Below are positions 1 through 64,000 of a DNA stretch of 64,000 nucleotides, piece by piece; position 1 is the stretch's first letter, and each line of letters begins with the position of its first letter. Position numbers and translations under genes: made by a program. The notes under the pieces are model-generated. The model made no database searches. It was not told the DNA's origin and saw nothing but the letters and a program-made list of their open reading frames with translations. The DNA is from Thermospira aquatica (GTDB lineage Bacteria > Spirochaetota > Brevinematia > Brevinematales > Thermospiraceae). The stretch lies in NCBI RefSeq assembly GCF_023525255.1, contig NZ_CP073355.1, forward strand, positions 62,001 through 126,000, given 5' to 3'.

Positions 1-421
1 AAAACATACACCCATAACACGTGTTTTTTAGGAGAATAAAGCGGCGACACAAGAGAATCAAGAGGACCTACATCGTAAATCTGAACAACATGATCCACAC
101 CGGAAGAATTGATCTCTCCAAGAAAGGAAGAAAACGACGAAAAAGGCAGCGTTGTTGAACGTTTTATATCCACAATACTTTGCTGGGAGGCAACCAAGAG
201 CTCATAAGAAACAAAACCCAATACTCTCTGAAGAAAATCGAGAATCTCCTGACGATTTTCTCCCGGCTGAGGAAGAACAACTTCTCGCCGATAGAGATTC
301 AAAAGTCTGGCAAGCCAAAAGCTATCCTCTTTTTTCTCTCTAGAAAAAAAACCTTTTTCCCTATCCAGGAAAAAACCGCCAACAACCCCAGCCCTGATAA
401 AATCCAGATAAATACTGGCAT
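1..421 (-). CDS. Partial membrane-anchored protein of unknown function, apparent frameshift
   Basis: The ATG at 421-419 lies five bases after the stop of the STAS gene and opens with MPVFIWILSGLGLL, a typical single N-terminal membrane segment, but this frame stops after about 40 codons. Another frame stays open from there to the window edge (about 110 more codons, including LARLLNLYRREVVLPQP). The two join well if one base is gained or lost in the run of eight A at 344-351 (plus strand). I read it as one gene, downstream of and probably co-transcribed with the STAS gene, that runs off the window. The shift is either a sequencing indel or true slippage or decay. No family was recognised. Confidence 0.4.
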
Positions 422-425
422 CTGT

Positions 426-752
426 TTACTTAATCTGGCTCAAATCATCAACAATTTGAAAAAATTCATTCAGCCGAAAAGTAACAAACAGATCTCTAAT
501 GTCTTTATTAAGACCCGTAACATAAAGCTTACCGCCCATATCATCCAGACGCTTGTACGCCAGGAGAAGCTTGCCAATACCACTGCTCCCGATAAAAACC
601 ATGTCCGTAAAATCTATGATGATCTCTTTTTTCCCACTATCAATCAGATTGGTCAACACTTCCTTAAACTCCCTGGCATCGGGATCTGTAACAAGATTTT
701 CTTTGATTTTAAGAAGAGTTTTGCCATTATAATCAGAGAGTTCATACTTCAT
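426..752 (-). CDS. STAS-domain protein (anti-sigma factor antagonist-like)
   Basis: A 108-residue protein that is one STAS domain. It has the beta-strand IIIDFTDMVFI followed by SSGIG near residues 56-60, where the phosphorylatable serine of SpoIIAA/RsbV-type antagonists lies. Family members bind a kinase or anti-sigma factor and are switched by serine phosphorylation. No cognate kinase or phosphatase is visible in the window, so the partner is unknown. The gene has a strong RBS (AGGAGGA) and its own consensus promoter at 784-812. It is transcribed divergently from the 2407 gene, now separated from it by IS copy A. Confidence 0.85.
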   Translation of the reverse strand: MKYELSDYNGKTLLKIKENLVTDPDAREFKEVLTNLIDSGKKEIIIDFTDMVFIGSSGIGKLLLAYKRLDDMGGKLYVTGLNKDIRDLFVTFRLNEFFQIVDDLSQIK

Positions 753-783
753 GACTCATCCTCCTTTGTCTAATAGTTAAGAT

Positions 784-812
784 ATTATACAATGCTTTTT
801 TATTTCTTGCAA
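784..812 (-). promoter_or_regulatory. Sigma-70-type promoter of the STAS gene
   Basis: On the minus strand TTGCAA (812-807) and TATAAT (789-784) are separated by 17 bases. The -10 box lies about 30 bases upstream of the STAS start codon. Confidence 0.7.
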
Positions 813-956
813 TCTTTTTTATCCCCTTTTCTATAAAAAGCTTAAAAATAATTGATTATATCCCAAAACACCTCTTTTCTTTTTTTATCAAAAAGCCCGT
901 TGCGTCAAATAAAAAAGTACTCGAAATTCGAATCATTGCCTCACAAAAAAAAGTAC

Positions 957-2279
957 TTAAAAATTCCATACAGTTTCCTCCAAATTTTTGTTTTTTACAT
1001 TCTTTTTCTTTTGAAGGCTGAAAAGTTTTCTCTGGCAAGCTGTAATTTTTTGTCTTAGGTGAAACAAATCGAGAGTCTTATAAAGCCTTGTTATTCCTTT
1101 TAGTGCCTCACTTACATAAGAGCTTTCTAAAAGCCGCTGGTAGGGAGTTTTAATATCATCATGCTTCTTTTGCACCTTGCTTCCGATTCTCTTTTTCTCT
1201 GTCATTTTCATAGCGGTTGAAAAAGTTGGCATAAAGCCTGAGATACGCATAGAGTCGGTTCAAGTAGTAGACTTCTTCCTCGGTATCGTAGCGGAAGTAT
1301 CCAACATTCTGGCGGACTATGGAATAGTTTTTCTGCTCAACGTAGCAGTTATCATTGGAACGGGAGCTTCTCCCCCTTGTAAATTTTATCTGGTGCTTCT
1401 CACACCAATCACGCAGAGGATGATTAATAAATTCAGCACCGGTATCAGAATCAATTCCCCGTAAATCAAAAGGAAGTCTTCCTTTGACTTTTTCTATGGC
1501 TTCTCTTACCCATTTTGAAGCTTTGTTTTTGATTGCCACAAGCTCTGTCCAACCGCTCCAAACATCCACCATATTTAATGTTTGAGCAAAATCTCCCTAT
1601 TTCCTCCCTCATGGGCTACCAGATCAATCTCCATGAACCCAGGGCAATTTTCATCCCACTCTGCCCACGTGCGTATAGCTATTTGTTGCTTTAATAGCGT
1701 TCCAGGTTTTGTGCCTTTTCGTCCTTTTATCTCAAGCTTTTTACGCTCATGTTTCAAAAGTCGGTCAATACTTGAGGCACTTATATGGCGCAAGTTTTCT
1801 ATGGCCTGTGGAGAACCGTGGAGATGTCCGTTTGCTAAGAGATTATCTAAAACTTCATTTAAAATTGGCTTTAAACGTTTGCCACACATGTAGTTTTCAA
1901 TTTCCCAGACCTTTTTTAGAAGTTTTAGTTCCTCTTCGCCGAATTTTTTCTTTCTGCCAGGTCTTTTGCCCTTCTTGGCTATGTCGGCTTTAAGGTAATT
2001 TTTCTTGCCTACATAGATGGTTTTTCCGTGCTGCCTCAAGAGCCTGGCGGCATAGTTTCGATTTTTTAGGCCTGTTATCCTCACAAAATAATCCAGTATC
2101 TCCATTTTTTCCTTTTTGCTGGCTTTTTGATATTGTTTTGCCGTTTCCCTGTAAATAGGTCTTTTTTCAGACCTCGTTAACCCAATTCCTGTTGGCGAGC
2201 CTGTCGAGCCACGGTTGGCGAGCTTGTCGAGCCACGGTTGGCGAGCTTGTCGAGCCATGAACTGGATTATTTTATACAC
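957..2279 (-). pseudogene. Transposase of IS copy A, broken by indels
   Basis: The protein is split between three frames (about 1575-2279, 1159-1572 and 957-1250). The N-terminal part keeps the HTH/linker region up to FMEIDLVAHEGG (first catalytic Asp). The middle part has GIDSDTGAEF (second Asp) and NDNCYVEQ (Glu). The C-terminal basic tail is in the last frame. The usual MFERRP start is altered, and the frame instead runs up through the 24-bp repeats to an upstream start. It is probably inactive, unless the indels are sequencing errors. Confidence 0.8.
2191..2258. repeat. Three tandem ~24-bp units (GGCGAGCTTGTCGAGCC core) in IS copy A
   Basis: Three near-identical units with the core GGCGAGCYTGTCGAGCC lie between the transposase start and the right end of IS copy A. 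Copy B has four units, copy H three, copies D and E one, and copies C, F and G none, so the unit number is variable inside one IS family. Confidence 0.8.
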
Positions 2280-2353
2280 AGATTTGGAGTACTTTTTTAT
2301 TTTGCAATAGCGTTCCCTTTTCGAGTACTTTTATTATGAAGCAATTCGAAAAG

Positions 2354-2382
2354 TTGACAGATCAAGGTTTTTCAGGTATAAT
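2354..2382 (+). promoter_or_regulatory. Consensus promoter of the 2407-bactofilin-pdxA operon
   Basis: TTGACA (2354-2359), 17 bases, TATAAT (2377-2382): a perfect sigma-70 consensus. The target duplication of IS copy A (AAAAG, 2349-2353) abuts the -35 box. An RBS (GGAGAAGGG) precedes the ATG at 2407. Confidence 0.85.
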
Positions 2383-2406
2383 GAATAAAACATATGGAGA
2401 AGGGAA

Positions 2407-3222
2407 ATGGAGATAAACGAGCTTATTCGTGGTACCAAAGAATATATCTCGGATCGTATAGAACAAACTCGCAAAAAGCTTCTCCTTGTCTACAAAACCA
2501 CCAAAGATGAAAACAAAAAATTCGAACTTGAATCTACTTTTCGACAAATTGACAAAGACCTTCAAAAACTAGAGCTCAACCAGTTTGATGAAAAAAATCT
2601 CATTCGTTACGGTATTTCAACACAAGATCTTGAGATAGCCATGGAAGAACTCATGCATCAAAAAAACAACCCTTACCGCATCCTGCACAATATTCGTATT
2701 GAACCATTAACTCCTAACACACGTAACGAAGAGATTAACGCCATCTGGAGCTATCTCCAGTTTTTTGGCAAAGAGTATCTTGGTCTCCTCTCAGAACAAA
2801 ATCTCAAACTTGATTACGGACACGCTTATCAAAGAGACCAATTTTACACCTTGTATAATGATACGCTAAAACTTGTTACAGAATACGGTAACATCAATGA
2901 TCAGATAGCCCATGCAGAACTAACAAACAACAAGGAATATCGCTCCCGTCTGATTCAGCTCCAGAACAAACAGTATCGGGATATCATTTTGCGAGTAGGA
3001 AAGTTTCTGAAGTCTCTTCAATCATTTATTCAGAGCATTTTTGAGTCTGAACAAGAGGGGGTAAAAGCTCTCCTTGAACCAGAGGCCATTGTCCAGATTG
3101 AGGGCTCAGACAGCTCATTAAACGGTACCACAACCCGAAGGGCTTTACAGGATCTTGCACGATTTGTAGAAGAGTTTTTAGACTACATAAAGATACCGGA
3201 TATTTCCAAGATAGAGGAGTAG
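2407..3222 (+). CDS. Hypothetical helical protein upstream of bactofilin
   Basis: A 271-residue, charged, largely alpha-helical protein without a signal peptide or membrane segment. An early stretch (about residues 10-60, rich in Lys/Glu/Leu) could form a coiled coil. I do not recognise a domain. It is first in an operon with a bactofilin and pdxA: its stop lies one base before the bactofilin ATG, and the bactofilin RBS (GAGGAG) lies inside its last codons. Tight coupling to a cytoskeletal bactofilin suggests, but does not prove, a role in cell shape or envelope assembly. Confidence 0.7.
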   Translation: MEINELIRGTKEYISDRIEQTRKKLLLVYKTTKDENKKFELESTFRQIDKDLQKLELNQFDEKNLIRYGISTQDLEIAMEELMHQKNNPYRILHNIRIEPLTPNTRNEEINAIWSYLQFFGKEYLGLLSEQNLKLDYGHAYQRDQFYTLYNDTLKLVTEYGNINDQIAHAELTNNKEYRSRLIQLQNKQYRDIILRVGKFLKSLQSFIQSIFESEQEGVKALLEPEAIVQIEGSDSSLNGTTTRRALQDLARFVEEFLDYIKIPDISKIEE

Positions 3223-3223
3223 T

Positions 3224-3607
3224 ATGGCTATACGTGTTGACGCCAATACCGTCATTGGCGAAAAATCCCAGTTTGAAGGTAAAATGTTCATAAACGGTAC
3301 TCTTCAAATCGATGGCCGGTTTGAAGGTACTCTACTCATGGTGGATCAGATATATATCGGTCCTAATGCCCGCGTAAAAGCAAACCTCGAAGGTTCGAAC
3401 GTCGTCATCGAGGGCGTAGTCATAGGAAACATCAAAGCAAGAAATCGTGTTATTCTGATGCCTACAGCACGGGTTTTGGGTGATATCCGTACACCAGAAA
3501 TCATGATTCAGAACGGCGTCATGCTTGAAGGCAACCTGCACATTGCAAGCAAACCTGACACAGCTATTCGAGAAATTATTCTGGATCTCTACAAAAAACA
3601 TGACTAA
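3224..3607 (+). CDS. Bactofilin (polymer-forming cytoskeletal protein)
   Basis: A 127-residue protein with the bactofilin beta-helix signature: repeated short strands with glycines and small residues (GKMFINGTLQIDGRFEGTL, then VKANLEGSNVVIEGVVIGNIKARNRV). Bactofilins self-assemble without nucleotide into filaments that scaffold cell-wall enzymes and shape the cell. Length and the short non-helical tails are typical. It is translationally coupled to the gene before it, and its end overlaps the pdxA start by eight bases. Confidence 0.9.
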   Translation: MAIRVDANTVIGEKSQFEGKMFINGTLQIDGRFEGTLLMVDQIYIGPNARVKANLEGSNVVIEGVVIGNIKARNRVILMPTARVLGDIRTPEIMIQNGVMLEGNLHIASKPDTAIREIILDLYKKHD

Positions 3608-4535
3608 TATCACGATCACCCTAGGTGATCCAGGGGGAGTTGGACCTGAGATTGTTTTACGTGCCCTTCAAAGGAGAGAAATGCAAGCGAGTGTTTCCTA
3701 TACGCTCATCTCTCATCCCGCTGTAAAAGAGTGGTTTTCGTCTCATCTCCAACGAAAGGATATCCTCTGGCATACTGTACTGGATGACATGGAATTCACC
3801 CTCTCTTTTGGAAAGGAAACCCCTCAAGGTGGACGAATCGCCTACGAATCCCTCCGTCGTGCTCTCACTTTCCTCAAAAGCGAATCCTCCGATATCCTCG
3901 TTACTGCTCCTCTTTCCAAAAAAAACGTCCATCTCTGGGATGAAAAGTTTGTTGATCACACCACTTTTCTTGGAAACGCTTTTAATACAGAGGATTATAG
4001 AATGGCTTTCTGGAGTAGCAAATTCGGCCTCATTCTCGAGACCATTCACGTCCCTCTTCACAAAGTTCCTCAGATTCTCTCTCCCTCCCACCTTGAAAAA
4101 ACCATCCGTTTAGGCTGGGAATTTAGCCGAAAAATCTTTGGAGAAAACTCTCGTATTGTCCTCTGTGGTCTCAATCCCCACGCTGGTGAAGATGGCCTTC
4201 TTGGCAGAGAGGAAATCGATATCCTTCTTCCCGTCGCTGAAAAACTCAAAAAAGAAGGAATCCCTCTTGAAGGTCCTCTTCCCGCTGATACGGTATTCTA
4301 CCATGCTCTGAAAGGAACCTACCAGTTTATTGTCGCCATGTATCACGATCAGGGACTCGCTCCATTCAAGATGATCGCTTTTGAAGAAGGGGTCAACATT
4401 ACCCTTGGTTTACCTATCATCCGCACTTCTCCCGATCACGGGACTGGCTTTTCCATTGCCGGGAAAGGCATCGCCTCTTCTCTCAGTATGCTCAATGCCA
4501 TTCAAATTGCCCTCCAGCTCAAGGGGCAAAAATAA
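3600..4535 (+). CDS. pdxA: 4-hydroxythreonine-4-phosphate dehydrogenase
   Basis: A 311-residue PdxA: oxidises 4-phosphohydroxy-L-threonine with NAD in the DXP-dependent route to pyridoxal phosphate. Visible family features are the N-terminal LGDPGGVGPEI, the metal-binding region NPHAGEDG, YHDQGLAPFK and the C-terminal TSPDHGTGFSIAGKG. The frame extends further upstream, but the start at 3600 gives the normal N-terminus and overlaps the bactofilin stop. Confidence 0.93.
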   Translation: MTNITITLGDPGGVGPEIVLRALQRREMQASVSYTLISHPAVKEWFSSHLQRKDILWHTVLDDMEFTLSFGKETPQGGRIAYESLRRALTFLKSESSDILVTAPLSKKNVHLWDEKFVDHTTFLGNAFNTEDYRMAFWSSKFGLILETIHVPLHKVPQILSPSHLEKTIRLGWEFSRKIFGENSRIVLCGLNPHAGEDGLLGREEIDILLPVAEKLKKEGIPLEGPLPADTVFYHALKGTYQFIVAMYHDQGLAPFKMIAFEEGVNITLGLPIIRTSPDHGTGFSIAGKGIASSLSMLNAIQIALQLKGQK

Positions 4536-4631
4536 GTTTTCTCCCTCCAACAAATAGAAATATTAAATATTTTTTCTTATTGTGCCGATATTTTGATACA
4601 AAGAAAAAGGATAAGGAATACAAGATAAGGT

Positions 4632-5807
4632 ATGGCCGTTACCGAAGCGATCTATCAGGATGAACGAGAGATCTTCAAGCATTTCTCTATATTCTGCTCA
4701 AACAAGGTTAAAGTTATTTTGAGAGATAGAAACACAGAATTTGAAGCCGTGTGTAAAGAGTGTAAAAATGGGGAAGTGTTTTTTAGTTCTGTAACCAACC
4801 CTAACGGGATCTCCCTGGAAAGCTATCGTATGAGACCCCTTGACGCCGAAATATCATTTGGTTCTGACACCTTCCTTTTTACCGCCTATCCCACCTCGGG
4901 AAACTCCATCTCCCTCCCTGATGTGCTTCGCAGTCACCCCAAGCGAAGGTATCCCCGTATCATCATTCAGGGTAATCCCCATGTTTCCAAGATGTATACC
5001 ATAGTCAGTGTGAGGGTTGTCGATCCCTCTATCGAAGATGAAGAACTTGCTAAAAAAATCCACCTCATCCTGAGCACCATCGAAAGCAACCTCGTCAGAT
5101 CAGAAAACTATGCCATGGCTAAAGTCACCCTTTACGACGGAACCGAAAAAAGTGTTATCATCCAGATGCTCAAAGAATACAAAAAGCCTTTCGTAGTTTT
5201 TAACACCAGTAACCTCACCATCAAGGACGAAAATTTCCTCTCCTACGAAAACTATGTAAAATTCATGCTCGAGAAGGGTGCAAACCGTGATGCCATCATG
5301 GCTCAACTCGACAAGATCAAAGACTTCTATGTTAAAAACGCCATCAAAAGTGAGATTATCGTACCCCTCATTTTTGAAGAGGAGACAATAGGTCAGATAC
5401 GTGTCGTAACCCAAAAGGATTACATCAACAAGAGTCACGTAATCCGTCTAAACTCCCTCGCCGTCAATGCTATTGATAATCTCTTTACCAAGTGTGCCTT
5501 TGAAGTGGTGGCAAAAGAACCCCAACCTGTCATAGATCTCGGTGTGATGGGAATCAAAATACTTGTTACAGATACCGATCTCTACAAATACATCCGTCTC
5601 GGAAGAAGGGTTTATATCCAGCTCTATTTCCCCGATGATACCATGATCAAAACGATGGCGACTATTGTCAATATATATGACGAAACCCCAGAGGGTTTCA
5701 AACCTATCGGTGTAAAACTCTCCAGTAACCTGGACTGGAAAGATAAACGAAAACTCGAGGAATTCATCCAGTCTGTTATCAGACTCCAGAAAATAGAACC
5801 AGCCTAA
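4632..5807 (+). CDS. PilZ/DUF1577-like protein
   Basis: A 391-residue cytoplasmic protein. The C-terminal third (from about residue 300) reads like a PilZ beta-barrel: VIDLGVMGIKILV, then GRRVYIQLYFPDD, and GVKLSS near the end. The middle contains a GAF-like region (SEIIVPLIFEEETIGQIRV). The arrangement resembles DUF1577 proteins of Leptospira and relatives. Classical c-di-GMP-binding residues (RxxxR ... D/NxSxxG) are only partly present (HPKRRYPR near residue 105), so ligand binding is uncertain. The gene stands alone between pdxA and the CsgG-like gene. Confidence 0.65.
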   Translation: MAVTEAIYQDEREIFKHFSIFCSNKVKVILRDRNTEFEAVCKECKNGEVFFSSVTNPNGISLESYRMRPLDAEISFGSDTFLFTAYPTSGNSISLPDVLRSHPKRRYPRIIIQGNPHVSKMYTIVSVRVVDPSIEDEELAKKIHLILSTIESNLVRSENYAMAKVTLYDGTEKSVIIQMLKEYKKPFVVFNTSNLTIKDENFLSYENYVKFMLEKGANRDAIMAQLDKIKDFYVKNAIKSEIIVPLIFEEETIGQIRVVTQKDYINKSHVIRLNSLAVNAIDNLFTKCAFEVVAKEPQPVIDLGVMGIKILVTDTDLYKYIRLGRRVYIQLYFPDDTMIKTMATIVNIYDETPEGFKPIGVKLSSNLDWKDKRKLEEFIQSVIRLQKIEPA

Positions 5808-5839
5808 AAATTCTCTTTCAAAAAATTTTCTCTCTTTGC

Positions 5840-5867
5840 TTGAAAAAAACACAAGCGATGGTATATT
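5840..5867 (+). promoter_or_regulatory. Promoter of the CsgG/surface-repeat gene
   Basis: TTGAAA (5840-5845), 16 bases, TATATT (5862-5867), leaving a leader of roughly 50 bases before the RBS (AAGGAG) and ATG at 5927. Confidence 0.55.
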
Positions 5868-5926
5868 TTTGTGGTACATTCTTGTAGTTTGTCAATCTTT
5901 CTAAAAATATAAATAAGGAGAATATT

Positions 5927-7177
5927 ATGCGTTTATGGCGACAAGTATTGCTTCTCCTGGGACTTTTTTCCATCGGATTCACCCAGGAAACACTTTCCAT
6001 TGTAGTGATGGAAATCGAAAACCGAACAAGCGAAACCTCTCTTGACAACCGAACACTCACAGAGGTGGTAGAACTGCACGTTGTCAACATGCGACAATTT
6101 CGGGTTGTAGAACGACAAAAACTTGATCGCATCCTCTCCGAACAAAAACTCAATGCCTCCGGTCTCACCGAAAAAGAAGTTGCCCGTGTGGGCTCTCTTG
6201 TTGGAGCATCCAAAGCGATCACTGGTTCTCTTTCCCGTGTGGGTTCACGCTATATTCTCATCCTCCGTCTCATAGACACCACCAGTGCTACCATCGAAGA
6301 GGTTTCAGAGCTCAAAGACACCTCACTTGAACGTCTCCTTGATCGTATCGATGAACCCGTAAAAGATCTTGTTCGCTCACTTGGAGCGAAAAAACCTCAA
6401 AAAATCTCATCTTCTTCCCCATCTCAAGCGGAAAAAACCTCCACTTCTGCTGAAGTTGAAACCCCTTCCCGCCCAAAGGATAGCGGTGTAGAAGAAACAG
6501 ACGAAGAGGCTCTTGAAAGACTCATCCGAAACGCCAAAGAAAAACTCAAAAAACAAGATACAAACCAATCTCCCTCCCCTCAAGAAGCATCTTTACCTCC
6601 TTCCCAGGAACCGAGTACCCCAGCGCCTGAGGTAAAAGAAGAAGCCTCTACCCTCCTTGAGAATTTTCGCCAAAACCCATGGGGGATCATACTTCAGCTT
6701 GGCATCACCGGCGATGCGCAGATCTATAACAAAAAATGGAACTTTGCCGGCGTAGGATGGGGACTCTTCACCCTGGAAAACCGGATATATATAGGCTATG
6801 AATTTGCCTTCATCAGACCATCAGCACATGTGATGATGGGATATCAAATTGGGGGCTTCCCTGAAGTAAAGCGATACCTTCTTGGAGTCCAGCACGGATT
6901 TATCAACACGGTAGAAATCTCTGCCCTTGGATGGCAAGCAGGGTTTATCAATACCACCCGCGACCAAATGCTTGGTTTCCAACAAGGATTTTTGAATACC
7001 ACAGGGACTATTCGAGGCGTTCAACTGGGTTTTGTGAATACTGCTAAAGAGGTACGAGGAATACAAATGGGCTTTTTGAATGTGACAGGCAGGCTGTATG
7101 GGATACAACTTGGATTGCTCAATACCTCACGGCAAAACGGTCTTCCTTTTATGATTGGAATTAACATCGGCTTTTAA
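5927..7177 (+). CDS. Secreted CsgG/FlgO-like protein with C-terminal surface repeats
   Basis: 416 residues in four parts. Residues 1-19 are a signal peptide. About 20-150 form a CsgG/LpoB-like domain (VVMEIENRTSE, then FRVVERQKLDRILSEQ, then VGSLVGASKAITGSL). About 155-245 are a Pro/Ser/Glu-rich linker. From about 300 come six repeats of 17-18 residues of the form GxQxGFxNT. Repeats of this kind occur in outer-surface proteins of Leptospira (LA_2272-like) and probably form membrane-associated beta strands. I infer an envelope protein with a periplasmic CsgG-like head. It is monocistronic, with its own promoter and a strong terminator. A second CsgG-like protein is encoded at 53117. Confidence 0.75.
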   Translation: MRLWRQVLLLLGLFSIGFTQETLSIVVMEIENRTSETSLDNRTLTEVVELHVVNMRQFRVVERQKLDRILSEQKLNASGLTEKEVARVGSLVGASKAITGSLSRVGSRYILILRLIDTTSATIEEVSELKDTSLERLLDRIDEPVKDLVRSLGAKKPQKISSSSPSQAEKTSTSAEVETPSRPKDSGVEETDEEALERLIRNAKEKLKKQDTNQSPSPQEASLPPSQEPSTPAPEVKEEASTLLENFRQNPWGIILQLGITGDAQIYNKKWNFAGVGWGLFTLENRIYIGYEFAFIRPSAHVMMGYQIGGFPEVKRYLLGVQHGFINTVEISALGWQAGFINTTRDQMLGFQQGFLNTTGTIRGVQLGFVNTAKEVRGIQMGFLNVTGRLYGIQLGLLNTSRQNGLPFMIGINIGF

Positions 7178-7196
7178 GTTGTGTTGCCTGTCCGGA

Positions 7197-7243
7197 GACA
7201 GCCAGAAGACAATCCCAAAGGATGTTTTCTGGCTGTCTTTTTT
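7197..7243 (+). terminator. Intrinsic terminator
   Basis: An 11-bp stem (GACAGCCAGAA with TTCTGGCTGTC) closes a loop of about 19 bases and is followed by six T. It lies 20 bases after the stop of the CsgG-like gene. Confidence 0.85.
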
Positions 7244-7359
7244 ATTACAATTTTTGTGTAACCGTGATCTTCCATCTAAATTCCCTGTTTAAAACCTTCT
7301 TGCCTGTGTCTGTTTGTCACAAGAGCACAATACGACACCCAATACATATCCTGTAAGAT

Positions 7360-7388
7360 TTGCAAATAGTAGTGTTTTATGTTATAAT
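7360..7388 (+). promoter_or_regulatory. Promoter of the lipoprotein-truB operon
   Basis: TTGCAA (7360-7365), 17 bases, TATAAT (7383-7388). The -10 box lies only about 18 bases before the start codon, so the leader is very short and holds little more than the RBS. Confidence 0.7.
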
Positions 7389-7406
7389 AAAAACATGGAG
7401 ATAGCA

Positions 7407-7748
7407 ATGAATCTCAAAAAATATTTCTTCCTCTCTACTTTCTTGGTAACACTATCCTGTACAACTACCATAGAGGATGGTATCATCCTCTCCCCAAGGG
7501 ATGGAGAGACAGTTCGTGGGGTCGTCATTATCTCCCTCTCCCCTCCACCGGGGATAGTCGTTGACAGGGTTGAGGTTTTTATTCAAAACGTCCTCTTTAA
7601 GACAATTAACGCGCCAGGTCCCTATACGTGTGAGTGGGATACAACCACGGGAGAGTATCCCAACGGATTTTATCAAATCACTGCATCCGTGTATGACATA
7701 GACGGGCAGGTAACAACACAAACTATCGAGGTTCAGGTTGCTAACTGA
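7407..7748 (+). CDS. Small lipoprotein with bacterial Ig-like domain
   Basis: 113 residues: MNLKKYFFLSTFLVTLSC is a lipoprotein signal with the acylated Cys at 18. It is followed by one Ig-like domain (LSPRDGETVRGVVIISLS ... VDRVEVFIQN ... YPNGFYQITASVYDIDG). Such domains are usually adhesive or structural modules on envelope proteins. I chose the ATG at 7407 because GGAG sits seven bases upstream; an ATG five codons earlier is possible. Its stop overlaps the truB start (TGATG), so the two are translationally coupled although functionally unrelated. Confidence 0.75.
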   Translation: MNLKKYFFLSTFLVTLSCTTTIEDGIILSPRDGETVRGVVIISLSPPPGIVVDRVEVFIQNVLFKTINAPGPYTCEWDTTTGEYPNGFYQITASVYDIDGQVTTQTIEVQVAN

Positions 7749-8623
7749 TGAACGGTATTCTCCCCGTTTCCAAACCCCAAGGGATGTCATCGTACGATGT
7801 CATCCGTTTTCTCCAAAAAGCCATCCCAACCCTCCAGAAACACAAAATCGGTCATGGCGGAACCCTTGATCCCCTGGCAGAGGGTGTTCTCCTCCTTCTT
7901 ATCGGTGAAGCCACAAAACTCTTTGACTTCATCCTCGAACACAACAAAACCTACGAGGTCTGGATTCAGTTTGGCTCAGCCACAACAACCGATGATGCCG
8001 ATGGAGAGATCTATGCAACATCCCCTATCATTCCTTCCCCTGACCAGGTAAGAGAAGTTATCAGCCACTTCACAGGACACCTCTCCCAGATTCCACCAGC
8101 CTACTCAGCTCTCAAGGTCAAGGGTAAGCGTGCCTATGAACTGGCCAGAGAAGGGAAACAACCCAACCTCCAGCCCCGTGAGGTGGAGATTTTTTCCCAT
8201 GAAATCCTCTCGTATGATCAACAAAACCGTATCCTCCATACCCGTGTCCTCTGTTCCTCGGGAACCTATATCCGGAGCCTTGCCCGAGATATTGGCAACG
8301 CCCTGGGCTGTTATGGGCATGTTGCTCGTCTCATTCGCACCCAAACTCTGGGAATTACCCTCGAACAATGTGCTGACATCTCCCGTCTCACAGAAACTAA
8401 CTGGACAGAGTTTCTTCTTCCCATGAGAACTGTCGTCACACTTCCCTCTCTCGAAATCAAAGAAGCCTCATGGATCCTTCAGGGGAGAAAACTTTCCCCT
8501 CACGCTTTTTGTAACCCTCCGGAATATGATGGCATGTACCAGATTGTCAAGGACGAAAAACTCCTTGCCATAGGAGAGTGGAAAGAAGGAAGGTTTTTCT
8601 ATAAGCGAGTGTTTCATGCCTAA
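7748..8623 (+). CDS. truB: tRNA pseudouridine(55) synthase
   Basis: A 291-residue TruB that makes pseudouridine-55 in the T-loop of tRNAs. The N-terminus (GILPVSKPQGMSS), the catalytic Asp41 in GGTLDPLAEG, the YEVWIQFGSAT strand, the PPAYSALKVKGKRAYE segment and the SGTYIRSLARDIG motif are all present. Length is normal. Coupled to the lipoprotein upstream and to the radical SAM gene downstream (8-base overlap). Confidence 0.95.
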   Translation: MNGILPVSKPQGMSSYDVIRFLQKAIPTLQKHKIGHGGTLDPLAEGVLLLLIGEATKLFDFILEHNKTYEVWIQFGSATTTDDADGEIYATSPIIPSPDQVREVISHFTGHLSQIPPAYSALKVKGKRAYELAREGKQPNLQPREVEIFSHEILSYDQQNRILHTRVLCSSGTYIRSLARDIGNALGCYGHVARLIRTQTLGITLEQCADISRLTETNWTEFLLPMRTVVTLPSLEIKEASWILQGRKLSPHAFCNPPEYDGMYQIVKDEKLLAIGEWKEGRFFYKRVFHA

Positions 8624-9944
8624 ACCAAACATTCTCCTCGTTTACCCCTACATCGAGGACTTTGCCGCCTATGATCACTTTGCCAAACCCGTGGGACTCT
8701 GGATGATCGCCGACATGCTTGCCGACCAGGCGAACATCTGGTATATTAATGCCCTCGACAGGAGTATCCCCGAACTCCATCTCACCTTGAAACCGGACGG
8801 TACTGGCCACTTCTTCCAGCAGGTTCTCCCTACGCCTCCCCAGCTGAGCGATATCCCCCGCCGCTGGAAACGCTACGGTATGCCAGAACATCTTTTCCTC
8901 CGTAAACTTGGCCAGCTTCCTGAAAAACCTGACTGGATCTTTGTCTCCAGTGGGATGACTTACTGGTACACAGGCTTACACTACACTCTGTCTCTTCTCC
9001 GCGAGAAGTTCCCCCATGCCAGGATAGCTCTCGGGGGAATCTACACCTCTCTTCTCCCTGACCATGCGCAAACTCTCGGTGGAGACATCGTGATCCCCTT
9101 TCAGCATCCGGCTCAGGTCGCAACAGCCCTTTCCAGGATTTTGAATCTTTCCATCCAAAAAACAGACATCGTTCCTGATTATACCATCGCTGGTGAGTAC
9201 GCGTATGCCCCCCTTCTCCTTTCAATGGGATGCGTCTTCAAATGTCATTACTGTGCAAGTCCACGCCTCTTATCCTTTCTTCCCTTGAGTAAAGAAAGAA
9301 CCATAGCTGCCTTCCAGTGGTTGTACGAAGAAAAAAAAGTCCGCCACTTCGCTTTTTATGATGATGCCCTTCTCGTCCATCCGGAGGATCGTCTTATCCC
9401 CTTGCTGACTTTTAGCCTTGAAAAGGGATACGAGTGTTCTTTTCACACGCCAAATGGCCTCCACATCCGCTTTCTCACAGAAGATTTGGCCAGACTTATG
9501 AAAAAAGCAGGATTTATAGACGTACGACTCTCCCTTGAATCCAGTGATGAAGTTTTCCAGAAAACCCAGGGACAAAAAGCCAAAAACGACGAGTTTCTCA
9601 GGGCTATAGAGATGCTCTTCAAGGCAGGTTTTGAACGAAAACACATCCGGGTCTACACCCTCGCCAACGTTCCCGGGCAAACCCTTTCCTCTGTGGAAAA
9701 AACGATGGATTTTATCTACGCCTCAGGGGCTCTCCCCATGCTTGCCTACTACTCGCCCATCCCCGGAACACCGGATTTCAAACTCTCACAAGCCATCACT
9801 GATCTTTCCGATCCTCTCTTTCACAACAACACGGTCTACCTTTATCGAAGCGGTATTGATATCCAGTATCTCCAGTATCTCCATCAGAAAGAAGTTGCCT
9901 ACCGTCACAAAGAAGAACCATCATCACCCCCACAACCCCTTTAA
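8616..9944 (+). CDS. Cobalamin-binding radical SAM protein
   Basis: 442 residues. The first ~170 form a B12-binding-like Rossmann domain (NILLVYPYIED; DWIFVSSGMTYW; RIALGGIYTSLLPD). From residue 206 the radical SAM core begins with CVFKCHYC (Cys206, 210, 213 to hold the 4Fe-4S cluster). The layout matches class B methylase-like enzymes. The substrate cannot be told from the sequence. It is the last gene of the lipoprotein-truB operon and its end overlaps the convergent gene at 9941 by four bases, so there is no room for a terminator between them. Confidence 0.8.
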   Translation: MPKPNILLVYPYIEDFAAYDHFAKPVGLWMIADMLADQANIWYINALDRSIPELHLTLKPDGTGHFFQQVLPTPPQLSDIPRRWKRYGMPEHLFLRKLGQLPEKPDWIFVSSGMTYWYTGLHYTLSLLREKFPHARIALGGIYTSLLPDHAQTLGGDIVIPFQHPAQVATALSRILNLSIQKTDIVPDYTIAGEYAYAPLLLSMGCVFKCHYCASPRLLSFLPLSKERTIAAFQWLYEEKKVRHFAFYDDALLVHPEDRLIPLLTFSLEKGYECSFHTPNGLHIRFLTEDLARLMKKAGFIDVRLSLESSDEVFQKTQGQKAKNDEFLRAIEMLFKAGFERKHIRVYTLANVPGQTLSSVEKTMDFIYASGALPMLAYYSPIPGTPDFKLSQAITDLSDPLFHNNTVYLYRSGIDIQYLQYLHQKEVAYRHKEEPSSPPQPL

Positions 9945-10795
9945 GGAAGAAGTTTTACTCCTCCTGTACCTGTTGTCACAAACTCATAGCGTTTTCCTGG
10001 AACCAGATCAAGCGCAAGCGCCTGTCCGTAAAACGTACGTATCCCGAGTTTTTTCGCCAGGGAAGCGTTGGTGATAGAAGCAACAATCTTTTGCCCCATA
10101 GAGAAAAAATCTCTCCCCTCCATCCCCAGAAGCTCCTCTTCAGGGATCGCAAAATGCCAGAGTATCCCCTTCTCCCCCGAAAAAAGAGAGTATCCCCTTT
10201 CTGGTGATTGTCTCGCCGTGTACAATCGGTAAGGAAACGCAAGATTATATGCCCCTCCCTCTCCCACAACAGTATAGTCAAAATTACATACCCCAAAGTC
10301 CACATACACCCGTTGTTCACCTACCACTATTCTCTCCTGATGCTTCAAAAGAGGCCTTTGCTGCCACGGACTATGGGTAAAATACGAAAGCACCAACTCA
10401 TATCCGGAGGGATGCTGCGCCACGGTAATCTCGAGAATCTTTCCCTCAAACCGGAGATTCTTAAGCGTCTGGGCAAGAACGGTCTTTTCCCGCGCCAACC
10501 TCAGATTCTCCACAAATAAGCGAATATCCCTATCAAAAAATGCAATCGCAAAAAGAAAAACAAGCGCTATCACAATCTGAGGAAGAGAAATCAAAAGACT
10601 TCCCATCTTTTCCGAAAGATTCAACACAAAAACATTCCATCGCCACTTTCCATCGCCACTTATTCCCTGTTTCACCAGGACGATAAGCCCCCAAAAACCT
10701 AAAATACCCCACCCCCACGGGGTCAACAAGAGAAAAGACAGAATCGAACTGAGAATTTGCCCAACCCTGAGAAAAACTTCCAGGCTTTCCATCAT
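9941..10795 (-). CDS. Membrane protein of unknown function (284 aa)
   Basis: Two or three hydrophobic segments in the first ~90 residues (ILSSILSFLLLTPWGWGILGFWGL and LISLPQIVIALVFLFAIAFF) are followed by a soluble, beta-rich domain. No family recognised. It overlaps the gene at 10792 by four bases (ATGA) and is the last gene of the nadA-recN operon. Both neighbours are membrane-anchored proteins with soluble domains of similar style, which suggests they act together. Confidence 0.7.
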   Translation of the reverse strand: MMESLEVFLRVGQILSSILSFLLLTPWGWGILGFWGLIVLVKQGISGDGKWRWNVFVLNLSEKMGSLLISLPQIVIALVFLFAIAFFDRDIRLFVENLRLAREKTVLAQTLKNLRFEGKILEITVAQHPSGYELVLSYFTHSPWQQRPLLKHQERIVVGEQRVYVDFGVCNFDYTVVGEGGAYNLAFPYRLYTARQSPERGYSLFSGEKGILWHFAIPEEELLGMEGRDFFSMGQKIVASITNASLAKKLGIRTFYGQALALDLVPGKRYEFVTTGTGGVKLLP

Positions 10796-11397
10796 TTCTC
10801 CCGGAGTTCTACCGTTCCATTCTGACGGTAGATCACCTCATACCGTCCCTTTTGCCACGACTTTCCCGGATACTGATGCAGGGCTATAGTATCCCGTTTC
10901 TGTATGGTAACCTCTTCCACATCCTTGCCCGAAACAAGAAAATATGCAAGCTTCTCGATCTCCCCTCCACGAAAAAGACGGTTGGTATACGGATCAAACA
11001 CCTCCACACCATCTGCAGGAGCAACCACATCACTATACACTCGTAGAGGATACCCAAAAACAAAGGTATTTGTTCCATAGCTCCAGGAAAGAAACAAAAA
11101 CTCTACATACAAATCTGTTCCTCCCATCTCAAAAGCCTCACTATGAAGAGCCCTTCCCTGAGAATCGTAAAAAATCAACTGTCCTGCAAGAGCAGGTGAG
11201 GTCTCTTGAATCGAAATCTCCGAAAGCAAAAACTCCCGCGTGAGATTTTCGATAGCCTGATCGAGATGGATCTTTTCTGAAATAAAATAGGTACGCCAGT
11301 ACTGCAACACCAAATAACCGCCAGCTGTAACGACAAGAAAAAGAAAAATAAGTACCGTCACAGGAAAAGAGCGAGATTTTTTTTCCCCTATTGCCAT
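10792..11397 (-). CDS. Single-pass membrane protein of unknown function (201 aa)
   Basis: One N-terminal membrane segment (about residues 12-30, PVTVLIFLFLVVTAGGYLVL) is followed by a predicted extracytoplasmic domain of about 165 residues. No cysteine, no lipobox and no recognised domain. It overlaps recN by ten bases upstream and the 284-aa gene by four bases downstream, so translation is coupled through the whole end of the operon. Confidence 0.7.
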   Translation of the reverse strand: MAIGEKKSRSFPVTVLIFLFLVVTAGGYLVLQYWRTYFISEKIHLDQAIENLTREFLLSEISIQETSPALAGQLIFYDSQGRALHSEAFEMGGTDLYVEFLFLSWSYGTNTFVFGYPLRVYSDVVAPADGVEVFDPYTNRLFRGGEIEKLAYFLVSGKDVEEVTIQKRDTIALHQYPGKSWQKGRYEVIYRQNGTVELREK

Positions 11398-13082
11398 TTT
11401 CGTATCATCTCCTCAGCATGATTTTTCGCACTTTGATCTTCTCCCCCCAGCATACGCGCAATCTCATCCCGTCTCTGCTCCGCCGAGAGAAGAGAAAGCC
11501 TGGTAAAGGTTTTCTCACTTACGACCTCTTTCATCACCTTGAGGTGCGTGGTAGCCGCCGAAGCAATCTGGGGGAGATGCGTAATCACAAGAAGCTGCTT
11601 GTAAGAAGCAATCTCGCGCATCTTTTTTGCCACCTGATTTGCCGTAAGCCCTCCAATACCCACATCAATTTCATCAAACACCAGGGTTTCTACCACATCC
11701 GAACGAGAAAAGATGCTCTTCAAAGCCAGCATAACCCGTGAGATTTCTCCACCTGAGGCAATCTTGCGCAATGGTTTTGGTTCCTCTCCCGGGTTGGTCG
11801 TCATAAAAAACTCTACCCTATCAATCCCTGTTTCAAACATCTTGATAGGAATATCCTGGATCACGAGAGGAGAAGCATCGTCTCGCACGTACTTGATATC
11901 CACAACAAACCGAGCCTTGTCCATTCCCAGTTCAGCAAGCTCCTGACCTATCCGCATAGCCAGATCCTGAGCCACCTGTTGACGTTTCTTAGAAAGGGTC
12001 ATGGCCTTATCGGTATAAGCCTGCTTGGTCTTCTCAATCTCCTGCTGAATAGAAACAATCTCCTCAGCCCGATTAGAAAAACGTCTGAGCCGATCCTCAC
12101 ACTCCTCTTTGTACTCCAGAAGTTCCTGAACCGTGTTCTTCTTGTATTTACGTTTGAGATCCTTGATCGTCTCAAGGCAATCGATGATACTATTCATTCG
12201 CCCAGGATCAAAATCGAGGCGACTCTTCGCCTCCCGTACGAGATTGGCTGCCTCCTGAGCCTGCGTAAACACCCCATCCAGGATCTCATAAATCTCCTGA
12301 TATTCCCTATCCATTCCGGCTATTTCAGCAAGAGGATGCATCATCCTCTGGAGTTTCGCCAGTACCGATCCATCCTGTTCATACAACACCTGGTATGCCA
12401 GTTCAAAAGCCTCAGCAATCTTTTCCCCATTTTCGAGTCTCTTGAGCTCTTCGGTCAGATCATTCTCCTCCTCAGGATAAAGCTTGGAACCACCGATATC
12501 CTCCACCGCTGTCTCCCAAAAGATCTTCTCCTGTTCCAGCCGACTTTCATCCTGCTGAAGATCCGACAGTGTTGCCAGAAGCTGATGAAGCCTCTGATAA
12601 AGGGATTTTATCTCCTCCCGATCACCAAAAAGCTCCCCATACCTATCCAGCAGATCTAAGTGTACCTTTTGCTGAAGGAGGAGCTGATGGTCGTGCTGTC
12701 CATGAAAATCAACCAGATACTCCCCGATAGCCTCCAGCTTGGAGAGGGGTTCCTGCAAACCATTGATAAAAACCCTCCCCCTACCGTCAGCCACAATCTC
12801 CCGACGTATCAAAAGCCCCTCCGAGAGATCAATATCCATCGACCTGAGTATCTCTTTGAGCATGGGATCATTTACTGAAAACTCGCCCTCCACAATCGCC
12901 CGTTCACATCCCGATCGAATCACCGAAGTATCCGCTCGTTCTCCCGTGAGAAGTCCCAGAGCCCCGAGAATAATAGATTTCCCCGCTCCCGTCTCTCCGG
13001 TAAACACCACAAATCCTGGAACCAACTCGATCTCAAGATGATCAATAATGGCATAGTTCTTTATAGCTAAACGCTGGATCAT
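11388..13082 (-). CDS. recN: DNA repair protein RecN
   Basis: A 564-residue SMC-like ATPase for double-strand break repair. N-terminal Walker A GETGAGKS at residues 29-36, a long central coiled coil (about 150-370), and C-terminal LASGGEISRVMLALK signature with Walker B LVFDEIDVGIGG. I prefer the ATG at 13082 (MIQRLAIKNYAIID), which overlaps the nadK stop as ATGA and has GGTGG just upstream. A GTG three codons earlier is the alternative. Full length. Confidence 0.95.
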   Translation of the reverse strand: MIQRLAIKNYAIIDHLEIELVPGFVVFTGETGAGKSIILGALGLLTGERADTSVIRSGCERAIVEGEFSVNDPMLKEILRSMDIDLSEGLLIRREIVADGRGRVFINGLQEPLSKLEAIGEYLVDFHGQHDHQLLLQQKVHLDLLDRYGELFGDREEIKSLYQRLHQLLATLSDLQQDESRLEQEKIFWETAVEDIGGSKLYPEEENDLTEELKRLENGEKIAEAFELAYQVLYEQDGSVLAKLQRMMHPLAEIAGMDREYQEIYEILDGVFTQAQEAANLVREAKSRLDFDPGRMNSIIDCLETIKDLKRKYKKNTVQELLEYKEECEDRLRRFSNRAEEIVSIQQEIEKTKQAYTDKAMTLSKKRQQVAQDLAMRIGQELAELGMDKARFVVDIKYVRDDASPLVIQDIPIKMFETGIDRVEFFMTTNPGEEPKPLRKIASGGEISRVMLALKSIFSRSDVVETLVFDEIDVGIGGLTANQVAKKMREIASYKQLLVITHLPQIASAATTHLKVMKEVVSEKTFTRLSLLSAEQRRDEIARMLGGEDQSAKNHAEEMIRKWQ

Positions 13083-13895
13083 ACCTGCCACCTTAGTTTT
13101 TTTCTGAGAAGCTGGTAGAATTGCTTATGATGGGGTTCATAGAGCTTGATCTTCGTTTCACTGAGACTAATAAAAATCTCATCCCCCTCCTGGAGACGAA
13201 AATTCTCCTGTCCATCGATTGTCAAAGCACTCTCCTGAGGATCTCCGTCAATCCGTACCCTGATACGGTGATGTACATCCGTCACAAACGGCCGAACCGC
13301 CAGCGTATGGGCACAGATCGGTGTAATCACCATCGCTGGAAGTGTAGGAGAGAGAATCGGTCCACCAGCCGAAAGATTGTAAGCCGTAGAACCTGTTGGT
13401 GTTGAAACAATCAAACCATCCGCCCAATAGTGAGAAAACAACTCATCCTCTATCCACACTTCTATGGGAATCATACGAGACAGTGTCCCTCTGGCGATGA
13501 CCGCATCATTCATAAAAGGGGAAAATCGATGAGGCTTTCCCGAACGCATCACAGACACATCGAGAAGAAATCGCTCATACACTGAAAGCCTCCCCTCCTC
13601 TATATCTTCAATCACCTTTCCACACTCGCCGGCAGAAATACTCATCAGAAATCCCAACTTCCCCGCATTAATCCCTATAAGTGGAATACCAAAAATCCCA
13701 AACGTCCTCGGCCTCATGACGATAATGAACATCAAAATCCGAAAGCACCTCTTCACTGGATAGTTTATACCAGGCTGGTTCAACCTGAAGCCATTCAATC
13801 CCTCGTTTTGCAAGTTCTTCAGTCAGAGCTTGAAGAACCTTGGCCACCTGAGGTCGACTCTTTTTAGCGACGATCAAAACCTGTTTGAGCTTCAT
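13079..13895 (-). pseudogene. nadK: NAD kinase, frameshifted at the ATP-binding motif
   Basis: NAD kinase phosphorylates NAD to NADP and is normally essential. The N-terminus (MKLKQVLIVAKKSRP, start at 13895) is in one frame and ends at a stop at 13668. The rest, from IPLIGINAGKLGFL through YWADGLIVSTPTGSTAYNLSAGGP to the C-terminus, is in another. The join falls near 13700-13730. The conserved GGDGT motif cannot be found in any frame there, and about ten residues seem missing before IPLIGIN. A single extra T at GATTTTG would restore part of the reading frame. Since the rest is well preserved and sits in an intact operon, an assembly error is likely; a true lesion would be remarkable. Confidence 0.75.
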
Positions 13896-14805
13896 CCCTT
13901 TTTTCCCCTTTCTGACGGACAAAAAAACTCCGCAACCTCTCCCACCAGGATTTTTTCCCAAATTTTCTGGTGTAATCTTCCATAGCAACAATCAGATCTA
14001 TAGGACCATACCTTTCCTTGAGATAGTGCCAGTGATCCATAATCCAGATGTAGAGATCTCCCTCTGTTCTGCCTGGAAAATATTTGAGAATCTTATTTTT
14101 CCGTATCATATCTCTTACTGATCTATAAAGATTCTGGTACCACTCTTTTGCTGCCTCCTGCATAGAAAAAGCCCGACAAAACTTTTCTTCGAGAAGATAT
14201 TTATACGTATTAATATGTTCAACAAGACGATAGTATCCCCATGGATTCGTTAGAGAAAAAGTCTCACCAGGCACTACTTTATCTATTTGCGTCTTCTCAA
14301 GAAAAAACCGGTATCCCTCCGCAATAAGAAGACTCTTCTGATCAAGCTTTTCCGTCTGGATAGGCACCTTCACAAAAAGCTCGGTGATCTCTGCGTCAAT
14401 AAACTCCATACCCAGCTGTCTTGCCACAGAGACACGATGGTTCCCATCCCGAACAAAATAGAAATCCCCTACTTTGTACACCTTAATAGGGGGAAGTGTA
14501 ATCTCTTTCAAGTGAGCCACATCAATATTCTCCCACCGCTGTCGATTATGCTCATGGATAGGCAAAAAATTGCTATCAAAATCCTGATATCGTCCCTCGG
14601 AACCAACGATTTTGTCGAGAGGAATACTTTTGACCCCACGATACGCCATCCCATGAGGAGCCAGAAGATGTTTTACCTCATCAAAACGCAACAATTCATC
14701 ATTCTGAGAAAAGAGGGTCTTCAGTAAACGAGAAAAAAAGGCTTTATTTTTCGCCTTTTCAAAATCCCAGCGTGCCTTATTGTAAAAATTTACCTGATTA
14801 TTCAT
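13864..14805 (-). CDS. ParB-like N-terminal domain protein
   Basis: A 313-residue soluble protein. Residues 55-140 resemble the ParB/Srx-type fold, with VKSIPLDKIVGSEGR and the DGNHRVSVARQLG box (the family's nucleotide-binding GxxR-like box). The remainder is helical with many aromatic and basic residues, unlike ParB's HTH and dimer domains, so I do not call it a chromosome partition protein. Free-standing proteins of this kind are usually of unknown function. Its 3' end overlaps the presumed nadK start by 32 bases. Confidence 0.65.
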   Translation of the reverse strand: MNNQVNFYNKARWDFEKAKNKAFFSRLLKTLFSQNDELLRFDEVKHLLAPHGMAYRGVKSIPLDKIVGSEGRYQDFDSNFLPIHEHNRQRWENIDVAHLKEITLPPIKVYKVGDFYFVRDGNHRVSVARQLGMEFIDAEITELFVKVPIQTEKLDQKSLLIAEGYRFFLEKTQIDKVVPGETFSLTNPWGYYRLVEHINTYKYLLEEKFCRAFSMQEAAKEWYQNLYRSVRDMIRKNKILKYFPGRTEGDLYIWIMDHWHYLKERYGPIDLIVAMEDYTRKFGKKSWWERLRSFFVRQKGEKRDEAQTGFDRR

Positions 14806-14814
14806 TTTTGTCTC

Positions 14815-15507
14815 CTAACGGTTTTCTCCCAGATACTGGTCAAGATCTATAATCTGATAATCATAGCTATTAATTACATACGTTCCATTCACCTTGGTGA
14901 TTCTTGTTGCATTCCTATCATAGAGATGGGTATGACCATGAAGCCATACCTTGGGCTTAAACGTCTTGATAAAAGATACAAAAGCCTCAAATCCACGATG
15001 GGGCAAATCTGACTGATCATGAATCCCATACGGAGGGGCATGACTCACCACAACATCCACGTAACGATGATGCCGCAAACGATTATAAAAAAGAGAAGGA
15101 GACATCATAAGAATACGATTCCACATCTGATTTTCATTGTACTGGTGCTCTCCATAGTTGTAGAGATACGAACCCTCCAGACCAGCAAAGAGCACTTTAT
15201 TTTTTTCTACTACCTTCATATCAATATTCACACCACCAAAAAAACACTTTTTTTGGTAATTCAGTGAATGGTACTTGAAATCATTTACCTCACGCAGACC
15301 TTCACACCACGTCTTTTTCTTTGTGTAATGATCATGGTTTCCACACACGTAGAAAAGTGGCTTATTCAAGCTCGACACGAGGTAGTCCAGATAATACATC
15401 GGAAGATCCCCGCATGAAATAATAATATCAACATCTTTAGCGACTGTTGTGACGAGCGGGCTGTAGAGTTTTTGATTCACAACATCGCTTACCACCAGAA
15501 GCTTCAC
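14815..15507 (-). CDS. Calcineurin-like metallophosphoesterase
   Basis: A 230-residue single-domain enzyme with ordered metal-binding motifs: VVSDVV at the N-terminus (the usual DxH is changed to DVV), SCGDLP, CGNHDH, VVSHAPP and HGHTH. The family hydrolyses phosphodiesters or phosphomonoesters with two metal ions. Loss of the first-motif His is unusual and may alter activity. Substrate unknown. It sits nine bases after the ParB-like start and eight bases after the small gene upstream, inside the nadA operon. Confidence 0.8.
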   Translation of the reverse strand: MKLLVVSDVVNQKLYSPLVTTVAKDVDIIISCGDLPMYYLDYLVSSLNKPLFYVCGNHDHYTKKKTWCEGLREVNDFKYHSLNYQKKCFFGGVNIDMKVVEKNKVLFAGLEGSYLYNYGEHQYNENQMWNRILMMSPSLFYNRLRHHRYVDVVVSHAPPYGIHDQSDLPHRGFEAFVSFIKTFKPKVWLHGHTHLYDRNATRITKVNGTYVINSYDYQIIDLDQYLGENR

Positions 15508-15515
15508 AAAAAGAA

Positions 15516-15668
15516 TTAGACCTCTTTGATGTGTGCTTCTATCATTTTCTCAAAATCAGCACGACTCATCTTGTCTTTGTAGAGCTCCCACATGGCCTCA
15601 ATAGCATCTTCTTTGGTAGGAAATTTTACACCCTTTTGAGCCTCATCAAGAGTAACCACAAATGGCAT
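15516..15668 (-). CDS. Small conserved-looking protein (50 aa)
   Basis: The start at 15668 (MPFVVTLDEAQ) is chosen because GGGAGG sits just upstream. A longer frame to 15728 has no RBS. The peptide is soluble, rich in Glu, Lys and Met, and predicted helical in its C-terminal half. No family recognised. Its spacing to both neighbours fits an expressed operon member. Confidence 0.6.
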   Translation of the reverse strand: MPFVVTLDEAQKGVKFPTKEDAIEAMWELYKDKMSRADFEKMIEAHIKEV

Positions 15669-15720
15669 ACATACCTCCCCTATTCGTATTCTCTCTATAA
15701 TTGTAACACATTTTGCTTTC

Positions 15721-16629
15721 TTAAGCAAGCATTTTTTCTATACTTTTATAAGCCTTCTGGCGAATCTGTTCGTCTACTTTTACAACAAACTTTTCTTCTT
15801 TCAGGGAATCATAAAGTTTTGCCAGCGTAATACGCTTCATGTTTTTACACTCCATGCGGTGAGAAGGTTCGATAAAAACCCTATCGGGAAATCTTTTCTG
15901 CAAAGCGTAGACCATCCCCCACTCGGTGACAATGATAAACTCTTTTGTCTCGGGATGATTCTCCACAAACTGAATCATCTGTCCTGTGCTACAGATCCCA
16001 TCTGCCATCTCCTGGATCTCTTCAGGACATTCTGGATGCACCACCACCAAAGCATCTGGATGAAGCTCCTTTGTCTTCACAATGGCCTCTATATCTGCCG
16101 TTTCGTGCACCACACAGAATCCAGGCCAGAGAACAATCTCCTTCTCCGGTACACGCTTCTGCACATATCTTCCCAGGTTCTTATCCGGGAGAAATACAAT
16201 CTTGTCCCCCTCTACACGCCGCACGATATCCACAGCATTGGCAGAGGTACAACAGATGTCCACTTCGGCTTTCACCTTAGCACTTGAATTGACATATGCC
16301 ACAAACGTATGATCAGGATAATGTTGACGCCACCTGCGAACCTCTTCGATAGGAGCAAAATTTGCCAGGGGACACCCTGCATTTGTGTCTGGAATCAAGA
16401 TTCGCTTCTCAGGATTGAGAATCGAGACGGTTTCCGCCATGAAATACACACCACATACCACTACCAGATCCTCTTTAATGGTAAGGGCATGTCTCGCCAT
16501 ACCAAGCGAATCCGCGACATGATCCGCCACATCTTGAATCTCAGGAAGCTGATAGTTATGCGCAAGAATATAGGCATTTTTTTCTTTTTTAAGCTGAAGA
16601 ATCGCTTTCTGGAGTTCTGGTATATTCAC
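15721..16629 (-). CDS. nadA: Quinolinate synthase A
   Basis: A 302-residue NadA that condenses iminoaspartate with dihydroxyacetone phosphate to quinolinate in de novo NAD synthesis, using a 4Fe-4S cluster. The three expected cluster cysteines are visible: Cys86 (TNAGCPLA), Cys172 (GFCVVH) and Cys261 (MECKNMK). AHNYQLPEIQDVADHVADS is the typical N-terminus. The start is GTG with GGGAGG upstream. First gene of the run that also contains nadK, so NAD and NADP synthesis are co-located. nadB and nadC are not in this window. Confidence 0.95.
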   Translation of the reverse strand: MNIPELQKAILQLKKEKNAYILAHNYQLPEIQDVADHVADSLGMARHALTIKEDLVVVCGVYFMAETVSILNPEKRILIPDTNAGCPLANFAPIEEVRRWRQHYPDHTFVAYVNSSAKVKAEVDICCTSANAVDIVRRVEGDKIVFLPDKNLGRYVQKRVPEKEIVLWPGFCVVHETADIEAIVKTKELHPDALVVVHPECPEEIQEMADGICSTGQMIQFVENHPETKEFIIVTEWGMVYALQKRFPDRVFIEPSHRMECKNMKRITLAKLYDSLKEEKFVVKVDEQIRQKAYKSIEKMLA

Positions 16630-16685
16630 ACTGCCTCCCAGGCTAATTTTAGCATAACGAAAACATTATAAACCACTACCCATTG

Positions 16686-16713
16686 ATTATAAGATATTTT
16701 TTAGAAAAGTCAA
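16686..16713 (-). promoter_or_regulatory. Promoter of the nadA-recN operon
   Basis: On the minus strand TTGACT (713-708 of 16 kb), 16 bases, TATAAT (691-686). The leader to the GTG of nadA is about 50 bases. No other promoter of this quality was seen before 9941, so the eight genes probably share it. Confidence 0.7.
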
Positions 16714-16723
16714 GGGAAGAAAT

Positions 16724-16757
16724 ATAAAAAACCAAGAATGCTAAAAACAAGCATCTT
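16724..16757 (-). terminator. Intrinsic terminator after the M16 peptidase gene
   Basis: On the minus strand AAGATGCT pairs with AGCATTCTT (one bulged base) and is followed by GGTTTTTTAT. It lies about 40 bases after the stop of the M16 gene and just before the nadA promoter. Confidence 0.6.
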
Positions 16758-16795
16758 TTTTATTTTTATAATTAAAATATTCTATAATTAAAATA

Positions 16796-19390
16796 TTATA
16801 TCCCAAGAATGATTAACTCTTCTCCATCGGGGAAAGCCCACCCTGCAAGATCCTGAATATCTTTTGTCGTGCTCTCGTAAATATGACGCAAGAATATCAA
16901 ATTGTAGTCGTATTGGTAACGCATTTTTTCGTTATAAACAAGGAGGGAAGCAAAACTCTCGGGATGAGAGAGATCAAAGATTTCTTCTGCATACATCCTC
17001 ATCTTTTTCTCAAGAAGCTCTTCTTCGTCGGGGCCATTGAGCCTGAGTTCATTGAATTTCCGATAGTAAATCTCAAGCATCGTGAGAAGCATGGGCTTGA
17101 AGGTGGTAAAATAACACGCGTACAATACTCCCCCCTTTTTGGGAGAAATCATCCAGAGATCAGTACTCATACTATAGGTGAGTCCCTGGGTCTCTCTCAT
17201 CTCTTCCATCAGACGTGAAGAGGACTCCGGATCCCCGAGAATCCTATTTAAAAGAATCCCTCGCGCCCATAACTGCCCGTTGGTATATGGCACCTTCCAC
17301 CGTCCCACAATCAAACCCATTCCCTGTTCTCCAGGAATACGAATCTCCAATCTCTGGGCTTTTGTTGTCTTCTTTAAAACCTCTCTCTCCAGAGGAAGGG
17401 GTGGGGTATCCACTTTCCAGCCTTCAAAGAGGGCTTTCACACGCAAAAGAATCTTTGAAACATCCACATCCCCCACCACAGCAATCACAAGGTTTTCTGG
17501 CCGCACCATAGAGTAATACAATGATTCGATATCCTTTGTCTGAAGACTCAGTATGGTCTGCGGTGTAGCAAAATTCTCCAAAGATAACCCTTCTTTCATC
17601 AATGAGGTATTGATAAGACGACGGACCTGTTCCTCTGGATCAGGGTTCTTTTTCCGCCGCCAATACTCTCGTAGATACCCTTCTTTTGCTTCTTCCAGTA
17701 TCAGAGGGGAAAACTGCCTGTTAATCAACATTCTGGCAAGATAGTGAACAGCCTCTTCGCTATCCTCTGAGCTCACCGTCAGAGTAAAAGAAGAAAACCT
17801 CCCTCCTCTTTCGGCGAGTTCCTTTTGTAATCGGTACTGAGGTCCTCCACCTGTAAGATAATCCATCAAAAACCTCATTTGATGGGGCTTTTTTATTTGA
17901 AATTCTGTTTCTCGAAAATCCCAGCTCAAAGATACGATTTTCTTGCCCTTAATTGGTTTGATCAAAATAACTATCCCATTCGAAAGCACGTATCGCTCCA
18001 CACCGTGAAACATTTGCTTCAGAGTCGCCTCTGTCTCTTTATACATCTTTTCGTGATAGAGCATGAGATCTTTTTTTTCGTTTTCTAAAAGAGTACGCCC
18101 TGATTTCTCGTGAAAGTCCTCTTCCATAGGAGAAGAAAAAGAAAAGCTTCTCTTCTCGTCTGCAAAATATGTCGCTGTAAAATACCCGGATACTGCATTC
18201 GAAGAAACAAGATAGGTTTTGAGAAATTGAGCTACCTCATCTGAAGTAATACTATCCAGAGTTTGAAACCACTTTTTTAAACTCTGGAGATCTCCATACC
18301 GAAGAAACTCTGTCAAAAACATCCCTCTTTCTCCAATGTCCTGATGCCGTATAAGCATCCTATAGTACAACATTTTGCGGGCCCTTTCCACTTCTCGATC
18401 AAGGTAACTCTTTTCCACCTGTGTCCCGGGAAAAGAAGGATTCCCTTTATAATAAAGGGACAACAGGGAACCATCCATCATGGCTTCATGGAACATCTCT
18501 CGAATAATTCCGCCTTCTACAATAAAATATGCCAGAAGAGAGTCCCGATTGGTCAGAGAAAACCCGGGCAAACTAAAAATTATCTCTCCAAAATGTCCCT
18601 TCCCCGGACCAGTGAGAGAAACCAATCCACCCGCTTGAAAATGCGGAGGCTGAGGTCGTTCCACAGGAAGTTTTTTATTCGGAACAAGGGGAGCAAAATA
18701 TTGCTGAAGCAGAGCAAGCAAGGTTTTTTTGTCTACTTGACCAACAACTACAATGAAGGCATTATTGGGAGCGTAATACGTACGATAGAGATCTACCACC
18801 TCTTCATACGAGGCCTGCAAAATCTCAGAGGCCTTGCCTCCCCTCCAGGAAAAAGGATGTCCCGGAAAAGCCTTTGACATCATCCCCATATTGAGACGAT
18901 ACTCGGGAATAGACTCATAGCCATTGAGTTCATCAGCAACTACCTGCCGTTCCAGTTCAAATTCGTGTCTATCCAGGAGAAGATTTTGCATCCTATCGGA
19001 TTCAATTTTGAAGATCGTTTCAAGTGTTGAGGGAGGAGCTATAACATAGTACACTGTTTTATCAAAGTCGGTATGGGCATTATACTTCACCGCTTCTCTT
19101 CCATAGATCCTGTGAATTAACCCATCCGGATACCTTGCGCTTTCCTTAAACATCATATGTTCAAGCAGATGGGTATACCCCTTTTGATTGGTGTTTTCAT
19201 TACGAAAACCAACCTTGTACACCACCGAAACAAACACAAGAGGGATTGAATTATCCTGCTGAAAATACACCACCAGACCATTAGAAAGACGAATGGTTTC
19301 CACAGACTGCAAAGGGGGAATCGTCTCCCAGTCTAAACCCCAAGCCTTTAAAAACACTATCCCGAAAAGAAAAAGCATATACCTTTTCAT
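16796..19390 (-). CDS. Secreted M16-family zinc metallopeptidase (two-domain)
   Basis: 864 residues with an N-terminal signal sequence (about 1-18). The first M16 domain has the inverted zinc motif HLLEH at residues 74-78 and the third ligand Glu near 154 (ADELNGYE). The C-terminal half is a second M16 domain without a zinc motif (LSNGIVILIKPIKG; LVIAVVGDVDVSKILLRVKALFEGW), so the chain makes the usual clam-shell by itself. Probable role: degradation of peptides in the periplasm. It starts nine bases after the CBM48 lipoprotein gene, with which it is co-transcribed. Confidence 0.9.
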   Translation of the reverse strand: MKRYMLFLFGIVFLKAWGLDWETIPPLQSVETIRLSNGLVVYFQQDNSIPLVFVSVVYKVGFRNENTNQKGYTHLLEHMMFKESARYPDGLIHRIYGREAVKYNAHTDFDKTVYYVIAPPSTLETIFKIESDRMQNLLLDRHEFELERQVVADELNGYESIPEYRLNMGMMSKAFPGHPFSWRGGKASEILQASYEEVVDLYRTYYAPNNAFIVVVGQVDKKTLLALLQQYFAPLVPNKKLPVERPQPPHFQAGGLVSLTGPGKGHFGEIIFSLPGFSLTNRDSLLAYFIVEGGIIREMFHEAMMDGSLLSLYYKGNPSFPGTQVEKSYLDREVERARKMLYYRMLIRHQDIGERGMFLTEFLRYGDLQSLKKWFQTLDSITSDEVAQFLKTYLVSSNAVSGYFTATYFADEKRSFSFSSPMEEDFHEKSGRTLLENEKKDLMLYHEKMYKETEATLKQMFHGVERYVLSNGIVILIKPIKGKKIVSLSWDFRETEFQIKKPHQMRFLMDYLTGGGPQYRLQKELAERGGRFSSFTLTVSSEDSEEAVHYLARMLINRQFSPLILEEAKEGYLREYWRRKKNPDPEEQVRRLINTSLMKEGLSLENFATPQTILSLQTKDIESLYYSMVRPENLVIAVVGDVDVSKILLRVKALFEGWKVDTPPLPLEREVLKKTTKAQRLEIRIPGEQGMGLIVGRWKVPYTNGQLWARGILLNRILGDPESSSRLMEEMRETQGLTYSMSTDLWMISPKKGGVLYACYFTTFKPMLLTMLEIYYRKFNELRLNGPDEEELLEKKMRMYAEEIFDLSHPESFASLLVYNEKMRYQYDYNLIFLRHIYESTTKDIQDLAGWAFPDGEELIILGI

Positions 19391-19399
19391 CTTTCCCCC

Positions 19400-19780
19400 C
19401 TACTTTTCTTTTACATAGATGATGGAATTCAAGCCACCATACTCATCCGGAACAACCGAAGGATTGTCTGGATCTGCTATCCAGAATCCATCAACAATAA
19501 ACTTGTACATATATTGACGTCCATACACAAGTGGAAGTGTAACTCTCCAAACGCCATCCTCTCCCCGAACCATCGGTGTGCTATCAGGGTTCCATCCGTT
19601 AAATGTTCCTGCTATATTCACCATCTCTGCCTCAGGAGCATACAGAGAAAAGGTAACTTCATTTCTTACAACACGGGGGGCATATCTTCCCACTACCCCT
19701 TTCGCCCGTGGAAGATTCACAGTAGTTTCCCCACACCCAATGAGAAAAAAACATACCCATACCAACCACCATCTTCTCAT
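19400..19780 (-). CDS. Lipoprotein with a CBM48 / AMPK glycogen-binding-like domain
   Basis: 126 residues starting MRRWWLVWVCFFLIGC (acylated Cys at 16). The mature part holds one E-set/CBM48 domain: VTFSLYAPEAEMVNIAGTFNGWNPD, then GVWRVTLPL and YMYKFIVDGFWIADPDNP. This resembles glycogen-binding domains, but sugar binding is not assured for envelope versions. The upstream in-frame extension to 19852 is ignored because GGGGG followed by the ATG at 19780 gives a perfect lipobox. Upstream of the M16 gene. Confidence 0.8.
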   Translation of the reverse strand: MRRWWLVWVCFFLIGCGETTVNLPRAKGVVGRYAPRVVRNEVTFSLYAPEAEMVNIAGTFNGWNPDSTPMVRGEDGVWRVTLPLVYGRQYMYKFIVDGFWIADPDNPSVVPDEYGGLNSIIYVKEK

Positions 19781-19869
19781 AAAGACCCCCAAAAATTTAT
19801 CAAATTTTACCTGAGAAAGTATAACGGAAAATACCTCAAAACGCAAACCCATAATATAGGAGTCAAAAT

Positions 19870-19898
19870 TTGAAAAAAAAATCTGTATACATTAAAAT
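19870..19898 (+). promoter_or_regulatory. Promoter of the ankyrin lipoprotein gene
   Basis: TTGAAA (19870-19875), 17 bases, TAAAAT (19893-19898), then a short leader with the RBS AAAGGAGG before the ATG at 19941. Confidence 0.55.
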
Positions 19899-19940
19899 TT
19901 TTTCAAGAATTTGAAAATGCTTTCTAAAAGGAGGTGTGAA

Positions 19941-21086
19941 ATGAATCACATCAAAAAGATCGTTCTCCTTATCCTGGGATTAGGTTTTCTGGGGTGTACC
20001 GGTACAAGACCAGAAGAAAAACAAGCACTGCTTATTTCGGCAAGTTATCATGGGGATATCGAGACGGTAAACCGACTCATTGCTGAGGGAGTAGATGTCA
20101 ATGCAAGAATGGGAAAAGATGGTATCTTTGCCCTCCAGGCAGCTGCCAACCAAAACCAGATTGCTGTTGCGGAAGCGCTCCTGAATGCCGGGGCAGACAT
20201 ACACCTCCTTTCCTCCACCCTGTGGAGCGCCATGGCGGAAGCCTGTTACGAAGGTCATATCAATATCGTGTACCTCCTCGTGGAACACGGGGTTAACCTG
20301 GAGCAAAAAGTAACCTCCAATATTTCCACCGTCCTTTCAATAGCCGCAAGTCAGGGTCATGCAGATATCGTCAGTTACCTTCTCCAAAAAGGAGCCAACG
20401 TCAACGACCCAGACAAGGATGGCTGGACAGCTCTCCACTATGCTGTAAGAAATGAATCTCTTGAGACTGCTAAAATTCTTATAGTCAACAACGCGAACAT
20501 CAATGCCAAAGATAAAGCTGGTAAAAGCCCTTTCATGCTCGCTGCTCAGTCTGCTAATGTCGAAATGCTCACGTATCTTCAATCCCAAAAAGCCGATATT
20601 TCTGCGAAAGATAAAGCTGGAGGGAATGCTCTCTTTTACGCATGCGGAGGGGGCAATATAGAAAATGTAAAATTCTTGTTAGAAGCAGGACTGGACATCA
20701 ACAGCCGGGATAAAAATCTCTGGACTCCTCTTGCAGTAGCAGTAAAACAAGGACAATTTTCTATTGTTAAGTATCTCATCGAAAAAGGGGCTGAAATAGA
20801 CCCTCCTGACACAACGGGTTGGACCCCTCTTTTTCATGCCTGCCGTGAAGGTCATTATGAAATAGCAAAATATCTCGTGGAGAAAGGTGCAAACATTAAT
20901 AGAACCTCCATTCACCAAGTCACTCCCCTTATGCTTGCCGCCCATGAAGGAAATCTTGATATTGTCAAGATGCTCGTGGAAAAAGGCGCCAACGTTCACG
21001 CTAAAGACGAGGATGGCTGGAAGGCTATAGACAGCGCAAGAGCAGCTAAACATACCCATATTGTCAATTATCTCAAGCAGTTTTAA
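19941..21086 (+). CDS. Ankyrin-repeat lipoprotein
   Basis: 381 residues. A lipoprotein signal ends at LGFLGC (Cys19). The rest is about ten ankyrin repeats of ~33 residues with the usual DGWTALHYAV, GWTPLFHACREGHYEIAKYLVEKGANIN and VTPLMLAAHEGNLDIVKMLVEKGANV patterns. It probably binds another envelope protein; the partner is not evident. The frame extends to 19911, but AAAGGAGGTGTGAA directly before 19941 decides the start. Monocistronic: own promoter and strong terminator. Confidence 0.88.
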   Translation: MNHIKKIVLLILGLGFLGCTGTRPEEKQALLISASYHGDIETVNRLIAEGVDVNARMGKDGIFALQAAANQNQIAVAEALLNAGADIHLLSSTLWSAMAEACYEGHINIVYLLVEHGVNLEQKVTSNISTVLSIAASQGHADIVSYLLQKGANVNDPDKDGWTALHYAVRNESLETAKILIVNNANINAKDKAGKSPFMLAAQSANVEMLTYLQSQKADISAKDKAGGNALFYACGGGNIENVKFLLEAGLDINSRDKNLWTPLAVAVKQGQFSIVKYLIEKGAEIDPPDTTGWTPLFHACREGHYEIAKYLVEKGANINRTSIHQVTPLMLAAHEGNLDIVKMLVEKGANVHAKDEDGWKAIDSARAAKHTHIVNYLKQF

Positions 21087-21092
21087 TCCCAT

Positions 21093-21126
21093 CCCCCGGT
21101 GCACGTGCATCGGGGGTTTATTTTTT
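21093..21126 (+). terminator. Intrinsic terminator after the ankyrin gene
   Basis: CCCCCG pairs with CGGGGG around a loop that is itself self-complementary (TGCACGTGCA), followed by TTTATTTTTT. Confidence 0.85.
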
Positions 21127-21151
21127 CCCCTCTTCCCCCTCCAAAAGATCC

Positions 21152-21865
21152 TCACTTTTTCGCCAAAAAAACAAGATAATGACACATTCCCTTTCCGAGA
21201 GAAGATTTTGGCAAAAGAGAAAAACATATCCGGAGGGGAAGGATGCCAAAGTAAGCATGCATAACCAGGATATCACGAAATCCTATCTCCTCCAGCATCA
21301 CCCTCACCTGTTGTTCATGAAACTCCTGGATATGGATATAATCCCCTGTTTCCTCATAAGAACCAATCTTGATAGGAAAAACAAGCCTCCCCAACAAGAG
21401 TTTCACAATATTCATAGGTCTCAAAAGATTGGGTGTCCCAAAAAGAAGAACTCCTCCCTTTTTGAGAACGCGGTACTGTTCCGTTAAAACAAGATGGGGT
21501 TTCAGGGTATGCTCTAACACATCATGATGGATAATAATATCAAACTCTTCATCAGCAAAAGGAAGAACGTCGTCTGGCTTCACTCTTTGAAACTGCCAGC
21601 GAGTGTGCTGATTAAGCAAAAGTCTATCTTCTTCTTTAACAGGACACTCTACTATATCTGTCGCGATTACCTCCTTTATAAAAGGATTTTCTTGCACAGA
21701 AATATAATCCCATATCCCGTCTCCACACGAAAACGACAGCATCTTCATGTGCTCAGAAAGATGGATCCCACGGATGAGTTCCCTGTGAACCTTTCTCTGA
21801 ACATACTCCACCTTCGTCATTCTCGGATTATGAAGCCTTTCTCGAATGGAAAGAAGTTTTGCCAT
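21152..21865 (-). CDS. SAM-dependent methyltransferase (class I)
   Basis: 237 residues. Motif I is MLSFSCGDGIWDYI (near 42-55, with SCGDG instead of the common GCGxG), then VIATDIVECP (acidic loop), and DEEFDIIIHHDVLEH with YRVLKKGGVLLFGTPN, as in ubiE/Methyltransf_11 proteins. Substrate unknown. The start at 21865 follows AAGGAGGAAAAG; the longer frame to 22015 would run back through the upstream terminator and is rejected. Confidence 0.8.
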   Translation of the reverse strand: MAKLLSIRERLHNPRMTKVEYVQRKVHRELIRGIHLSEHMKMLSFSCGDGIWDYISVQENPFIKEVIATDIVECPVKEEDRLLLNQHTRWQFQRVKPDDVLPFADEEFDIIIHHDVLEHTLKPHLVLTEQYRVLKKGGVLLFGTPNLLRPMNIVKLLLGRLVFPIKIGSYEETGDYIHIQEFHEQQVRVMLEEIGFRDILVMHAYFGILPLRICFSLLPKSSLGKGMCHYLVFLAKK

Positions 21866-21889
21866 AGACTTTTCCTCCTTATAAAAACA

Positions 21890-21933
21890 CAAAAACAAAA
21901 AATGGTGGAGCATTCTACCCGAATGCTCCACCA
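21890..21933 (-). terminator. Intrinsic terminator after the LamG lipoprotein gene
   Basis: On the minus strand a 13-bp perfect stem (TGGTGGAGCATTC with GAATGCTCCACCA), a five-base loop, then TTTTTTGTTTTTG. It separates the lipoprotein gene from the methyltransferase gene downstream. Confidence 0.9.
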
Positions 21934-21950
21934 CAGAACTTTCTACACCT

Positions 21951-23075
21951 TTAGAGAGAGAAATTTGTCTTAGCATAGCTCCATATCCTAAGCTCGTCAA
22001 TAATAACTCCTCCACTTGAGTTTACATTCTGTAAAATCTGAATCACCGCATTGGTAAAACCAGGAATATCTGCCGGTCCAAGGGTGTCTCTATACGAGGA
22101 GGGGGAAACTACTTGCCCATTGAGATAGAGCCGTGCCCTCCTGCCATCTTCAAAGCCATCACTCCTCCACACGAGGGCATAGTGATTCCAGTTTGTCACC
22201 CCCGAGGAGAGAATATCGCTATACCTCGAACCTCCTGTCGCAAGCGTCACCATAGCCAAACCGTCACCACTCGCATGAACATTTCCACAAAGCCCGCTTC
22301 CCCCTACTCCATCATTCGCATTAAAGAGTACCCGATATTCATAGTTACCCTCTCCTATACGCACAAAAACCGGAGCATCTCCCACCGGGATGTTTACGGG
22401 AGGATTAACAAGCTTCGCCCAGAATTCAATACACCCTTCTGTTGAGGGGAGAACAAAATTAGAATACACTATCCCGAAGTCTACATTGTAGGGGGCATAA
22501 TAGGCATTTCCGAATTTTCCTGCTACAAAAGAGAGATTAGTAGTGGTTGCATACCCCCTTGGTCCAACCAAAGGAGAAAGGGTACTTCCCAGATCATCAA
22601 AAGAAGAATAGAAAGTAAGCCCGGAGAGATCCTCTCCTTCGATGTAAATAACACCACCTAGCGTTACCCTTATTCGATAATTGCTGCCTGCCGCCACGTG
22701 AATAACTGCTGTCGCTACATTGGTATGGCCCGCTGTATCCCAATCTGTTACCGTGAGGGTATAAATCCCTTTCCTGGGAACTTGAAAAGTAAACACCATT
22801 GGATCCCCACGGGTCCATGATTTTACCTCTCCCCAACCCAGGGAATTACTGAGCGCAATAGTAGCTCCCATAATAAGAAGTTCTTCCACTTCGATCACAC
22901 TGGGAGAGATACCACTTCCTCCACCTGACACATTTCCCGTAGAGAGTTCTACCACTACCGTTGCTTTCTCGAGGTCATATACTTCCTCACTGCTATCAGA
23001 GGCAGGGTTTAATCCACATCCACCCAACAACACCAACACCATCCCCAACACCAACCACCATTTTGACGTTTTCAT
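21951..23075 (-). CDS. Lipoprotein with a C-terminal LamG/concanavalin-A-like domain
   Basis: 374 residues. Lipobox LLGGC (Cys20). An Ig-like region at about 60-150 (GIYTLTVTDWDTAGHTN) is followed by a jelly-roll domain from about 155: LTFYSSFDDLGST, GCIEFWAKL, WNHYALVWRSD, ARLYLNGQVV and IIDELRIWS are the standard landmarks of LamG-like lectin folds. Likely surface-exposed and binding glycans or proteins. Monocistronic, with a strong terminator. The IS256-like remnant tip lies 50 bases upstream and places a TTGACA near the start, which might contribute a -35 box. Confidence 0.82.
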   Translation of the reverse strand: MKTSKWWLVLGMVLVLLGGCGLNPASDSSEEVYDLEKATVVVELSTGNVSGGGSGISPSVIEVEELLIMGATIALSNSLGWGEVKSWTRGDPMVFTFQVPRKGIYTLTVTDWDTAGHTNVATAVIHVAAGSNYRIRVTLGGVIYIEGEDLSGLTFYSSFDDLGSTLSPLVGPRGYATTTNLSFVAGKFGNAYYAPYNVDFGIVYSNFVLPSTEGCIEFWAKLVNPPVNIPVGDAPVFVRIGEGNYEYRVLFNANDGVGGSGLCGNVHASGDGLAMVTLATGGSRYSDILSSGVTNWNHYALVWRSDGFEDGRRARLYLNGQVVSPSSYRDTLGPADIPGFTNAVIQILQNVNSSGGVIIDELRIWSYAKTNFSL

Positions 23076-23124
23076 ACATCCTACTCATGAATATATGTTT
23101 TTATATTACATTATAAAGCCTTCC

Positions 23125-24244
23125 ATTGTGTCAAGAAAATTGTGTCTAGTCATAGGATAACCTCGCTGTGAATATTTTCTTTGGTGTATGAGTGTTGCTC
23201 ACGATAGAGTTGAAAGTAATACTCCCAATTTTTTAACTTTCTTTTTAAGAACTTCTCATTTTGGTATCTTAATAACAGGTAAAGATATTTCTCAGCTGAA
23301 GCCTCGCTTTGACACATTTCCATTGTTTTTAATCTCCTTTTAAGTTCTTTAAAGAGTCTTTCCAGGGCATTGTTTGTATACACCATGCTTCGTATTCCTT
23401 CAGGTAATTCCATGTAAGTGAATATATTCTCTCTTATTGTCAAGAGGTTATTCATTAAGTTGGGATAGATATTTTTCCATTTTTGTGTAAATTTCATAAA
23501 CAATTGTTCTGCCTCCTGTTTGTCTTTGGCATGAAATACCTCTTTTATTTCAGTGGCAATGATATTTCTGTGTTGAACTCTCACTTTAGCCAGTATGTTT
23601 CTCATGACATGGACTACACAGGGCTGATACTTTGCGTGGGGATATATCTCTGTTATGACGTTTTTCATACCACTTAAGCCATCAGAGACAATAAAATGAA
23701 TCTGTTTGACACCTCTTTCTCTTTATATCTACAAAATTTCCCGCCAGTTATAAGCACTTCCATGCCTCCTGGCAGGTAGTATCCTAAAATCTCCCGTCTT
23801 CCCTCAGGTGTAATGCCTATAGCTACATATATTGATTCATTTTCTACCCTATCTCTCTTGATAGGAAACACCATAGCATCCAGAAATACCACGGCATATT
23901 CTTCCATGAGAGGGCGACTACGCCACTTCTGAATCTCTTCTATGCCTACCTGGCTTATCCTTGAGATGTTAGCATAAGAAATCTTTATTTCATAAAGCTC
24001 TTTTAAAACTTCTGCTATCTTCCTTGTTGACATTCCTGATATCAACATAGCCCTGATTAATGCATCTAAGTCTTCTGTGATGCGTTTGCGATAGGGAAGA
24101 AGGGCACTTTTAAATCCATTATCCCTTGTTCTTGGAACACGTATGGTGTAAGCTCGCCAAAAGCTGTCTTTTAAATCCCTAAAGTAAAAGCCATTGCCTT
24201 TTGTGGGAGGATTGTTTTCAGGTAAATCTCTAAATACTCTCTTT
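23125..24244 (-). mobile_element. IS256-like (mutator-type) element remnant with broken transposase
   Basis: The terminal sequence ATTGTGTCAAGAAAATTGTGTCT at the left (positions 23125 on) is shared with the remnant at 38257 and nearly with that at 56453. The transposase is in two frames: 23674-24240 has RVPRTRDNGFKSALLPYRKR, then VVFLDAMVFPIKRDR (first catalytic Asp) and VYVAIGITPEGRREILGYYLPGG; 23150-23668 has KNVITEIYPHAKYQPCVVHVMRNI, then RSMVYTNNALERLFKELKRR. This is the typical IS256 order. A frameshift lies at about 23670, and the N-terminus is replaced by IS copy B. Not functional as read. Confidence 0.85.
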
Positions 24245-25705
24245 CCCGTCAAATAAAAAGTACTCGAAATTCGAATCATTGCCTCATAAAAAAAAGTACT
24301 CAAAAATTCCATACAGTTTCCTCCAAATTTTTGTTTTTTACATTCTTTTTCTTTTGAAGGCTGAAAAGTTTTCTCTGGCAAGCCGTAATTTTTTGTCTTA
24401 GGTGAAACAAATCGAGAGCCTTATAAAGCCTTGTTAGGCGTTCCTTTTGTGCCTCACTTACATAAGAGCTTTCTAAAAGCCGTTGGTAGGGAGTTTTAAT
24501 ATCATCATGCTTCTTTTGCACCTTGCTTCCGATTCTCTTTTTCTCTGTCATTTTCATAACAGGTTGAAAAAAGTTGGCATAAAGCCTGAGATACGCATAG
24601 AGTCGGTTCAAGTAGTAGACTTCTTCCTCGGTATCGTAGCGGAAGTATCCAACATTCTGGCGGACTATGGAATAGTTTTTCTGCTCAACGTAGCAGTTAT
24701 CATTGGAACGGAGCTTCTCCCCTTGTAAATTTTATCTGGTTCTTCTCCACCAATCGCGTAGAGGATGATTAATAAATTCAGCACGGTATCAGAATCAATT
24801 CCCCGTAACTCAAAGGAAGTCTTCTTTGGACTTTTCTATGGCTTCTCTTACCCATTTTGAAGCTTTGTTTTGATTGCCACAAGTTCTGTCCAACCGCTCC
24901 AAACATCCACCATATTTAATGTTTGAGCAAAATCTCCCGACTATTTCCTCCCTCATGGGCAACCAGATCAATCTCCATAAAACCAGGGCAATTTTCATCC
25001 CACTCTGCCCACGTGCGTATAGCTATTTGTTGCTTTAATAGCGTTCCAGGTTTTGTGCCTTTTCGTCCTTTTATCTCAAGCTTTTTACGCTCATGTTTCA
25101 AAGTCTGTCAATACGGAAGCACTTATATGGCGCAAGTTTTCTATAGCCTGTGGAGAACCGTGGAGATGTCCGTTTGCTAAGAGATTATCTAAAACTTCAT
25201 TTAAAATCGGCTTTAAGCGTTTGCCACACATGTAGTTTTCAATTTCCCAGACCTTTTTTAGAAGTTTTAGTTCCTCTTCGCCAATTTTTCTTTCTGCGGT
25301 CTTTTGCCCTTTTTGGCTATATCGGCTAAGGTAATTTTCTTGCCTACATAGATGGTTTTCGTGCTGCCTCAAGAGCCTGGCGGCATAGTTTCGATTTTTT
25401 AGGCCTGTTATCCTCACAAAATAATCCAGTATCTCCATTTTTTCCTTTTTGCTGGCTTTTTGATATTGTTTTGCCGTTTCCCTGTAAATAGGTCTCCTTT
25501 CAAACATCGCCACCCCAATTCCGGTTGGCGAGCCTGTTGAGCCACGGTTGGCGAGCTTGTCGAGCCACGGTTGGCGAGCCTGTCGAGCCACGGTTGGCGA
25601 GCTTGTCGAGCCATGAACTGGATTATTTTACACACAGATTTGGAGTACTTTTTTATTTTTGCAATAGCGTTCCCTTTTCGAGTACTTTTATTATGAAGCA
25701 ATTCG
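24245..25705 (-). mobile_element. Insertion sequence copy B (heavily frameshifted)
   Basis: Same IS as copy A, inserted in the 5' part of the IS256-like transposase. The outermost left repeat is short (CCCGTCAAAT instead of CCCGTTGCGTCAAAT). The transposase is spread over at least four frames by many one-base indels. It has four tandem 24-bp units (25522-25614), the most in the window. Only the five bases AGTAC (25706-25710) separate it from copy C in the same orientation. Confidence 0.85.
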
Positions 25706-25710
25706 AGTAC

Positions 25711-27111
25711 CCCGTTGCGTCAAATAAAAAAGTACTCGAAATTCGAATCATTGCCTCATAAAAAAAAGTACTCAAAAATTCCATACAGTTTCCTCCAAAT
25801 TTTTGTTTTTTACATTCTTTTTCTTTTGAAGGCTGAAAAGTTTTCTCTGGCAAGCTGTAATTTTTTTTCTTAGGTGAAACAAATCGAGAGCCTTATAAAG
25901 CCTTGTTAGGCGTTCCTTTTGTGCCTCACTTACATAAGAGCTTTCTAAAAGCCGTTGGTAGGGAGTTTTAATATCATCATGCTTCTTTTTGCTTCCGATT
26001 CTCTTTTTCTCTGTCATTTTCATAACCGGTTGAAAAAAGTTGGCATAAAGCCTGAGATACGCATAGAGTCGGTTCAAGTAGTAGACTTCTTCCTCGGTAT
26101 CGTAGCGAAAGTACCCAACATTCTGACGAACTATGGAATAGTTTTTCTGCTCGACGTAGCAGTTATCATTGGAACGGGAGCTTCTTCCCCTTGTAAATTT
26201 TATCTGGTTCTTCTCACACCAATCGCGTAGAGGATGATTAATAAATTCAGCACCGGTATCAGAATCAATTCCCCGTAACTCAAAAGGAAGTCTTCTTTGG
26301 ACTTTTTCTATGGCTTCTCTTACCCATTTTGAAGCTTTGTTTTTGATTGCCACAAGCTCTGTCCAACCGCTCCAAACATCCACCATATTTAATGTTTGAG
26401 CAAAATCTCCCCGGCTATTTCCTCCCTCATGGGCTACCAGATCAATCTCCATGAACCCAGGGCAATTTTCATCCCACTCTGCCCACGTGCGTATAGCTAT
26501 TTGTTGCTTTAACAACGTTCCAGGCTTTGTGCCTTTTCGTCCTTTTATCTCAAGCTTTTTACGCTCATGCTTCAAAAGTCGGTCAATACTTGAGGCACTT
26601 ATATGGCGCAAGTTTTCTATAGCCTGTGGAGAACCGTGGAGATGTCCGTTTGCTAAGAGATTATCTAAAACTTCATTTAAAATTGGCTTTAAACGTTTGC
26701 CACACATGTAGTTTTCAATTTCCCAGACCTGTTTTAGCATTTTTAGTTCTCCTTCGCCGAATTTTTTCTTTCTGCCAGGTCTTTTGCCCTTTTTGGCTAT
26801 GTCGGCTTTAAGGTAATTTTTCTTGCCTACATAGATGGTTTTTCCGTGCTGCCTCAAGAGCCTGGCGGCATAGTTTCGATTTTTTAGGCCTGTTATCCTC
26901 ACAAAATAATCCAGTATCTCCATTTTTTCCTTTTTGCTGGCTTTTTGATATTGTTTTGCCGTTTCCCTGTAAATAGGTCTCCTTTCAAACATCGCTAACT
27001 CCACCTTTTACCTCCAGTTCTTTGAACTGGATTATTTTACACAAATTTAAAGTACTTTTTTATTTTGAAGTAACGTTCCCTTTTCGAGTACTTTTATTAT
27101 GAAGCAATTCG
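25711..27111 (-). mobile_element. Insertion sequence copy C (intact transposase)
   Basis: 1401 bp, the best-preserved copy. Left end CCCGTTGCGTCAAATAAAAA; right end complement CGAATTGCTTCATAATAAAA. Inner subterminal repeats with GTACTC/AGTACT cores are present at both ends. No 24-bp units. The flanking pentamers AGTAC and AAAAA do not match, which points to recombination with copy B after insertion. The right end stops five bases before the TTGACA of the next promoter. Confidence 0.92.
25772..26992 (-). CDS. DDE (rve-type) transposase, copy C
   Basis: 406 residues from the ATG at 26992 (MFERRPIYRETAKQ; GGAG seven bases upstream). The N-terminal ~150 residues contain helix-turn-helix-like segments for end binding (KKEKMEILDYFVRITGLKNRNYAARLLRQ). 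The catalytic core has Asp in MEIDLVAHEGG, Asp in GIDSDTGAEF, and Glu in DNCYVEQKNYSIVRQ, 35 residues after the second Asp. A Lys/Arg-rich tail follows. This is the only copy with an uninterrupted, undamaged core, so it could mobilise the others. Confidence 0.85.
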   Translation of the reverse strand: MFERRPIYRETAKQYQKASKKEKMEILDYFVRITGLKNRNYAARLLRQHGKTIYVGKKNYLKADIAKKGKRPGRKKKFGEGELKMLKQVWEIENYMCGKRLKPILNEVLDNLLANGHLHGSPQAIENLRHISASSIDRLLKHERKKLEIKGRKGTKPGTLLKQQIAIRTWAEWDENCPGFMEIDLVAHEGGNSRGDFAQTLNMVDVWSGWTELVAIKNKASKWVREAIEKVQRRLPFELRGIDSDTGAEFINHPLRDWCEKNQIKFTRGRSSRSNDNCYVEQKNYSIVRQNVGYFRYDTEEEVYYLNRLYAYLRLYANFFQPVMKMTEKKRIGSKKKHDDIKTPYQRLLESSYVSEAQKERLTRLYKALDLFHLRKKITACQRKLFSLQKKKNVKNKNLEETVWNF

Positions 27112-27116
27112 AAAAA

Positions 27117-27145
27117 TTGACAAAATTCCTATTTTCATGTATAAT
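27117..27145 (+). promoter_or_regulatory. Consensus promoter of the CLC gene
   Basis: TTGACA (27117-27122), 17 bases, TATAAT (27140-27145). The last base of IS copy C is five bases upstream of the -35 box. The leader to the CLC start is about 175 bases and contains short hairpins (GAAGGAAAAACTCCTTC), but I recognise no riboswitch in it. Confidence 0.8.
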
Positions 27146-27327
27146 AAGTATCAAAGGAGAAAACTGTCACATAAAACCATATCACAGAAGGAAAAACTCC
27201 TTCCTTGGCTGAGGAGTTGAGATCAAAAGAGATAGCTATCTTTATCCCCCTGAGAGAGGAGAAGCAGTGGTTGAAACCAACCAATCCATAAAGACTCAAA
27301 GAAAGTCTGTGAGGTGAGATTCTCTCT

Positions 27328-28680
27328 ATGAAACGTCGAGTATACGAAGGCTTACTTTTACTTTTTACTACCGTCAAATGGCTTATATTAGCCACTCTCG
27401 TGGGTATAATAGTGGGTTTCGCCACCACAATGTTTTTAAAACTATTGAATATCAGCATAGAATTTACTCATAAGTTCTCATGGTACTTTTTATTTTTACC
27501 TCTTGTTTTTTTTCTTACCATTATAGTGATAAAATACTTGGCACCCGAGGCAGAAGGTCACGGAACAGAAAAAGTCATAGAAGCTATACACAAAAACAAT
27601 GGCAAAATACATCCACTCGTAGTGCCAGTAAAATTAGTTGCTACCATAATTACTTTAGCTTTTGGTGGTTCTGCAGGCAAAGAAGGACCAAGTGCACAAA
27701 TTGGAGCTGGCTTAGCATCAATTTTTTCTGATCTCTTGAGATTGAATAAAAACGATCGAAAAAAACTCGTTATCTGTGGCATAAGTGCGGGATTTGCTGC
27801 CGTATTCGGTACTCCCATGGCAGGGGCGATCTTTGGAATAGAGGTACTTATTGTCGGAAGTATGTTATATGAAGTTCTTTTACCTTCTTTTATTTCGGGA
27901 ATGATTGCCTTTCATATTGCTTCAAAATTAGGGATAAATTATTTTTATCATCACATCAATATCAATATGGCTTTTAATGAAATGCTTTTTATCAATATCG
28001 TCATGGCTGGGATATTTTTTGGTCTTGTTTCTTTCTTCTTTATCGAAGTATTAAAACTCTTTGAATGGTCATCGCATAAACTAAAAATATGGCCTCCTTT
28101 CAAAGGCCTTATCGGTGGATTAGCATTAATTCTCCTCACCTTTGCCTTTTCAAAGCAATATCTCGGTCTGGGGTTAGACACTATTGAAGCTGTATTGCAG
28201 GGAAACACTATTGTCTGGTATGCTTTTATCATAAAAATAATCTTCACCAGTATTACCCTGAGTTTTGGAGGAAGTGGCGGAATAATCACACCAATATTTT
28301 TTATTGGTACAACCGCCGGAAGTGTTTTTGCCGAACTATTCCATCTTGATAGCTCTATTTTTGCCGCGATTGGTATGGTAAGTCTTCTTGCAGGGGCTAC
28401 CAATACTCCAATTGCTGCCAGTATCATGTTTATAGAATTATTTGGTAATAATGTTGCTCCTTATGCAGCAATAAGTTGTATTATCAGTTTTATCATGACT
28501 GGTCATAGGAGTGTGTATCCTTCACAAATGATAGGCATGAGAAAATCTATCCTGTTTCACGAAGAATTAGGAACAGAAATAAAAAAACTAAAGATAAAGT
28601 ACAAACCAGAAAATGATGTTTTGTTTAATAAAATAGTAAAATATATTGATGCCATGAAAAATAAACACGTGAAAAAATAA
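27328..28680 (+). CDS. CLC-family chloride channel / H+-Cl- antiporter
   Basis: 450 residues with many membrane helices. CLC landmarks are GHGTEKV (residues 77-83, in place of GSGIPE), GSAGKEGP (114-121, with the gating glutamate Glu119), and GGSGGIITP in the second half. There are no CBS domains: the protein ends about 45 residues after the last helix. The GHGTE loop is the form seen in many prokaryotic CLCs. Whether it carries Cl- or F- cannot be told here. It is AT-richer than neighbouring core genes. Confidence 0.92.
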   Translation: MKRRVYEGLLLLFTTVKWLILATLVGIIVGFATTMFLKLLNISIEFTHKFSWYFLFLPLVFFLTIIVIKYLAPEAEGHGTEKVIEAIHKNNGKIHPLVVPVKLVATIITLAFGGSAGKEGPSAQIGAGLASIFSDLLRLNKNDRKKLVICGISAGFAAVFGTPMAGAIFGIEVLIVGSMLYEVLLPSFISGMIAFHIASKLGINYFYHHININMAFNEMLFINIVMAGIFFGLVSFFFIEVLKLFEWSSHKLKIWPPFKGLIGGLALILLTFAFSKQYLGLGLDTIEAVLQGNTIVWYAFIIKIIFTSITLSFGGSGGIITPIFFIGTTAGSVFAELFHLDSSIFAAIGMVSLLAGATNTPIAASIMFIELFGNNVAPYAAISCIISFIMTGHRSVYPSQMIGMRKSILFHEELGTEIKKLKIKYKPENDVLFNKIVKYIDAMKNKHVKK

Positions 28681-28691
28681 TCCGGATAAAA

Positions 28692-28728
28692 ATAGCATAC
28701 TATTTTTCTCACAAAAATAGTACGCTAT
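28692..28728. repeat. Long inverted repeat between CLC and cyclase genes
   Basis: ATAGCATACTATTTTT and AAAAATAGTACGCTAT form a 16-bp stem with one mismatch around the loop CTCAC. There is no T-run after it on either strand, so it could be a weak terminator for the CLC gene or an operator for the cyclase gene 40 bases downstream. Confidence 0.6.
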
Positions 28729-28767
28729 AAAAACAATACGATAAAATTATAGAGGAGAAGATAGCAT

Positions 28768-29838
28768 ATGAACGATCTCATGCAACGCTTTCACTTTGAA
28801 AGAAATCAGGGTGTTTTAGAAAAACTTGTCAAGTATATTGAAACAAGTGATGATGCTGGTTTGTTCCATATAAATGTTTATGGTCTTGCAGAACAATGGA
28901 ATGTTGATAAGAAAGTTTTACTCGAGTTGTTTATTAGAGGTTTGCATGAAGGAATTTTTACCATGGAATGGGTCTATCATTGCCCTCACTGTGGGGGAAT
29001 TGCTCACGAAACTCTCACTCTCCATCAGGCAAAAACCACAGATTACTGTCCCCTATGTAAGGTTGATTTCACCAATACCTTAGACAACAACATTGAAGTA
29101 TTTTTCTCAATACATCCCGAAATCAAAAATATTTCAAAAGAATTGAAAGAAAACTATATAAAATCGGCCATGGAGGAAATAACCGATCACAAAATGTTTC
29201 AATGGAGCACCCCATTATCTATAAAAGGGGTCGATATTATCCAACATCCAGTCTATAGAGAATTATTTCCCGACGAAGTACTGTTGCCTGATCAAAGTCT
29301 TGAATTGATGAAAGCAACCATCTTATTTACCGATATAAAAGGTTCTACGCAAATGTACACCGATTTAGGTGATTCAAAGGCTTTTCTGTTAGTGAGAGAA
29401 CATTTTAGAATATTATTTGAGGTAATAAAAAAATTTAATGGTGTTCCTATAAAGACTATTGGTGATGCTGTGATGGGGGTATTTACAAATCAGACTGATG
29501 GATTAACTGCCGCGCTTGAGGCGCAAAAAGCACTCATTGAGTATTACAAAGATAGACCTGAGCCTGAAAAGATCGAAGTGAAAATCGGTCTTCATTCGGG
29601 CCCTACTATCGTGGTGACTTTAAATGGTCGATTGGATTATTTTGGAAGTACGGTAAATATGGCAGCAAGAATCCAGGCAATAGCAAACCCCAATGAAGTA
29701 GTAATGTCAGAAAATATTTTTGAACATGAGGAGAGCAAAAAAATTCTAGCCCAATATGCAAAAACTGTTGAAAGAACAAAAAGGATATTTAAAGGTTTAA
29801 AAGGAGAGTATAACATTTACTCTATCCTGGTAAAATAA
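28768..29838 (+). CDS. Class III adenylate/guanylate cyclase domain protein
   Basis: 356 residues. An N-terminal domain has a zinc-ribbon-like CPHC...CPLC pair (Cys72/75 and 94/97). A catalytic domain runs from about 183: ILFTDIKGST (metal-binding Asp189), IKTIGDAVMGVF (Asp233, and Lys229 at the base-selecting position), VKIGLHSGP and YFGSTVNMAARIQ. The key residues for cAMP synthesis are present, so activity is plausible. Soluble, no membrane segment. It probably makes a second messenger in response to a signal sensed by the N-terminal part. Confidence 0.85.
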   Translation: MNDLMQRFHFERNQGVLEKLVKYIETSDDAGLFHINVYGLAEQWNVDKKVLLELFIRGLHEGIFTMEWVYHCPHCGGIAHETLTLHQAKTTDYCPLCKVDFTNTLDNNIEVFFSIHPEIKNISKELKENYIKSAMEEITDHKMFQWSTPLSIKGVDIIQHPVYRELFPDEVLLPDQSLELMKATILFTDIKGSTQMYTDLGDSKAFLLVREHFRILFEVIKKFNGVPIKTIGDAVMGVFTNQTDGLTAALEAQKALIEYYKDRPEPEKIEVKIGLHSGPTIVVTLNGRLDYFGSTVNMAARIQAIANPNEVVMSENIFEHEESKKILAQYAKTVERTKRIFKGLKGEYNIYSILVK

Positions 29839-29969
29839 GGGGTTCATCTTACAATCTGCCAGGTTACAGGAATTATCGGGCATTTGCATTCATGGTCAAT
29901 GGAATAGTCAAAAATTTTTATATGTGTTTACAAGAAGTGTGTAATACTTGCTATATCTTATGAAAATAA

Positions 29970-29998
29970 TTGACAGAATAAATTTACCCTCTTACAAT
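29970..29998 (+). promoter_or_regulatory. Promoter of the restriction-modification island
   Basis: TTGACA (29970-29975), 17 bases, TACAAT (29993-29998), about 85 bases upstream of hsdM. The rest of the 29839-30084 gap shows no gene. Confidence 0.75.
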
Positions 29999-30084
29999 AA
30001 AAAAACGAAACAAATTGGGATTGTGCGCAATTCTCCAGGGACTGAAGAGCAAAAAATAGAACGACAAAAAAAGAAGGATAAACT

Positions 30085-31647
30085 ATGAGCGAAAAAAGTA
30101 GTCCTAACAATCTCAAAAATTCCAGCGGGGCTAACCTCGGATTTGAACAGAAGCTCTGGCAAGCTGCCGACAAGCTCCGCAGCAACATGGATGCGGCTGA
30201 ATATAAACATGTTGTCCTGGGATTGATCTTTTTAAAATACATCTCTGATGCCTTTACCGAAGCCTACAATGACATAAAACAAGATGAATTCGCCGATCCC
30301 GAAGATCTCGAAGATAAGGATCAATACATTGCACGAAGGGTTTTCTGGGTACCACAGGAAGCAAGATGGGAGTATCTCCAGGCAAATGCAAAGGACCCTA
30401 ACATCGGCAAAATAATAGATGACGCCATGGAGGCAATTGAAAAAGAGAACCCATCGCTTAAAGGTGTGCTCCCAAAGATCTATGCAAGACCGGCATTAAA
30501 CAAACAAAGACTGGGCGAACTCATCGACTTGATCGGAACCATAGGTTTAGGCGACAAAGAAAATAAAAGTAAAGATATCCTGGGAAGAGTGTACGAGTAC
30601 TTTCTCGGTCAGTTTGCCGATGCAGAAGGAAAGAAGGGCGGACAATTTTACACGCCAAGAAGTATTGTAAAACTCCTTGTTGAAATGCTTGAACCCTATA
30701 AAGGTAGAATTTATGACCCCTGCTGCGGTTCGGGTGGAATGTTTGTCCAAAGCGAAAAATTCATCGAAGCTCACGGCGGAAAGATTGGTGATATATCCAT
30801 CTACGGACAGGAAAGCAACCAGACAACATGTCGACTTTGCAAAATGAACTTGGCCATCAGAGGGATAGATGCAAACATTAAATGGGGTGATTCTTTTCAT
30901 AACGACCAGTTAAAAGATCTAAAAGCAGATTTTATTCTTGCCAATCCGCCTTTTAATGACTCCGACTGGGGCGGTGAACGTCTCCAGGACGATGTGCGCT
31001 GGAAATTCGGAGTGCCCCCAAAAGGAAACGCCAACTTTGCCTGGATCCAGCATTTTATCGATCACCTTTCACCAACAGGCACTGCTGGTTTTGTCCTTGC
31101 CAATGGTTCTTTAAGCTCCATGACCTCCAACGAAGGAGAGATAAGAAAAAACATTGTTGAAGCCGATCTTGTCGATTGCATCGTTGCCCTGCCCTCCCAA
31201 CTCTTTTACAACACTATGATCCCCGCCTGCCTGTGGTTTATTGCAAGAGATAAGAAAAATCATAAGTTCAGGGATAGACGGGGTGAGGTTCTCTTTATCG
31301 ATGCCCGGAAAATGGGAGTAATGGTTGATCGTAGGCACAGAGAAATCACCGACGAAGAGATAAAAAAGATCGCAGACACCTACCATGCCTGGCGAGGAGA
31401 AAACAGCCTTGAATACAAAGATATACCGGGGTTTTGCAAATCCGCAACCCTTGATGAAATCAGAAAACACAACCATATTCTTACCCCCGGCCGTTATGTC
31501 GGAACCGTAGAAGAGGACGAAGACGATGAAGCCTTTGAAGAAAAGATGAAACGGCTAACAACAGAACTTGCAAAGCAAATGGAAGAAAGCAAAAGGCTGG
31601 ATGAAGAGATAAAAAAGAATTTGGAGAGCATAGGATGGAAGATATGA
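30085..31647 (+). CDS. hsdM: Type I restriction-modification N6-adenine methyltransferase subunit
   Basis: 520 residues. The N-terminal helical HsdM domain ([35 protein letters not shown]) is followed by [17 protein letters not shown], motif [11 protein letters not shown] and motif [13 protein letters not shown]. The C-terminus is a charged coil. It methylates adenine in the site chosen by HsdS. Intact, but its partners HsdS and HsdR are only fragments here, so the complex is probably not functional unless an orphan S subunit exists elsewhere. Confidence 0.95.
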
Positions 31648-31690
31648 AAGTAAAAAATTTTATATATAGCACTTACAAAAGGGAGGAGAT

Positions 31691-32935
31691 ATGAAAATAA
31701 TAATTGGTGATAGTAGACAAATGGTTGAGATTTCTAACGAGAGTATAGCTCTGGTTGTAACATCACCTCCGTACTGGAACATAAAAGATTATGGTATAAA
31801 AGGTCAAATTGGTTATGGACAAACTTTACATGAATATCTTAAAGATTTGTATAGAGTGTGGAAAGAATGTTTTAGAGTTTTGTTGCCGGGTAGAAGATTA
31901 TGTATTAATATTGGAGATCAATTTGCTCGCTCAATATTATACGGACGTTATAAGGTAATTCCACTTCATGCAGAGATTATATCACAATGTGAGGATATAG
32001 GATTTGATTATATGGGCTCTATTATCTGGCAGAAAAAAACCACTATGAACACCACGGGTGGCGCTACAGTTATGGGGTCTTATCCTTATCCTCCTAACGG
32101 TATAATTGAAATTGATTATGAATTTATACTCGTATTTAAAAAACCTGGTAACGGAAATGCCATCCAAAGTGAAATAAAAAAGGAATCTATACTTTCAAAG
32201 GAGGATTGGAAAAATTATTTTAAAGGACATTGGAATTTTGGAGGAGCAAAACAAATTGCTCATGAAGCGATGTTTCCTGAAGAATTACCTTTAAGGTTAA
32301 TCAAAATGTTTTCTTTTGTTGGTGAAACGGTTCTTGATCCTTTTCTCGGAAGCGGTACAACAATGAAAGCTGCTTTAAAATTAAGAAGGAATGCTATTGG
32401 CTATGAAATAAATCCTGATTTTCTGAAAATTATAAAAGATAAAATAAGGGAAGAAGAGAATTTATTTTATAACATAAATATTGAGATAATACATAGAGAA
32501 AGTAGTCCTGAAATCGAAACGGTTCAGTATAAACCTATAATAAAAGACGCAAAACCAGAAATTGATCCAAAAAAAATTAATTTTAAAAATGGCTCATATT
32601 ATAAAGTTTCAGAAGTTTTAAATTCATATACTTTAAAACTAAATTCGGGTTTAGTCGTAAAATTACTTGGAATTGTAATAAAAGAAGAAGAAAAAGTATT
32701 AACATATCTAAAAGAAAAAATATTAAACAAAGAAATAATAATTAAATTTGATAAAAATATTTCTTATTCAGAAGAACCTTTAGAAGTATATGTTTATCTT
32801 AAAAATAAAATATTTATAAATTTGTACCTCATTAAGAGTGGAATGGCAATAGCTGATAGAACAAGAAATTATGTTTACAAAGAAAAATTCATAAAAGAGG
32901 AAAAATCTCAATTATGCCAAAAGAATGGATTTTAA
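31691..32935 (+). CDS. MjaI-type DNA methyltransferase with C-terminal nuclease-like domain
   Basis: 414 residues. Residues 1-260 are a beta-class amino-methyltransferase: TSPPYWN (24-30) comes first and DPFLGSGTTMKAALKLRRNAIGYEI comes late. TSPPY is typical of N4-cytosine enzymes. Residues ~290-405 look like a degenerate staphylococcal-nuclease-like barrel (YYKVSEVLNSYTLKLNSGLVVKLLGI, then INLYLIKSGMAIADR). The partner restriction gene overlaps the end by 22 bases. The MjaI family recognises CTAG; that specificity is inferred from the neighbour. Very AT-rich, which suggests transfer. Confidence 0.8.
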   Translation: MKIIIGDSRQMVEISNESIALVVTSPPYWNIKDYGIKGQIGYGQTLHEYLKDLYRVWKECFRVLLPGRRLCINIGDQFARSILYGRYKVIPLHAEIISQCEDIGFDYMGSIIWQKKTTMNTTGGATVMGSYPYPPNGIIEIDYEFILVFKKPGNGNAIQSEIKKESILSKEDWKNYFKGHWNFGGAKQIAHEAMFPEELPLRLIKMFSFVGETVLDPFLGSGTTMKAALKLRRNAIGYEINPDFLKIIKDKIREEENLFYNINIEIIHRESSPEIETVQYKPIIKDAKPEIDPKKINFKNGSYYKVSEVLNSYTLKLNSGLVVKLLGIVIKEEEKVLTYLKEKILNKEIIIKFDKNISYSEEPLEVYVYLKNKIFINLYLIKSGMAIADRTRNYVYKEKFIKEEKSQLCQKNGF

Positions 32936-33546
32936 ATAATGCAAACATGAGATGGGGACTTACCAAGAAAAATAAGGTAGGTCCTGTGGCTGAATTAATT
33001 AGAAAGTGCTCGCCTAAAACTTTAAAAGAATGGGAAAATTATTATTTCTCTAAGGTATACCCAAAAGAACATTTGAAACACTTAGGTAAAATTTTATTCA
33101 TAAAAATAACAGATGTATTCAAGAAAGAAATTGAAGATATAACTGAACAGGATTGTATAGATTTTATTTATAATCTCGTCATTAATAGGACTTTCGAAGG
33201 TTATCAATCTGAAATTCAAACAATCTATGGTCAACTTGAAAAATTATTAAATGTAAACATAGAACCCGCTCCAGATGAATGGGACAGAGGGTATAGTGTA
33301 GATTATTTTATTAAAATAAAAGATAAATATATTGGATTACAAATAAAACCTGCAGGTTATGAATATATTACTCAGATTATTAATGAAAGAGAACAACAGA
33401 AAAAAGCACATGAGAAGTTTACAAAAAAATATGGTGGAAAGGTTTTTTATATCATTTCAATAACTGAAGGGAAGAATAAAAAAATTCATAATAAGGAGGT
33501 TATAAAAGAAATAAAAGAAGAAATTAGAAGACTTAAGGAAGAGTAA
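32914..33546 (+). CDS. MjaI-family type II restriction endonuclease
   Basis: A 210-residue protein with the MjaI-family order: EWILNNANMRW, then VGPVAELIRKCSPKTLKEWENYYF, EIQTIYGQLEKLL, PAPDEWDRGYSVDYFIKIKDKYIGLQIKPAGYEYI. The last segment is a PD-(D/E)xK-type active site (Asp, then QIK). Known members cut CTAG. It follows its methyltransferase with a 22-base overlap, as expected for coupled expression that keeps methylation ahead. AT-rich and Lys/Ile-rich like its partner. Confidence 0.85.
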   Translation: MPKEWILNNANMRWGLTKKNKVGPVAELIRKCSPKTLKEWENYYFSKVYPKEHLKHLGKILFIKITDVFKKEIEDITEQDCIDFIYNLVINRTFEGYQSEIQTIYGQLEKLLNVNIEPAPDEWDRGYSVDYFIKIKDKYIGLQIKPAGYEYITQIINEREQQKKAHEKFTKKYGGKVFYIISITEGKNKKIHNKEVIKEIKEEIRRLKEE

Positions 33547-33551
33547 TACTT

Positions 33552-34289
33552 ATGATGTTAGAAACTTTTAAAACCGACCTGATTGTAAGACGAGTCAACC
33601 TTGATAGATATGATGATAGAGAAGATGTAAGAACCAATCTTATTGAAAGTTTTGATAGAATCATGGCATTTAGCGAAAAACACCTGCCAGATCCCTTTTA
33701 TTTAGAAGGAAGTCAGAGAGTCAGTTTACGAAGTAAAATTATGAGAGAAATTGCCTCGAATGTTTTGATTCACAGGGAATATATGCATGCCCATCCTGCT
33801 AAAATTATTTTTGAAAAAAATAGAATATTTTGTGAAAATGCAAATCGCCCCCATTTTAGAGGAAATATATCGTTAAAAGATTTTACCCCCTTCCCCAAAA
33901 ATCCGACCATTGCCCGGATCTTTAAAGAAATTGGCCTGGCAGACGAGCTCGGTTCAGGTGTGAGAAATTTATTAAAGTATGTAAAAATATATTCAGATGA
34001 TGAACCTGTTTTCATCGAAGAGGATATATTTAAAATCATTATTCCCTTTAAAGAAGATTTAGTTAATCAACACAGTGAAGATAAAAGTTCCCACAAAACT
34101 GTGGAGAAAACTGTGGAGAAAATTATTTACGCTATTAAAGAGAATCCTACTATCACTATAAATGAATTAGTAAAAATTACAGGACTTTCCAGAAGAGGCG
34201 TTGAGTGGAATATTGAAAAACTCAAACAACAAGGCAAACTAAAAAGAATAGGATCAGATAAAGGCGGATATTGGGAGGTAATACTATGA
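33552..34289 (+). CDS. RecG-C-like ATP-binding protein with winged helix (N-truncated family member)
   Basis: 245 residues. The first two thirds resemble the HATPase-like C-terminal part of AlbA/Divergent-AAA proteins (MREIASNVLIHREYMHAHPAKIIFEKNRIFCENANRPH; EIGLADELGSGVRNLLKYV). The end is a winged helix (NPTITINELVKITGLSRRGVEWNIEKLKQQGKL). The usual N-terminal AlbA_2 DNA-binding domain is missing, so it is a fragment of a ~450-residue regulator or a shortened form. It starts five bases after the MjaI gene and overlaps the hsdS remnant start. Such genes are common in type I RM loci. Confidence 0.7.
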   Translation: MMLETFKTDLIVRRVNLDRYDDREDVRTNLIESFDRIMAFSEKHLPDPFYLEGSQRVSLRSKIMREIASNVLIHREYMHAHPAKIIFEKNRIFCENANRPHFRGNISLKDFTPFPKNPTIARIFKEIGLADELGSGVRNLLKYVKIYSDDEPVFIEEDIFKIIIPFKEDLVNQHSEDKSSHKTVEKTVEKIIYAIKENPTITINELVKITGLSRRGVEWNIEKLKQQGKLKRIGSDKGGYWEVIL

Positions 34290-34462
34290 ATACATCAAAA
34301 CCCAACTTTAAACATACGAGCACACAGTGCGCATATAAACAAACCGAAATCGGCATGATACCGGAAGAGTGGGAAGAAGAAAGAACTAAAGGAGAGAGAA
34401 TCTCGGCTTTTGTAAGTCGAAAAATTCAAAATACTAGATACCGATTAGGGAGAAATTTATGA
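34286..34462 (+). pseudogene. hsdS: 5' remnant of a type I specificity subunit gene
   Basis: The frame opens MNTSKPNFKHTST, then YKQTEIGMIPEEWE, the characteristic N-terminus of HsdS proteins. After about 32 residues the similarity ends and the frame runs on into unrelated sequence to a stop at 34462. Everything else (both target-recognition domains) is gone, replaced by the DUF262 gene that follows. Confidence 0.7.
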
Positions 34463-36618
34463 AAACAGAAAGTCATTCAATCAATGATGTATTAGCAAAA
34501 AATGCTACTTCATTTTTTATTCCTCCTTTTCAAAGAGCTTATGCATGGGGAAAACCCGAGATAGAAAGATTTTTTAGTGATATATCAAGGATTATTGAAT
34601 CGGAGTTGGATGCTAACCAGCAAGACAAGCAAGAACATTTTTTTGGAACAATTGTAATCAAAGAAGAAAAGGCAGGGTTTGCAAATAAATCAGTTATTAT
34701 TGATGGACAGCAAAGACTTACTACTACTTTATTGTTTTTAATTGCACTGAGAGATACAGAAACCGATCCCCACAAACAGGAGTTCATTACAAACACTTAC
34801 CTGATTAATAACTCATCTACATTTCAAGATAAGATAAAGCTTAAACAAGTAACTAAAGATTGGGAAGCTTATAAAGCTTTAGTTAATAAATCTCAACCGA
34901 ATCCAGGAATAATAAGTAACGCGTATGAACTTCTAAAAAAACTTATCAACGAGAAAAGAAGTCTTAATCCCAAAATTAATTTTGAGCATTTCATTATTGC
35001 TATTCAGCGTATGAATGTTGCTGTTATTTTTCTTGATGAAAGACCATTTAAAGGTGAGGATCCGCAAATAATATTTGAAACACTTAATTCATTAGGAAAA
35101 CCTCTTACCTTATCAGACTTAGTTAGGAATTTTGTCCTTTTAAATATGGAAAGCAACAATCAATCTGATATTTATGAAAAAACATGGTATCCAAAAATTG
35201 AGGAAGTTCTTCAAGATTATACCTCAGAGTTTTTCAGGGATTACTTACAATACAAAACGGCAAGCTCATTAAAAGTTGTCAACGATAGCAATACAAAAGA
35301 ACTTTATCAGCAATTTAAGGATTTTGTAGAAAATAAATTTACAAATCACAATGAATTTATAGATGACATTATTCGGTATGTTAAATGGTACAAGTGGATT
35401 ATTAATGAAACTAATATTGATACTATTTCAAAAAATAATTCCAACGACAAAGAGATTAAAGAACTATTAAGGAACATCTTTCATGATATAAAGTCAGAAG
35501 CATTTAAACCATTTGTGTTAGGTTTATTGGAATATCACCAATACTCAACTGAAAATCCAAGACTTAATGACGAACTACTTATTTCAATTCTGAAAACTAT
35601 TAGAACTTATTTGATAAGGCGTAGAGTTTTAGGTTTAACACAAGGAGAAAATAAAAATATTGTCACTTTGTGTAACAGAATTAATGATATTGCAACTGGA
35701 AAGGTATCAATGATTGAGCTATTGACTAATATGTTTTATAAATTAAGATTACCAAATGACTCCGAAATGGAAGCAGCACTAAGGTCTATGAATTTTTATG
35801 AAGAACTTAAACAGTATTCTAAATTTATTTTAGGTAAAATTGAGGAACACAACACAAAGGTATCTGTAGATTTCAGAGACCAAAGAATTACAATTGAGCA
35901 TATCATGCCTCAAAAATTGGATAATAATTGGAAAGCGGAATTAGGTAAAAATTACGAAGAAATACACAAAAAATATTTGCATAATATAGGCAATCTAATT
36001 CTCACAGAATTTAACAGCGAAATTGGAAATAAGTCTTTCAACGAAAAGAAAATGCAGCTGAATCAATCATCACTCAATTATAGGCTTGACATAATTAATA
36101 GGAATGTTTGGAACGAACAGAGTATTATAGAGCATCAAAAAAATATGATAAAGTGGTTTCTTGAAACTTTTCCATTACCCGATCAATATAAGGATAAAAA
36201 CAATTGGAATACTAATACCGTTGATCCAGATCCAGATGCCAATGTAGAACTTCATATTTTTGATAAAATTATCGAAGTAAATTCTTGGCAGGATGTGTTT
36301 ATAAAGTTTTTGAAATATGTAAAAGAAAGTCCTAACTATGATTTTGATAACATTTTGAACAATCAATACAAGCTGTTCAAACGTGATGACGTCATTTTAA
36401 AATGGAGTTCCCTCAAAAAATTAATTGAATCTAATAGAGATTTGGAAAATCGGTATAAAACTTTTGACGGAAAGACTTGTTGTAAGGTGAAAGATCCAAA
36501 TGATGATTTATTATTCGTTCATATTAACATTTCAGCTTCTACATGTATATCAAGAATTGCGACTATTACGGAGGAAATATTTCTACCTAGCGACTCAATT
36601 AAAATTAAATTAAAATAA
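34459..36618 (+). CDS. DUF262/DUF1524 nuclease (GmrSD-like)
   Basis: 719 residues. The N-terminal DUF262 domain has the ParB/Srx-like NTP site: [21 protein letters not shown], then FFGTIVI and [12 protein letters not shown] long helical middle follows, and a C-terminal DUF1524 HNH-type domain: [15 protein letters not shown] ... [17 protein letters not shown]. Single-chain proteins of this build cut modified or foreign DNA (GmrSD, and components of other defence systems). Residues after 600 form an extra domain (about 110 residues) of unknown function. It sits exactly between an hsdS 5' remnant and an hsdR 3' remnant. Confidence 0.85.
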
Positions 36619-36619
36619 A

Positions 36620-37264
36620 TTTGACGGAAGGACAATCCAAAAAAGCTTAATAGTATCCGATAGGATAATTGATATTTTTGAAGCCGCTGGTATCCAAAAA
36701 CCCGAGCTTTCCATTTTATCAGACGGTTTTCTCGAAGAAGTACGAGGAATGCCTCAAAAAAATCTAGCATTTGAAGCATTGAAAAAATTACTAAGTGACC
36801 AGATAAAAATAACAACAAAAAGAAATCTGGTGCGTGGCAAGTCTTTTATGAACATGCTTGAGGAAACCATAAAAAGATACACCAATAGAAGCATCGAAGC
36901 TGCGCAGGTCATCGAAGAGCTTATAGAACTGGCAAAAAAAGTACGGGATGAAAAAAATAGAGGAAAAGAACTCAACTTAACTGAAGACGAAATAGCCTTT
37001 TATGATGCCCTCGGTGTCAACGATAGCGCCGTTACAATCCTGGGTGATGAAACCCTGCGAAAGATAGCCCTCGAACTCACAGACATGTTACGAAAAAGTG
37101 TCACCATAGATTGGACAATCAAAGAAAGCGTCCGAGCGCAGATCAGATTAAAGGTTAAAAAAATCCTTCGAAAATACGGCTATCCCCCCGATAAACAAGA
37201 CTCCGCCACCCAAACAGTCCTGGAACAAGCAGAACTTGTGGCCAGAAACTGGGTAGCAGCATGA
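36620..37264 (+). pseudogene. hsdR: 3' remnant of type I restriction subunit gene
   Basis: In frame from 36620 to the stop at 37264 the translation matches the C-terminal helical domain of Hsd[48 protein letters not shown] and on to the end. The nuclease and helicase motor domains (roughly 800 residues) are absent. With hsdM and the hsdS stub, this marks a formerly complete type I locus. Confidence 0.8.
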
Positions 37265-37436
37265 AAACTCTCCCGGGGAACCCAGAACATCCACCCACAA
37301 ATTGACAAAAACTTCTCTGGCTCTTACCATGAGTACTTATCATTGTCGGTGAAATTATCCAACACTTCAACTTTTCCATAGTTTTTGATTGAAAAAAACC
37401 TCGTTACGTACCAAAACAGAGAAAAGTTTTTCGTTT

Positions 37437-37894
37437 TTAAGTCTTCAGTCCTAAAATGCCAATTCCCACAAAAAGTAAACCGCCAATAAATAAACCAAAG
37501 GTTGCAACACGTACCCCTCTTTCTAAAACTGCTTCTTTCGGGTTTTTGGGTTATAATATACACTCACTTCTTTACCAACTGGGTATCTATCTACTACTTT
37601 TTGTATCCAATTGCTAATACTTGAACCGTATTGACCCAAAAAAACCTTAGAATTTGTGTACAATTTGCCATCCACAGAGTATTCATAACTTATATCAAAA
37701 TAAAATGAATCATTCTCTCTTTTAAATCTATCAACAAAACCAACCTGTGAAACAAGAATTTTTCCTTGAGTAGAAGACCAGAAGTAAGTTGAAAATGCTT
37801 TGAAGAGAGTATTTAAACCCAACACGATTAACAGAGCCCCTATTCCAATGATAAAAATGAGCCATTTCTTTTCTCTTTTTTTCTTGTCTTCCAT
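37437..37894 (-). pseudogene. DUF3592 membrane protein, single frameshift
   Basis: Residues 1-123 (MEDKKKREKKWLIFIIGIGALLIVLG ...) have a membrane segment at about 12-32 and the DUF3592 pattern ISYEYSVDGKLYTNSKVFLGQYG, then YPVGKEVSVYYNPK. There the frame ends, but an adjacent frame continues ERGVRVATFGLFIGGLLFVGIGIL, the expected second membrane segment. One missing A in the run after YYNPK (about 37553) explains the break. Fresh pseudogene or sequencing error. Confidence 0.7.
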
Positions 37895-37920
37895 ACCTTT
37901 CCTCCTTCTTCAAGGGATTT

Positions 37921-38245
37921 TTATGGTTTTTTATTTTGGAGTACCATTGGATTAAAACCATTTTCAATAAGCATTTTCTTTTCTTTTTTATCTAAACTTA
38001 ATTCCCAGATGTCATACTCGTTTACCCATCCCTCTTTTATTAAGTTACTGAGAGGCTTTTGGTTCCTACGAGGGGTACGAATATAAGCAGATGATAGAAC
38101 GAGTGAATTATTAGCTTGATTGAAATAGTGAATGGTAGGATCAACTTGAACATCCCAGTAAAAGAAGGGTTTTGCCTCGTTTTTCTCTAAATCAGCAATA
38201 AAAAAATACCCACACCAACATGGTAAACTATTCTTTGATCATCTA
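37921..38245 (-). pseudogene. 3' fragment of an unknown gene
   Basis: An open frame of about 100 codons without a start codon, ending with the TAA at 37921. It includes CWCGYFFIADLEKNEAKPFF, then AYIRTPRRNQKPLSNLIKEGWVNEYDIWELSLDKKEKKML. Its 5' side is cut off by the IS256-like remnant at 38257. It directly precedes the DUF3592 gene, so the two were probably an operon. Confidence 0.5.
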
Positions 38246-38256
38246 GCCAGACAGGA

Positions 38257-38430
38257 CATTGTGTCAAGAAAATTGTGTCTGGTCATACGATACTCTCGCT
38301 GGGAATATTTTCTTTCGTGCATGAGTGTTGCTCAGAGTAGAGCTGAAAAAAATATTCCCAATTCTTTAACTTTCTTTTCAAGAACTTCTCATTTTGGTAT
38401 CTTGGTAACAAGGAAAAATATTTCCAGACC
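38257..38430 (-). mobile_element. IS256-like element, 3' end fragment
   Basis: About 170 bp nearly identical to the left end of the element at 23125: the tip ATTGTGTCAAGAAAATTG and the reverse reading of the last ~50 transposase codons. It stops within the coding region, where the 18-bp repeat region begins. Confidence 0.8.
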
Positions 38431-38506
38431 CGCGATACTGCTCTTATTCATAGAAGGTTATTTTTTTCTAATCGAACACAACGAAGTATACCCTACCCAA
38501 TTTCGT

Positions 38507-39082
38507 CCTGTTACCCTGTTACAGCTGAAAAGAGTCTTTGTTCTTACGTTGTTGCAGTCTGGATTGAAAAGGAAGCTCTTACCTTATCACAATGACAAAA
38601 GGCTCTTCCCTTATCGCAGTTTTGTATTGCTATTACCTTGTTGCAATGGGCTAGGGCTTGCTCTTCCCTTGTTGCAGTCTGGGACAGGGGGATTTGGAGG
38701 ACAGCTATTACTTTGTTGCAGTGAGAAAGAACTACTCTTACTTTGTCACAGTAAGAGAGGGCTTGCTCTTACCATGTTCCAGCGAGATTCTATCAATAAA
38801 GTGACTGTGATAAGGAAAGAGCAGGGATTTTGGAGTTTTCTTTTTTCTCCAAAAGTATCGTCTGGGGATGGTAGTATACTGCTCTTACCTTGTTTCAGTT
38901 TTTATAATTCTGGGGACTGTGAAAAGGTAATAGCTACTCTCAAAAAAAACACGAGGAGGAAATTGGTGAAAGGTTTCACCTGAGAAAAAAGATGCTATTA
39001 CTCTTTTACAGTCTTGGATCAGAGGAAAAACTGTGAAAAAGGAATAGCAAGAACTTTTTTTTTACTGCAACAAGGAAAGAGC
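38507..39082. repeat. Left array of 18-bp repeats (outward-facing), about 15 units
   Basis: Units of consensus CTGCAAYAAGGTAATAGC (common variants CTGYRAYAAGGRAAKAGC) are found at 38540, 38575, 38602, 38629, 38660, 38704, 38734, 38765 and 38881 on the minus strand. Plus-strand units are at 38805, 38917, 39031 and 39065. One more minus-strand unit is at 38994 and a degenerate one at 38507. Start-to-start spacing is mostly 27-44 bp and the spacers are unrelated to each other. Most left-arm units point left, away from the IS1595-like gene. Confidence 0.85.
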
Positions 39083-39249
39083 AGAGGTTTTTTATCCCTT
39101 TTTCCACTTCTCTTTTTTAAGAAAAACACTTTTTTGCCTTTTTCGTCAAGGGAAACGAAAAGTTTTCCAAAAAAACAAAATGAAACAAAAACTTTTAGTT
39201 TTCTATTTGACAGACTCAGGAAACGTTGTGAGAAAGAAAAAACCAGAAC

Positions 39250-40050
39250 CTAAGCGTGGATGGGAAGAATAAGCCCTTCGCTAACCAGTTTTTTCCACGG
39301 GAGAAGCTGGCGACGTTTGCCAAGCCTTCTTAAAAGCTCTTCAAGCCTGGAAGAAACCCCCTCGATGTTAAACCGAAAACAGAATTCATCAAGATAGCGC
39401 TGCATGTGCTTTCGACAACCATAGTGATAGACGTCTTCAAGAAGGTTTTTCAACCCATCGTTAATGTGGGAAAGCCAAGGCGTTCTCTTTTCTACGGGCG
39501 TGTGGCGGAAAAGCTTGCCAAAAAAGTCTGAAAGCCAATCGCTACTCACATCATCCACAAGGTGAATATGAAGTTTAGAAGGGGTATCATCCGCATCAAT
39601 TTCGACAACCTGCATGGGGGAAAAGTTTTTTCTTTGCTTACGTTTGATACCGGAGAGAAAGAAAAAGGTTTTGACAAGCTTTCGGAGGGATTTCGTGTGA
39701 TGGCGAGTGGTAAGCCGCATGAGGCTTCGTAGCTTCTGAAGAAGAAGCCAGCTTGCCTTGTAGCTAATGTGAAGAAGTTGTGAAAGCTTCACCGCATTTA
39801 TCCCCCCATCCTGGCAGACAAGAAACATGGCAGAAAGCCAGATTTTTGGCGAAAGGTGACTTTTTCGCATGATGGACTGGCTTTTTAAGGAAAATTGTCT
39901 GCCACACTTGGGGCACTGATACACGAGCCGGCACGAGAGAAGATGCGCTTTTTCTTTACACCGTGGGCAAATTGCCCCCTCTGGCCAGAGGGCTTTTTCG
40001 AGAATCTGGTAAGATTCTTTTTCTGAGAGTGTGAAAAAATCCTTTTCCAT
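39250..40050 (-). CDS. IS1595-like transposase relative, catalytic residues not recognised
   Basis: 266 residues. N-terminal zinc ribbon (CPRC ... CPKC at about 28-54), then the IS1595-type helix-turn-helix region (MRKSHLSPKIWLSAMFLVCQDGGINAVKLSQLLHISYKASWLLLQKLRSLM). The C-terminal half retains LHIHLVDDVSSDWLSDFF and LSHINDGLKN ... KHMQRYLDEFCFRFN. The segment that should hold the first catalytic Asp (VDExYxGG) reads LVKTFFFLSGIKRK, and the block with the second Asp (TDGWxxY) is missing, so the chain is ~50 residues short. By eye it looks able to bind DNA but not to cut it. The frame is intact. It lies between two oppositely oriented 18-bp repeat arrays and no ordinary terminal inverted repeat was found. 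Confidence 0.7.
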   Translation of the reverse strand: MEKDFFTLSEKESYQILEKALWPEGAICPRCKEKAHLLSCRLVYQCPKCGRQFSLKSQSIMRKSHLSPKIWLSAMFLVCQDGGINAVKLSQLLHISYKASWLLLQKLRSLMRLTTRHHTKSLRKLVKTFFFLSGIKRKQRKNFSPMQVVEIDADDTPSKLHIHLVDDVSSDWLSDFFGKLFRHTPVEKRTPWLSHINDGLKNLLEDVYHYGCRKHMQRYLDEFCFRFNIEGVSSRLEELLRRLGKRRQLLPWKKLVSEGLILPIHA

Positions 40051-40178
40051 GGTTTTCTCCTTAGAGAAATTTTTTCATACTATATATATCGAAAATTTTT
40101 TGTTATAGTTGTTAAAAAAGATGTTTTATATATTTTAAAAGTAAGATCGATGGGGAGATTTTGGGGGTTGAGAAAAAT

Positions 40179-40780
40179 GCTCTTACCTTGTTGCAGTGTG
40201 AACGCAGAGTATAAAACTGTGATACGGGAAGAGCTTGTCCCTTGGTTGCCACTGTAACAGGGAAAGAGCTTTTATGTCCCTCGCATTAACTGTACTATGG
40301 TAAGAGCTAAAATTGTTTTCAGACTGCGAAAAGGTAATAGCTCATGGGCATTTCGTTTCCGCTGGAAAAAGGGAAGAGCTTTTATGTTTTACGCTTTCAC
40401 TGCAATATGGGAATAGCTGCCAGGTTTCCAGACTGCAACACGGTAATAGCAAGTGTTCTCACTGCGATAAGGGAATAGCTCATATACCCTCTCCTTTTTC
40501 CCTGCAATAAGGGAAGAGCTTTTGTCTCCCGAGTCCATACTGCAATAAGGGAAGAGCAAGTTTTTTTCCTGTGATAAGGAAATAGCTTTTGTATTTTTGA
40601 TTCTCATTGCAAAAAGGTAATAGCTAAAGTTTTCTCCTTAACAAGGAAAAACGAGCGACCCTTTACTTTTTACTGTGACATGGTAATAGCCCCCTCCGTT
40701 TTTTCTCACCGCGGAAAGGTAATAGCAACTGTCTATCTCACACCAGTATTCAACCTTTTTTCACTTATAAGGAAACAACA
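40179..40780. repeat. Right array of 18-bp repeats (outward-facing), about 16 units
   Basis: Same consensus as the left array. The first unit (40179) points left. From 40217 on, all units are on the plus strand and point right: 40217, 40252, 40290, 40324, 40362, 40400, 40433, 40462, 40502, 40540, 40569, 40607, 40673 and 40709. Degenerate units are near 40637 and 40762. Start-to-start distances are 29-40 bp. The units at 40502 and 40540 are identical. The array stops just before IS remnant D. Confidence 0.88.
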
Positions 40781-40810
40781 TACTTTCACGTAGATTATTT
40801 TTGAGGAATG

Positions 40811-41066
40811 TCGCGGCATAGTTTCGATTTTTTAGGCCTGTTATCCTCACAAAATAATCGAGTATCTCCATTTTCTCCTTTTTGCTGGCTTTTTGATATT
40901 GTTTTGCCGTTTCCCTGTAAATAGGTCTCCTTTCAAACATCGCTACCCCAATTCCGGTTGGCGAGCTTGTCGAGCCATGAACTGGATTATTTTACACAAA
41001 TTTAAAGTACTTTTTTATTTTGAAGCAACGTTCCCTTTTCGAGTACTTTTATTATGAAGCAATTCG
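40811..41066 (-). mobile_element. Insertion sequence remnant D (right end only)
   Basis: About 256 bp corresponding to the first ~45 transposase codons and the right end of the IS, with one 24-bp unit. The rest is deleted up to the repeat array. Its end again lies five bases (AACAC) before a -35 box. Confidence 0.85.
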
Positions 41067-41071
41067 AACAC

Positions 41072-41100
41072 TTGACATAATCTCAAAAGAGTAGTACAAT
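41072..41100 (+). promoter_or_regulatory. Promoter of the EAL/HDOD-redox operon
   Basis: TTGACA (41072-41077), 17 bases, TACAAT (41095-41100), about 30 bases before the start codon at 41133. Confidence 0.8.
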
Positions 41101-41132
41101 ATAGCCGGTAAAGAGGGAAAAAGGAAAAAATC

Positions 41133-42386
41133 ATGGCTACATCGCAGAGCCAATTTTACATTGGCAGACAACCAATTCTTAACCGCGAGTCACAGATCAA
41201 AGCTTATGAGCTTCTCTTTCGCTCAAGTGAAGGACGCAATGTTTCAGATCGCAATGACCTCTACGCTACTTCATCTGTGATTGTAACCCTCCTCAACCAG
41301 ATCGGTGTACACAATCTCCTGGCAAATTACACAGGTTACATCAACGTGGAAAACCAATTTTTCGAAAATCATCTCTATGAAAATCTCAATCCCTCAAGCT
41401 TTGTCCTTGAACTTCTTGAGACTTGTAAAGTAGACCAAGCTCTGATCGATGCCGTCGATCATCTTCACAAAAAAGGTTTCCGTTTTGCCCTTGATGATGT
41501 CGTTTTAAATGACCAGAGCTATATCAAAAGCTTTAGTCCCCTCCTCCCTTATGTCAGCGTTATCAAAATCGATGTACGTGAAAACACCGAATACCAGATC
41601 AAAAGCAAACTCAACCTCTTACAAAAATCTACAAATGCAAAATTTCTCGCAGAAAAGATAGAAAATGTAGAAGAGTTTCACTTTTACCGTGATGAACTCC
41701 AGTTCGACCTCTTTCAAGGGTACTTTTTCTCAAAACCCACTATTATCCAGGGACAAAAGATCGAACCCAAGCGAACTGCCATCATGGAACTCCTCCACCT
41801 CATAGAAACAGACGCCGACATCAACAAACTGGAAGAAACCTTTAAACGTTATCCTGATATTACCGTCAACCTCCTCAAATTCATCAATTCATCAGCCTTT
41901 GGTACCCGGAGCAAGGTAACCTCCATCCGTCAAGCTATTGCTCTTCTAGGATACAAGAAGCTTTTCAACTGGCTCATGCTCCTTGCTTATGTCTATCAAA
42001 CAGACAATGAAATCGCACGCCCCTTGTTTGATCTGGCCCTTCAACGTGCCAAAATGATGGAAACACTTATTCGTCACCTTCAAGGCAACAATCCAGATAT
42101 GATGGATGCAGCCTTTCTCACGGGACTCCTCTCCCTCGTCGGTGCCCTTTACCAGGAACCCCTTGAACAGGTTCTCTCAGAGTTAGGTATCGGCAAAGAG
42201 ATCTACGACGCCATTATAAGCAAGGAAAACCTCTTAGGAAAACTTCTTTTCCTTATCGAGACAAATGAAACCAATGATGTGGAAGAGATTCTTGCACTCC
42301 TCGATGAGATCAAACTCTCTCTCGACGTCCTCAACAAAGCAGCTATAGAGGGTTTTACCTGGGCTCAGCTTTTCAAAGGTGTGTAA
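41133..42386 (+). CDS. EAL-HDOD signalling protein (YuxH-like)
   Basis: 417 residues. Residues 1-200 form a degenerate EAL domain (FYIGRQPILNRESQIKAYELLFR; FALDDVV; VSVIKIDV; LAEKIEN; FDLFQGYFFSKP) in which the EAL signature is ELL, so c-di-GMP hydrolysis is unlikely. Residues 210-400 form an HDOD domain (LEETFKRYPDITVNLLKFINSSAFG; SIRQAIALLGYKKLFNWLMLL) that lacks the HD metal site, as usual. Such proteins act in signalling, often in motility or stress. First gene of a four-gene run with thiol-redox proteins. Confidence 0.88.
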   Translation: MATSQSQFYIGRQPILNRESQIKAYELLFRSSEGRNVSDRNDLYATSSVIVTLLNQIGVHNLLANYTGYINVENQFFENHLYENLNPSSFVLELLETCKVDQALIDAVDHLHKKGFRFALDDVVLNDQSYIKSFSPLLPYVSVIKIDVRENTEYQIKSKLNLLQKSTNAKFLAEKIENVEEFHFYRDELQFDLFQGYFFSKPTIIQGQKIEPKRTAIMELLHLIETDADINKLEETFKRYPDITVNLLKFINSSAFGTRSKVTSIRQAIALLGYKKLFNWLMLLAYVYQTDNEIARPLFDLALQRAKMMETLIRHLQGNNPDMMDAAFLTGLLSLVGALYQEPLEQVLSELGIGKEIYDAIISKENLLGKLLFLIETNETNDVEEILALLDEIKLSLDVLNKAAIEGFTWAQLFKGV

Positions 42387-42395
42387 GGAGAAACC

Positions 42396-42746
42396 ATGGG
42401 ATCACAAATTCAAATATTCGGCGTCAAAAAAAGTTTCGACACACAAAAGGCAGAACGCTTTTTTAAAGAGAGGCGGATACCATTCCATTTTGTTGACCTC
42501 AAAGAAAAAAGTTTCAGTCCTGGAGAGCTCCGATCGATAGCTGACACTATCCCCTGGGAAAAGCTTGTTGACACCTCAAGCTCCGTTTACCAAAAACGAC
42601 AGATGCAGTATCTTGAAGTGGACTGGTTTGAAGAGATACTGGAAAATCCAACCCTCGTACGCATGCCCATTGTACGATGGGGGAAAAAGGTAACGGTTGG
42701 CTATGAGCCCGATATATGGAAAGAATGGATCAAATCCTTAGAATAA
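42396..42746 (+). CDS. ArsC/Spx-family protein without the catalytic cysteine
   Basis: 116 residues with the ArsC-like thioredoxin fold: IQIFGVKKSFDTQKAERFFKERRIPFHFVDLKEKSFSPGELRSI, ending with LVRMPIVRWGKKVTVGY. The position where ArsC and Spx have Cys (after the first strand) is Lys-Lys-Ser, and the chain has no cysteine, so it cannot work as a reductase. It may be a binding or regulatory protein. Ten bases after the EAL/HDOD gene. Confidence 0.75.
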   Translation: MGSQIQIFGVKKSFDTQKAERFFKERRIPFHFVDLKEKSFSPGELRSIADTIPWEKLVDTSSSVYQKRQMQYLEVDWFEEILENPTLVRMPIVRWGKKVTVGYEPDIWKEWIKSLE

Positions 42747-42756
42747 GGAGAATACA

Positions 42757-43038
42757 ATGATACCTTTTGAAAAAGTCTCCGGAAAAAACAAGGGCGATAT
42801 AAAACTCTTTGCCCTCAGCACCTGCATATGGTGCCGAAAAACCCGTCGACTTCTTGAAGAATTAGGGGTTGAATACTCATATGTATATGTTGACCTTCTG
42901 GAACCAGACACCAAAAAAGAAACCATAGAAGAACTCATCAAATGGAATCCTGATTGCTCGTATCCAACCCTCCTTGTGAATAATAAAGAATGCATCATCG
43001 GCTTTGAAGAAGAAGATATCCGAAAACATCTCGAATAA
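42757..43038 (+). CDS. Glutaredoxin-like protein
   Basis: 93 residues, with a thioredoxin fold and the active-site CIWC after IKLFALSTC, then VEYSYVYVDLLEPD, the TLLVNN cis-Pro region (YPTLLV) and a C-terminal IIGFEEEDIRKHLE. The C-x-x-C suggests dithiol chemistry. Placed immediately upstream of the ferredoxin-thioredoxin reductase-like gene, which would reduce it. Confidence 0.88.
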   Translation: MIPFEKVSGKNKGDIKLFALSTCIWCRKTRRLLEELGVEYSYVYVDLLEPDTKKETIEELIKWNPDCSYPTLLVNNKECIIGFEEEDIRKHLE

Positions 43039-43052
43039 CGGAAGGAGCCCCT

Positions 43053-43535
43053 ATGGAAAAAGAACGTATCGAACAATATTACCAGAAGCTCAAAAAAGAC
43101 GTCGAAGCAGGGGGATATCACCTCAACCCTGACGAGAGTTTCACCAAAGAACTTGTCGAAAGTCTTATCATCAACGAAGAACGATACGGATACCCCAGTT
43201 GCCCCTGTCGCCTGGCAAGTGGAATACGACAGGAAGATCTCGATATCATCTGCCCCTGTGACTACCGGGACCCTGACCTCGAGGAATACGGTACATGCTA
43301 CTGTGGGCTGTATGTGTCTCTTGATATTATCCAGGGCAAGAAAAAACTCACCTCCATCCCGGACAGGCGAAAAAAAGAAAAAACAAAACCCTCATCCATG
43401 AAACAAATCGAGGGAAATCTTCCCTATCCTATCTGGAGATGCAAGGTTTGCGGGTACATCTGTGCACGAGAAAACCCTCCTGAAACCTGTCCTATCTGTA
43501 AAGCAAGCAAGGATCGTTTTGAACGTTTTCTCTAA
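43053..43535 (+). CDS. Ferredoxin-thioredoxin reductase catalytic chain fused to a rubredoxin-like domain
   Basis: 160 residues. Residues 1-95 match the FTR beta chain: YPSCPCRLASG, then IICPCDYRDPD and GTCYCGLYV. These supply the 4Fe-4S ligands and redox-active cysteines. A linker rich in Lys leads to a C-terminal rubredoxin-like domain (WRCKVCGYICARENPPETCPICKASKDRF) with two CxxC iron knuckles. I infer that electrons enter at the rubredoxin domain and pass to the FTR cluster and then to the neighbouring glutaredoxin. The next gene is the ribonucleotide reductase, a plausible client. Confidence 0.88.
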   Translation: MEKERIEQYYQKLKKDVEAGGYHLNPDESFTKELVESLIINEERYGYPSCPCRLASGIRQEDLDIICPCDYRDPDLEEYGTCYCGLYVSLDIIQGKKKLTSIPDRRKKEKTKPSSMKQIEGNLPYPIWRCKVCGYICARENPPETCPICKASKDRFERFL

Positions 43536-43576
43536 ATTTTTATCACTTCCCGGCAAAAGGAGGGGACGTTTTTTCT

Positions 43577-43605
43577 TTGACTTTTTCAGTGTTTTTTTGT
43601 ATCAT
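43577..43605 (+). promoter_or_regulatory. Promoter of nrdJ
   Basis: TTGACT (43577-43582), 17 bases, TATCAT (43600-43605), then AAGGAG and the ATG at 43638. No cobalamin riboswitch is seen in the short leader. Confidence 0.6.
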
Positions 43606-43637
43606 ATAAAGCTATCTTTTTTCTAAGGAGTCCAACC

Positions 43638-46085
43638 ATGCCTTTTACAGAAAACGCTTTGTTTATTCTGGAAAAGTTCTATTATAAGCGGGACAGGAAC
43701 GGCAACCTGATTGAGAAAACCCCTGAGGAGATTTTCCATAGAGTCGCGAGCTTTGTCGCCTCCAGTGAACAAGATCCATCCAAACGTAAACAAATGGAAA
43801 AAGTCTTTTATAACCTTATGCTTGAACAAAAGTTTATGTTTTCCTCTCCCACCCTTTTCAATGCGAAAAGTGATTTCCCTCTCTGTTCAAGTTGTTTTGT
43901 CGGGGGAATGGAAGACGACATGGTCTCCATCATGAAAGCCGCAACCGACACGGCCATCACTTTCAAGGCAGGAGCCGGCATGGGCCTCAACTTCGGCGTT
44001 CTCCGGCCAAAAGGAGCCCGTGTTGGACGAGGAGGAACCTCAAGCGGTCCCGTGAGTTTCATGCGCCTCTTTGACGAGGTGGGTGAAACAGTAAAAAGCG
44101 GGGGCGTGAGAAGAGCTGCCTTTATGGCAATGATGGATGTCTCCCACCCTGACATTGAAGAATTTATCTCCAGTAAGGATTTTATCGCTCAGTTAAAACA
44201 GCTTTATCCTCATCTTGAAATTCCCGACACCTTTGTCGACAATATCATGAACGCACTTTCCGAGAGACTCAAAGAAACCATTGACGATCCGGATATCATC
44301 TCGGGTACACTGCAACAGATACGCCGCCAGGTCTTTGAACCCCTCTCCAACATGAATATCAGTGTGGCAATAACCGACAGCTTTATGGAAGCTGTAAAAA
44401 GTGACAAAGAATTCGTCCTTGATAGTGGTCACGGCATCACCAAAAAAATCCGCGCACGAGAACTCTTCCACAAGATTGCTCTCTCTGCATGGCGAACCGC
44501 TGATCCGGGTGTCTGGTTTATCGACTGTGCGAATGAATACGATACCGTCCCATCCTTTGGGCGCATTCTCTCAACCAACCCCTGCGGAGAACAGAGCCTC
44601 CATAGCTATACGAGTTGTAATCTAGGCTCCATCAACCTCGTAGCCTTTGTAAAAGATGGCAAATTTGATTGGGATGGTTATCAAGAAACCATTGCCCTGG
44701 CTACCCGGGCTCTTGACGATGTGATTGATGTGGCAGCATTTCCCACCGAAGAATTCCGTGAAAAAACCCTCAAGATCCGCCCAGTCGGGCTCGGATTCAC
44801 CGGACTCGCCGAGGTGCTTTTTAAACTCAGGCTTTCCTACGCAAGTGAAGAGGGGAGAGCTTTTGCCTCTGCCGTGGCACGAGAACTCACCCAACACGCT
44901 ATACGCACCTCGATTGAACTCGGTAAGGAAAAAGGAAGCTTCCCCCTCTTTGAGGAAAACAAAGAAGCCCTCATCAGGGTGGTAAAACACTACTTTGACA
45001 CCGAAGAAGAAAAGGCAAACATTGAAAAAGCTATCCTCTCAAACGGTATACGAAACAGCAACTGGACAACCCTTGCCCCAACAGGAACGATCAGCCTCAT
45101 CCTTGATGCGTATACCTACTCCCTCGAACCCCAGTTTGCTCTCGCCTATCACAAAAACCTCGTCGATGGGGGAAGACTTGTCTATGTTGATCCTGCCTTC
45201 CGTGAAGCGGTAAAAGATGATCCAGCCATCATTGACAAAGTCATCGAAAATGGGGGAAGCTGTCAGAACATCCCCGGAATAAGCGAAGAGATTAAAAAGG
45301 TGTTTGTCGTTGCGCATGATATCCACTACGAGGATCGGATCAAGATGCAGGCCTGCCTCCAGCGCTACATCTCCAACAGCATCTCCTCAACGATCAACCT
45401 GCCCTCGACAACCACGGTCGAAGAGATAGAATCCATTTATCTCAAGGCATGGGAATCAGGTCTCAAAGGCATAACCATCTACCGTGATGGATGCAAATCC
45501 TTCCAGCCTATGACCACAACCAAGAAAACCACATCACAACCTGTCATCACAACCGAAAGCCATCCAAGATGGAAACGTCCCAAGACACTTCCCGCTGAAA
45601 TCATCAAAACCAAAACGGGAAGCGGGACACTCTACACCTCCATAGGTCTCGATGAGAGAGGATGGCCTATTGAAATCTTCATCAATATCTCCAAACACGG
45701 CTCAGAGGTTTCTGCCTTCTCTGAAGCGCTTGGCCGTGTCATCTCCATCGCTCTCCAGAATGGTGTAAGTCCTCTCGATCTTGCAGATACCCTTATAGGA
45801 ATCACGGGCGACAGTATCACCTGGGATAACGGCAAGGTGATCAAGAGTGTGCCAGATGCCATCGGGAAAATCCTCAAAGAATACGGAGAGCGGATGGTAA
45901 GTCGGGCTCAAGAAGGACTCCTTTTTGAAACAGAACCGGAATCACCTGCTGCACCGGATCCCCAGCATACAAAATCAGAAGAACTCCCAGGAAGCAGCGT
46001 TTGTCCCAAATGTGGAGAAAAAACCCTTGTCAAAAGCGAGGATTGTGTCAACTGTCTTTCCTGCGGCTACTCCAAGTGTGGATAA
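43638..46085 (+). CDS. nrdJ: Adenosylcobalamin-dependent ribonucleotide reductase (class II)
   Basis: 815 residues. Landmarks: SSPTLFNA, then PLCSSCFVGGMEDDMVSI; TFKAGAGMGLNFGVLRPKGA; STNPCGEQSLHSYTSCNLGSINL (the active-site Asn, Cys and Glu set); and APTGTISLILDAYTYSLEPQFAL. A C-terminal extension (about 640-815) ends in a zinc-ribbon CPKC...CVNCLSCGYSKCG, which provides the shuttle thiols. It makes deoxyribonucleotides in the absence or presence of oxygen with coenzyme B12. Full length, own promoter. Confidence 0.95.
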   Translation: MPFTENALFILEKFYYKRDRNGNLIEKTPEEIFHRVASFVASSEQDPSKRKQMEKVFYNLMLEQKFMFSSPTLFNAKSDFPLCSSCFVGGMEDDMVSIMKAATDTAITFKAGAGMGLNFGVLRPKGARVGRGGTSSGPVSFMRLFDEVGETVKSGGVRRAAFMAMMDVSHPDIEEFISSKDFIAQLKQLYPHLEIPDTFVDNIMNALSERLKETIDDPDIISGTLQQIRRQVFEPLSNMNISVAITDSFMEAVKSDKEFVLDSGHGITKKIRARELFHKIALSAWRTADPGVWFIDCANEYDTVPSFGRILSTNPCGEQSLHSYTSCNLGSINLVAFVKDGKFDWDGYQETIALATRALDDVIDVAAFPTEEFREKTLKIRPVGLGFTGLAEVLFKLRLSYASEEGRAFASAVARELTQHAIRTSIELGKEKGSFPLFEENKEALIRVVKHYFDTEEEKANIEKAILSNGIRNSNWTTLAPTGTISLILDAYTYSLEPQFALAYHKNLVDGGRLVYVDPAFREAVKDDPAIIDKVIENGGSCQNIPGISEEIKKVFVVAHDIHYEDRIKMQACLQRYISNSISSTINLPSTTTVEEIESIYLKAWESGLKGITIYRDGCKSFQPMTTTKKTTSQPVITTESHPRWKRPKTLPAEIIKTKTGSGTLYTSIGLDERGWPIEIFINISKHGSEVSAFSEALGRVISIALQNGVSPLDLADTLIGITGDSITWDNGKVIKSVPDAIGKILKEYGERMVSRAQEGLLFETEPESPAAPDPQHTKSEELPGSSVCPKCGEKTLVKSEDCVNCLSCGYSKCG

Positions 46086-46132
46086 GAGATTTTCAGAACA
46101 GGATGATGAGAAACTTGGAATGATCGAAAAAA

Positions 46133-46154
46133 GTGGGGGAGAAAAACTCCCCCT
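46133..46154 (+). terminator. Possible terminator after nrdJ
   Basis: GGGGGAG and CTCCCCC form a GC-rich seven-bp stem with a five-base A loop about 50 bases after the nrdJ stop. The following tract (TAAAAACTTT) is poor in T, so efficiency is uncertain. Confidence 0.45.
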
Positions 46155-46194
46155 AAAAACTTTATAAAAAAATATAAAAATATTATCCCAATAC

Positions 46195-47629
46195 CCCGTT
46201 GCGTCAAATAAAAAAGTACTCGAAATTCGAATCATTGCCTCATAAAAAAAAGTACTCAAAAATTCCATACAGTTTCCTCCAAATTTTTGTTTTTTACATT
46301 CTTTTTCTTTTGAAGGCTGAAAAGTTTTCTCTGGCAAGCCGTAATTTTTTGTCTTAGGTGAAACAAATCGAGAGCCTTATAAAGCCTTGTTAGGCGTTCC
46401 TTTTGTGCCTCACTTACATAAGAGCTTTCTAAAAGCCGCTGGTAGGGAGTTTTAATATCATCATGCTTCTTTTGCACCTTGCTTCCGATTCTCTTTTCTC
46501 TGTCATTTTCATAACCGGTTGAAAAGTTGGCATAAAGCCTGAGATACGCATAGAGTCGGTTCAAGTAGTAGACTTCTTCCTCGGTATCAGCGGAAGTATC
46601 CAACATTCTGGCGGACTATGGAATAGTTTTTCTGCTCAACGTAGCAGTTATCATTGGAACGGGAGCTTCTTCCCCTTGTAAATTTTATCTGGTGCTTCTC
46701 ACACCAATCGCGTAGAGGATGATTAATAAATTCAGCACCGGTATCAGAATCAATTCCCCGTAACTCAAAAGGAAGTCTTCCTTTGACTTTTTCTATGGCT
46801 TCTCTTACCCATTTTGAAGCCTTGTTTTTGATTGCCACAAGTTCTGTCCAACCGCTCCAAACATCCACCATATTTAATGTTTGAGCAAAGTCTCCCCGGC
46901 TATTTCCTCCCTCATGGGCTACCAGATCAATCTCCATGAACCCAGGGCAATTTTCATCCCACTCTGCCCACGTGCGTATAGCTATTTGTTGCTTTAATAG
47001 CGTTCCAGGTTTTGTGCCTTTTCGTCCTTTTATCTCAAGCTTTTTACGCTCATGCTTCAAAAGTCGGTCAATACTTGAAGCACTTATATGGCGTAAGTTC
47101 TCTATGGCCTGTTGAAAACCCTGGAAATGTCCGTTTGCTAAGAGATTATCTAAAACTTCATTGAGAATCGGCTTTAAGCGTTTGCCACACATGTAGTTTT
47201 CAATTTCCCAGACCTTTTTTAGAAGTTTTAGTTCCTCTTCGCCGAATTTTTTCTTTCTGCCAGGTCTTTTGCCCTTTTTGGCTATATCGGCTTTAAGGTA
47301 ATTTTTCTTGCCTACATATATGGTTTTTCCGTGCTGCCTCAAGAGCCTGGCGGCATAGTTTCGATTTTTTAGGCCTGTTATCCTCACAAAGTAATCCAGT
47401 ATCTCCTTTTTCTCCTTTTTGCTGGCTTTTTGATACTCTGCTTCGACAAGCTCAGCATATCATTTCGCCGTTTCCCTGTAAATAGGTCTTTTTTCAAACA
47501 TCGCCAACCCAATTCCGGTTGGCGAGCTTGTCGAGCCATGAACTGGATTATTTTATACACAGATTTGGAGTACTTTTTTATTTTGAAGCAACGTTCCCTT
47601 TTCGAGTACTTTTATTATGAAGCAATTCG
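46195..47629 (-). mobile_element. Insertion sequence copy E (first of a tandem trio)
   Basis: Full-length ends; flanked by AATAC (46190-46194) on the left and AATAC (47630-47634) before copy F. The transposase is split into 46587-47387 (HTH through catalytic Glu) and 46256-46606 (tail), plus a frameshifted start. Near the start it carries an extra 20-bp piece containing TTCGACAAGCTCAGC that other copies lack. One 24-bp unit. Confidence 0.9.
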
Positions 47630-47634
47630 AATAC

Positions 47635-49027
47635 CCCGTTGCGTCAAATAAAAAAGTACTCGAAATTCGAATCATTGCCTCATAAAAAAAAGTACTCAAA
47701 AATTCCATACAGTTTCCTCCAAATTTTTGTTTTTTACATTCTTTTTCTTTTGAAGGCTGTAAAGTTTTCTCTGGCAAGCTGTAATTTTTTGTCTTAGGTG
47801 AAACAAATCGAGAGCCTTATAAAGCCTTGTTAGGCGTTCCTTTTGTGCCTCACTTACATAAGAGCTTTCTAAAAGCCGTTGGTAGGGAGTTTTAATATCA
47901 TCATGCTTCTTTTGCACCTTGCTTCCGATTCTCTTTTTCTCTGTCATTTTCATAACCGGTTGAAAAAAGTTGGCATAAAGCCTGAGATACGCATAGAGTC
48001 GGTTCAAGTAGTAGACTTCTTCCTCGGTATCGTAGCGGGTATCCAACATTCTGGCGGACTATGGAATAGTTTTTCTGCTCAACGTAGCAGTTATCATTGG
48101 AACGGAGAGCTTCTCCCCTTGTAAATTTTATCTGGTGCTTCTCACCAATCACGCAGAGGATGATTAATAAATTCAACGCGGTATCAGAATCAATTCCCCG
48201 TAAATCAAAAGGAAGTCTTCCTTTGACTTTTTCTATGGCTTCTCTTACCCATTTTGAAGCCTTGTTTTTGATTGCCACAAGCTCTGTCCAACCGCTCCAA
48301 ACATCCACCATATTTAATGTTTGAGCAAAGTCTCCCCGCTATTTCCTCCCTCATGGGCTACCAGATCAATCTCCATGAAACAGGGCAATTTTCATCCCAC
48401 TCTGCCCACGTGCGTATAGCTATTTGTTGCTTTAACAACGTTCCAGGCTTTGTACCTTTTCGTCCTTTTATCTCAAGCTTTTACGCTCATGTTTCAAAAG
48501 TCGGTCAATACTTGGGCACCTGGCGCAAGTTTTCTATAGCCTGTGGAGAACCGTGGAGATGTCCGTTTGCTAAGAGATTATCTAAAACTTCATTGAGAAT
48601 CGGCTTTAAGCGTTTGCCACACATGTAGTTTTCAATTTCCCAGACCTGTTTTAGCATTTTAGTTCCTCTTCGCCGAATTTTTCTTTCTGCCAGGTCTTTT
48701 TTGCCCTTCTTGGCTATGTCGGCTAAGGTAATTTTTCTTGCCTACATAGATGGTTTTCCGTGCTGCCTCAAGAGCCTGGCGGCATAGTTTCGATTTTTTA
48801 GGCCTGTTATCCTCACAAAATAATCCAGTATCTCCATTTTTTCCTTTTTGCTGGCTTTTTGATATTGTTTTGCCGTTTCCCTGTAAATAGGTCTCCTTTC
48901 AAACATCGCTAACTCCACCTTGTACCTCCAGTTCTTTGAACTGGATTATTTTATACACAGATTTGGAGTACTTTTTTATTTTGAAGCAACGTTCCCTTTT
49001 CGAGTACTTTTATTATGAAGCAATTCG
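47635..49027 (-). mobile_element. Insertion sequence copy F (second of the trio)
   Basis: Same orientation as E and G, separated from each by one AATAC. The transposase is broken by many small deletions (e.g. the CGTAGCGGAAGTATCC region reads CGTAGCGGGTATCC). No 24-bp units at its right end; the usual spacer is the alternative form ending CTCCAGTTCTTTGAACTGG. Confidence 0.9.
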
Positions 49028-49032
49028 AATAC

Positions 49033-50324
49033 CCCGTTGCGTCAAATAAAAAAGTACTCGAAATTCGAATCATTGCCTCATAAAAAAAAGTACTCAAAAA
49101 TTCCATACAGTTTCCTCCAAATTTTTGTTTTTTACATTCTTTTTCTTTTGAAGGCTGAAAAGTTTTCTCTGGCAAGCCGTAATTTTTTGTCTTAGGTGAA
49201 ACAAATCGAGAGCCTTATAAAGCCTTGTTAGGCGTTCCTTTTGTGCCTCACTTACATAAGAGCTTTCTAAAAGCCGTTGGTAGGGAGTTTTAATCATCAT
49301 GGTCTTCAAGATAGCAGATTCTTCTTCTTCCTCGGTATCGTAGCGAAGTATCCAACATTCTGGCGGACTACGGAATAGTTTTTCTGCTCAACGTAGCAGT
49401 TATCATTGGAACGGGAGCCCCTTGTAAATTTTATCTGGTTCTTCTCACACCAATCGCGTAGAGGATGATTAATAAATTCAGCACCGTATCAGAATCAATT
49501 CCCCGTAACTCAAAAGGAAGTCTTCTTTGGACTTTTTTCTATGGCTTCTCTTACCCATTTTGAAGCCTTGTTTTGATTGCCACAAGCTCTGTCCAACCGC
49601 TCCAAACATCCACCATATTTAATGTTTGAGCAAAATCTCCCGGCTATTTCCTCCCTCATGGGCAACCAGATCAATCTCCATAAAACCAGGGCAATTTTCA
49701 TCCCACTCTGCCCACGTGCGTATAGCTATTTGTTGCTTTAATAGTGCGTTCCAGGTTTTGTGCCTTTTTTATCTCAAGCTTTTACGCTCATGTTTCAAAA
49801 GTCGGTCAATACTTGAAGCACTTATATGGCGCAAGTTCTCTATAGCCTGTGGAGAACCGTGGAGATGTCCGTTTGCTAAGAGATTATCTAAAACTTCATT
49901 GAGAATCGGCTTTTAAGCTTGCCACACATGTAGTTTTCAATTTCCCAGACCTTTTTAGAAGTTTTAGTTCCTCTTCGCCGAATTTTTTCTTCTGCCAGGT
50001 CTTTTGTCTTCTTGGCTATGTCGGCTTTTAAGGTAATTTTTCTTGCCTACATAGATGGCCTGTGTTGCTGCCTCAAGAGCCTGGCGGCATAGTTTCGGTT
50101 TTAAACCTGTTATCCTCACAAAGTAATCCAGTATCTCCTTTTTCTCCTTTTTGCTGGCTTTTGATATTGTTTTGTTGCCCTGTAAATAGGTCTCCTTTCA
50201 AACATCGCTAACTCCACCTTTTACCTCCAGTTCTTTGAACTGGATTATTTTACACAAATTTAAAGTACTTTTTTATTTTGAAGCAACGTTCCCTTTTCGA
50301 GTACTTTTATTATGAAGCAATTCG
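49033..50324 (-). mobile_element. Insertion sequence copy G (third of the trio, most decayed)
   Basis: About 1.29 kb. A ~110-bp segment near 49300-49340, corresponding to the end of the catalytic domain, is replaced by unrelated bases, and indels are found every few tens of bases. Right end intact up to GAAGCAATTCG, followed by AATAC (50325-50329) and the ISNCY-like element. Confidence 0.88.
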
Positions 50325-50329
50325 AATAC

Positions 50330-51642
50330 TGTCGAAAACAATTTAAAATGTCACACTTTGTGCAAATAGAAATGTCACCTTTTAAAATACTGCAACTAAA
50401 AAAACGAGAGGTTGCAGATGAGAGAGGTGATAACGATGACACTTAAAGCACAGAAGAGGGCAAAAATACTGGAGATGGTAAAGAACAAGAAAATCAAGCA
50501 GAAAGATGCTGCAATAATACTGGGGATTTGCAGAAGGCAACTTATTCGAATTTTTAAAGAATATTTATCAAAGGGTGATGAAGCCCTCAATCACAAATTA
50601 ATAGGCAAACCAGCAAACACAGAATTAGCAGTGATATCAAAGAGAAAATTATGCAGATAGTACGGAATAATTATAAAGGTTTTAAGCCGACATTTATAGC
50701 TGAAAAGCTTTATGAGGAACATCATATAAAAATAGGAGCATCAACGCTTCGTTTATGGATGATGGAAACAGGATTGTGGAAGAAAATAAGAAAAACTGCG
50801 AAACACCGTACCAGAAGGCCGAGAAAAGAGCATTTTGGAGAAATGATTCAAATGGACGGCAGCATTCACGACTGGTTTGGGACAGGCAAAGAAGTCTGTC
50901 TGATGAATATGGTGGATGATGCTACAGGCACATCTTACGGTCTTTTCGACACAGGAGAAACGACACAAGTAGCGCTGCAATGTTTGTTTGACTGGATAAT
51001 GAAATACGGTATTCCTTATTCGATCTATTGTGATTATAAAAGCCTGTTCTATACGAAACGGGAAGCGACCATAGAAGAACAGCTTGCAGGGAATTGCTCT
51101 AACAAAGTTTGGAGAGGTCTGCCATAGGCTGGGGATAGAAATGATATATGCCCATAGTCCCCAGGCAAAAGGATCGCGTAGAGAGATGGAATGGGATCCA
51201 TCAGGACAGGTTAATAGCAGAAATGAAACTAAAAACATAAAGGATATTGACAGTGCCAATCGTTTTTGAAAGAATATTACTGGGAAAAGAATAACCGAAA
51301 ATTTAGTAAAAAACCTCTGTCGGATGAAGATTTTCATATTGCATTAATGCCTGATCAGGACTTAAGGAACTATGTTTGTTATACGGCCGAGTGCAAAGTC
51401 TATAGAGATTATACAATAAAGTTTTCTAAAAGAATATACCAGATTGAAAAGAAACAACCTATAGCCATAAAACCCGGGGACAATGTTATCTTAAAAACCT
51501 GGCTTGATGGAAGTATACATATTTTTAAGAAAAATATCGAATTGAACTTTTTTGAAATAGATGATTATGGTCGTAGAGTTTCGGCATAAAAAAGTGACAT
51601 TTCTATTTCAATAAAAAGGTGACATTTTAATTTATTTGACAG
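50330..51642 (+). mobile_element. ISNCY/IS1202-like element with frameshifted transposase
   Basis: Inverted ends: left TGTCGAAAACAATTTAAAATG, and the complement of the right TGTCAAATAAATTAAAATG. Each is followed by a second AAATAGAAATGTCAC block. The 18-bp direct repeat ATGAAGCAATTCGAATAC flanks it (50312-50329 and 51643-51660), a long target duplication as known for IS1202-type elements. The transposase lies in four overlapping frames: 50412-50660 (HTH, LKAQKRAKILEMVKNKKIKQKDAAIILGICRRQ), 50651-51127 (EMIQMDGSIHDWFG and MNMVDDATG), 51084-51269, and 51266-51589. Probably inactive. Confidence 0.85.
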
Positions 51643-51660
51643 ATGAAGCAATTCGAATAC

Positions 51661-51689
51661 TTGCATTTTTTTTCTTTTTTCTTTACACT
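51661..51689 (+). promoter_or_regulatory. Promoter of the 51746 operon
   Basis: TTGCAT (51661-51666), 17 bases, TACACT (51684-51689). The AATAC pentamer of the IS target site abuts the -35 box. Confidence 0.65.
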
Positions 51690-51745
51690 CATAGGGTGAG
51701 AAAAATTCGGCAAAAATATCAAATCTAGAGGGGAGGGAAAACTCT

Positions 51746-53077
51746 GTGAGTAAAGAAGATAACCCACCCCCTATCATGGAGTGTTCATGTAGTTACTCTC
51801 TTGTCGATGAAACCGGAACCATCCTGGAAAAAGGAGAGTCCATTGTCCGGCTGGAAGAAGAAAACTTTTCTATCCTTCCAAAGAAGTGTGGTGATCCCCT
51901 TTTTATCTCTTTCAGAGATACGGTGGAGGTTTTTTCGGAATCCTATAAAGTTTCTCTCCTTTTGACTTCAAAAGAAAAGCTCACTCTCTCGGACCTCGGC
52001 TATAAATACGAAGATTTCGTTCGTGTTTTTTTACGACTGCGCAATGAACTCATTCTCAAAGACCTCCTTATGCACGAGACGCTAAGAAAATCAGGTGTCA
52101 AAGCAGAAGTCACCTGTGGAAAAGAAAACGAAAAAGACGAAAAAGACAAAGGAACATGTGAACTTCGTCTCTATGAAACCGCTCTTGTGGTAATTCCTGA
52201 TGATGGGGAACTGACACGGATACCGTATAGCGAGATCACCGAAATTCAAGACCAGGATCATGTCCTTACCTTTCTCACCGATCGAAGAGAAAGATGGACG
52301 TTTTCGAAAATGGGATACGATTTTGATCCTTTTGTCAATACTTTCTCAGATCTCATGAATGAACTTTCTCTCAAAGTACAGTCATCCCTCAAAGAACTTT
52401 TACCTCAAATCAATCCTTCTATCATACGAAGAGTAGCTCGATTTATGAAAGAAGGAAAAGCAGCACGAAGAAAAGACATAGAAACTGTTTCACCAGAACT
52501 CTGGAAGGAGCTCGAAAAAAAACTCGCGGTAAGCGGAATCAAAGAAGAATACGATTTTTTACAATCCCTTGCTCAAAAAGACAAGATGTGTATTGGTTTA
52601 AAACGGGGCCTTTTGGGCGATCTTACAGGAGAATACATCTGGTTTTTAATCCCCATCTACAGTACCAATCCGGACGAGCCGGGAAATGCTATGGCCATGG
52701 AGGCTATTTCTGACAAAGGGAGTGGAAGAGCAACCTACTTTTTTAGAATAGTCAAAAGAATGGAGTACAAAAATATTTCCAGCATTGAAACCCTTCATAG
52801 CAAGGTAGATGAGTTGATTGAAGACATGAATCGCTGTATGCTGGCGATAAATTTTCGCAGAGAGCCGATTTACCTGCCCTCTGAAAAACTTGAAGAACCC
52901 CAATACCAAAAGTACAAATTTGCTATAGCCAAGATCTCCGAACTCCAAAAGTTACGAGAACTCTTTATTGGAAGGGTCATCCATTCCTCATCAGATCAAT
53001 GGAAAAGAGATGTCCTAGCGCTACTAAAGTTCAATATAGAAAGCCTGGAAGATACTGCAAAATGGAAGGCGGAGTAA
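51746..53077 (+). CDS. Unknown protein, first gene of a zinc-ribbon/CsgG operon
   Basis: 443 residues, GTG start with GGGGAGGG upstream. Soluble. Two similar N-terminal modules (about 30-110 and 125-205) share strands and the ending KLTLSDLGYKYEDFVRVFLRLRNEL / RWTFSKMGYDFDPFVNTFSDLMNEL, which reads like duplicated PH-like domains. The C-terminal half is helical with a central IWFLIPIYSTN strand. No known function. Its 3' neighbours are a CsgG-like lipoprotein and two zinc-ribbon proteins, all on the plus strand with short gaps. Confidence 0.7.
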   Translation: MSKEDNPPPIMECSCSYSLVDETGTILEKGESIVRLEEENFSILPKKCGDPLFISFRDTVEVFSESYKVSLLLTSKEKLTLSDLGYKYEDFVRVFLRLRNELILKDLLMHETLRKSGVKAEVTCGKENEKDEKDKGTCELRLYETALVVIPDDGELTRIPYSEITEIQDQDHVLTFLTDRRERWTFSKMGYDFDPFVNTFSDLMNELSLKVQSSLKELLPQINPSIIRRVARFMKEGKAARRKDIETVSPELWKELEKKLAVSGIKEEYDFLQSLAQKDKMCIGLKRGLLGDLTGEYIWFLIPIYSTNPDEPGNAMAMEAISDKGSGRATYFFRIVKRMEYKNISSIETLHSKVDELIEDMNRCMLAINFRREPIYLPSEKLEEPQYQKYKFAIAKISELQKLRELFIGRVIHSSSDQWKRDVLALLKFNIESLEDTAKWKAE

Positions 53078-53116
53078 GGTTTTCCTCATGAAAAGGGAGG
53101 TTATAAGGAGGGAAAG

Positions 53117-54019
53117 ATGAAACAGAAAAGGTTTCTAGGTCTTTTATTCATTGTGCTAGCTCTCACAGGAAGTTGTTCTTTTGTGAAAAGACAGCCCCCC
53201 CGCAGGGAGCAAATTCTTCAACCCCTACCCCTTGATCTCGCCGTAAAAACCCTAGTGAATCAGATTTTACATGATACCCAAAAAGAAGAAAACAAAAAGT
53301 TAGCTGTCCTTGATTTCTTCGATATTGAGGGAAAAGCTACCCCCCTGGGGAGTTATCTCGCAGAAACCATAACCACCAAAGTATTCCAAACGAAAAAATT
53401 TGAAATCATTGAAAGAAGAATGCTCTCGAAATTAATAGAGGAACAAAAGCTCTCTTTGATCGGATTTATCGATCCAGAAACAGCTCAAAATATAGGAAAA
53501 CTCATTGGGGCAAGCGCGATCATAACCGGAACGGTCTCCGATCTTGGGGATTTTATAAGGGTAAACGCACGGCTTATCTCTACAGAAAAAGGAACTATTC
53601 TCGGGGCTGCAAGTATTGACATAATAAAAGACAATACCATCAAAAAATTGTTGTCAAAAGAAACTCCCATCCCGCCACAAGAGACTACCAGAAAAGAAGC
53701 TCAAGAGGAAACAAACATCTCCCTAGCAAAGATTGTCGTCTATGTAGGCGATGTTCCCCCAGGAGAATCGGGCCGAAGTGCCAGCGGAACAGAAATCAAT
53801 GTGGGAGGGAGTATTATCCTCACGGCGCAGGGAAGAGACGGGAGAGGAAATTGGGTGCCAGTGAATCCAACCTGGCAACCTACCAAGCCAAATATCATAG
53901 AAATAACTCCCACCACCGGTCCTCGAGTAAGAGTGAAAGGTTTGGCTCCGGGTACCGTTGACATTATTGTGGAATTTGCAGGCGTGAAACATACGGTAGA
54001 ATTGATTTTTGTAAGATAA
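53117..54019 (+). CDS. CsgG/FlgO-like lipoprotein with C-terminal Ig-like domain
   Basis: 300 residues. Lipoprotein signal (LALTGSC, Cys20). CsgG/FlgO-like core at about 50-175 (KLAVLDFFDIEGKATPLGSYLAETI; FEIIERRMLSKLIEEQ; IGKLIGASAIITGTVSDLG). A short charged linker leads to a Big_2-like domain at about 205-300 (TAQGRDGRGNWVPVNPTWQ ... RVKGLAPGTVDIIVEFAG). Outer-membrane or periplasmic lipoprotein. It shares the CsgG-like core with the protein at 5927, but with a different tail. Transport or assembly function unproven. Confidence 0.8.
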   Translation: MKQKRFLGLLFIVLALTGSCSFVKRQPPRREQILQPLPLDLAVKTLVNQILHDTQKEENKKLAVLDFFDIEGKATPLGSYLAETITTKVFQTKKFEIIERRMLSKLIEEQKLSLIGFIDPETAQNIGKLIGASAIITGTVSDLGDFIRVNARLISTEKGTILGAASIDIIKDNTIKKLLSKETPIPPQETTRKEAQEETNISLAKIVVYVGDVPPGESGRSASGTEINVGGSIILTAQGRDGRGNWVPVNPTWQPTKPNIIEITPTTGPRVRVKGLAPGTVDIIVEFAGVKHTVELIFVR

Positions 54020-54038
54020 AAAGATCAAGGGGAAACAT

Positions 54039-54368
54039 ATGCCAGGATACTCCCATCCCTGCCGCTATTGTGGAAAACTTGTTCCTCCAGAGGCACGAGT
54101 GTGTCCGTTTTGTGGAAAGATCAATCCCGTGGGTCCACTACGGTGCCCCAGATGCAGGAGTCCCATCCGTCCAGACTATATCGTTTGTAGTAGCTGCGGC
54201 CTCTCGCTAAGGATTGCGTGTCCGGCTTGTGGTGAAGAAACCTTCTTTGGTGATTACTGTGAGAAATGTGGAAAACGTTTAGTCGTTATCTGTCCCAATC
54301 CAAAATGCAAAACAGAGCAACCGCCTATTGGGGACAAGTGTATAAAGTGTGGAAAACCTTTAAAATAG
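54039..54368 (+). CDS. Multi-zinc-ribbon protein (109 aa)
   Basis: 109 residues made almost entirely of zinc ribbons: CRYCG...CPFCG, CPRC...CSSCG, CPACG...CEKCG and CPNPKC...CIKCG, eight CxxC-type knuckles forming four ribbons. No signal peptide. Proteins of this kind are probably protein-protein adaptors in the cytoplasm. Follows the CsgG-like gene with a 19-base gap and an AAGGGGAAA RBS. Confidence 0.8.
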   Translation: MPGYSHPCRYCGKLVPPEARVCPFCGKINPVGPLRCPRCRSPIRPDYIVCSSCGLSLRIACPACGEETFFGDYCEKCGKRLVVICPNPKCKTEQPPIGDKCIKCGKPLK

Positions 54369-54385
54369 AAAAAAGGAGGTGAAGT

Positions 54386-55060
54386 ATGGAACAGGGGAAA
54401 CTCATTGGTTTTACGGATAATTTTGCCGATAACAGTACGGAAGCAGGCTTTCAGTTTACTTTTTATTGTGACATCTGCCGGGAGGGTTACAAAACCGGCT
54501 TTATTGAAGCAAAGTCTTACAAGAAGAGAAAATTCCTCCAGGGGCTGGGAGGAATAGTGAGCGCCGTTACTCAAATTGCTGGTCAGTATGGGGTTGGGTA
54601 CGGTGTGGAAAAAGCTACTGATGTCATAACTGAACGATTTCGTGGCATGTCTCCAGAATGGCATAAAGAGCATGAAGCAGCCTTTGAAATAGCTCAAAAT
54701 GAGGCAAAAAATCATTTTCACCGCTGTCCCAAATGTACCAAATGGGTATGTGAAAACGACTGGAATGAACAGGAGGGCCTCTGTACCTTATGTGCGCCGC
54801 GGGTCAATGTGGAAGTTGCCGCAGCCAAAGCACAAAAGGCTGTCCAGGATATTCGAGAAAAGGCCGCATCCACCCAGATCTTTACCGGTGAGATTGAGAG
54901 CAAGCAAACTATCTGCCCGAATTGTGGAAAACCGGCCGGTGAAGGGAAGTTTTGTAGTAATTGTGGAGCACCTCTTGACTTGATAAAATGCCCGAAATGT
55001 GGGGCGAAAAACAACGCCTCAGCACGATTTTGCGGGGAATGTGGGACCAGACTCAGCTAA
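54386..55060 (+). CDS. Zinc-ribbon protein with glycine-rich middle (224 aa)
   Basis: Cysteine pairs at the N-terminus (CDIC), middle (CPKCTKWVC, then CTLC) and C-terminus (CPNCG...CSNCG, CPKCG...CGECG). The part at about 55-90 (FLQGLGGIVSAVTQIAGQYGVGYGV) is hydrophobic and glycine-rich and could associate with membrane. The N-terminal half resembles proteins seen beside double-zinc-ribbon genes, but I cannot name the family. Last gene of the 51746 operon. A short inverted repeat (AGTGGGAA/TTCCCACT) follows the stop but has no T-run. Confidence 0.72.
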   Translation: MEQGKLIGFTDNFADNSTEAGFQFTFYCDICREGYKTGFIEAKSYKKRKFLQGLGGIVSAVTQIAGQYGVGYGVEKATDVITERFRGMSPEWHKEHEAAFEIAQNEAKNHFHRCPKCTKWVCENDWNEQEGLCTLCAPRVNVEVAAAKAQKAVQDIREKAASTQIFTGEIESKQTICPNCGKPAGEGKFCSNCGAPLDLIKCPKCGAKNNASARFCGECGTRLS

Positions 55061-55447
55061 AAAAGTGGGAAAAATTCCCACTTATGGACCCAGCGCTTTT
55101 GAGAAAATCTCTCACTCCTGTCTTTATGAAATTTTCAAAAAATGAAGAAGCTTTCCCTTGTGGTTTTTGGAAGACCCACGACGGGCTTGTAAAGTGTATA
55201 TAATCACCAGCATCTTCCCTGGCAGTGAAAAAATCTTCTTTTCCTTTTCCTCTTTTTTCTTTAACCGCCCATGGAAGCACGGTTTTTTTATACCTAAGCT
55301 TGCCACCCCCTTTCATATAACGTTTCCAAAGATATGAGAGGGCTCGCCGAGTGTACTCACGAAGTCAAAATATCCCCCTCGCCTAACAAGGTACTTTAGG
55401 GGAGTCATATTTCGTGTTGTGCGATGGAGGACGCAGATGTTAACTCA
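55061..55447. other. Non-coding stretch
   Basis: No supported gene. It begins with the inverted repeat noted after the zinc-ribbon gene and contains a pyrimidine-rich segment (55200-55270). The frames open here have no RBS and no recognisable similarity. Confidence 0.5.
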
Positions 55448-55681
55448 TTATAACCAATTATTTTCTCTCCCGATCTCTTCAAGTGTTTTAATTGAATTTG
55501 GTAATAAATTATCTGGTACTTTTCCATATTTTTGTTTACATTGAAATCTTTTACACTTATTTCTACCTTCTAATCCTGCTTCACAGTAGAGTTGTTTGTA
55601 AGCGTTTGTTGTGAAAGTTCTATCTTTAAGGATTCCGGTAAATATTGGACACTTAGCAACATTGGGACAAATATCACTCAT
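55448..55681 (-). CDS. Small cysteine-rich conserved protein
   Basis: 77 residues from the ATG at 55681 (AGGAGGAAAGCT upstream). Cysteines are spaced as CPNVAKCPIF near the start and YCEAGLEGRNKCKRFQC in the middle, so it may bind a metal or iron-sulfur cluster. It resembles short proteins I have seen in anaerobic bacteria, without a known function. It stands alone. Confidence 0.65.
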   Translation of the reverse strand: MSDICPNVAKCPIFTGILKDRTFTTNAYKQLYCEAGLEGRNKCKRFQCKQKYGKVPDNLLPNSIKTLEEIGRENNWL

Positions 55682-55749
55682 AGCTTTCCTCCTCAAATAA
55701 TAATTTTCCTACGTTTATAGTTCTGTGTTGTCTTTTTCGCACAACTCCT

Positions 55750-55806
55750 TCATAGGCGACAGTATCGCTTTTTGTCCTATTTTGTTGTCATAGGCGACAT
55801 TGTCGT
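55750..55806. repeat. Two 19-bp direct repeats
   Basis: TCATAGGCGACAGTATCGC (55750-55768) and TCATAGGCGACATTGTCGT (55788-55806). Each is partly self-complementary (GCGA...TCGC; GACA...TGTC). They lie upstream of the small cysteine-rich gene on the minus strand, so they could be operator sites or remains of a small repeat element. Confidence 0.45.
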
Positions 55807-55940
55807 CTATACCTATAGAGTTTTTAAAGTGGAGCCTCCTCATAGGGTATATCTCTCTTTTCTCCCCCAGGGGCATACTTGAGAATCAAAGTCCTGGTTT
55901 GAGAAAGGGGAAGAGGAAAGGAAGGGGGAGTGAGCTTGAT

Positions 55941-56429
55941 GCTGTTACCTTGTTGCAGTGAGGGAGAAGAGGATGTAAGTTTTAGCTATTACTTTGTCGC
56001 AGGAAAAGAGAACTGCTCTTACCTTATCGCAGCAAAAATGTGAGAGAAAAACACTGTGATAAGGAAAGAGCATGGGTTTTAGAGTTTTCTTTTCCCTTCA
56101 AAAGTATCTCCGCAATGGTAGTGGGGACCTTGTTCTTACCCTGTTTCATTTTTTTATTGTGCTCAGGGACGGCTCTTTCCCTCCAACAAGGGAAAAACAA
56201 GGATTTTTCCCTGCAATAAGGTAACATCTTTCATTTTGCATCCTCTCTGCAAAATGGTAAGAACAGAAATTTTTTCCCTGCAAAAAGGTAATAGCTATTA
56301 AAACTTCCTTCTCACTGCAACAAGGAAACAGCCTTCAGGTCCCCACCTTACCTGCAAAATGGTAATAGCCGGAGTTTTTGTACTGCAACAAGGTAATAGC
56401 AAGTTTTCTCACTGCGATAAGGTAATAGC
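55941..56429. repeat. Second array of the 18-bp repeats, no protein gene
   Basis: Minus-strand units at 55941, 55985, 56015 and 56133; plus-strand units at 56054, 56211, 56247, 56278, 56315, 56352, 56383 and 56412; a degenerate unit near 56181. The outward orientation is the same as around the IS1595-like gene. The segment 56049-56150 is clearly related to 38801-38900, including GAGTTTTCTTTT and CAAAAGTAT, so the two loci share ancestry beyond the repeats. The IS1595-like gene is absent here. Confidence 0.85.
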
Positions 56430-56452
56430 TTTTATTCCCATGCTCCCTACGA

Positions 56453-56805
56453 GATTGTCTCAAGAAAATGGTGTCTGGTCATACGACAACCTCGCTATGA
56501 ATATTTTCTGTTGGGTATGAGTGTTCCTCAGAGGAGAGCTGAAAAAGTACTCCCAATTCTTTAACTTTTTTTCAAGAACTTCTCGTTTTGGTTCTTAATA
56601 ACATGTAAAGATATTTCTCCGGGGAAGGATAGAGTAAAAGGGGACTTTTAAATCCATTATTCCTTGTTCTTGGCACACGTATAGCTGTAAGTTCGCCAAA
56701 CGCTGTCTGGAATCCCTTTCGTAGAAGCCGTTACCTTTTGTGAAAGGATTGTTCTCCAGGTAAATCTCCCTTTCCTCTTTTAACATCCTCTCGAGTACTT
56801 CCCCC
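56453..56805 (-). mobile_element. IS256-like element, internally deleted remnant
   Basis: Left tip ATTGTCTCAAGAAAATGGTG and the last transposase codons are joined, by a large internal deletion near 56625, to the N-terminal codons (minus strand: EVLERMLKEEREIYLENNPFTKGNGFYERD). As at 24245, a copy of the rve-type IS sits at the N-terminal side. Confidence 0.8.
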
Positions 56806-56812
56806 GTTGCGT

Positions 56813-58259
56813 CAAATAAAAAAGTACTCGAAATTCGAATCATTGCCTCATAAAAAAAAGTACTCAAAAATTCCATACAGTTTCCTCCAAATTTTTGTTT
56901 TTTACATTCTTTTTCTTTTGAAGGCTGAAAAGTTTTCTCTGGCAAGCTGTAATTTTTTGTCTTAGGTGAAACAAATCGAGAGCCTTATAAAGCCTTGTTA
57001 GGCGTTCCTTTTGTGCCTCACTTACATAAGAGCTTTCTAAAAGCCGCTGGTAGGGAGTTTTAATATCATCATGCTTCTTTTGCACCTTGCTTCCGATTCT
57101 CTTTTTCTCTGTCATTTTCATAACCGGTTGAAAAAAGTTGGTATACAGTCGAAGATAGGCATAGAGTTGGTTCAAGTAGTAGACTTCTTCCTCGGTATCG
57201 TAGCGGAAGTATCCAACATTCTGGCGGACTATGGAATAGTTTTTCTGCTCAACGTAGCAGTTATCATTGGAACGGGAGCTTCTCCCCTTGTAAATTTTAT
57301 CTGGTGCTTCACACCAATCGCGTAGAGGATGATTAATAAATTCAGCACCGGTATCAGAATCAATTCCCCGTAACTCAAAAGGAAGTCTTCTTTGGACTTT
57401 TTCTATGGCTTCTCTTACCCATTTTGAAGCTTTGTTTTTGATTGCCACAAGCTCTGTCCAACCGCTCCAAACATCCACCATATTTAATGTTTGAGCAAAA
57501 TCTCCCCGGCTATTTCCTCCCTCATGGGCTACCAGATCAATCTCCATGAACCCAGGGCAATTTTCATCCCACTCTGCCCACGTGCGTATAGCTATTTGTT
57601 GCTTTAATAGCGTTCCAGGTTTTGTGCCTTTTCGTCCTTTTATCTCAAGCTTTTTACGCTCATGTTTCAAAAGTCGGTCAATACTTGAAGCACTTATATG
57701 GCGCAAGTTTTCTATAGCCTGTGGAGAACCGTGGAGATGTCCGTTTGCTAAGAGATTATCTAAAACTTTATTTAAAATTGGCTTTAAACGTTTGCCACAC
57801 ATGTAGTTTTCAATTTCCCAGACCTTTTTTAGAAGTTTTAGTTCCTCTTCGCCGAATTTTTTCTTTCTGCCAGGTCTTTTGCCCTTTTTGGCTATGTCGG
57901 CTTTAAGGTAATTTTTCTTGCCTAAATATATGGTTTTTCCGTGCTGCCTCAAGAGTCTGGCGGCATAGTTTCGGTTTTTTAAACCTGTTATCCTCACAAA
58001 ATAATCCAGTATCTCCATTTTTTCCTTTTTGCTGGCTTTTTGATATTGTTTTGCCGTTTCCCTGTAAATAGGTCTCCTTTCAAACATCGCCACCCCAATT
58101 CCGGTTGGCGAGCTTGTCGAGCCACGGTTGGCGAGCTTGTCGAGCCACGGTTGGCGAGCTTGTCGAGCCATGAACTGGATTATTTTACACAAATTTAAAG
58201 TACTTTTTTATTTTGCAATAGCGTTCCCTTTTCGAGTACTTTTATTATGAAGCAATTCG
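56813..58259 (-). mobile_element. Insertion sequence copy H (nearly intact)
   Basis: 1447 bp with both ends and three 24-bp units (58102-58171). Left flank CTTCC and right flank AAAAG differ, so the original target duplication is lost. The right end is five bases before the -35 box of the next promoter. Confidence 0.9.
56864..58087 (-). CDS. DDE (rve-type) transposase, copy H
   Basis: 407 residues from the ATG at 58087 (MFERRPIYRE). The frame is also open upstream through the 24-bp units to 58192 (in-frame WLDKLANRG peptides), probably without being translated. Catalytic residues are present, but the stretch after the second Asp reads WCEAPDKIYKGRSS where copy C has WCEKNQIKFTRGRSS. Two compensating indels have therefore shifted about ten residues inside the core, and activity is doubtful. 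Confidence 0.8.
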   Translation of the reverse strand: MFERRPIYRETAKQYQKASKKEKMEILDYFVRITGLKNRNYAARLLRQHGKTIYLGKKNYLKADIAKKGKRPGRKKKFGEEELKLLKKVWEIENYMCGKRLKPILNKVLDNLLANGHLHGSPQAIENLRHISASSIDRLLKHERKKLEIKGRKGTKPGTLLKQQIAIRTWAEWDENCPGFMEIDLVAHEGGNSRGDFAQTLNMVDVWSGWTELVAIKNKASKWVREAIEKVQRRLPFELRGIDSDTGAEFINHPLRDWCEAPDKIYKGRSSRSNDNCYVEQKNYSIVRQNVGYFRYDTEEEVYYLNQLYAYLRLYTNFFQPVMKMTEKKRIGSKVQKKHDDIKTPYQRLLESSYVSEAQKERLTRLYKALDLFHLRQKITACQRKLFSLQKKKNVKNKNLEETVWNF

Positions 58260-58264
58260 AAAAG

Positions 58265-58293
58265 TAGACTTTTTTCTCTTCCTCCTCTATACT
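58265..58293 (+). promoter_or_regulatory. Promoter upstream of the glycosyltransferase gene
   Basis: TAGACT (58265-58270), 17 bases, TATACT (58288-58293). IS copy H ends five bases upstream of it. Confidence 0.65.
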
Positions 58294-58672
58294 ATTCAAG
58301 CTGGGAAGTTGATTGGAGGATGGTAAATGCCCGACAAACTTATCTTCACAAAACTTTTATGATAAGCTTAACCATGGAAAAAAGACAAACATACACAACG
58401 ATCATAATGGATCCCAAAAGGAAAGATAACGCCCCTCTGAACCACTTCTCCCACGTATTTCTGAAAAAAACATCCCCACAAAAAACATTCAGGCTCTCTC
58501 AAACTCAAGGAAATAAACAGGCATGAATCATATGGCTCCTTTGGACGAAAGGAATATTCTCCAGAAACAGGGAGAAAGTTCATGAAAAGAATCCATCTCA
58601 AAGTAGTGGCAACTCATGGAATCTTTTTTTAAAAAAAGCTACAGTTACTTTAGACGCAAGGAGGAGAATCCC
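58294..58672 (+). other. Leader with short or decayed reading frames
   Basis: After GGAGG, an ATG at 58327 gives only 11 codons (MPDKLIFTKLL), but a neighbouring frame stays open to 58526 (EKRQTYTTIIMDPKRKDN ...), suggesting a small gene with a frameshift. Two further mini-frames follow with ATGA overlaps (58522 and 58581). The 13 bases CATGAAAAGAATC occur at 58580 and again at the glycosyltransferase start (58672), so part of this stretch may be a duplicated start region. I see no RNA gene. Confidence 0.35.
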
Positions 58673-59779
58673 ATGAAAAGAATCGTCATTGACGCCCGAA
58701 TGATCCAGATGTCGGGGATAGGACGGTACATCCGTTCCGTCCTCCCTGCTGTCATGAATCTTTCAGACGTTGAAATCATCCTCATGGGCAATCCCCATGA
58801 GCTTTTACCCTATACAGAAAACATCATCCCCCTTCGCAGCAGAATCTACCATCCTCGAGAACAGGGAGAACTTGCCCGTAAAATTCCTCCCTGTGACCTT
58901 TTCTGGAGCCCACACTTTAATGTCCCCATCACCAAAATCAAAGCAAAAAAAAGACTCGTCACCATTCATGACGTGTTTCATATCACCAGCATAGCCCCTT
59001 ACAACTGGCTTGAGAAAACCTATGCCCGTTATCTTATTCAACAAGCCATCAAGCTCTCCGATGCGGTTATCGTGGTATCAGAGTTTACCAGGGATGAGAT
59101 AGACTTCTACCTCCACCCTTCCCCCAAGGATAAAGCCAAGTTTCATACCATCTACCACTTCGTAGAAATGCCCCAGGACCTCGTCTCACCTGAGGAGCGC
59201 AAAGATATCCTCTCCCGTTATGGTATCCGCCCCCCCTTCATCCTCTATGTAGGAAACATCAAACCCCACAAGAATATCGAAGGACTCATCCGTGCTTTTG
59301 CTATTGTAAGCCGTCTTCACAAAGAACTTTCCCTTGTTGTTGTTGGAAACAAAGACAACTTCTACAAAGGACTCCCCGAACTTGAGAAAATCATCACAGA
59401 ACACCACACCTCTGATCGTATTCTCTTCACAGGAAGCGTCAAAGACAGAGAGCTTGTCACTTTTTATCAAGAGGCGATAGCGTTAGTGCTTCCTTCTTTT
59501 TATGAAGGCTTCGGTCTTCCCCCTCTGGAGGCTATGAGTGTTGGTTGTCCTGTTATTGTGTCTTACATTCCCGTTTTTTGGGAAATTTTGGAAAACAGTG
59601 CCTACTATGTCAATCCCTACTCTTACGAAGACATCGCCCAAAAAATCTACACCATGGTATGTGACAATGAACTCCAGGAAACCTACAGACAACGTGGAAA
59701 AGAACGTGCCGCCCTCTTTACAAAAGACAAAACCATATCCGAACATCTCTCACTCATTAACAGCCTTTTCATGGGATAA
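58673..59779 (+). CDS. Glycosyltransferase family 4 protein
   Basis: 368 residues. GT-B fold: N-terminal RIVIDARMIQMSGIGRYIR, LVTIHDVFHI and AVIVVSEFTRDEI. The C-terminal GT4 domain has FILYVGNIKPHKNIEGLIRAF, ILFTGSVKDRELVTFYQEA and the donor-binding LPSFYEGFGLPPLEAMSVGCPVIVS (the E(x7)E-type motif). Transfers a sugar from a nucleotide donor in glycan or lipopolysaccharide-like synthesis; substrate unknown. The start at 58673 is set by GGAGGAGAATCCC; the frame extends to 58616 without a better site. Confidence 0.88.
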   Translation: MKRIVIDARMIQMSGIGRYIRSVLPAVMNLSDVEIILMGNPHELLPYTENIIPLRSRIYHPREQGELARKIPPCDLFWSPHFNVPITKIKAKKRLVTIHDVFHITSIAPYNWLEKTYARYLIQQAIKLSDAVIVVSEFTRDEIDFYLHPSPKDKAKFHTIYHFVEMPQDLVSPEERKDILSRYGIRPPFILYVGNIKPHKNIEGLIRAFAIVSRLHKELSLVVVGNKDNFYKGLPELEKIITEHHTSDRILFTGSVKDRELVTFYQEAIALVLPSFYEGFGLPPLEAMSVGCPVIVSYIPVFWEILENSAYYVNPYSYEDIAQKIYTMVCDNELQETYRQRGKERAALFTKDKTISEHLSLINSLFMG

Positions 59780-59792
59780 ATAAGACAAAAAT

Positions 59793-59821
59793 TTGACTTT
59801 TTCTTTTGTCTCCTTTATACT
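59793..59821 (+). promoter_or_regulatory. Promoter of rimP-nusA-infB
   Basis: TTGACT (59793-59798), 17 bases, TATACT (59816-59821). Expected start near 59828, directly before the hairpin at 59840. Confidence 0.75.
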
Positions 59822-59839
59822 GTATAAGCTAATGAAGAT

Positions 59840-59866
59840 GGAGTCGGTGGTCCGACTCCTTTTTTG
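59840..59866 (+). terminator. Terminator hairpin in the rimP leader (possible attenuator)
   Basis: GGAGTCGG pairs with CCGACTCC around TGGT and is followed by six T. It lies after the glycosyltransferase stop and also after the rimP promoter, so transcripts of the translation operon must pass it. It could be an attenuation site or simply end read-through from upstream. Confidence 0.8.
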
Positions 59867-59881
59867 TTACTGAGGAAAAAG

Positions 59882-60364
59882 ATGAGAGAAAAAGAGCTTG
59901 AAATCGTTCAAAATACCGTAGAAACCCTGGGATTTATCCTGGTTGAGAGCTTTTTTCAAGGTGGACGTAGACCTTCTTCGCTTACCGTTGTTATCCACAA
60001 TCCAGGCGGAGAGGTCACAAGCCAGGACTGTGAACGCGTTTCGCAGGTTATAGCCCAGAGACTTGCTGTTGAGGTAGGATTTGACCACGAATATGCCCTC
60101 GTGGTAGAATCTCCCGGTGTTGAACGTAAGCTTAAAAATATCCGTGAGGTGGAAATATTTCGAGACAAAGTGATGCGTCTTGTCGTACGAAATTTCCAGG
60201 AATACGGTTTACCAGACTCAGTGGTAGTAACCAAAATCGATCGGATTGAAGAGAACTCTCTTGTGTTTACCTTCAATGGGAAAACCTACACTATTCCCTG
60301 GGAGAGACTCAGCCAAGTAAAACTCCATTTTGATATAAAAGAGTATTTAAAGGAGGAGGGATAA
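59882..60364 (+). CDS. rimP: Ribosome maturation factor RimP
   Basis: 160 residues. N-terminal alpha/beta domain (LGFILVESFFQGGRRPSSLTVVIHNPGG; DCERVSQVIAQRLAVE), the YALVVESPGVERKL signature, and a C-terminal SH3-like barrel. Required for assembly of the 30S subunit. The ATG at 59882 has GAGG eight bases upstream; a TTG six codons earlier is in frame. First gene of rimP-nusA-infB, five bases before nusA. Confidence 0.93.
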   Translation: MREKELEIVQNTVETLGFILVESFFQGGRRPSSLTVVIHNPGGEVTSQDCERVSQVIAQRLAVEVGFDHEYALVVESPGVERKLKNIREVEIFRDKVMRLVVRNFQEYGLPDSVVVTKIDRIEENSLVFTFNGKTYTIPWERLSQVKLHFDIKEYLKEEG

Positions 60365-60368
60365 TCTC

Positions 60369-61745
60369 ATGGCTCTTCTTGATTACCTGGCAGATTTTGC
60401 CAAAGAAAACAAAATCTCCCGTGAACTTGGGGAGAAAATTCTCGCCGAGGCGTTTCTTGTTCTCTACCGCAGAAAGTTTGGCAAAGATTATAAAAATCTC
60501 GAAATCCATATAGATCGGAAACTTCAACTCTTTCAGATAAAACAGGTTGTGGAAGAAGTAACTGATCCCGTGACACAAATTACCGCAGAAGAAGGACTCA
60601 AATACACCCGAAAAAAAAGCCTCAAAGTTGGAGACGAAGTCCATGTTCCTCTCTCGATGGAGGAGTTTGCTGATAGACAGGGAATCTCTATCCTGAAACA
60701 AAGTATCAAACAAAAACTTACAGAGGTACAAAGAGACTGGATTTACAATGAATTTATAGCAAGACAGGGTACCCTGGTCAACGCAAAAATCAAATCCAGA
60801 ACAGACAAACCTATTCCCGGTTATCTTGCTCTGCTTGAATGGCGAGATGCCGAAGCGTTTCTTCCTCTCACGGAAACTATTCCCGAAGAAGAGATCCATC
60901 CCGGGACAACCGTCAAAGCTATTCTCCTCAAAGTCAATCCCTCTTCCACTTCTTTTTCAGAGCCCCAGCTTATCCTCTCTCGTGCCTGCAAAGAGATGGT
61001 AGTGGAACTCCTCAAACTCAATATTCCCGAGTTAATGGATGGAACCTTTAGCATCAAAGCCATAGCCCGAAAACCCGGAGAGGTAACCAAAGTGGTTATC
61101 CAGTCTACTGATGAATCGCTCGATCCTGCCAGTGTCACCATTGGAAAACAGGGCGTACGTATCAAGCCCATCCGTGCTGAAATCAACGATGAGCGGATCG
61201 AAATCATACGATATTCCGATGATCCCAAGGAACTCATCAAAAATGCCGTTGTGCAAAGTCGGGTACTCCGAAACCGTACAGCGGAAGTCTACCATGTGGA
61301 GATCAATACCGCAGAAAAACTTTCTCGCGTTGTCGTTCCTAACGAATTTGTCGCTCCTCTCATCGGAAAGAAAGGCAGTCACCAACATCTCCTGGAAGAA
61401 GTCATAGGATACAGAATAAGCTTCATACCTCAAAGTGAATTCCAGGAAGAACTTGCAGAGAAACAAAAAGAAGTCGATAAGATCCTTGGTCTCACAGAAG
61501 TAGAAGAAGCAGAGGTCGAACTGGTTGAAGAGGAAAGCATTCCTCTTGAAATGCTCCCCTTCAGTCGGGACCAGATCAAAATCCTTCACAAAGCCGGCTT
61601 TAAAGACGTCGCAGAGATTATCGAACAGTGTTATTCTATTGAACGCCTTTCAGAAGTCTGCAATATTTCCCTGGACGAAGCTGTAGCCATCTGGCAGGTG
61701 ATAAAAGACAACATCACCATAGAAGACGAGATCGTTGAAGAATAG
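60369..61745 (+). CDS. nusA: Transcription termination/antitermination protein NusA
   Basis: 458 residues: N-terminal RNA-polymerase-binding domain (1-125), S1 domain (about 133-200, GTLVNAKIKSRTDKPIPGYLALLEWRDAEAFLPLTE), two KH domains (about 205-345; SVTIGKQGVRIKPIRAEINDERIEII and APLIGKKGSHQHLLEEVIG), and an acidic C-terminal part with a helix-hairpin-helix-like ending (MLPFSRDQIKILHKAGFKDVAEIIEQC). The start follows AAAGGAGGAGGG. Confidence 0.95.
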   Translation: MALLDYLADFAKENKISRELGEKILAEAFLVLYRRKFGKDYKNLEIHIDRKLQLFQIKQVVEEVTDPVTQITAEEGLKYTRKKSLKVGDEVHVPLSMEEFADRQGISILKQSIKQKLTEVQRDWIYNEFIARQGTLVNAKIKSRTDKPIPGYLALLEWRDAEAFLPLTETIPEEEIHPGTTVKAILLKVNPSSTSFSEPQLILSRACKEMVVELLKLNIPELMDGTFSIKAIARKPGEVTKVVIQSTDESLDPASVTIGKQGVRIKPIRAEINDERIEIIRYSDDPKELIKNAVVQSRVLRNRTAEVYHVEINTAEKLSRVVVPNEFVAPLIGKKGSHQHLLEEVIGYRISFIPQSEFQEELAEKQKEVDKILGLTEVEEAEVELVEEESIPLEMLPFSRDQIKILHKAGFKDVAEIIEQCYSIERLSEVCNISLDEAVAIWQVIKDNITIEDEIVEE

Positions 61746-61767
61746 GTGGGCAACGAGGAGGAAAGGT

Positions 61768-64000
61768 ATGTCCGAAGAGAAAAAGAAAATCGTGATCAAG
61801 AAGAAAATTAAACTCAAGACACCTCAGGAAGAAAAACCTGAAGCAAAATCACCAAGCGCTCAGGAGAAAACTCCTGCTGAGAAGCCAGCTCTTACGAGAC
61901 AACCTTCCCAATCTTCTCAACAAAAGAGTGCTCCGCAAAAAGAACCATCTCAACACAGAGAAGCTCCTCAGAAAGAAAAAGAACGAAGCAGCAGCCACCC
62001 CTCTCAAGGTACATCGTCCTCTTCCCGTCAGGCTCCACGACAACAACAAGATCGAAGAGATACACGTTCTCGAGATAATCAACAAACCTCTACCGGTAAA
62101 CGCTTCACCTTTGACAAAAACCGCAGTTCCTCTCATAAACAGGATCGTTCGTCTTCTCGACCTCAAGGACGTGATTCCCAGCAAAGTAGCCAGGATCGAA
62201 GAGGACGTAGTTATGGAACCCCCCAACAACCTTTTGCCACAGGAAAAGATACCGAAAACAGAAGTAAAAGCCGCCTGGCAGATCAGAGGGCTCGAGCAAT
62301 AGAACTCAAAGAACGAGAAAAAAGTAGAGACGAAAATGAAGAAATCTTTTTCTCCAAGATTCAAGACCCCAAGAAAAAAATCAAAAAAGAGTACGCTATC
62401 CCTGAAAGTATAGAGATAGGTGAAGTTATTACAGTTGCTGAACTTGCAAGAAAAATGAACCTCAAAGCTTCAGAAATTATCCAGAAGCTTATGGATCTGG
62501 GGGTAACCGCTACCATCAACGACAGTCTGGACTCAGATACCGCAACCCTTGTTGCTCAGGAATTTAACTGTCAGGTAACGGTACGCAGCCTCAAAAACGA
62601 GGTAGAAATCCATGAAACCGAAGATAGACCCGAAGATCTCAAACCCCGCATTCCAGTTGTTACCATTATGGGACACGTGGATCATGGAAAAACCAAGCTT
62701 CTTGATGCCATCCGTCATAGCAATGTAGCAGAACACGAAAGTGGTGGTATTACGCAGCATATAGGAGCCTACAAAGTAAAAACCCCTCGAGGAGAGATAA
62801 CCTTCCTGGATACTCCGGGACATGAAGCGTTTACAGCAATGCGTGCAAGAGGAGCTCATGTCACAGACATTGTTGTTCTGGTGGTTTCCGCAGTGGAAGG
62901 TGTCATGCCTCAAACTATCGAAGCCCTCAATCATGCTAAAGCAGCTCAGGTGCCTATCATTGTTGCCGTGAACAAAATTGATCTTCCTGAGGCATCGATA
63001 GACAGGGTAAAACAACAACTCAGTGAACAGGGACTTCTCCCCGAAGAATGGGGGGGAGATACCATGTATATCCCCGTTTCCGCTCTCAAAAAGATAGGAA
63101 TTGAAGAACTTCTCGAAGCTATTCTCCTCCAGGCAGAAATGATGGAACTCAAGGCTAACCCCAACAAACCTGGTGTGGGTTATGTTGTCGAATCCAAAAT
63201 GGACATCGGTCGTGGTGCTGTTGCCACCGTCATTGTCAAAAACGGCTCGATCCGCATTGGAGACTACTTTGTCGTGGGAACAACGATGGGAAGAGTTCGA
63301 GGCATGTTTGATGATACCGGAGCCAAGGTCTCCGTAGCCTACCCATCCTATCCTGTAGAAATCATGGGTTTTGACGCAGTACCCGAAGCCGGAGACAAGT
63401 TCCATGTTGTAGAGAGTGAAGATTTTGCCAAAGAGATTGTCGCCAAACGTCTAGAACTCAAGCGAATCGAAGAAACAAACCGCATCAAAAAAATCCAGAT
63501 GGAAAATGCCTTCCAAAGCCTCTCCATGGAAAATGTAAAAGAACTCAAAGTGATCATCAAAGCCGATGTTCAGGGTTCGGTTGAAGCTATTAAACATTCC
63601 TTGCTCAAGATTGAGAATCCCGAGGTCAAGATAAGCATCCTCCATGCGGCTGTAGGAGCTGTTCTAGAGAGTGATGTCATGCTCGCCGAGGTTTCAGCAT
63701 CCCAGGAGGGTTCTGCAGCGATTATCCTTGCCTTTCGTGTTCGTGCCGACGCCATGGCAAAAGAAAGAGCTGAACAGCAGGGTGTGACCATTAAGCGTTT
63801 CAATATCATCTATGAAATCACCGACTATATTGAAGGACTTCTCAAGAACATGCAAACTGTCGAATACAAAGAAAATGTTATCGGAACCGCTGAAATTCGA
63901 GAAGTCTACAAGATCAAAGACGTCGGCAAAGTAGCAGGCTGTTATGTCACCCAGGGCTTTATCCGTCGCGCGGAAAATGTCCGCATCTATCGAGAGGGAG
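61768..64000 (+). CDS. infB: Translation initiation factor IF-2, partial (3' end outside window)
   Basis: 744 codons visible, start set by GAGGAGGAAAGGT. Residues 1-205 are a Lys/Gln/Ser/Arg-rich, low-complexity N-terminal extension. An IF2_N module follows (about 220-270, VITVAELARKMNLKASEIIQKLMDLG). The GTPase domain starts with GHVDHGKT (302-309), then DTPGHEAFTAMRARGA and NKIDLPEA. Domain II and the DVQGSVEAIKHSL domain III are present; the end of domain IV is cut. Guides initiator tRNA to the ribosome. Confidence 0.97.
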   Translation, partial: MSEEKKKIVIKKKIKLKTPQEEKPEAKSPSAQEKTPAEKPALTRQPSQSSQQKSAPQKEPSQHREAPQKEKERSSSHPSQGTSSSSRQAPRQQQDRRDTRSRDNQQTSTGKRFTFDKNRSSSHKQDRSSSRPQGRDSQQSSQDRRGRSYGTPQQPFATGKDTENRSKSRLADQRARAIELKEREKSRDENEEIFFSKIQDPKKKIKKEYAIPESIEIGEVITVAELARKMNLKASEIIQKLMDLGVTATINDSLDSDTATLVAQEFNCQVTVRSLKNEVEIHETEDRPEDLKPRIPVVTIMGHVDHGKTKLLDAIRHSNVAEHESGGITQHIGAYKVKTPRGEITFLDTPGHEAFTAMRARGAHVTDIVVLVVSAVEGVMPQTIEALNHAKAAQVPIIVAVNKIDLPEASIDRVKQQLSEQGLLPEEWGGDTMYIPVSALKKIGIEELLEAILLQAEMMELKANPNKPGVGYVVESKMDIGRGAVATVIVKNGSIRIGDYFVVGTTMGRVRGMFDDTGAKVSVAYPSYPVEIMGFDAVPEAGDKFHVVESEDFAKEIVAKRLELKRIEETNRIKKIQMENAFQSLSMENVKELKVIIKADVQGSVEAIKHSLLKIENPEVKISILHAAVGAVLESDVMLAEVSASQEGSAAIILAFRVRADAMAKERAEQQGVTIKRFNIIYEITDYIEGLLKNMQTVEYKENVIGTAEIREVYKIKDVGKVAGCYVTQGFIRRAENVRIYREG

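Follow-up and report, generated by a model that had tools for sequence, protein, structure and literature searches.

The stretch of the Thermospira aquatica genome analysed here (64,000 nucleotides, referred to as the window) contains, at 55941-56429, an array of short and polar repeats without a protein gene. We consider it probable that this solo array is a gene-less set of binding sites for IS1595-type proteins that are predicted to be catalytically dead and are encoded elsewhere on the chromosome, the two forming a REPIN/RAYT-like two-part system that acts in trans. No description of such a system was found in the literature searched.

The solo array and its repeat unit

The solo array contains 12 units and one degenerate unit of 18 bp each. 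Matching to CTGYNAYAAGGNAANAGC with at most three mismatches gives three minus-strand units (55941, 55985 and 56015) followed by nine plus-strand units (56054, 56181, 56211, 56247, 56278, 56315, 56352, 56383 and 56412), with the consensus CTGYRAYAAGGKAAKAGC; the degenerate unit (56131-56148) is on the minus strand. There are 49 matches in the window as a whole – relative to 5.0 expected in shuffled sequences – and none of 100 shuffles reaches this number. The units are ordered as three minus, an inward '> <' pair that forms a core, and eight plus, and there is no open reading frame of 80 or more codons inside the array. An earlier, sequence-only reading of this DNA had proposed twelve or thirteen units with the same outward polarity around a core, and no protein gene; the count and the absence of a gene hold, and the polarity is correct for the flanking units but not for the core, in which the pair points inwards.

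The core (56049-56150), with its inward unit pair and conserved interior, is shared with 38801-38900 and with at least eight other places in the genome. The alignment of the two window copies scores 95 (shuffles: mean 16, maximum 25), and the stretch between the two units aligned alone scores 48 (shuffle maximum 26), such that the relationship proposed earlier is well above chance with or without the units. The left part of the array (55941-56071) matches the sequence immediately beyond the right end of a gene-bearing cassette in three copies, with a unit spacing of 44/30/39 compared to 44/30/38 and about 86% identity over about 150 bp, and its left edge aligns with the unit at the right end of the cassette. 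The locus is therefore like one flank of the cassette loci, not like both ends joined.

Two other mobile elements lie nearby. Outside the array, 56454-56558 is about 83% identical to the end of an IS256-family element with approximately 28 copies, whose transposase matches the Transposase_mut profile (E 3e-89). This remnant was correctly noted at both window loci, but it lies to the right of the solo array and to the left of the array at 38.5 kb, in the same orientation, and because it is on opposite sides it is not a shared boundary. A multicopy rve-type insertion element (56804-58192, minus strand) has an edge that at several loci comes close to an array, frequently to about 100 bp or less, possibly reflecting a target preference.

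The window covers positions 62001-126000 of a genome that is a single 2.5-Mb contig, in which there are 472 strict unit matches, and none with a reversed-pattern control. Among 47 loci examined there are 671 units in 71 clusters of up to 28 units, and the clusters tend to read '<<< >< >>>'. The majority of units are tandem rather than paired, with a typical tandem spacing of 30-38 bp, outward pairs spaced at 36-40 bp, and inward pairs at either 78-80 or 88-90 bp. Only 28 of 669 units are inside open reading frames of at least 150 codons, although such reading frames cover 53% of the loci; the units are intergenic, clustered and polar. Measured on preselected units, the positions CTG--A-A-GG-AA-AGC are well conserved. 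The arrays are mosaic and vary in unit number, and neighbouring units are identical in just 6 of 279 distinct neighbour pairs. A CRISPR-like array was considered and rejected because the stretches between units recur from array to array. The array sequence matches no Rfam family, and PADLOC gives one weak, non-specific match.

Inverted unit pairs fold well. Their arms are less alike than shuffled ones (0.34 versus 0.45), with no covariation towards complementarity, and there are no perfect palindromes among 68 distinct outward pairs. In 29 of these 68 '<>' pairs (e.g. window 56015-56071) the arms are CTGCAA and CTGTGA, and arms in this genome show an excess of differences that are G-U compatible on one strand; a founder effect, avoidance of palindromes, or a strand-specific G-U hairpin could each account for the arm asymmetry. 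A coding region (L094:127-806), possibly a polymorphic-toxin-like C-terminal region as judged by eye, is duplicated beside arrays at several loci (L053, L065, L093 and L100).

The cassette and its protein

The related locus consists of a left array (38507-39048) that includes the core at 38801-38900, a cassette of about 1.15 kb (39064-40197, minus strand), and a right array with 14 plus-strand units (40217-40726). The cassette is bounded by inward units at 39065-39082 (>) and 40179-40196 (<), and contains a minus-strand gene (39250-40050) coding for a 266-residue derivative of the IS1595 family, with a zinc ribbon, a helix-turn-helix (HTH), and a truncated RNase H core lacking D-D-N. Similar genes are present at 16 loci, and 13 copies are intact with at least 94% protein identity to the window copy. 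The smallest block common to loci with different flanks extends from -149 to +998, counted from the start codon, with an inward unit at either end, and the 18-bp array unit is therefore the terminal inverted repeat of the cassette.

The cassette flanks come in a few variants, and the pairing of left with right variants differs from copy to copy, suggesting that copies have recombined or undergone gene conversion with one another. In one copy (L055) an unrelated left flank begins at a GG in the middle of the unit, GG being the usual first bases of Merlin-type ends (PMC8101967). There are no target duplications beyond chance at the edges of arrays, cassettes or hairpins, none of the 16 cassettes has an 8-bp target-site duplication, and no outer boundary common to array copies was found. 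The end-to-end comparison of further copies proposed in the sequence-only reading thus revealed neither common boundaries nor target duplications, although the core it described does recur among them.

In several homologs the interval from the end unit to the gene contains a promoter-like block (TTGACA, TTTTTCGAT and a TATAAT-like sequence). It is present in the window at 40060-40130, with ATTTTCGAT in place of TTTTTCGAT, and upstream of the gene in L083, L086 and L087; its conservation at this position across the genus extends to cases with a different array repeat, and it is possibly an operator.

The window protein matches Zn_ribbon_IS1595 at its N-terminus (36.5 bits, cut-off 25.4), but its match to DDE_Tnp_IS1595 is limited to profile positions 113-153 of 153 (24.4 bits, below the cut-off of 27), and the NCBIfam IS1595 model scores 64.3 bits, below its cut-off of 75. 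The Pfam DDE_Tnp_IS1595 profile is covered from 1-153 in an intact control and not at all in a sister-species protein. In an alignment with 15 intact relatives, where the two D residues are invariant and the N nearly so, all three catalytic residues (D, D and N) appear to be replaced or deleted in the window protein and its dead relatives, as read from alignments of divergent proteins. A structure model of the window protein has three RNase H core strands followed by helices, the next two core strands being missing; the protein also has a helical DNA-binding region (HTH). The AF2 model of the intact control has a pLDDT of 67, which is too low to be of use. Searches of the PDB with the window protein gave just short zinc-finger-like matches by sequence, and retroviral integrases without significance by fold (best E 0.23). 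No complete match to DDE_Tnp_IS1595 was found elsewhere in the genome.

The 13 intact copies (78 pairs) have a dN/dS of 0.11 at a dS of 0.25, and each of the four parts of the protein has a low ratio. Judged from sequence, the cassette gene has lost its DDN active site yet appears to be under purifying selection.

Related species and more distant homologs

Two further genomes in the genus, which were deposited under Brevinematales, encode proteins that are 40-45% identical and also without the active site. One of these has 149 strict matches to its cognate unit, most of them in lone outward pairs with a spacing of 35-37 bp, such that inverted doublets dominate in the sister genome and arrays in Thermospira aquatica. 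The other sister genome has a second and more distant protein type (type B) amid a different repeat, which matches 33 times in this genome with its full gene, 17 times in one with a gene fragment, and 3 times (versus 5 for the control) where the gene is absent. Repeat type thus follows protein type across species. Copies of the type-B repeat (GTTCTCTCCTTTTCTCA in inverted orientation at a distance of about 67 bp; L087) are concentrated on the contig of its protein gene (G001:C29 75004-123539).

Positions are also shared between species. A gene beside 7 of 20 sister unit loci, and beside none of 20 control loci, is at least 50% identical to a gene beside an array of this genome (Fisher p ~0.008), and in at least five of the seven orthologous sites the side on which the repeat flanks this gene – as judged from coordinates – is the same in both species. 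A gene-bearing locus also corresponds between the two species, with an 81% identical neighbour and the same arrangement. At three pairs of loci (L059/L240, L061/L234 and L058/L248) this genome has an array with a cassette, and the sister has the hairpin alone. Because repeats occupy orthologous sites with or without a cassette, the repeats are old and inherited in place, and the cassette comes or goes. For the solo array itself, the two upstream flanking genes compared have no convincing orthologs in the sister genomes.

Dead IS1595-like genes are also found in Paenibacillus, and of 11 such loci inspected 10 (L118, L120, L121, L122, L124, L129, L134, L135, L137 and L141) have tandem repeats no more than about 1.5 kb away; these differ in sequence and in period (9-53 bp). 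The L121 array is found nowhere else in its genome. A 10-bp tandem repeat at L124:4468-4547 contains GCTCTTACC, the same half-site as in the spirochaete unit, which may be chance. No arrays were found at the Desulfobulbales dead clade, and over all homologs the association of dead proteins with nearby repeats is not significant (Fisher p = 0.24), which leaves the parallel in Paenibacillus as no more than a lead. By host group (Brevinematales, Paenibacillus and Desulfobulbales), the dead proteins fall into separate clades, and their joint grouping is weakly supported. That those of all three groups are the protein half of an undescribed array-binding class, each with its own adjacent or dispersed array and a role in the cell, for instance in organising the chromosome or silencing genes, is a tentative and rather doubtful proposal.

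Alternative explanations and known systems

The sequence-only reading had offered two interpretations of the solo array. In one, the array is a MITE-like copy that has lost its interior and is mobilised in trans by the cassette transposase, and it does resemble MITEs in being a gene-less sequence with the same ends as a gene-bearing cassette, with cores and flanks common to several loci, and with cassettes and solo arrays both multicopy. We think this unlikely, as the cassette transposase has no recognisable active site and no intact IS1595 transposase was found in the genome, and, unlike MITEs, the arrays lack target duplications, a fixed length and fixed outer ends. The similarity to a single cassette flank and the comparable repeats at orthologous sister-species sites also count against it. 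The absence of both target duplications and a complete IS1595 transposase domain elsewhere makes cut-and-paste movement of the solo array unlikely in general. The other interpretation, in which one and the same DNA-binding protein acts in trans and has its second site here, is supported by the many genomic copies and the pairing of repeat type with protein type, and the predicted binding is the basis of the explanation we prefer.

It also seems improbable that the array is a scar, comparable to a solo LTR, left when a cassette was lost by recombination of flanking units, for which no function in trans is needed. The three locus pairs with array and cassette in one species and hairpin alone in the other, and the alignment of the array's left edge with the unit at the cassette right end, are as expected of a scar, but the units, albeit preselected, are still well conserved, and the cassette gene is kept under apparent purifying selection. 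That selection, and repeats that track protein type, similarly oppose a neutral growth in which old transposon ends multiplied, as in a satellite, through replication slippage and recombination. Mosaic arrays and variable unit numbers agree with such growth, but the rarity of identical neighbours argues against simple slippage, and we regard it as very unlikely. We give still less credence to an RNA or single-strand hairpin element (a REPIN proper, a terminator or an RNA-stability element) with inverted pairs selected for folding. The pairs do fold well, and their G-U compatible differences are in keeping with this, but the arms show no covariation, perfect palindromes and an Rfam family are absent, and most units are tandem and unpaired. 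That the arms are not kept complementary makes a site bound by protein as double-stranded DNA more likely than a folded strand.

REPIN/RAYT systems consist of REP doublets and a REP-associated tyrosine transposase, an IS200/IS605-type Y1 (HuH) enzyme (PMC3116915). As in these, a transposase-derived gene has on its flanks a short repeat that is also scattered through intergenic DNA, is often in inverted pairs, and has a type specific to the protein type. However, the protein described here is an IS1595-type DDE derivative with its active site apparently lost and is unrelated to RAYT, there are up to 16 gene copies and long tandem arrays, and, unlike in REPINs, there are no compensatory changes that keep the hairpin. 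The IS1595 family (ISXO2-like) are relatives of eukaryotic Merlin (PMC8101967, PMC12561309), and the cassette resembles its elements in the N-terminal zinc ribbon and C-terminal tail of the transposase domain, in having one gene between inverted repeats (the 18-bp units at -149 and +998), and in an inner unit half that begins with GG. It differs in that the catalytic D-D-N/E/H and two core strands are missing, there are no 8-bp target duplications, and the terminal repeats are multiplied into arrays. With the RAYT enzyme type absent, and the IS1595 active site and target duplications absent, we class the system as a transposase-derived protein with dispersed cognate sites.

The ends of Tn7 and Mu each contain several sites for their transposase. 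The arrays are likewise several polar sites for one transposase-like protein, but with dozens of sites, many arrays without an element, and a protein predicted not to be catalytic.

In the two-part system that we prefer, the protein would use its zinc ribbon and HTH to bind the units, presumably as oligomers on tandem and inverted sites, and solo arrays would be multi-site docking platforms in trans. The arrays probably bridge or silence DNA and autoregulate the protein, which we consider more likely than mere perpetuation of the sites, and array growth and exchange of flanks would occur by homologous recombination or gene conversion rather than cut-and-paste. The many near-identical copies look like ordinary proliferation, and count against this explanation.

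These observations suggest that a transposase has been turned into a genome-wide DNA-binding system. If so, it would be a transposase that no longer cuts DNA and whose landing sites have been kept and multiplied, a counterpart of REPIN/RAYT that is based on a DDE protein, has hundreds of sites in each genome and conserves their positions between species. Since each protein type is paired with a repeat type, straightforward binding assays could test the idea directly, and Paenibacillus, with tandem arrays next to its homologs, would provide a model that can be cultivated.
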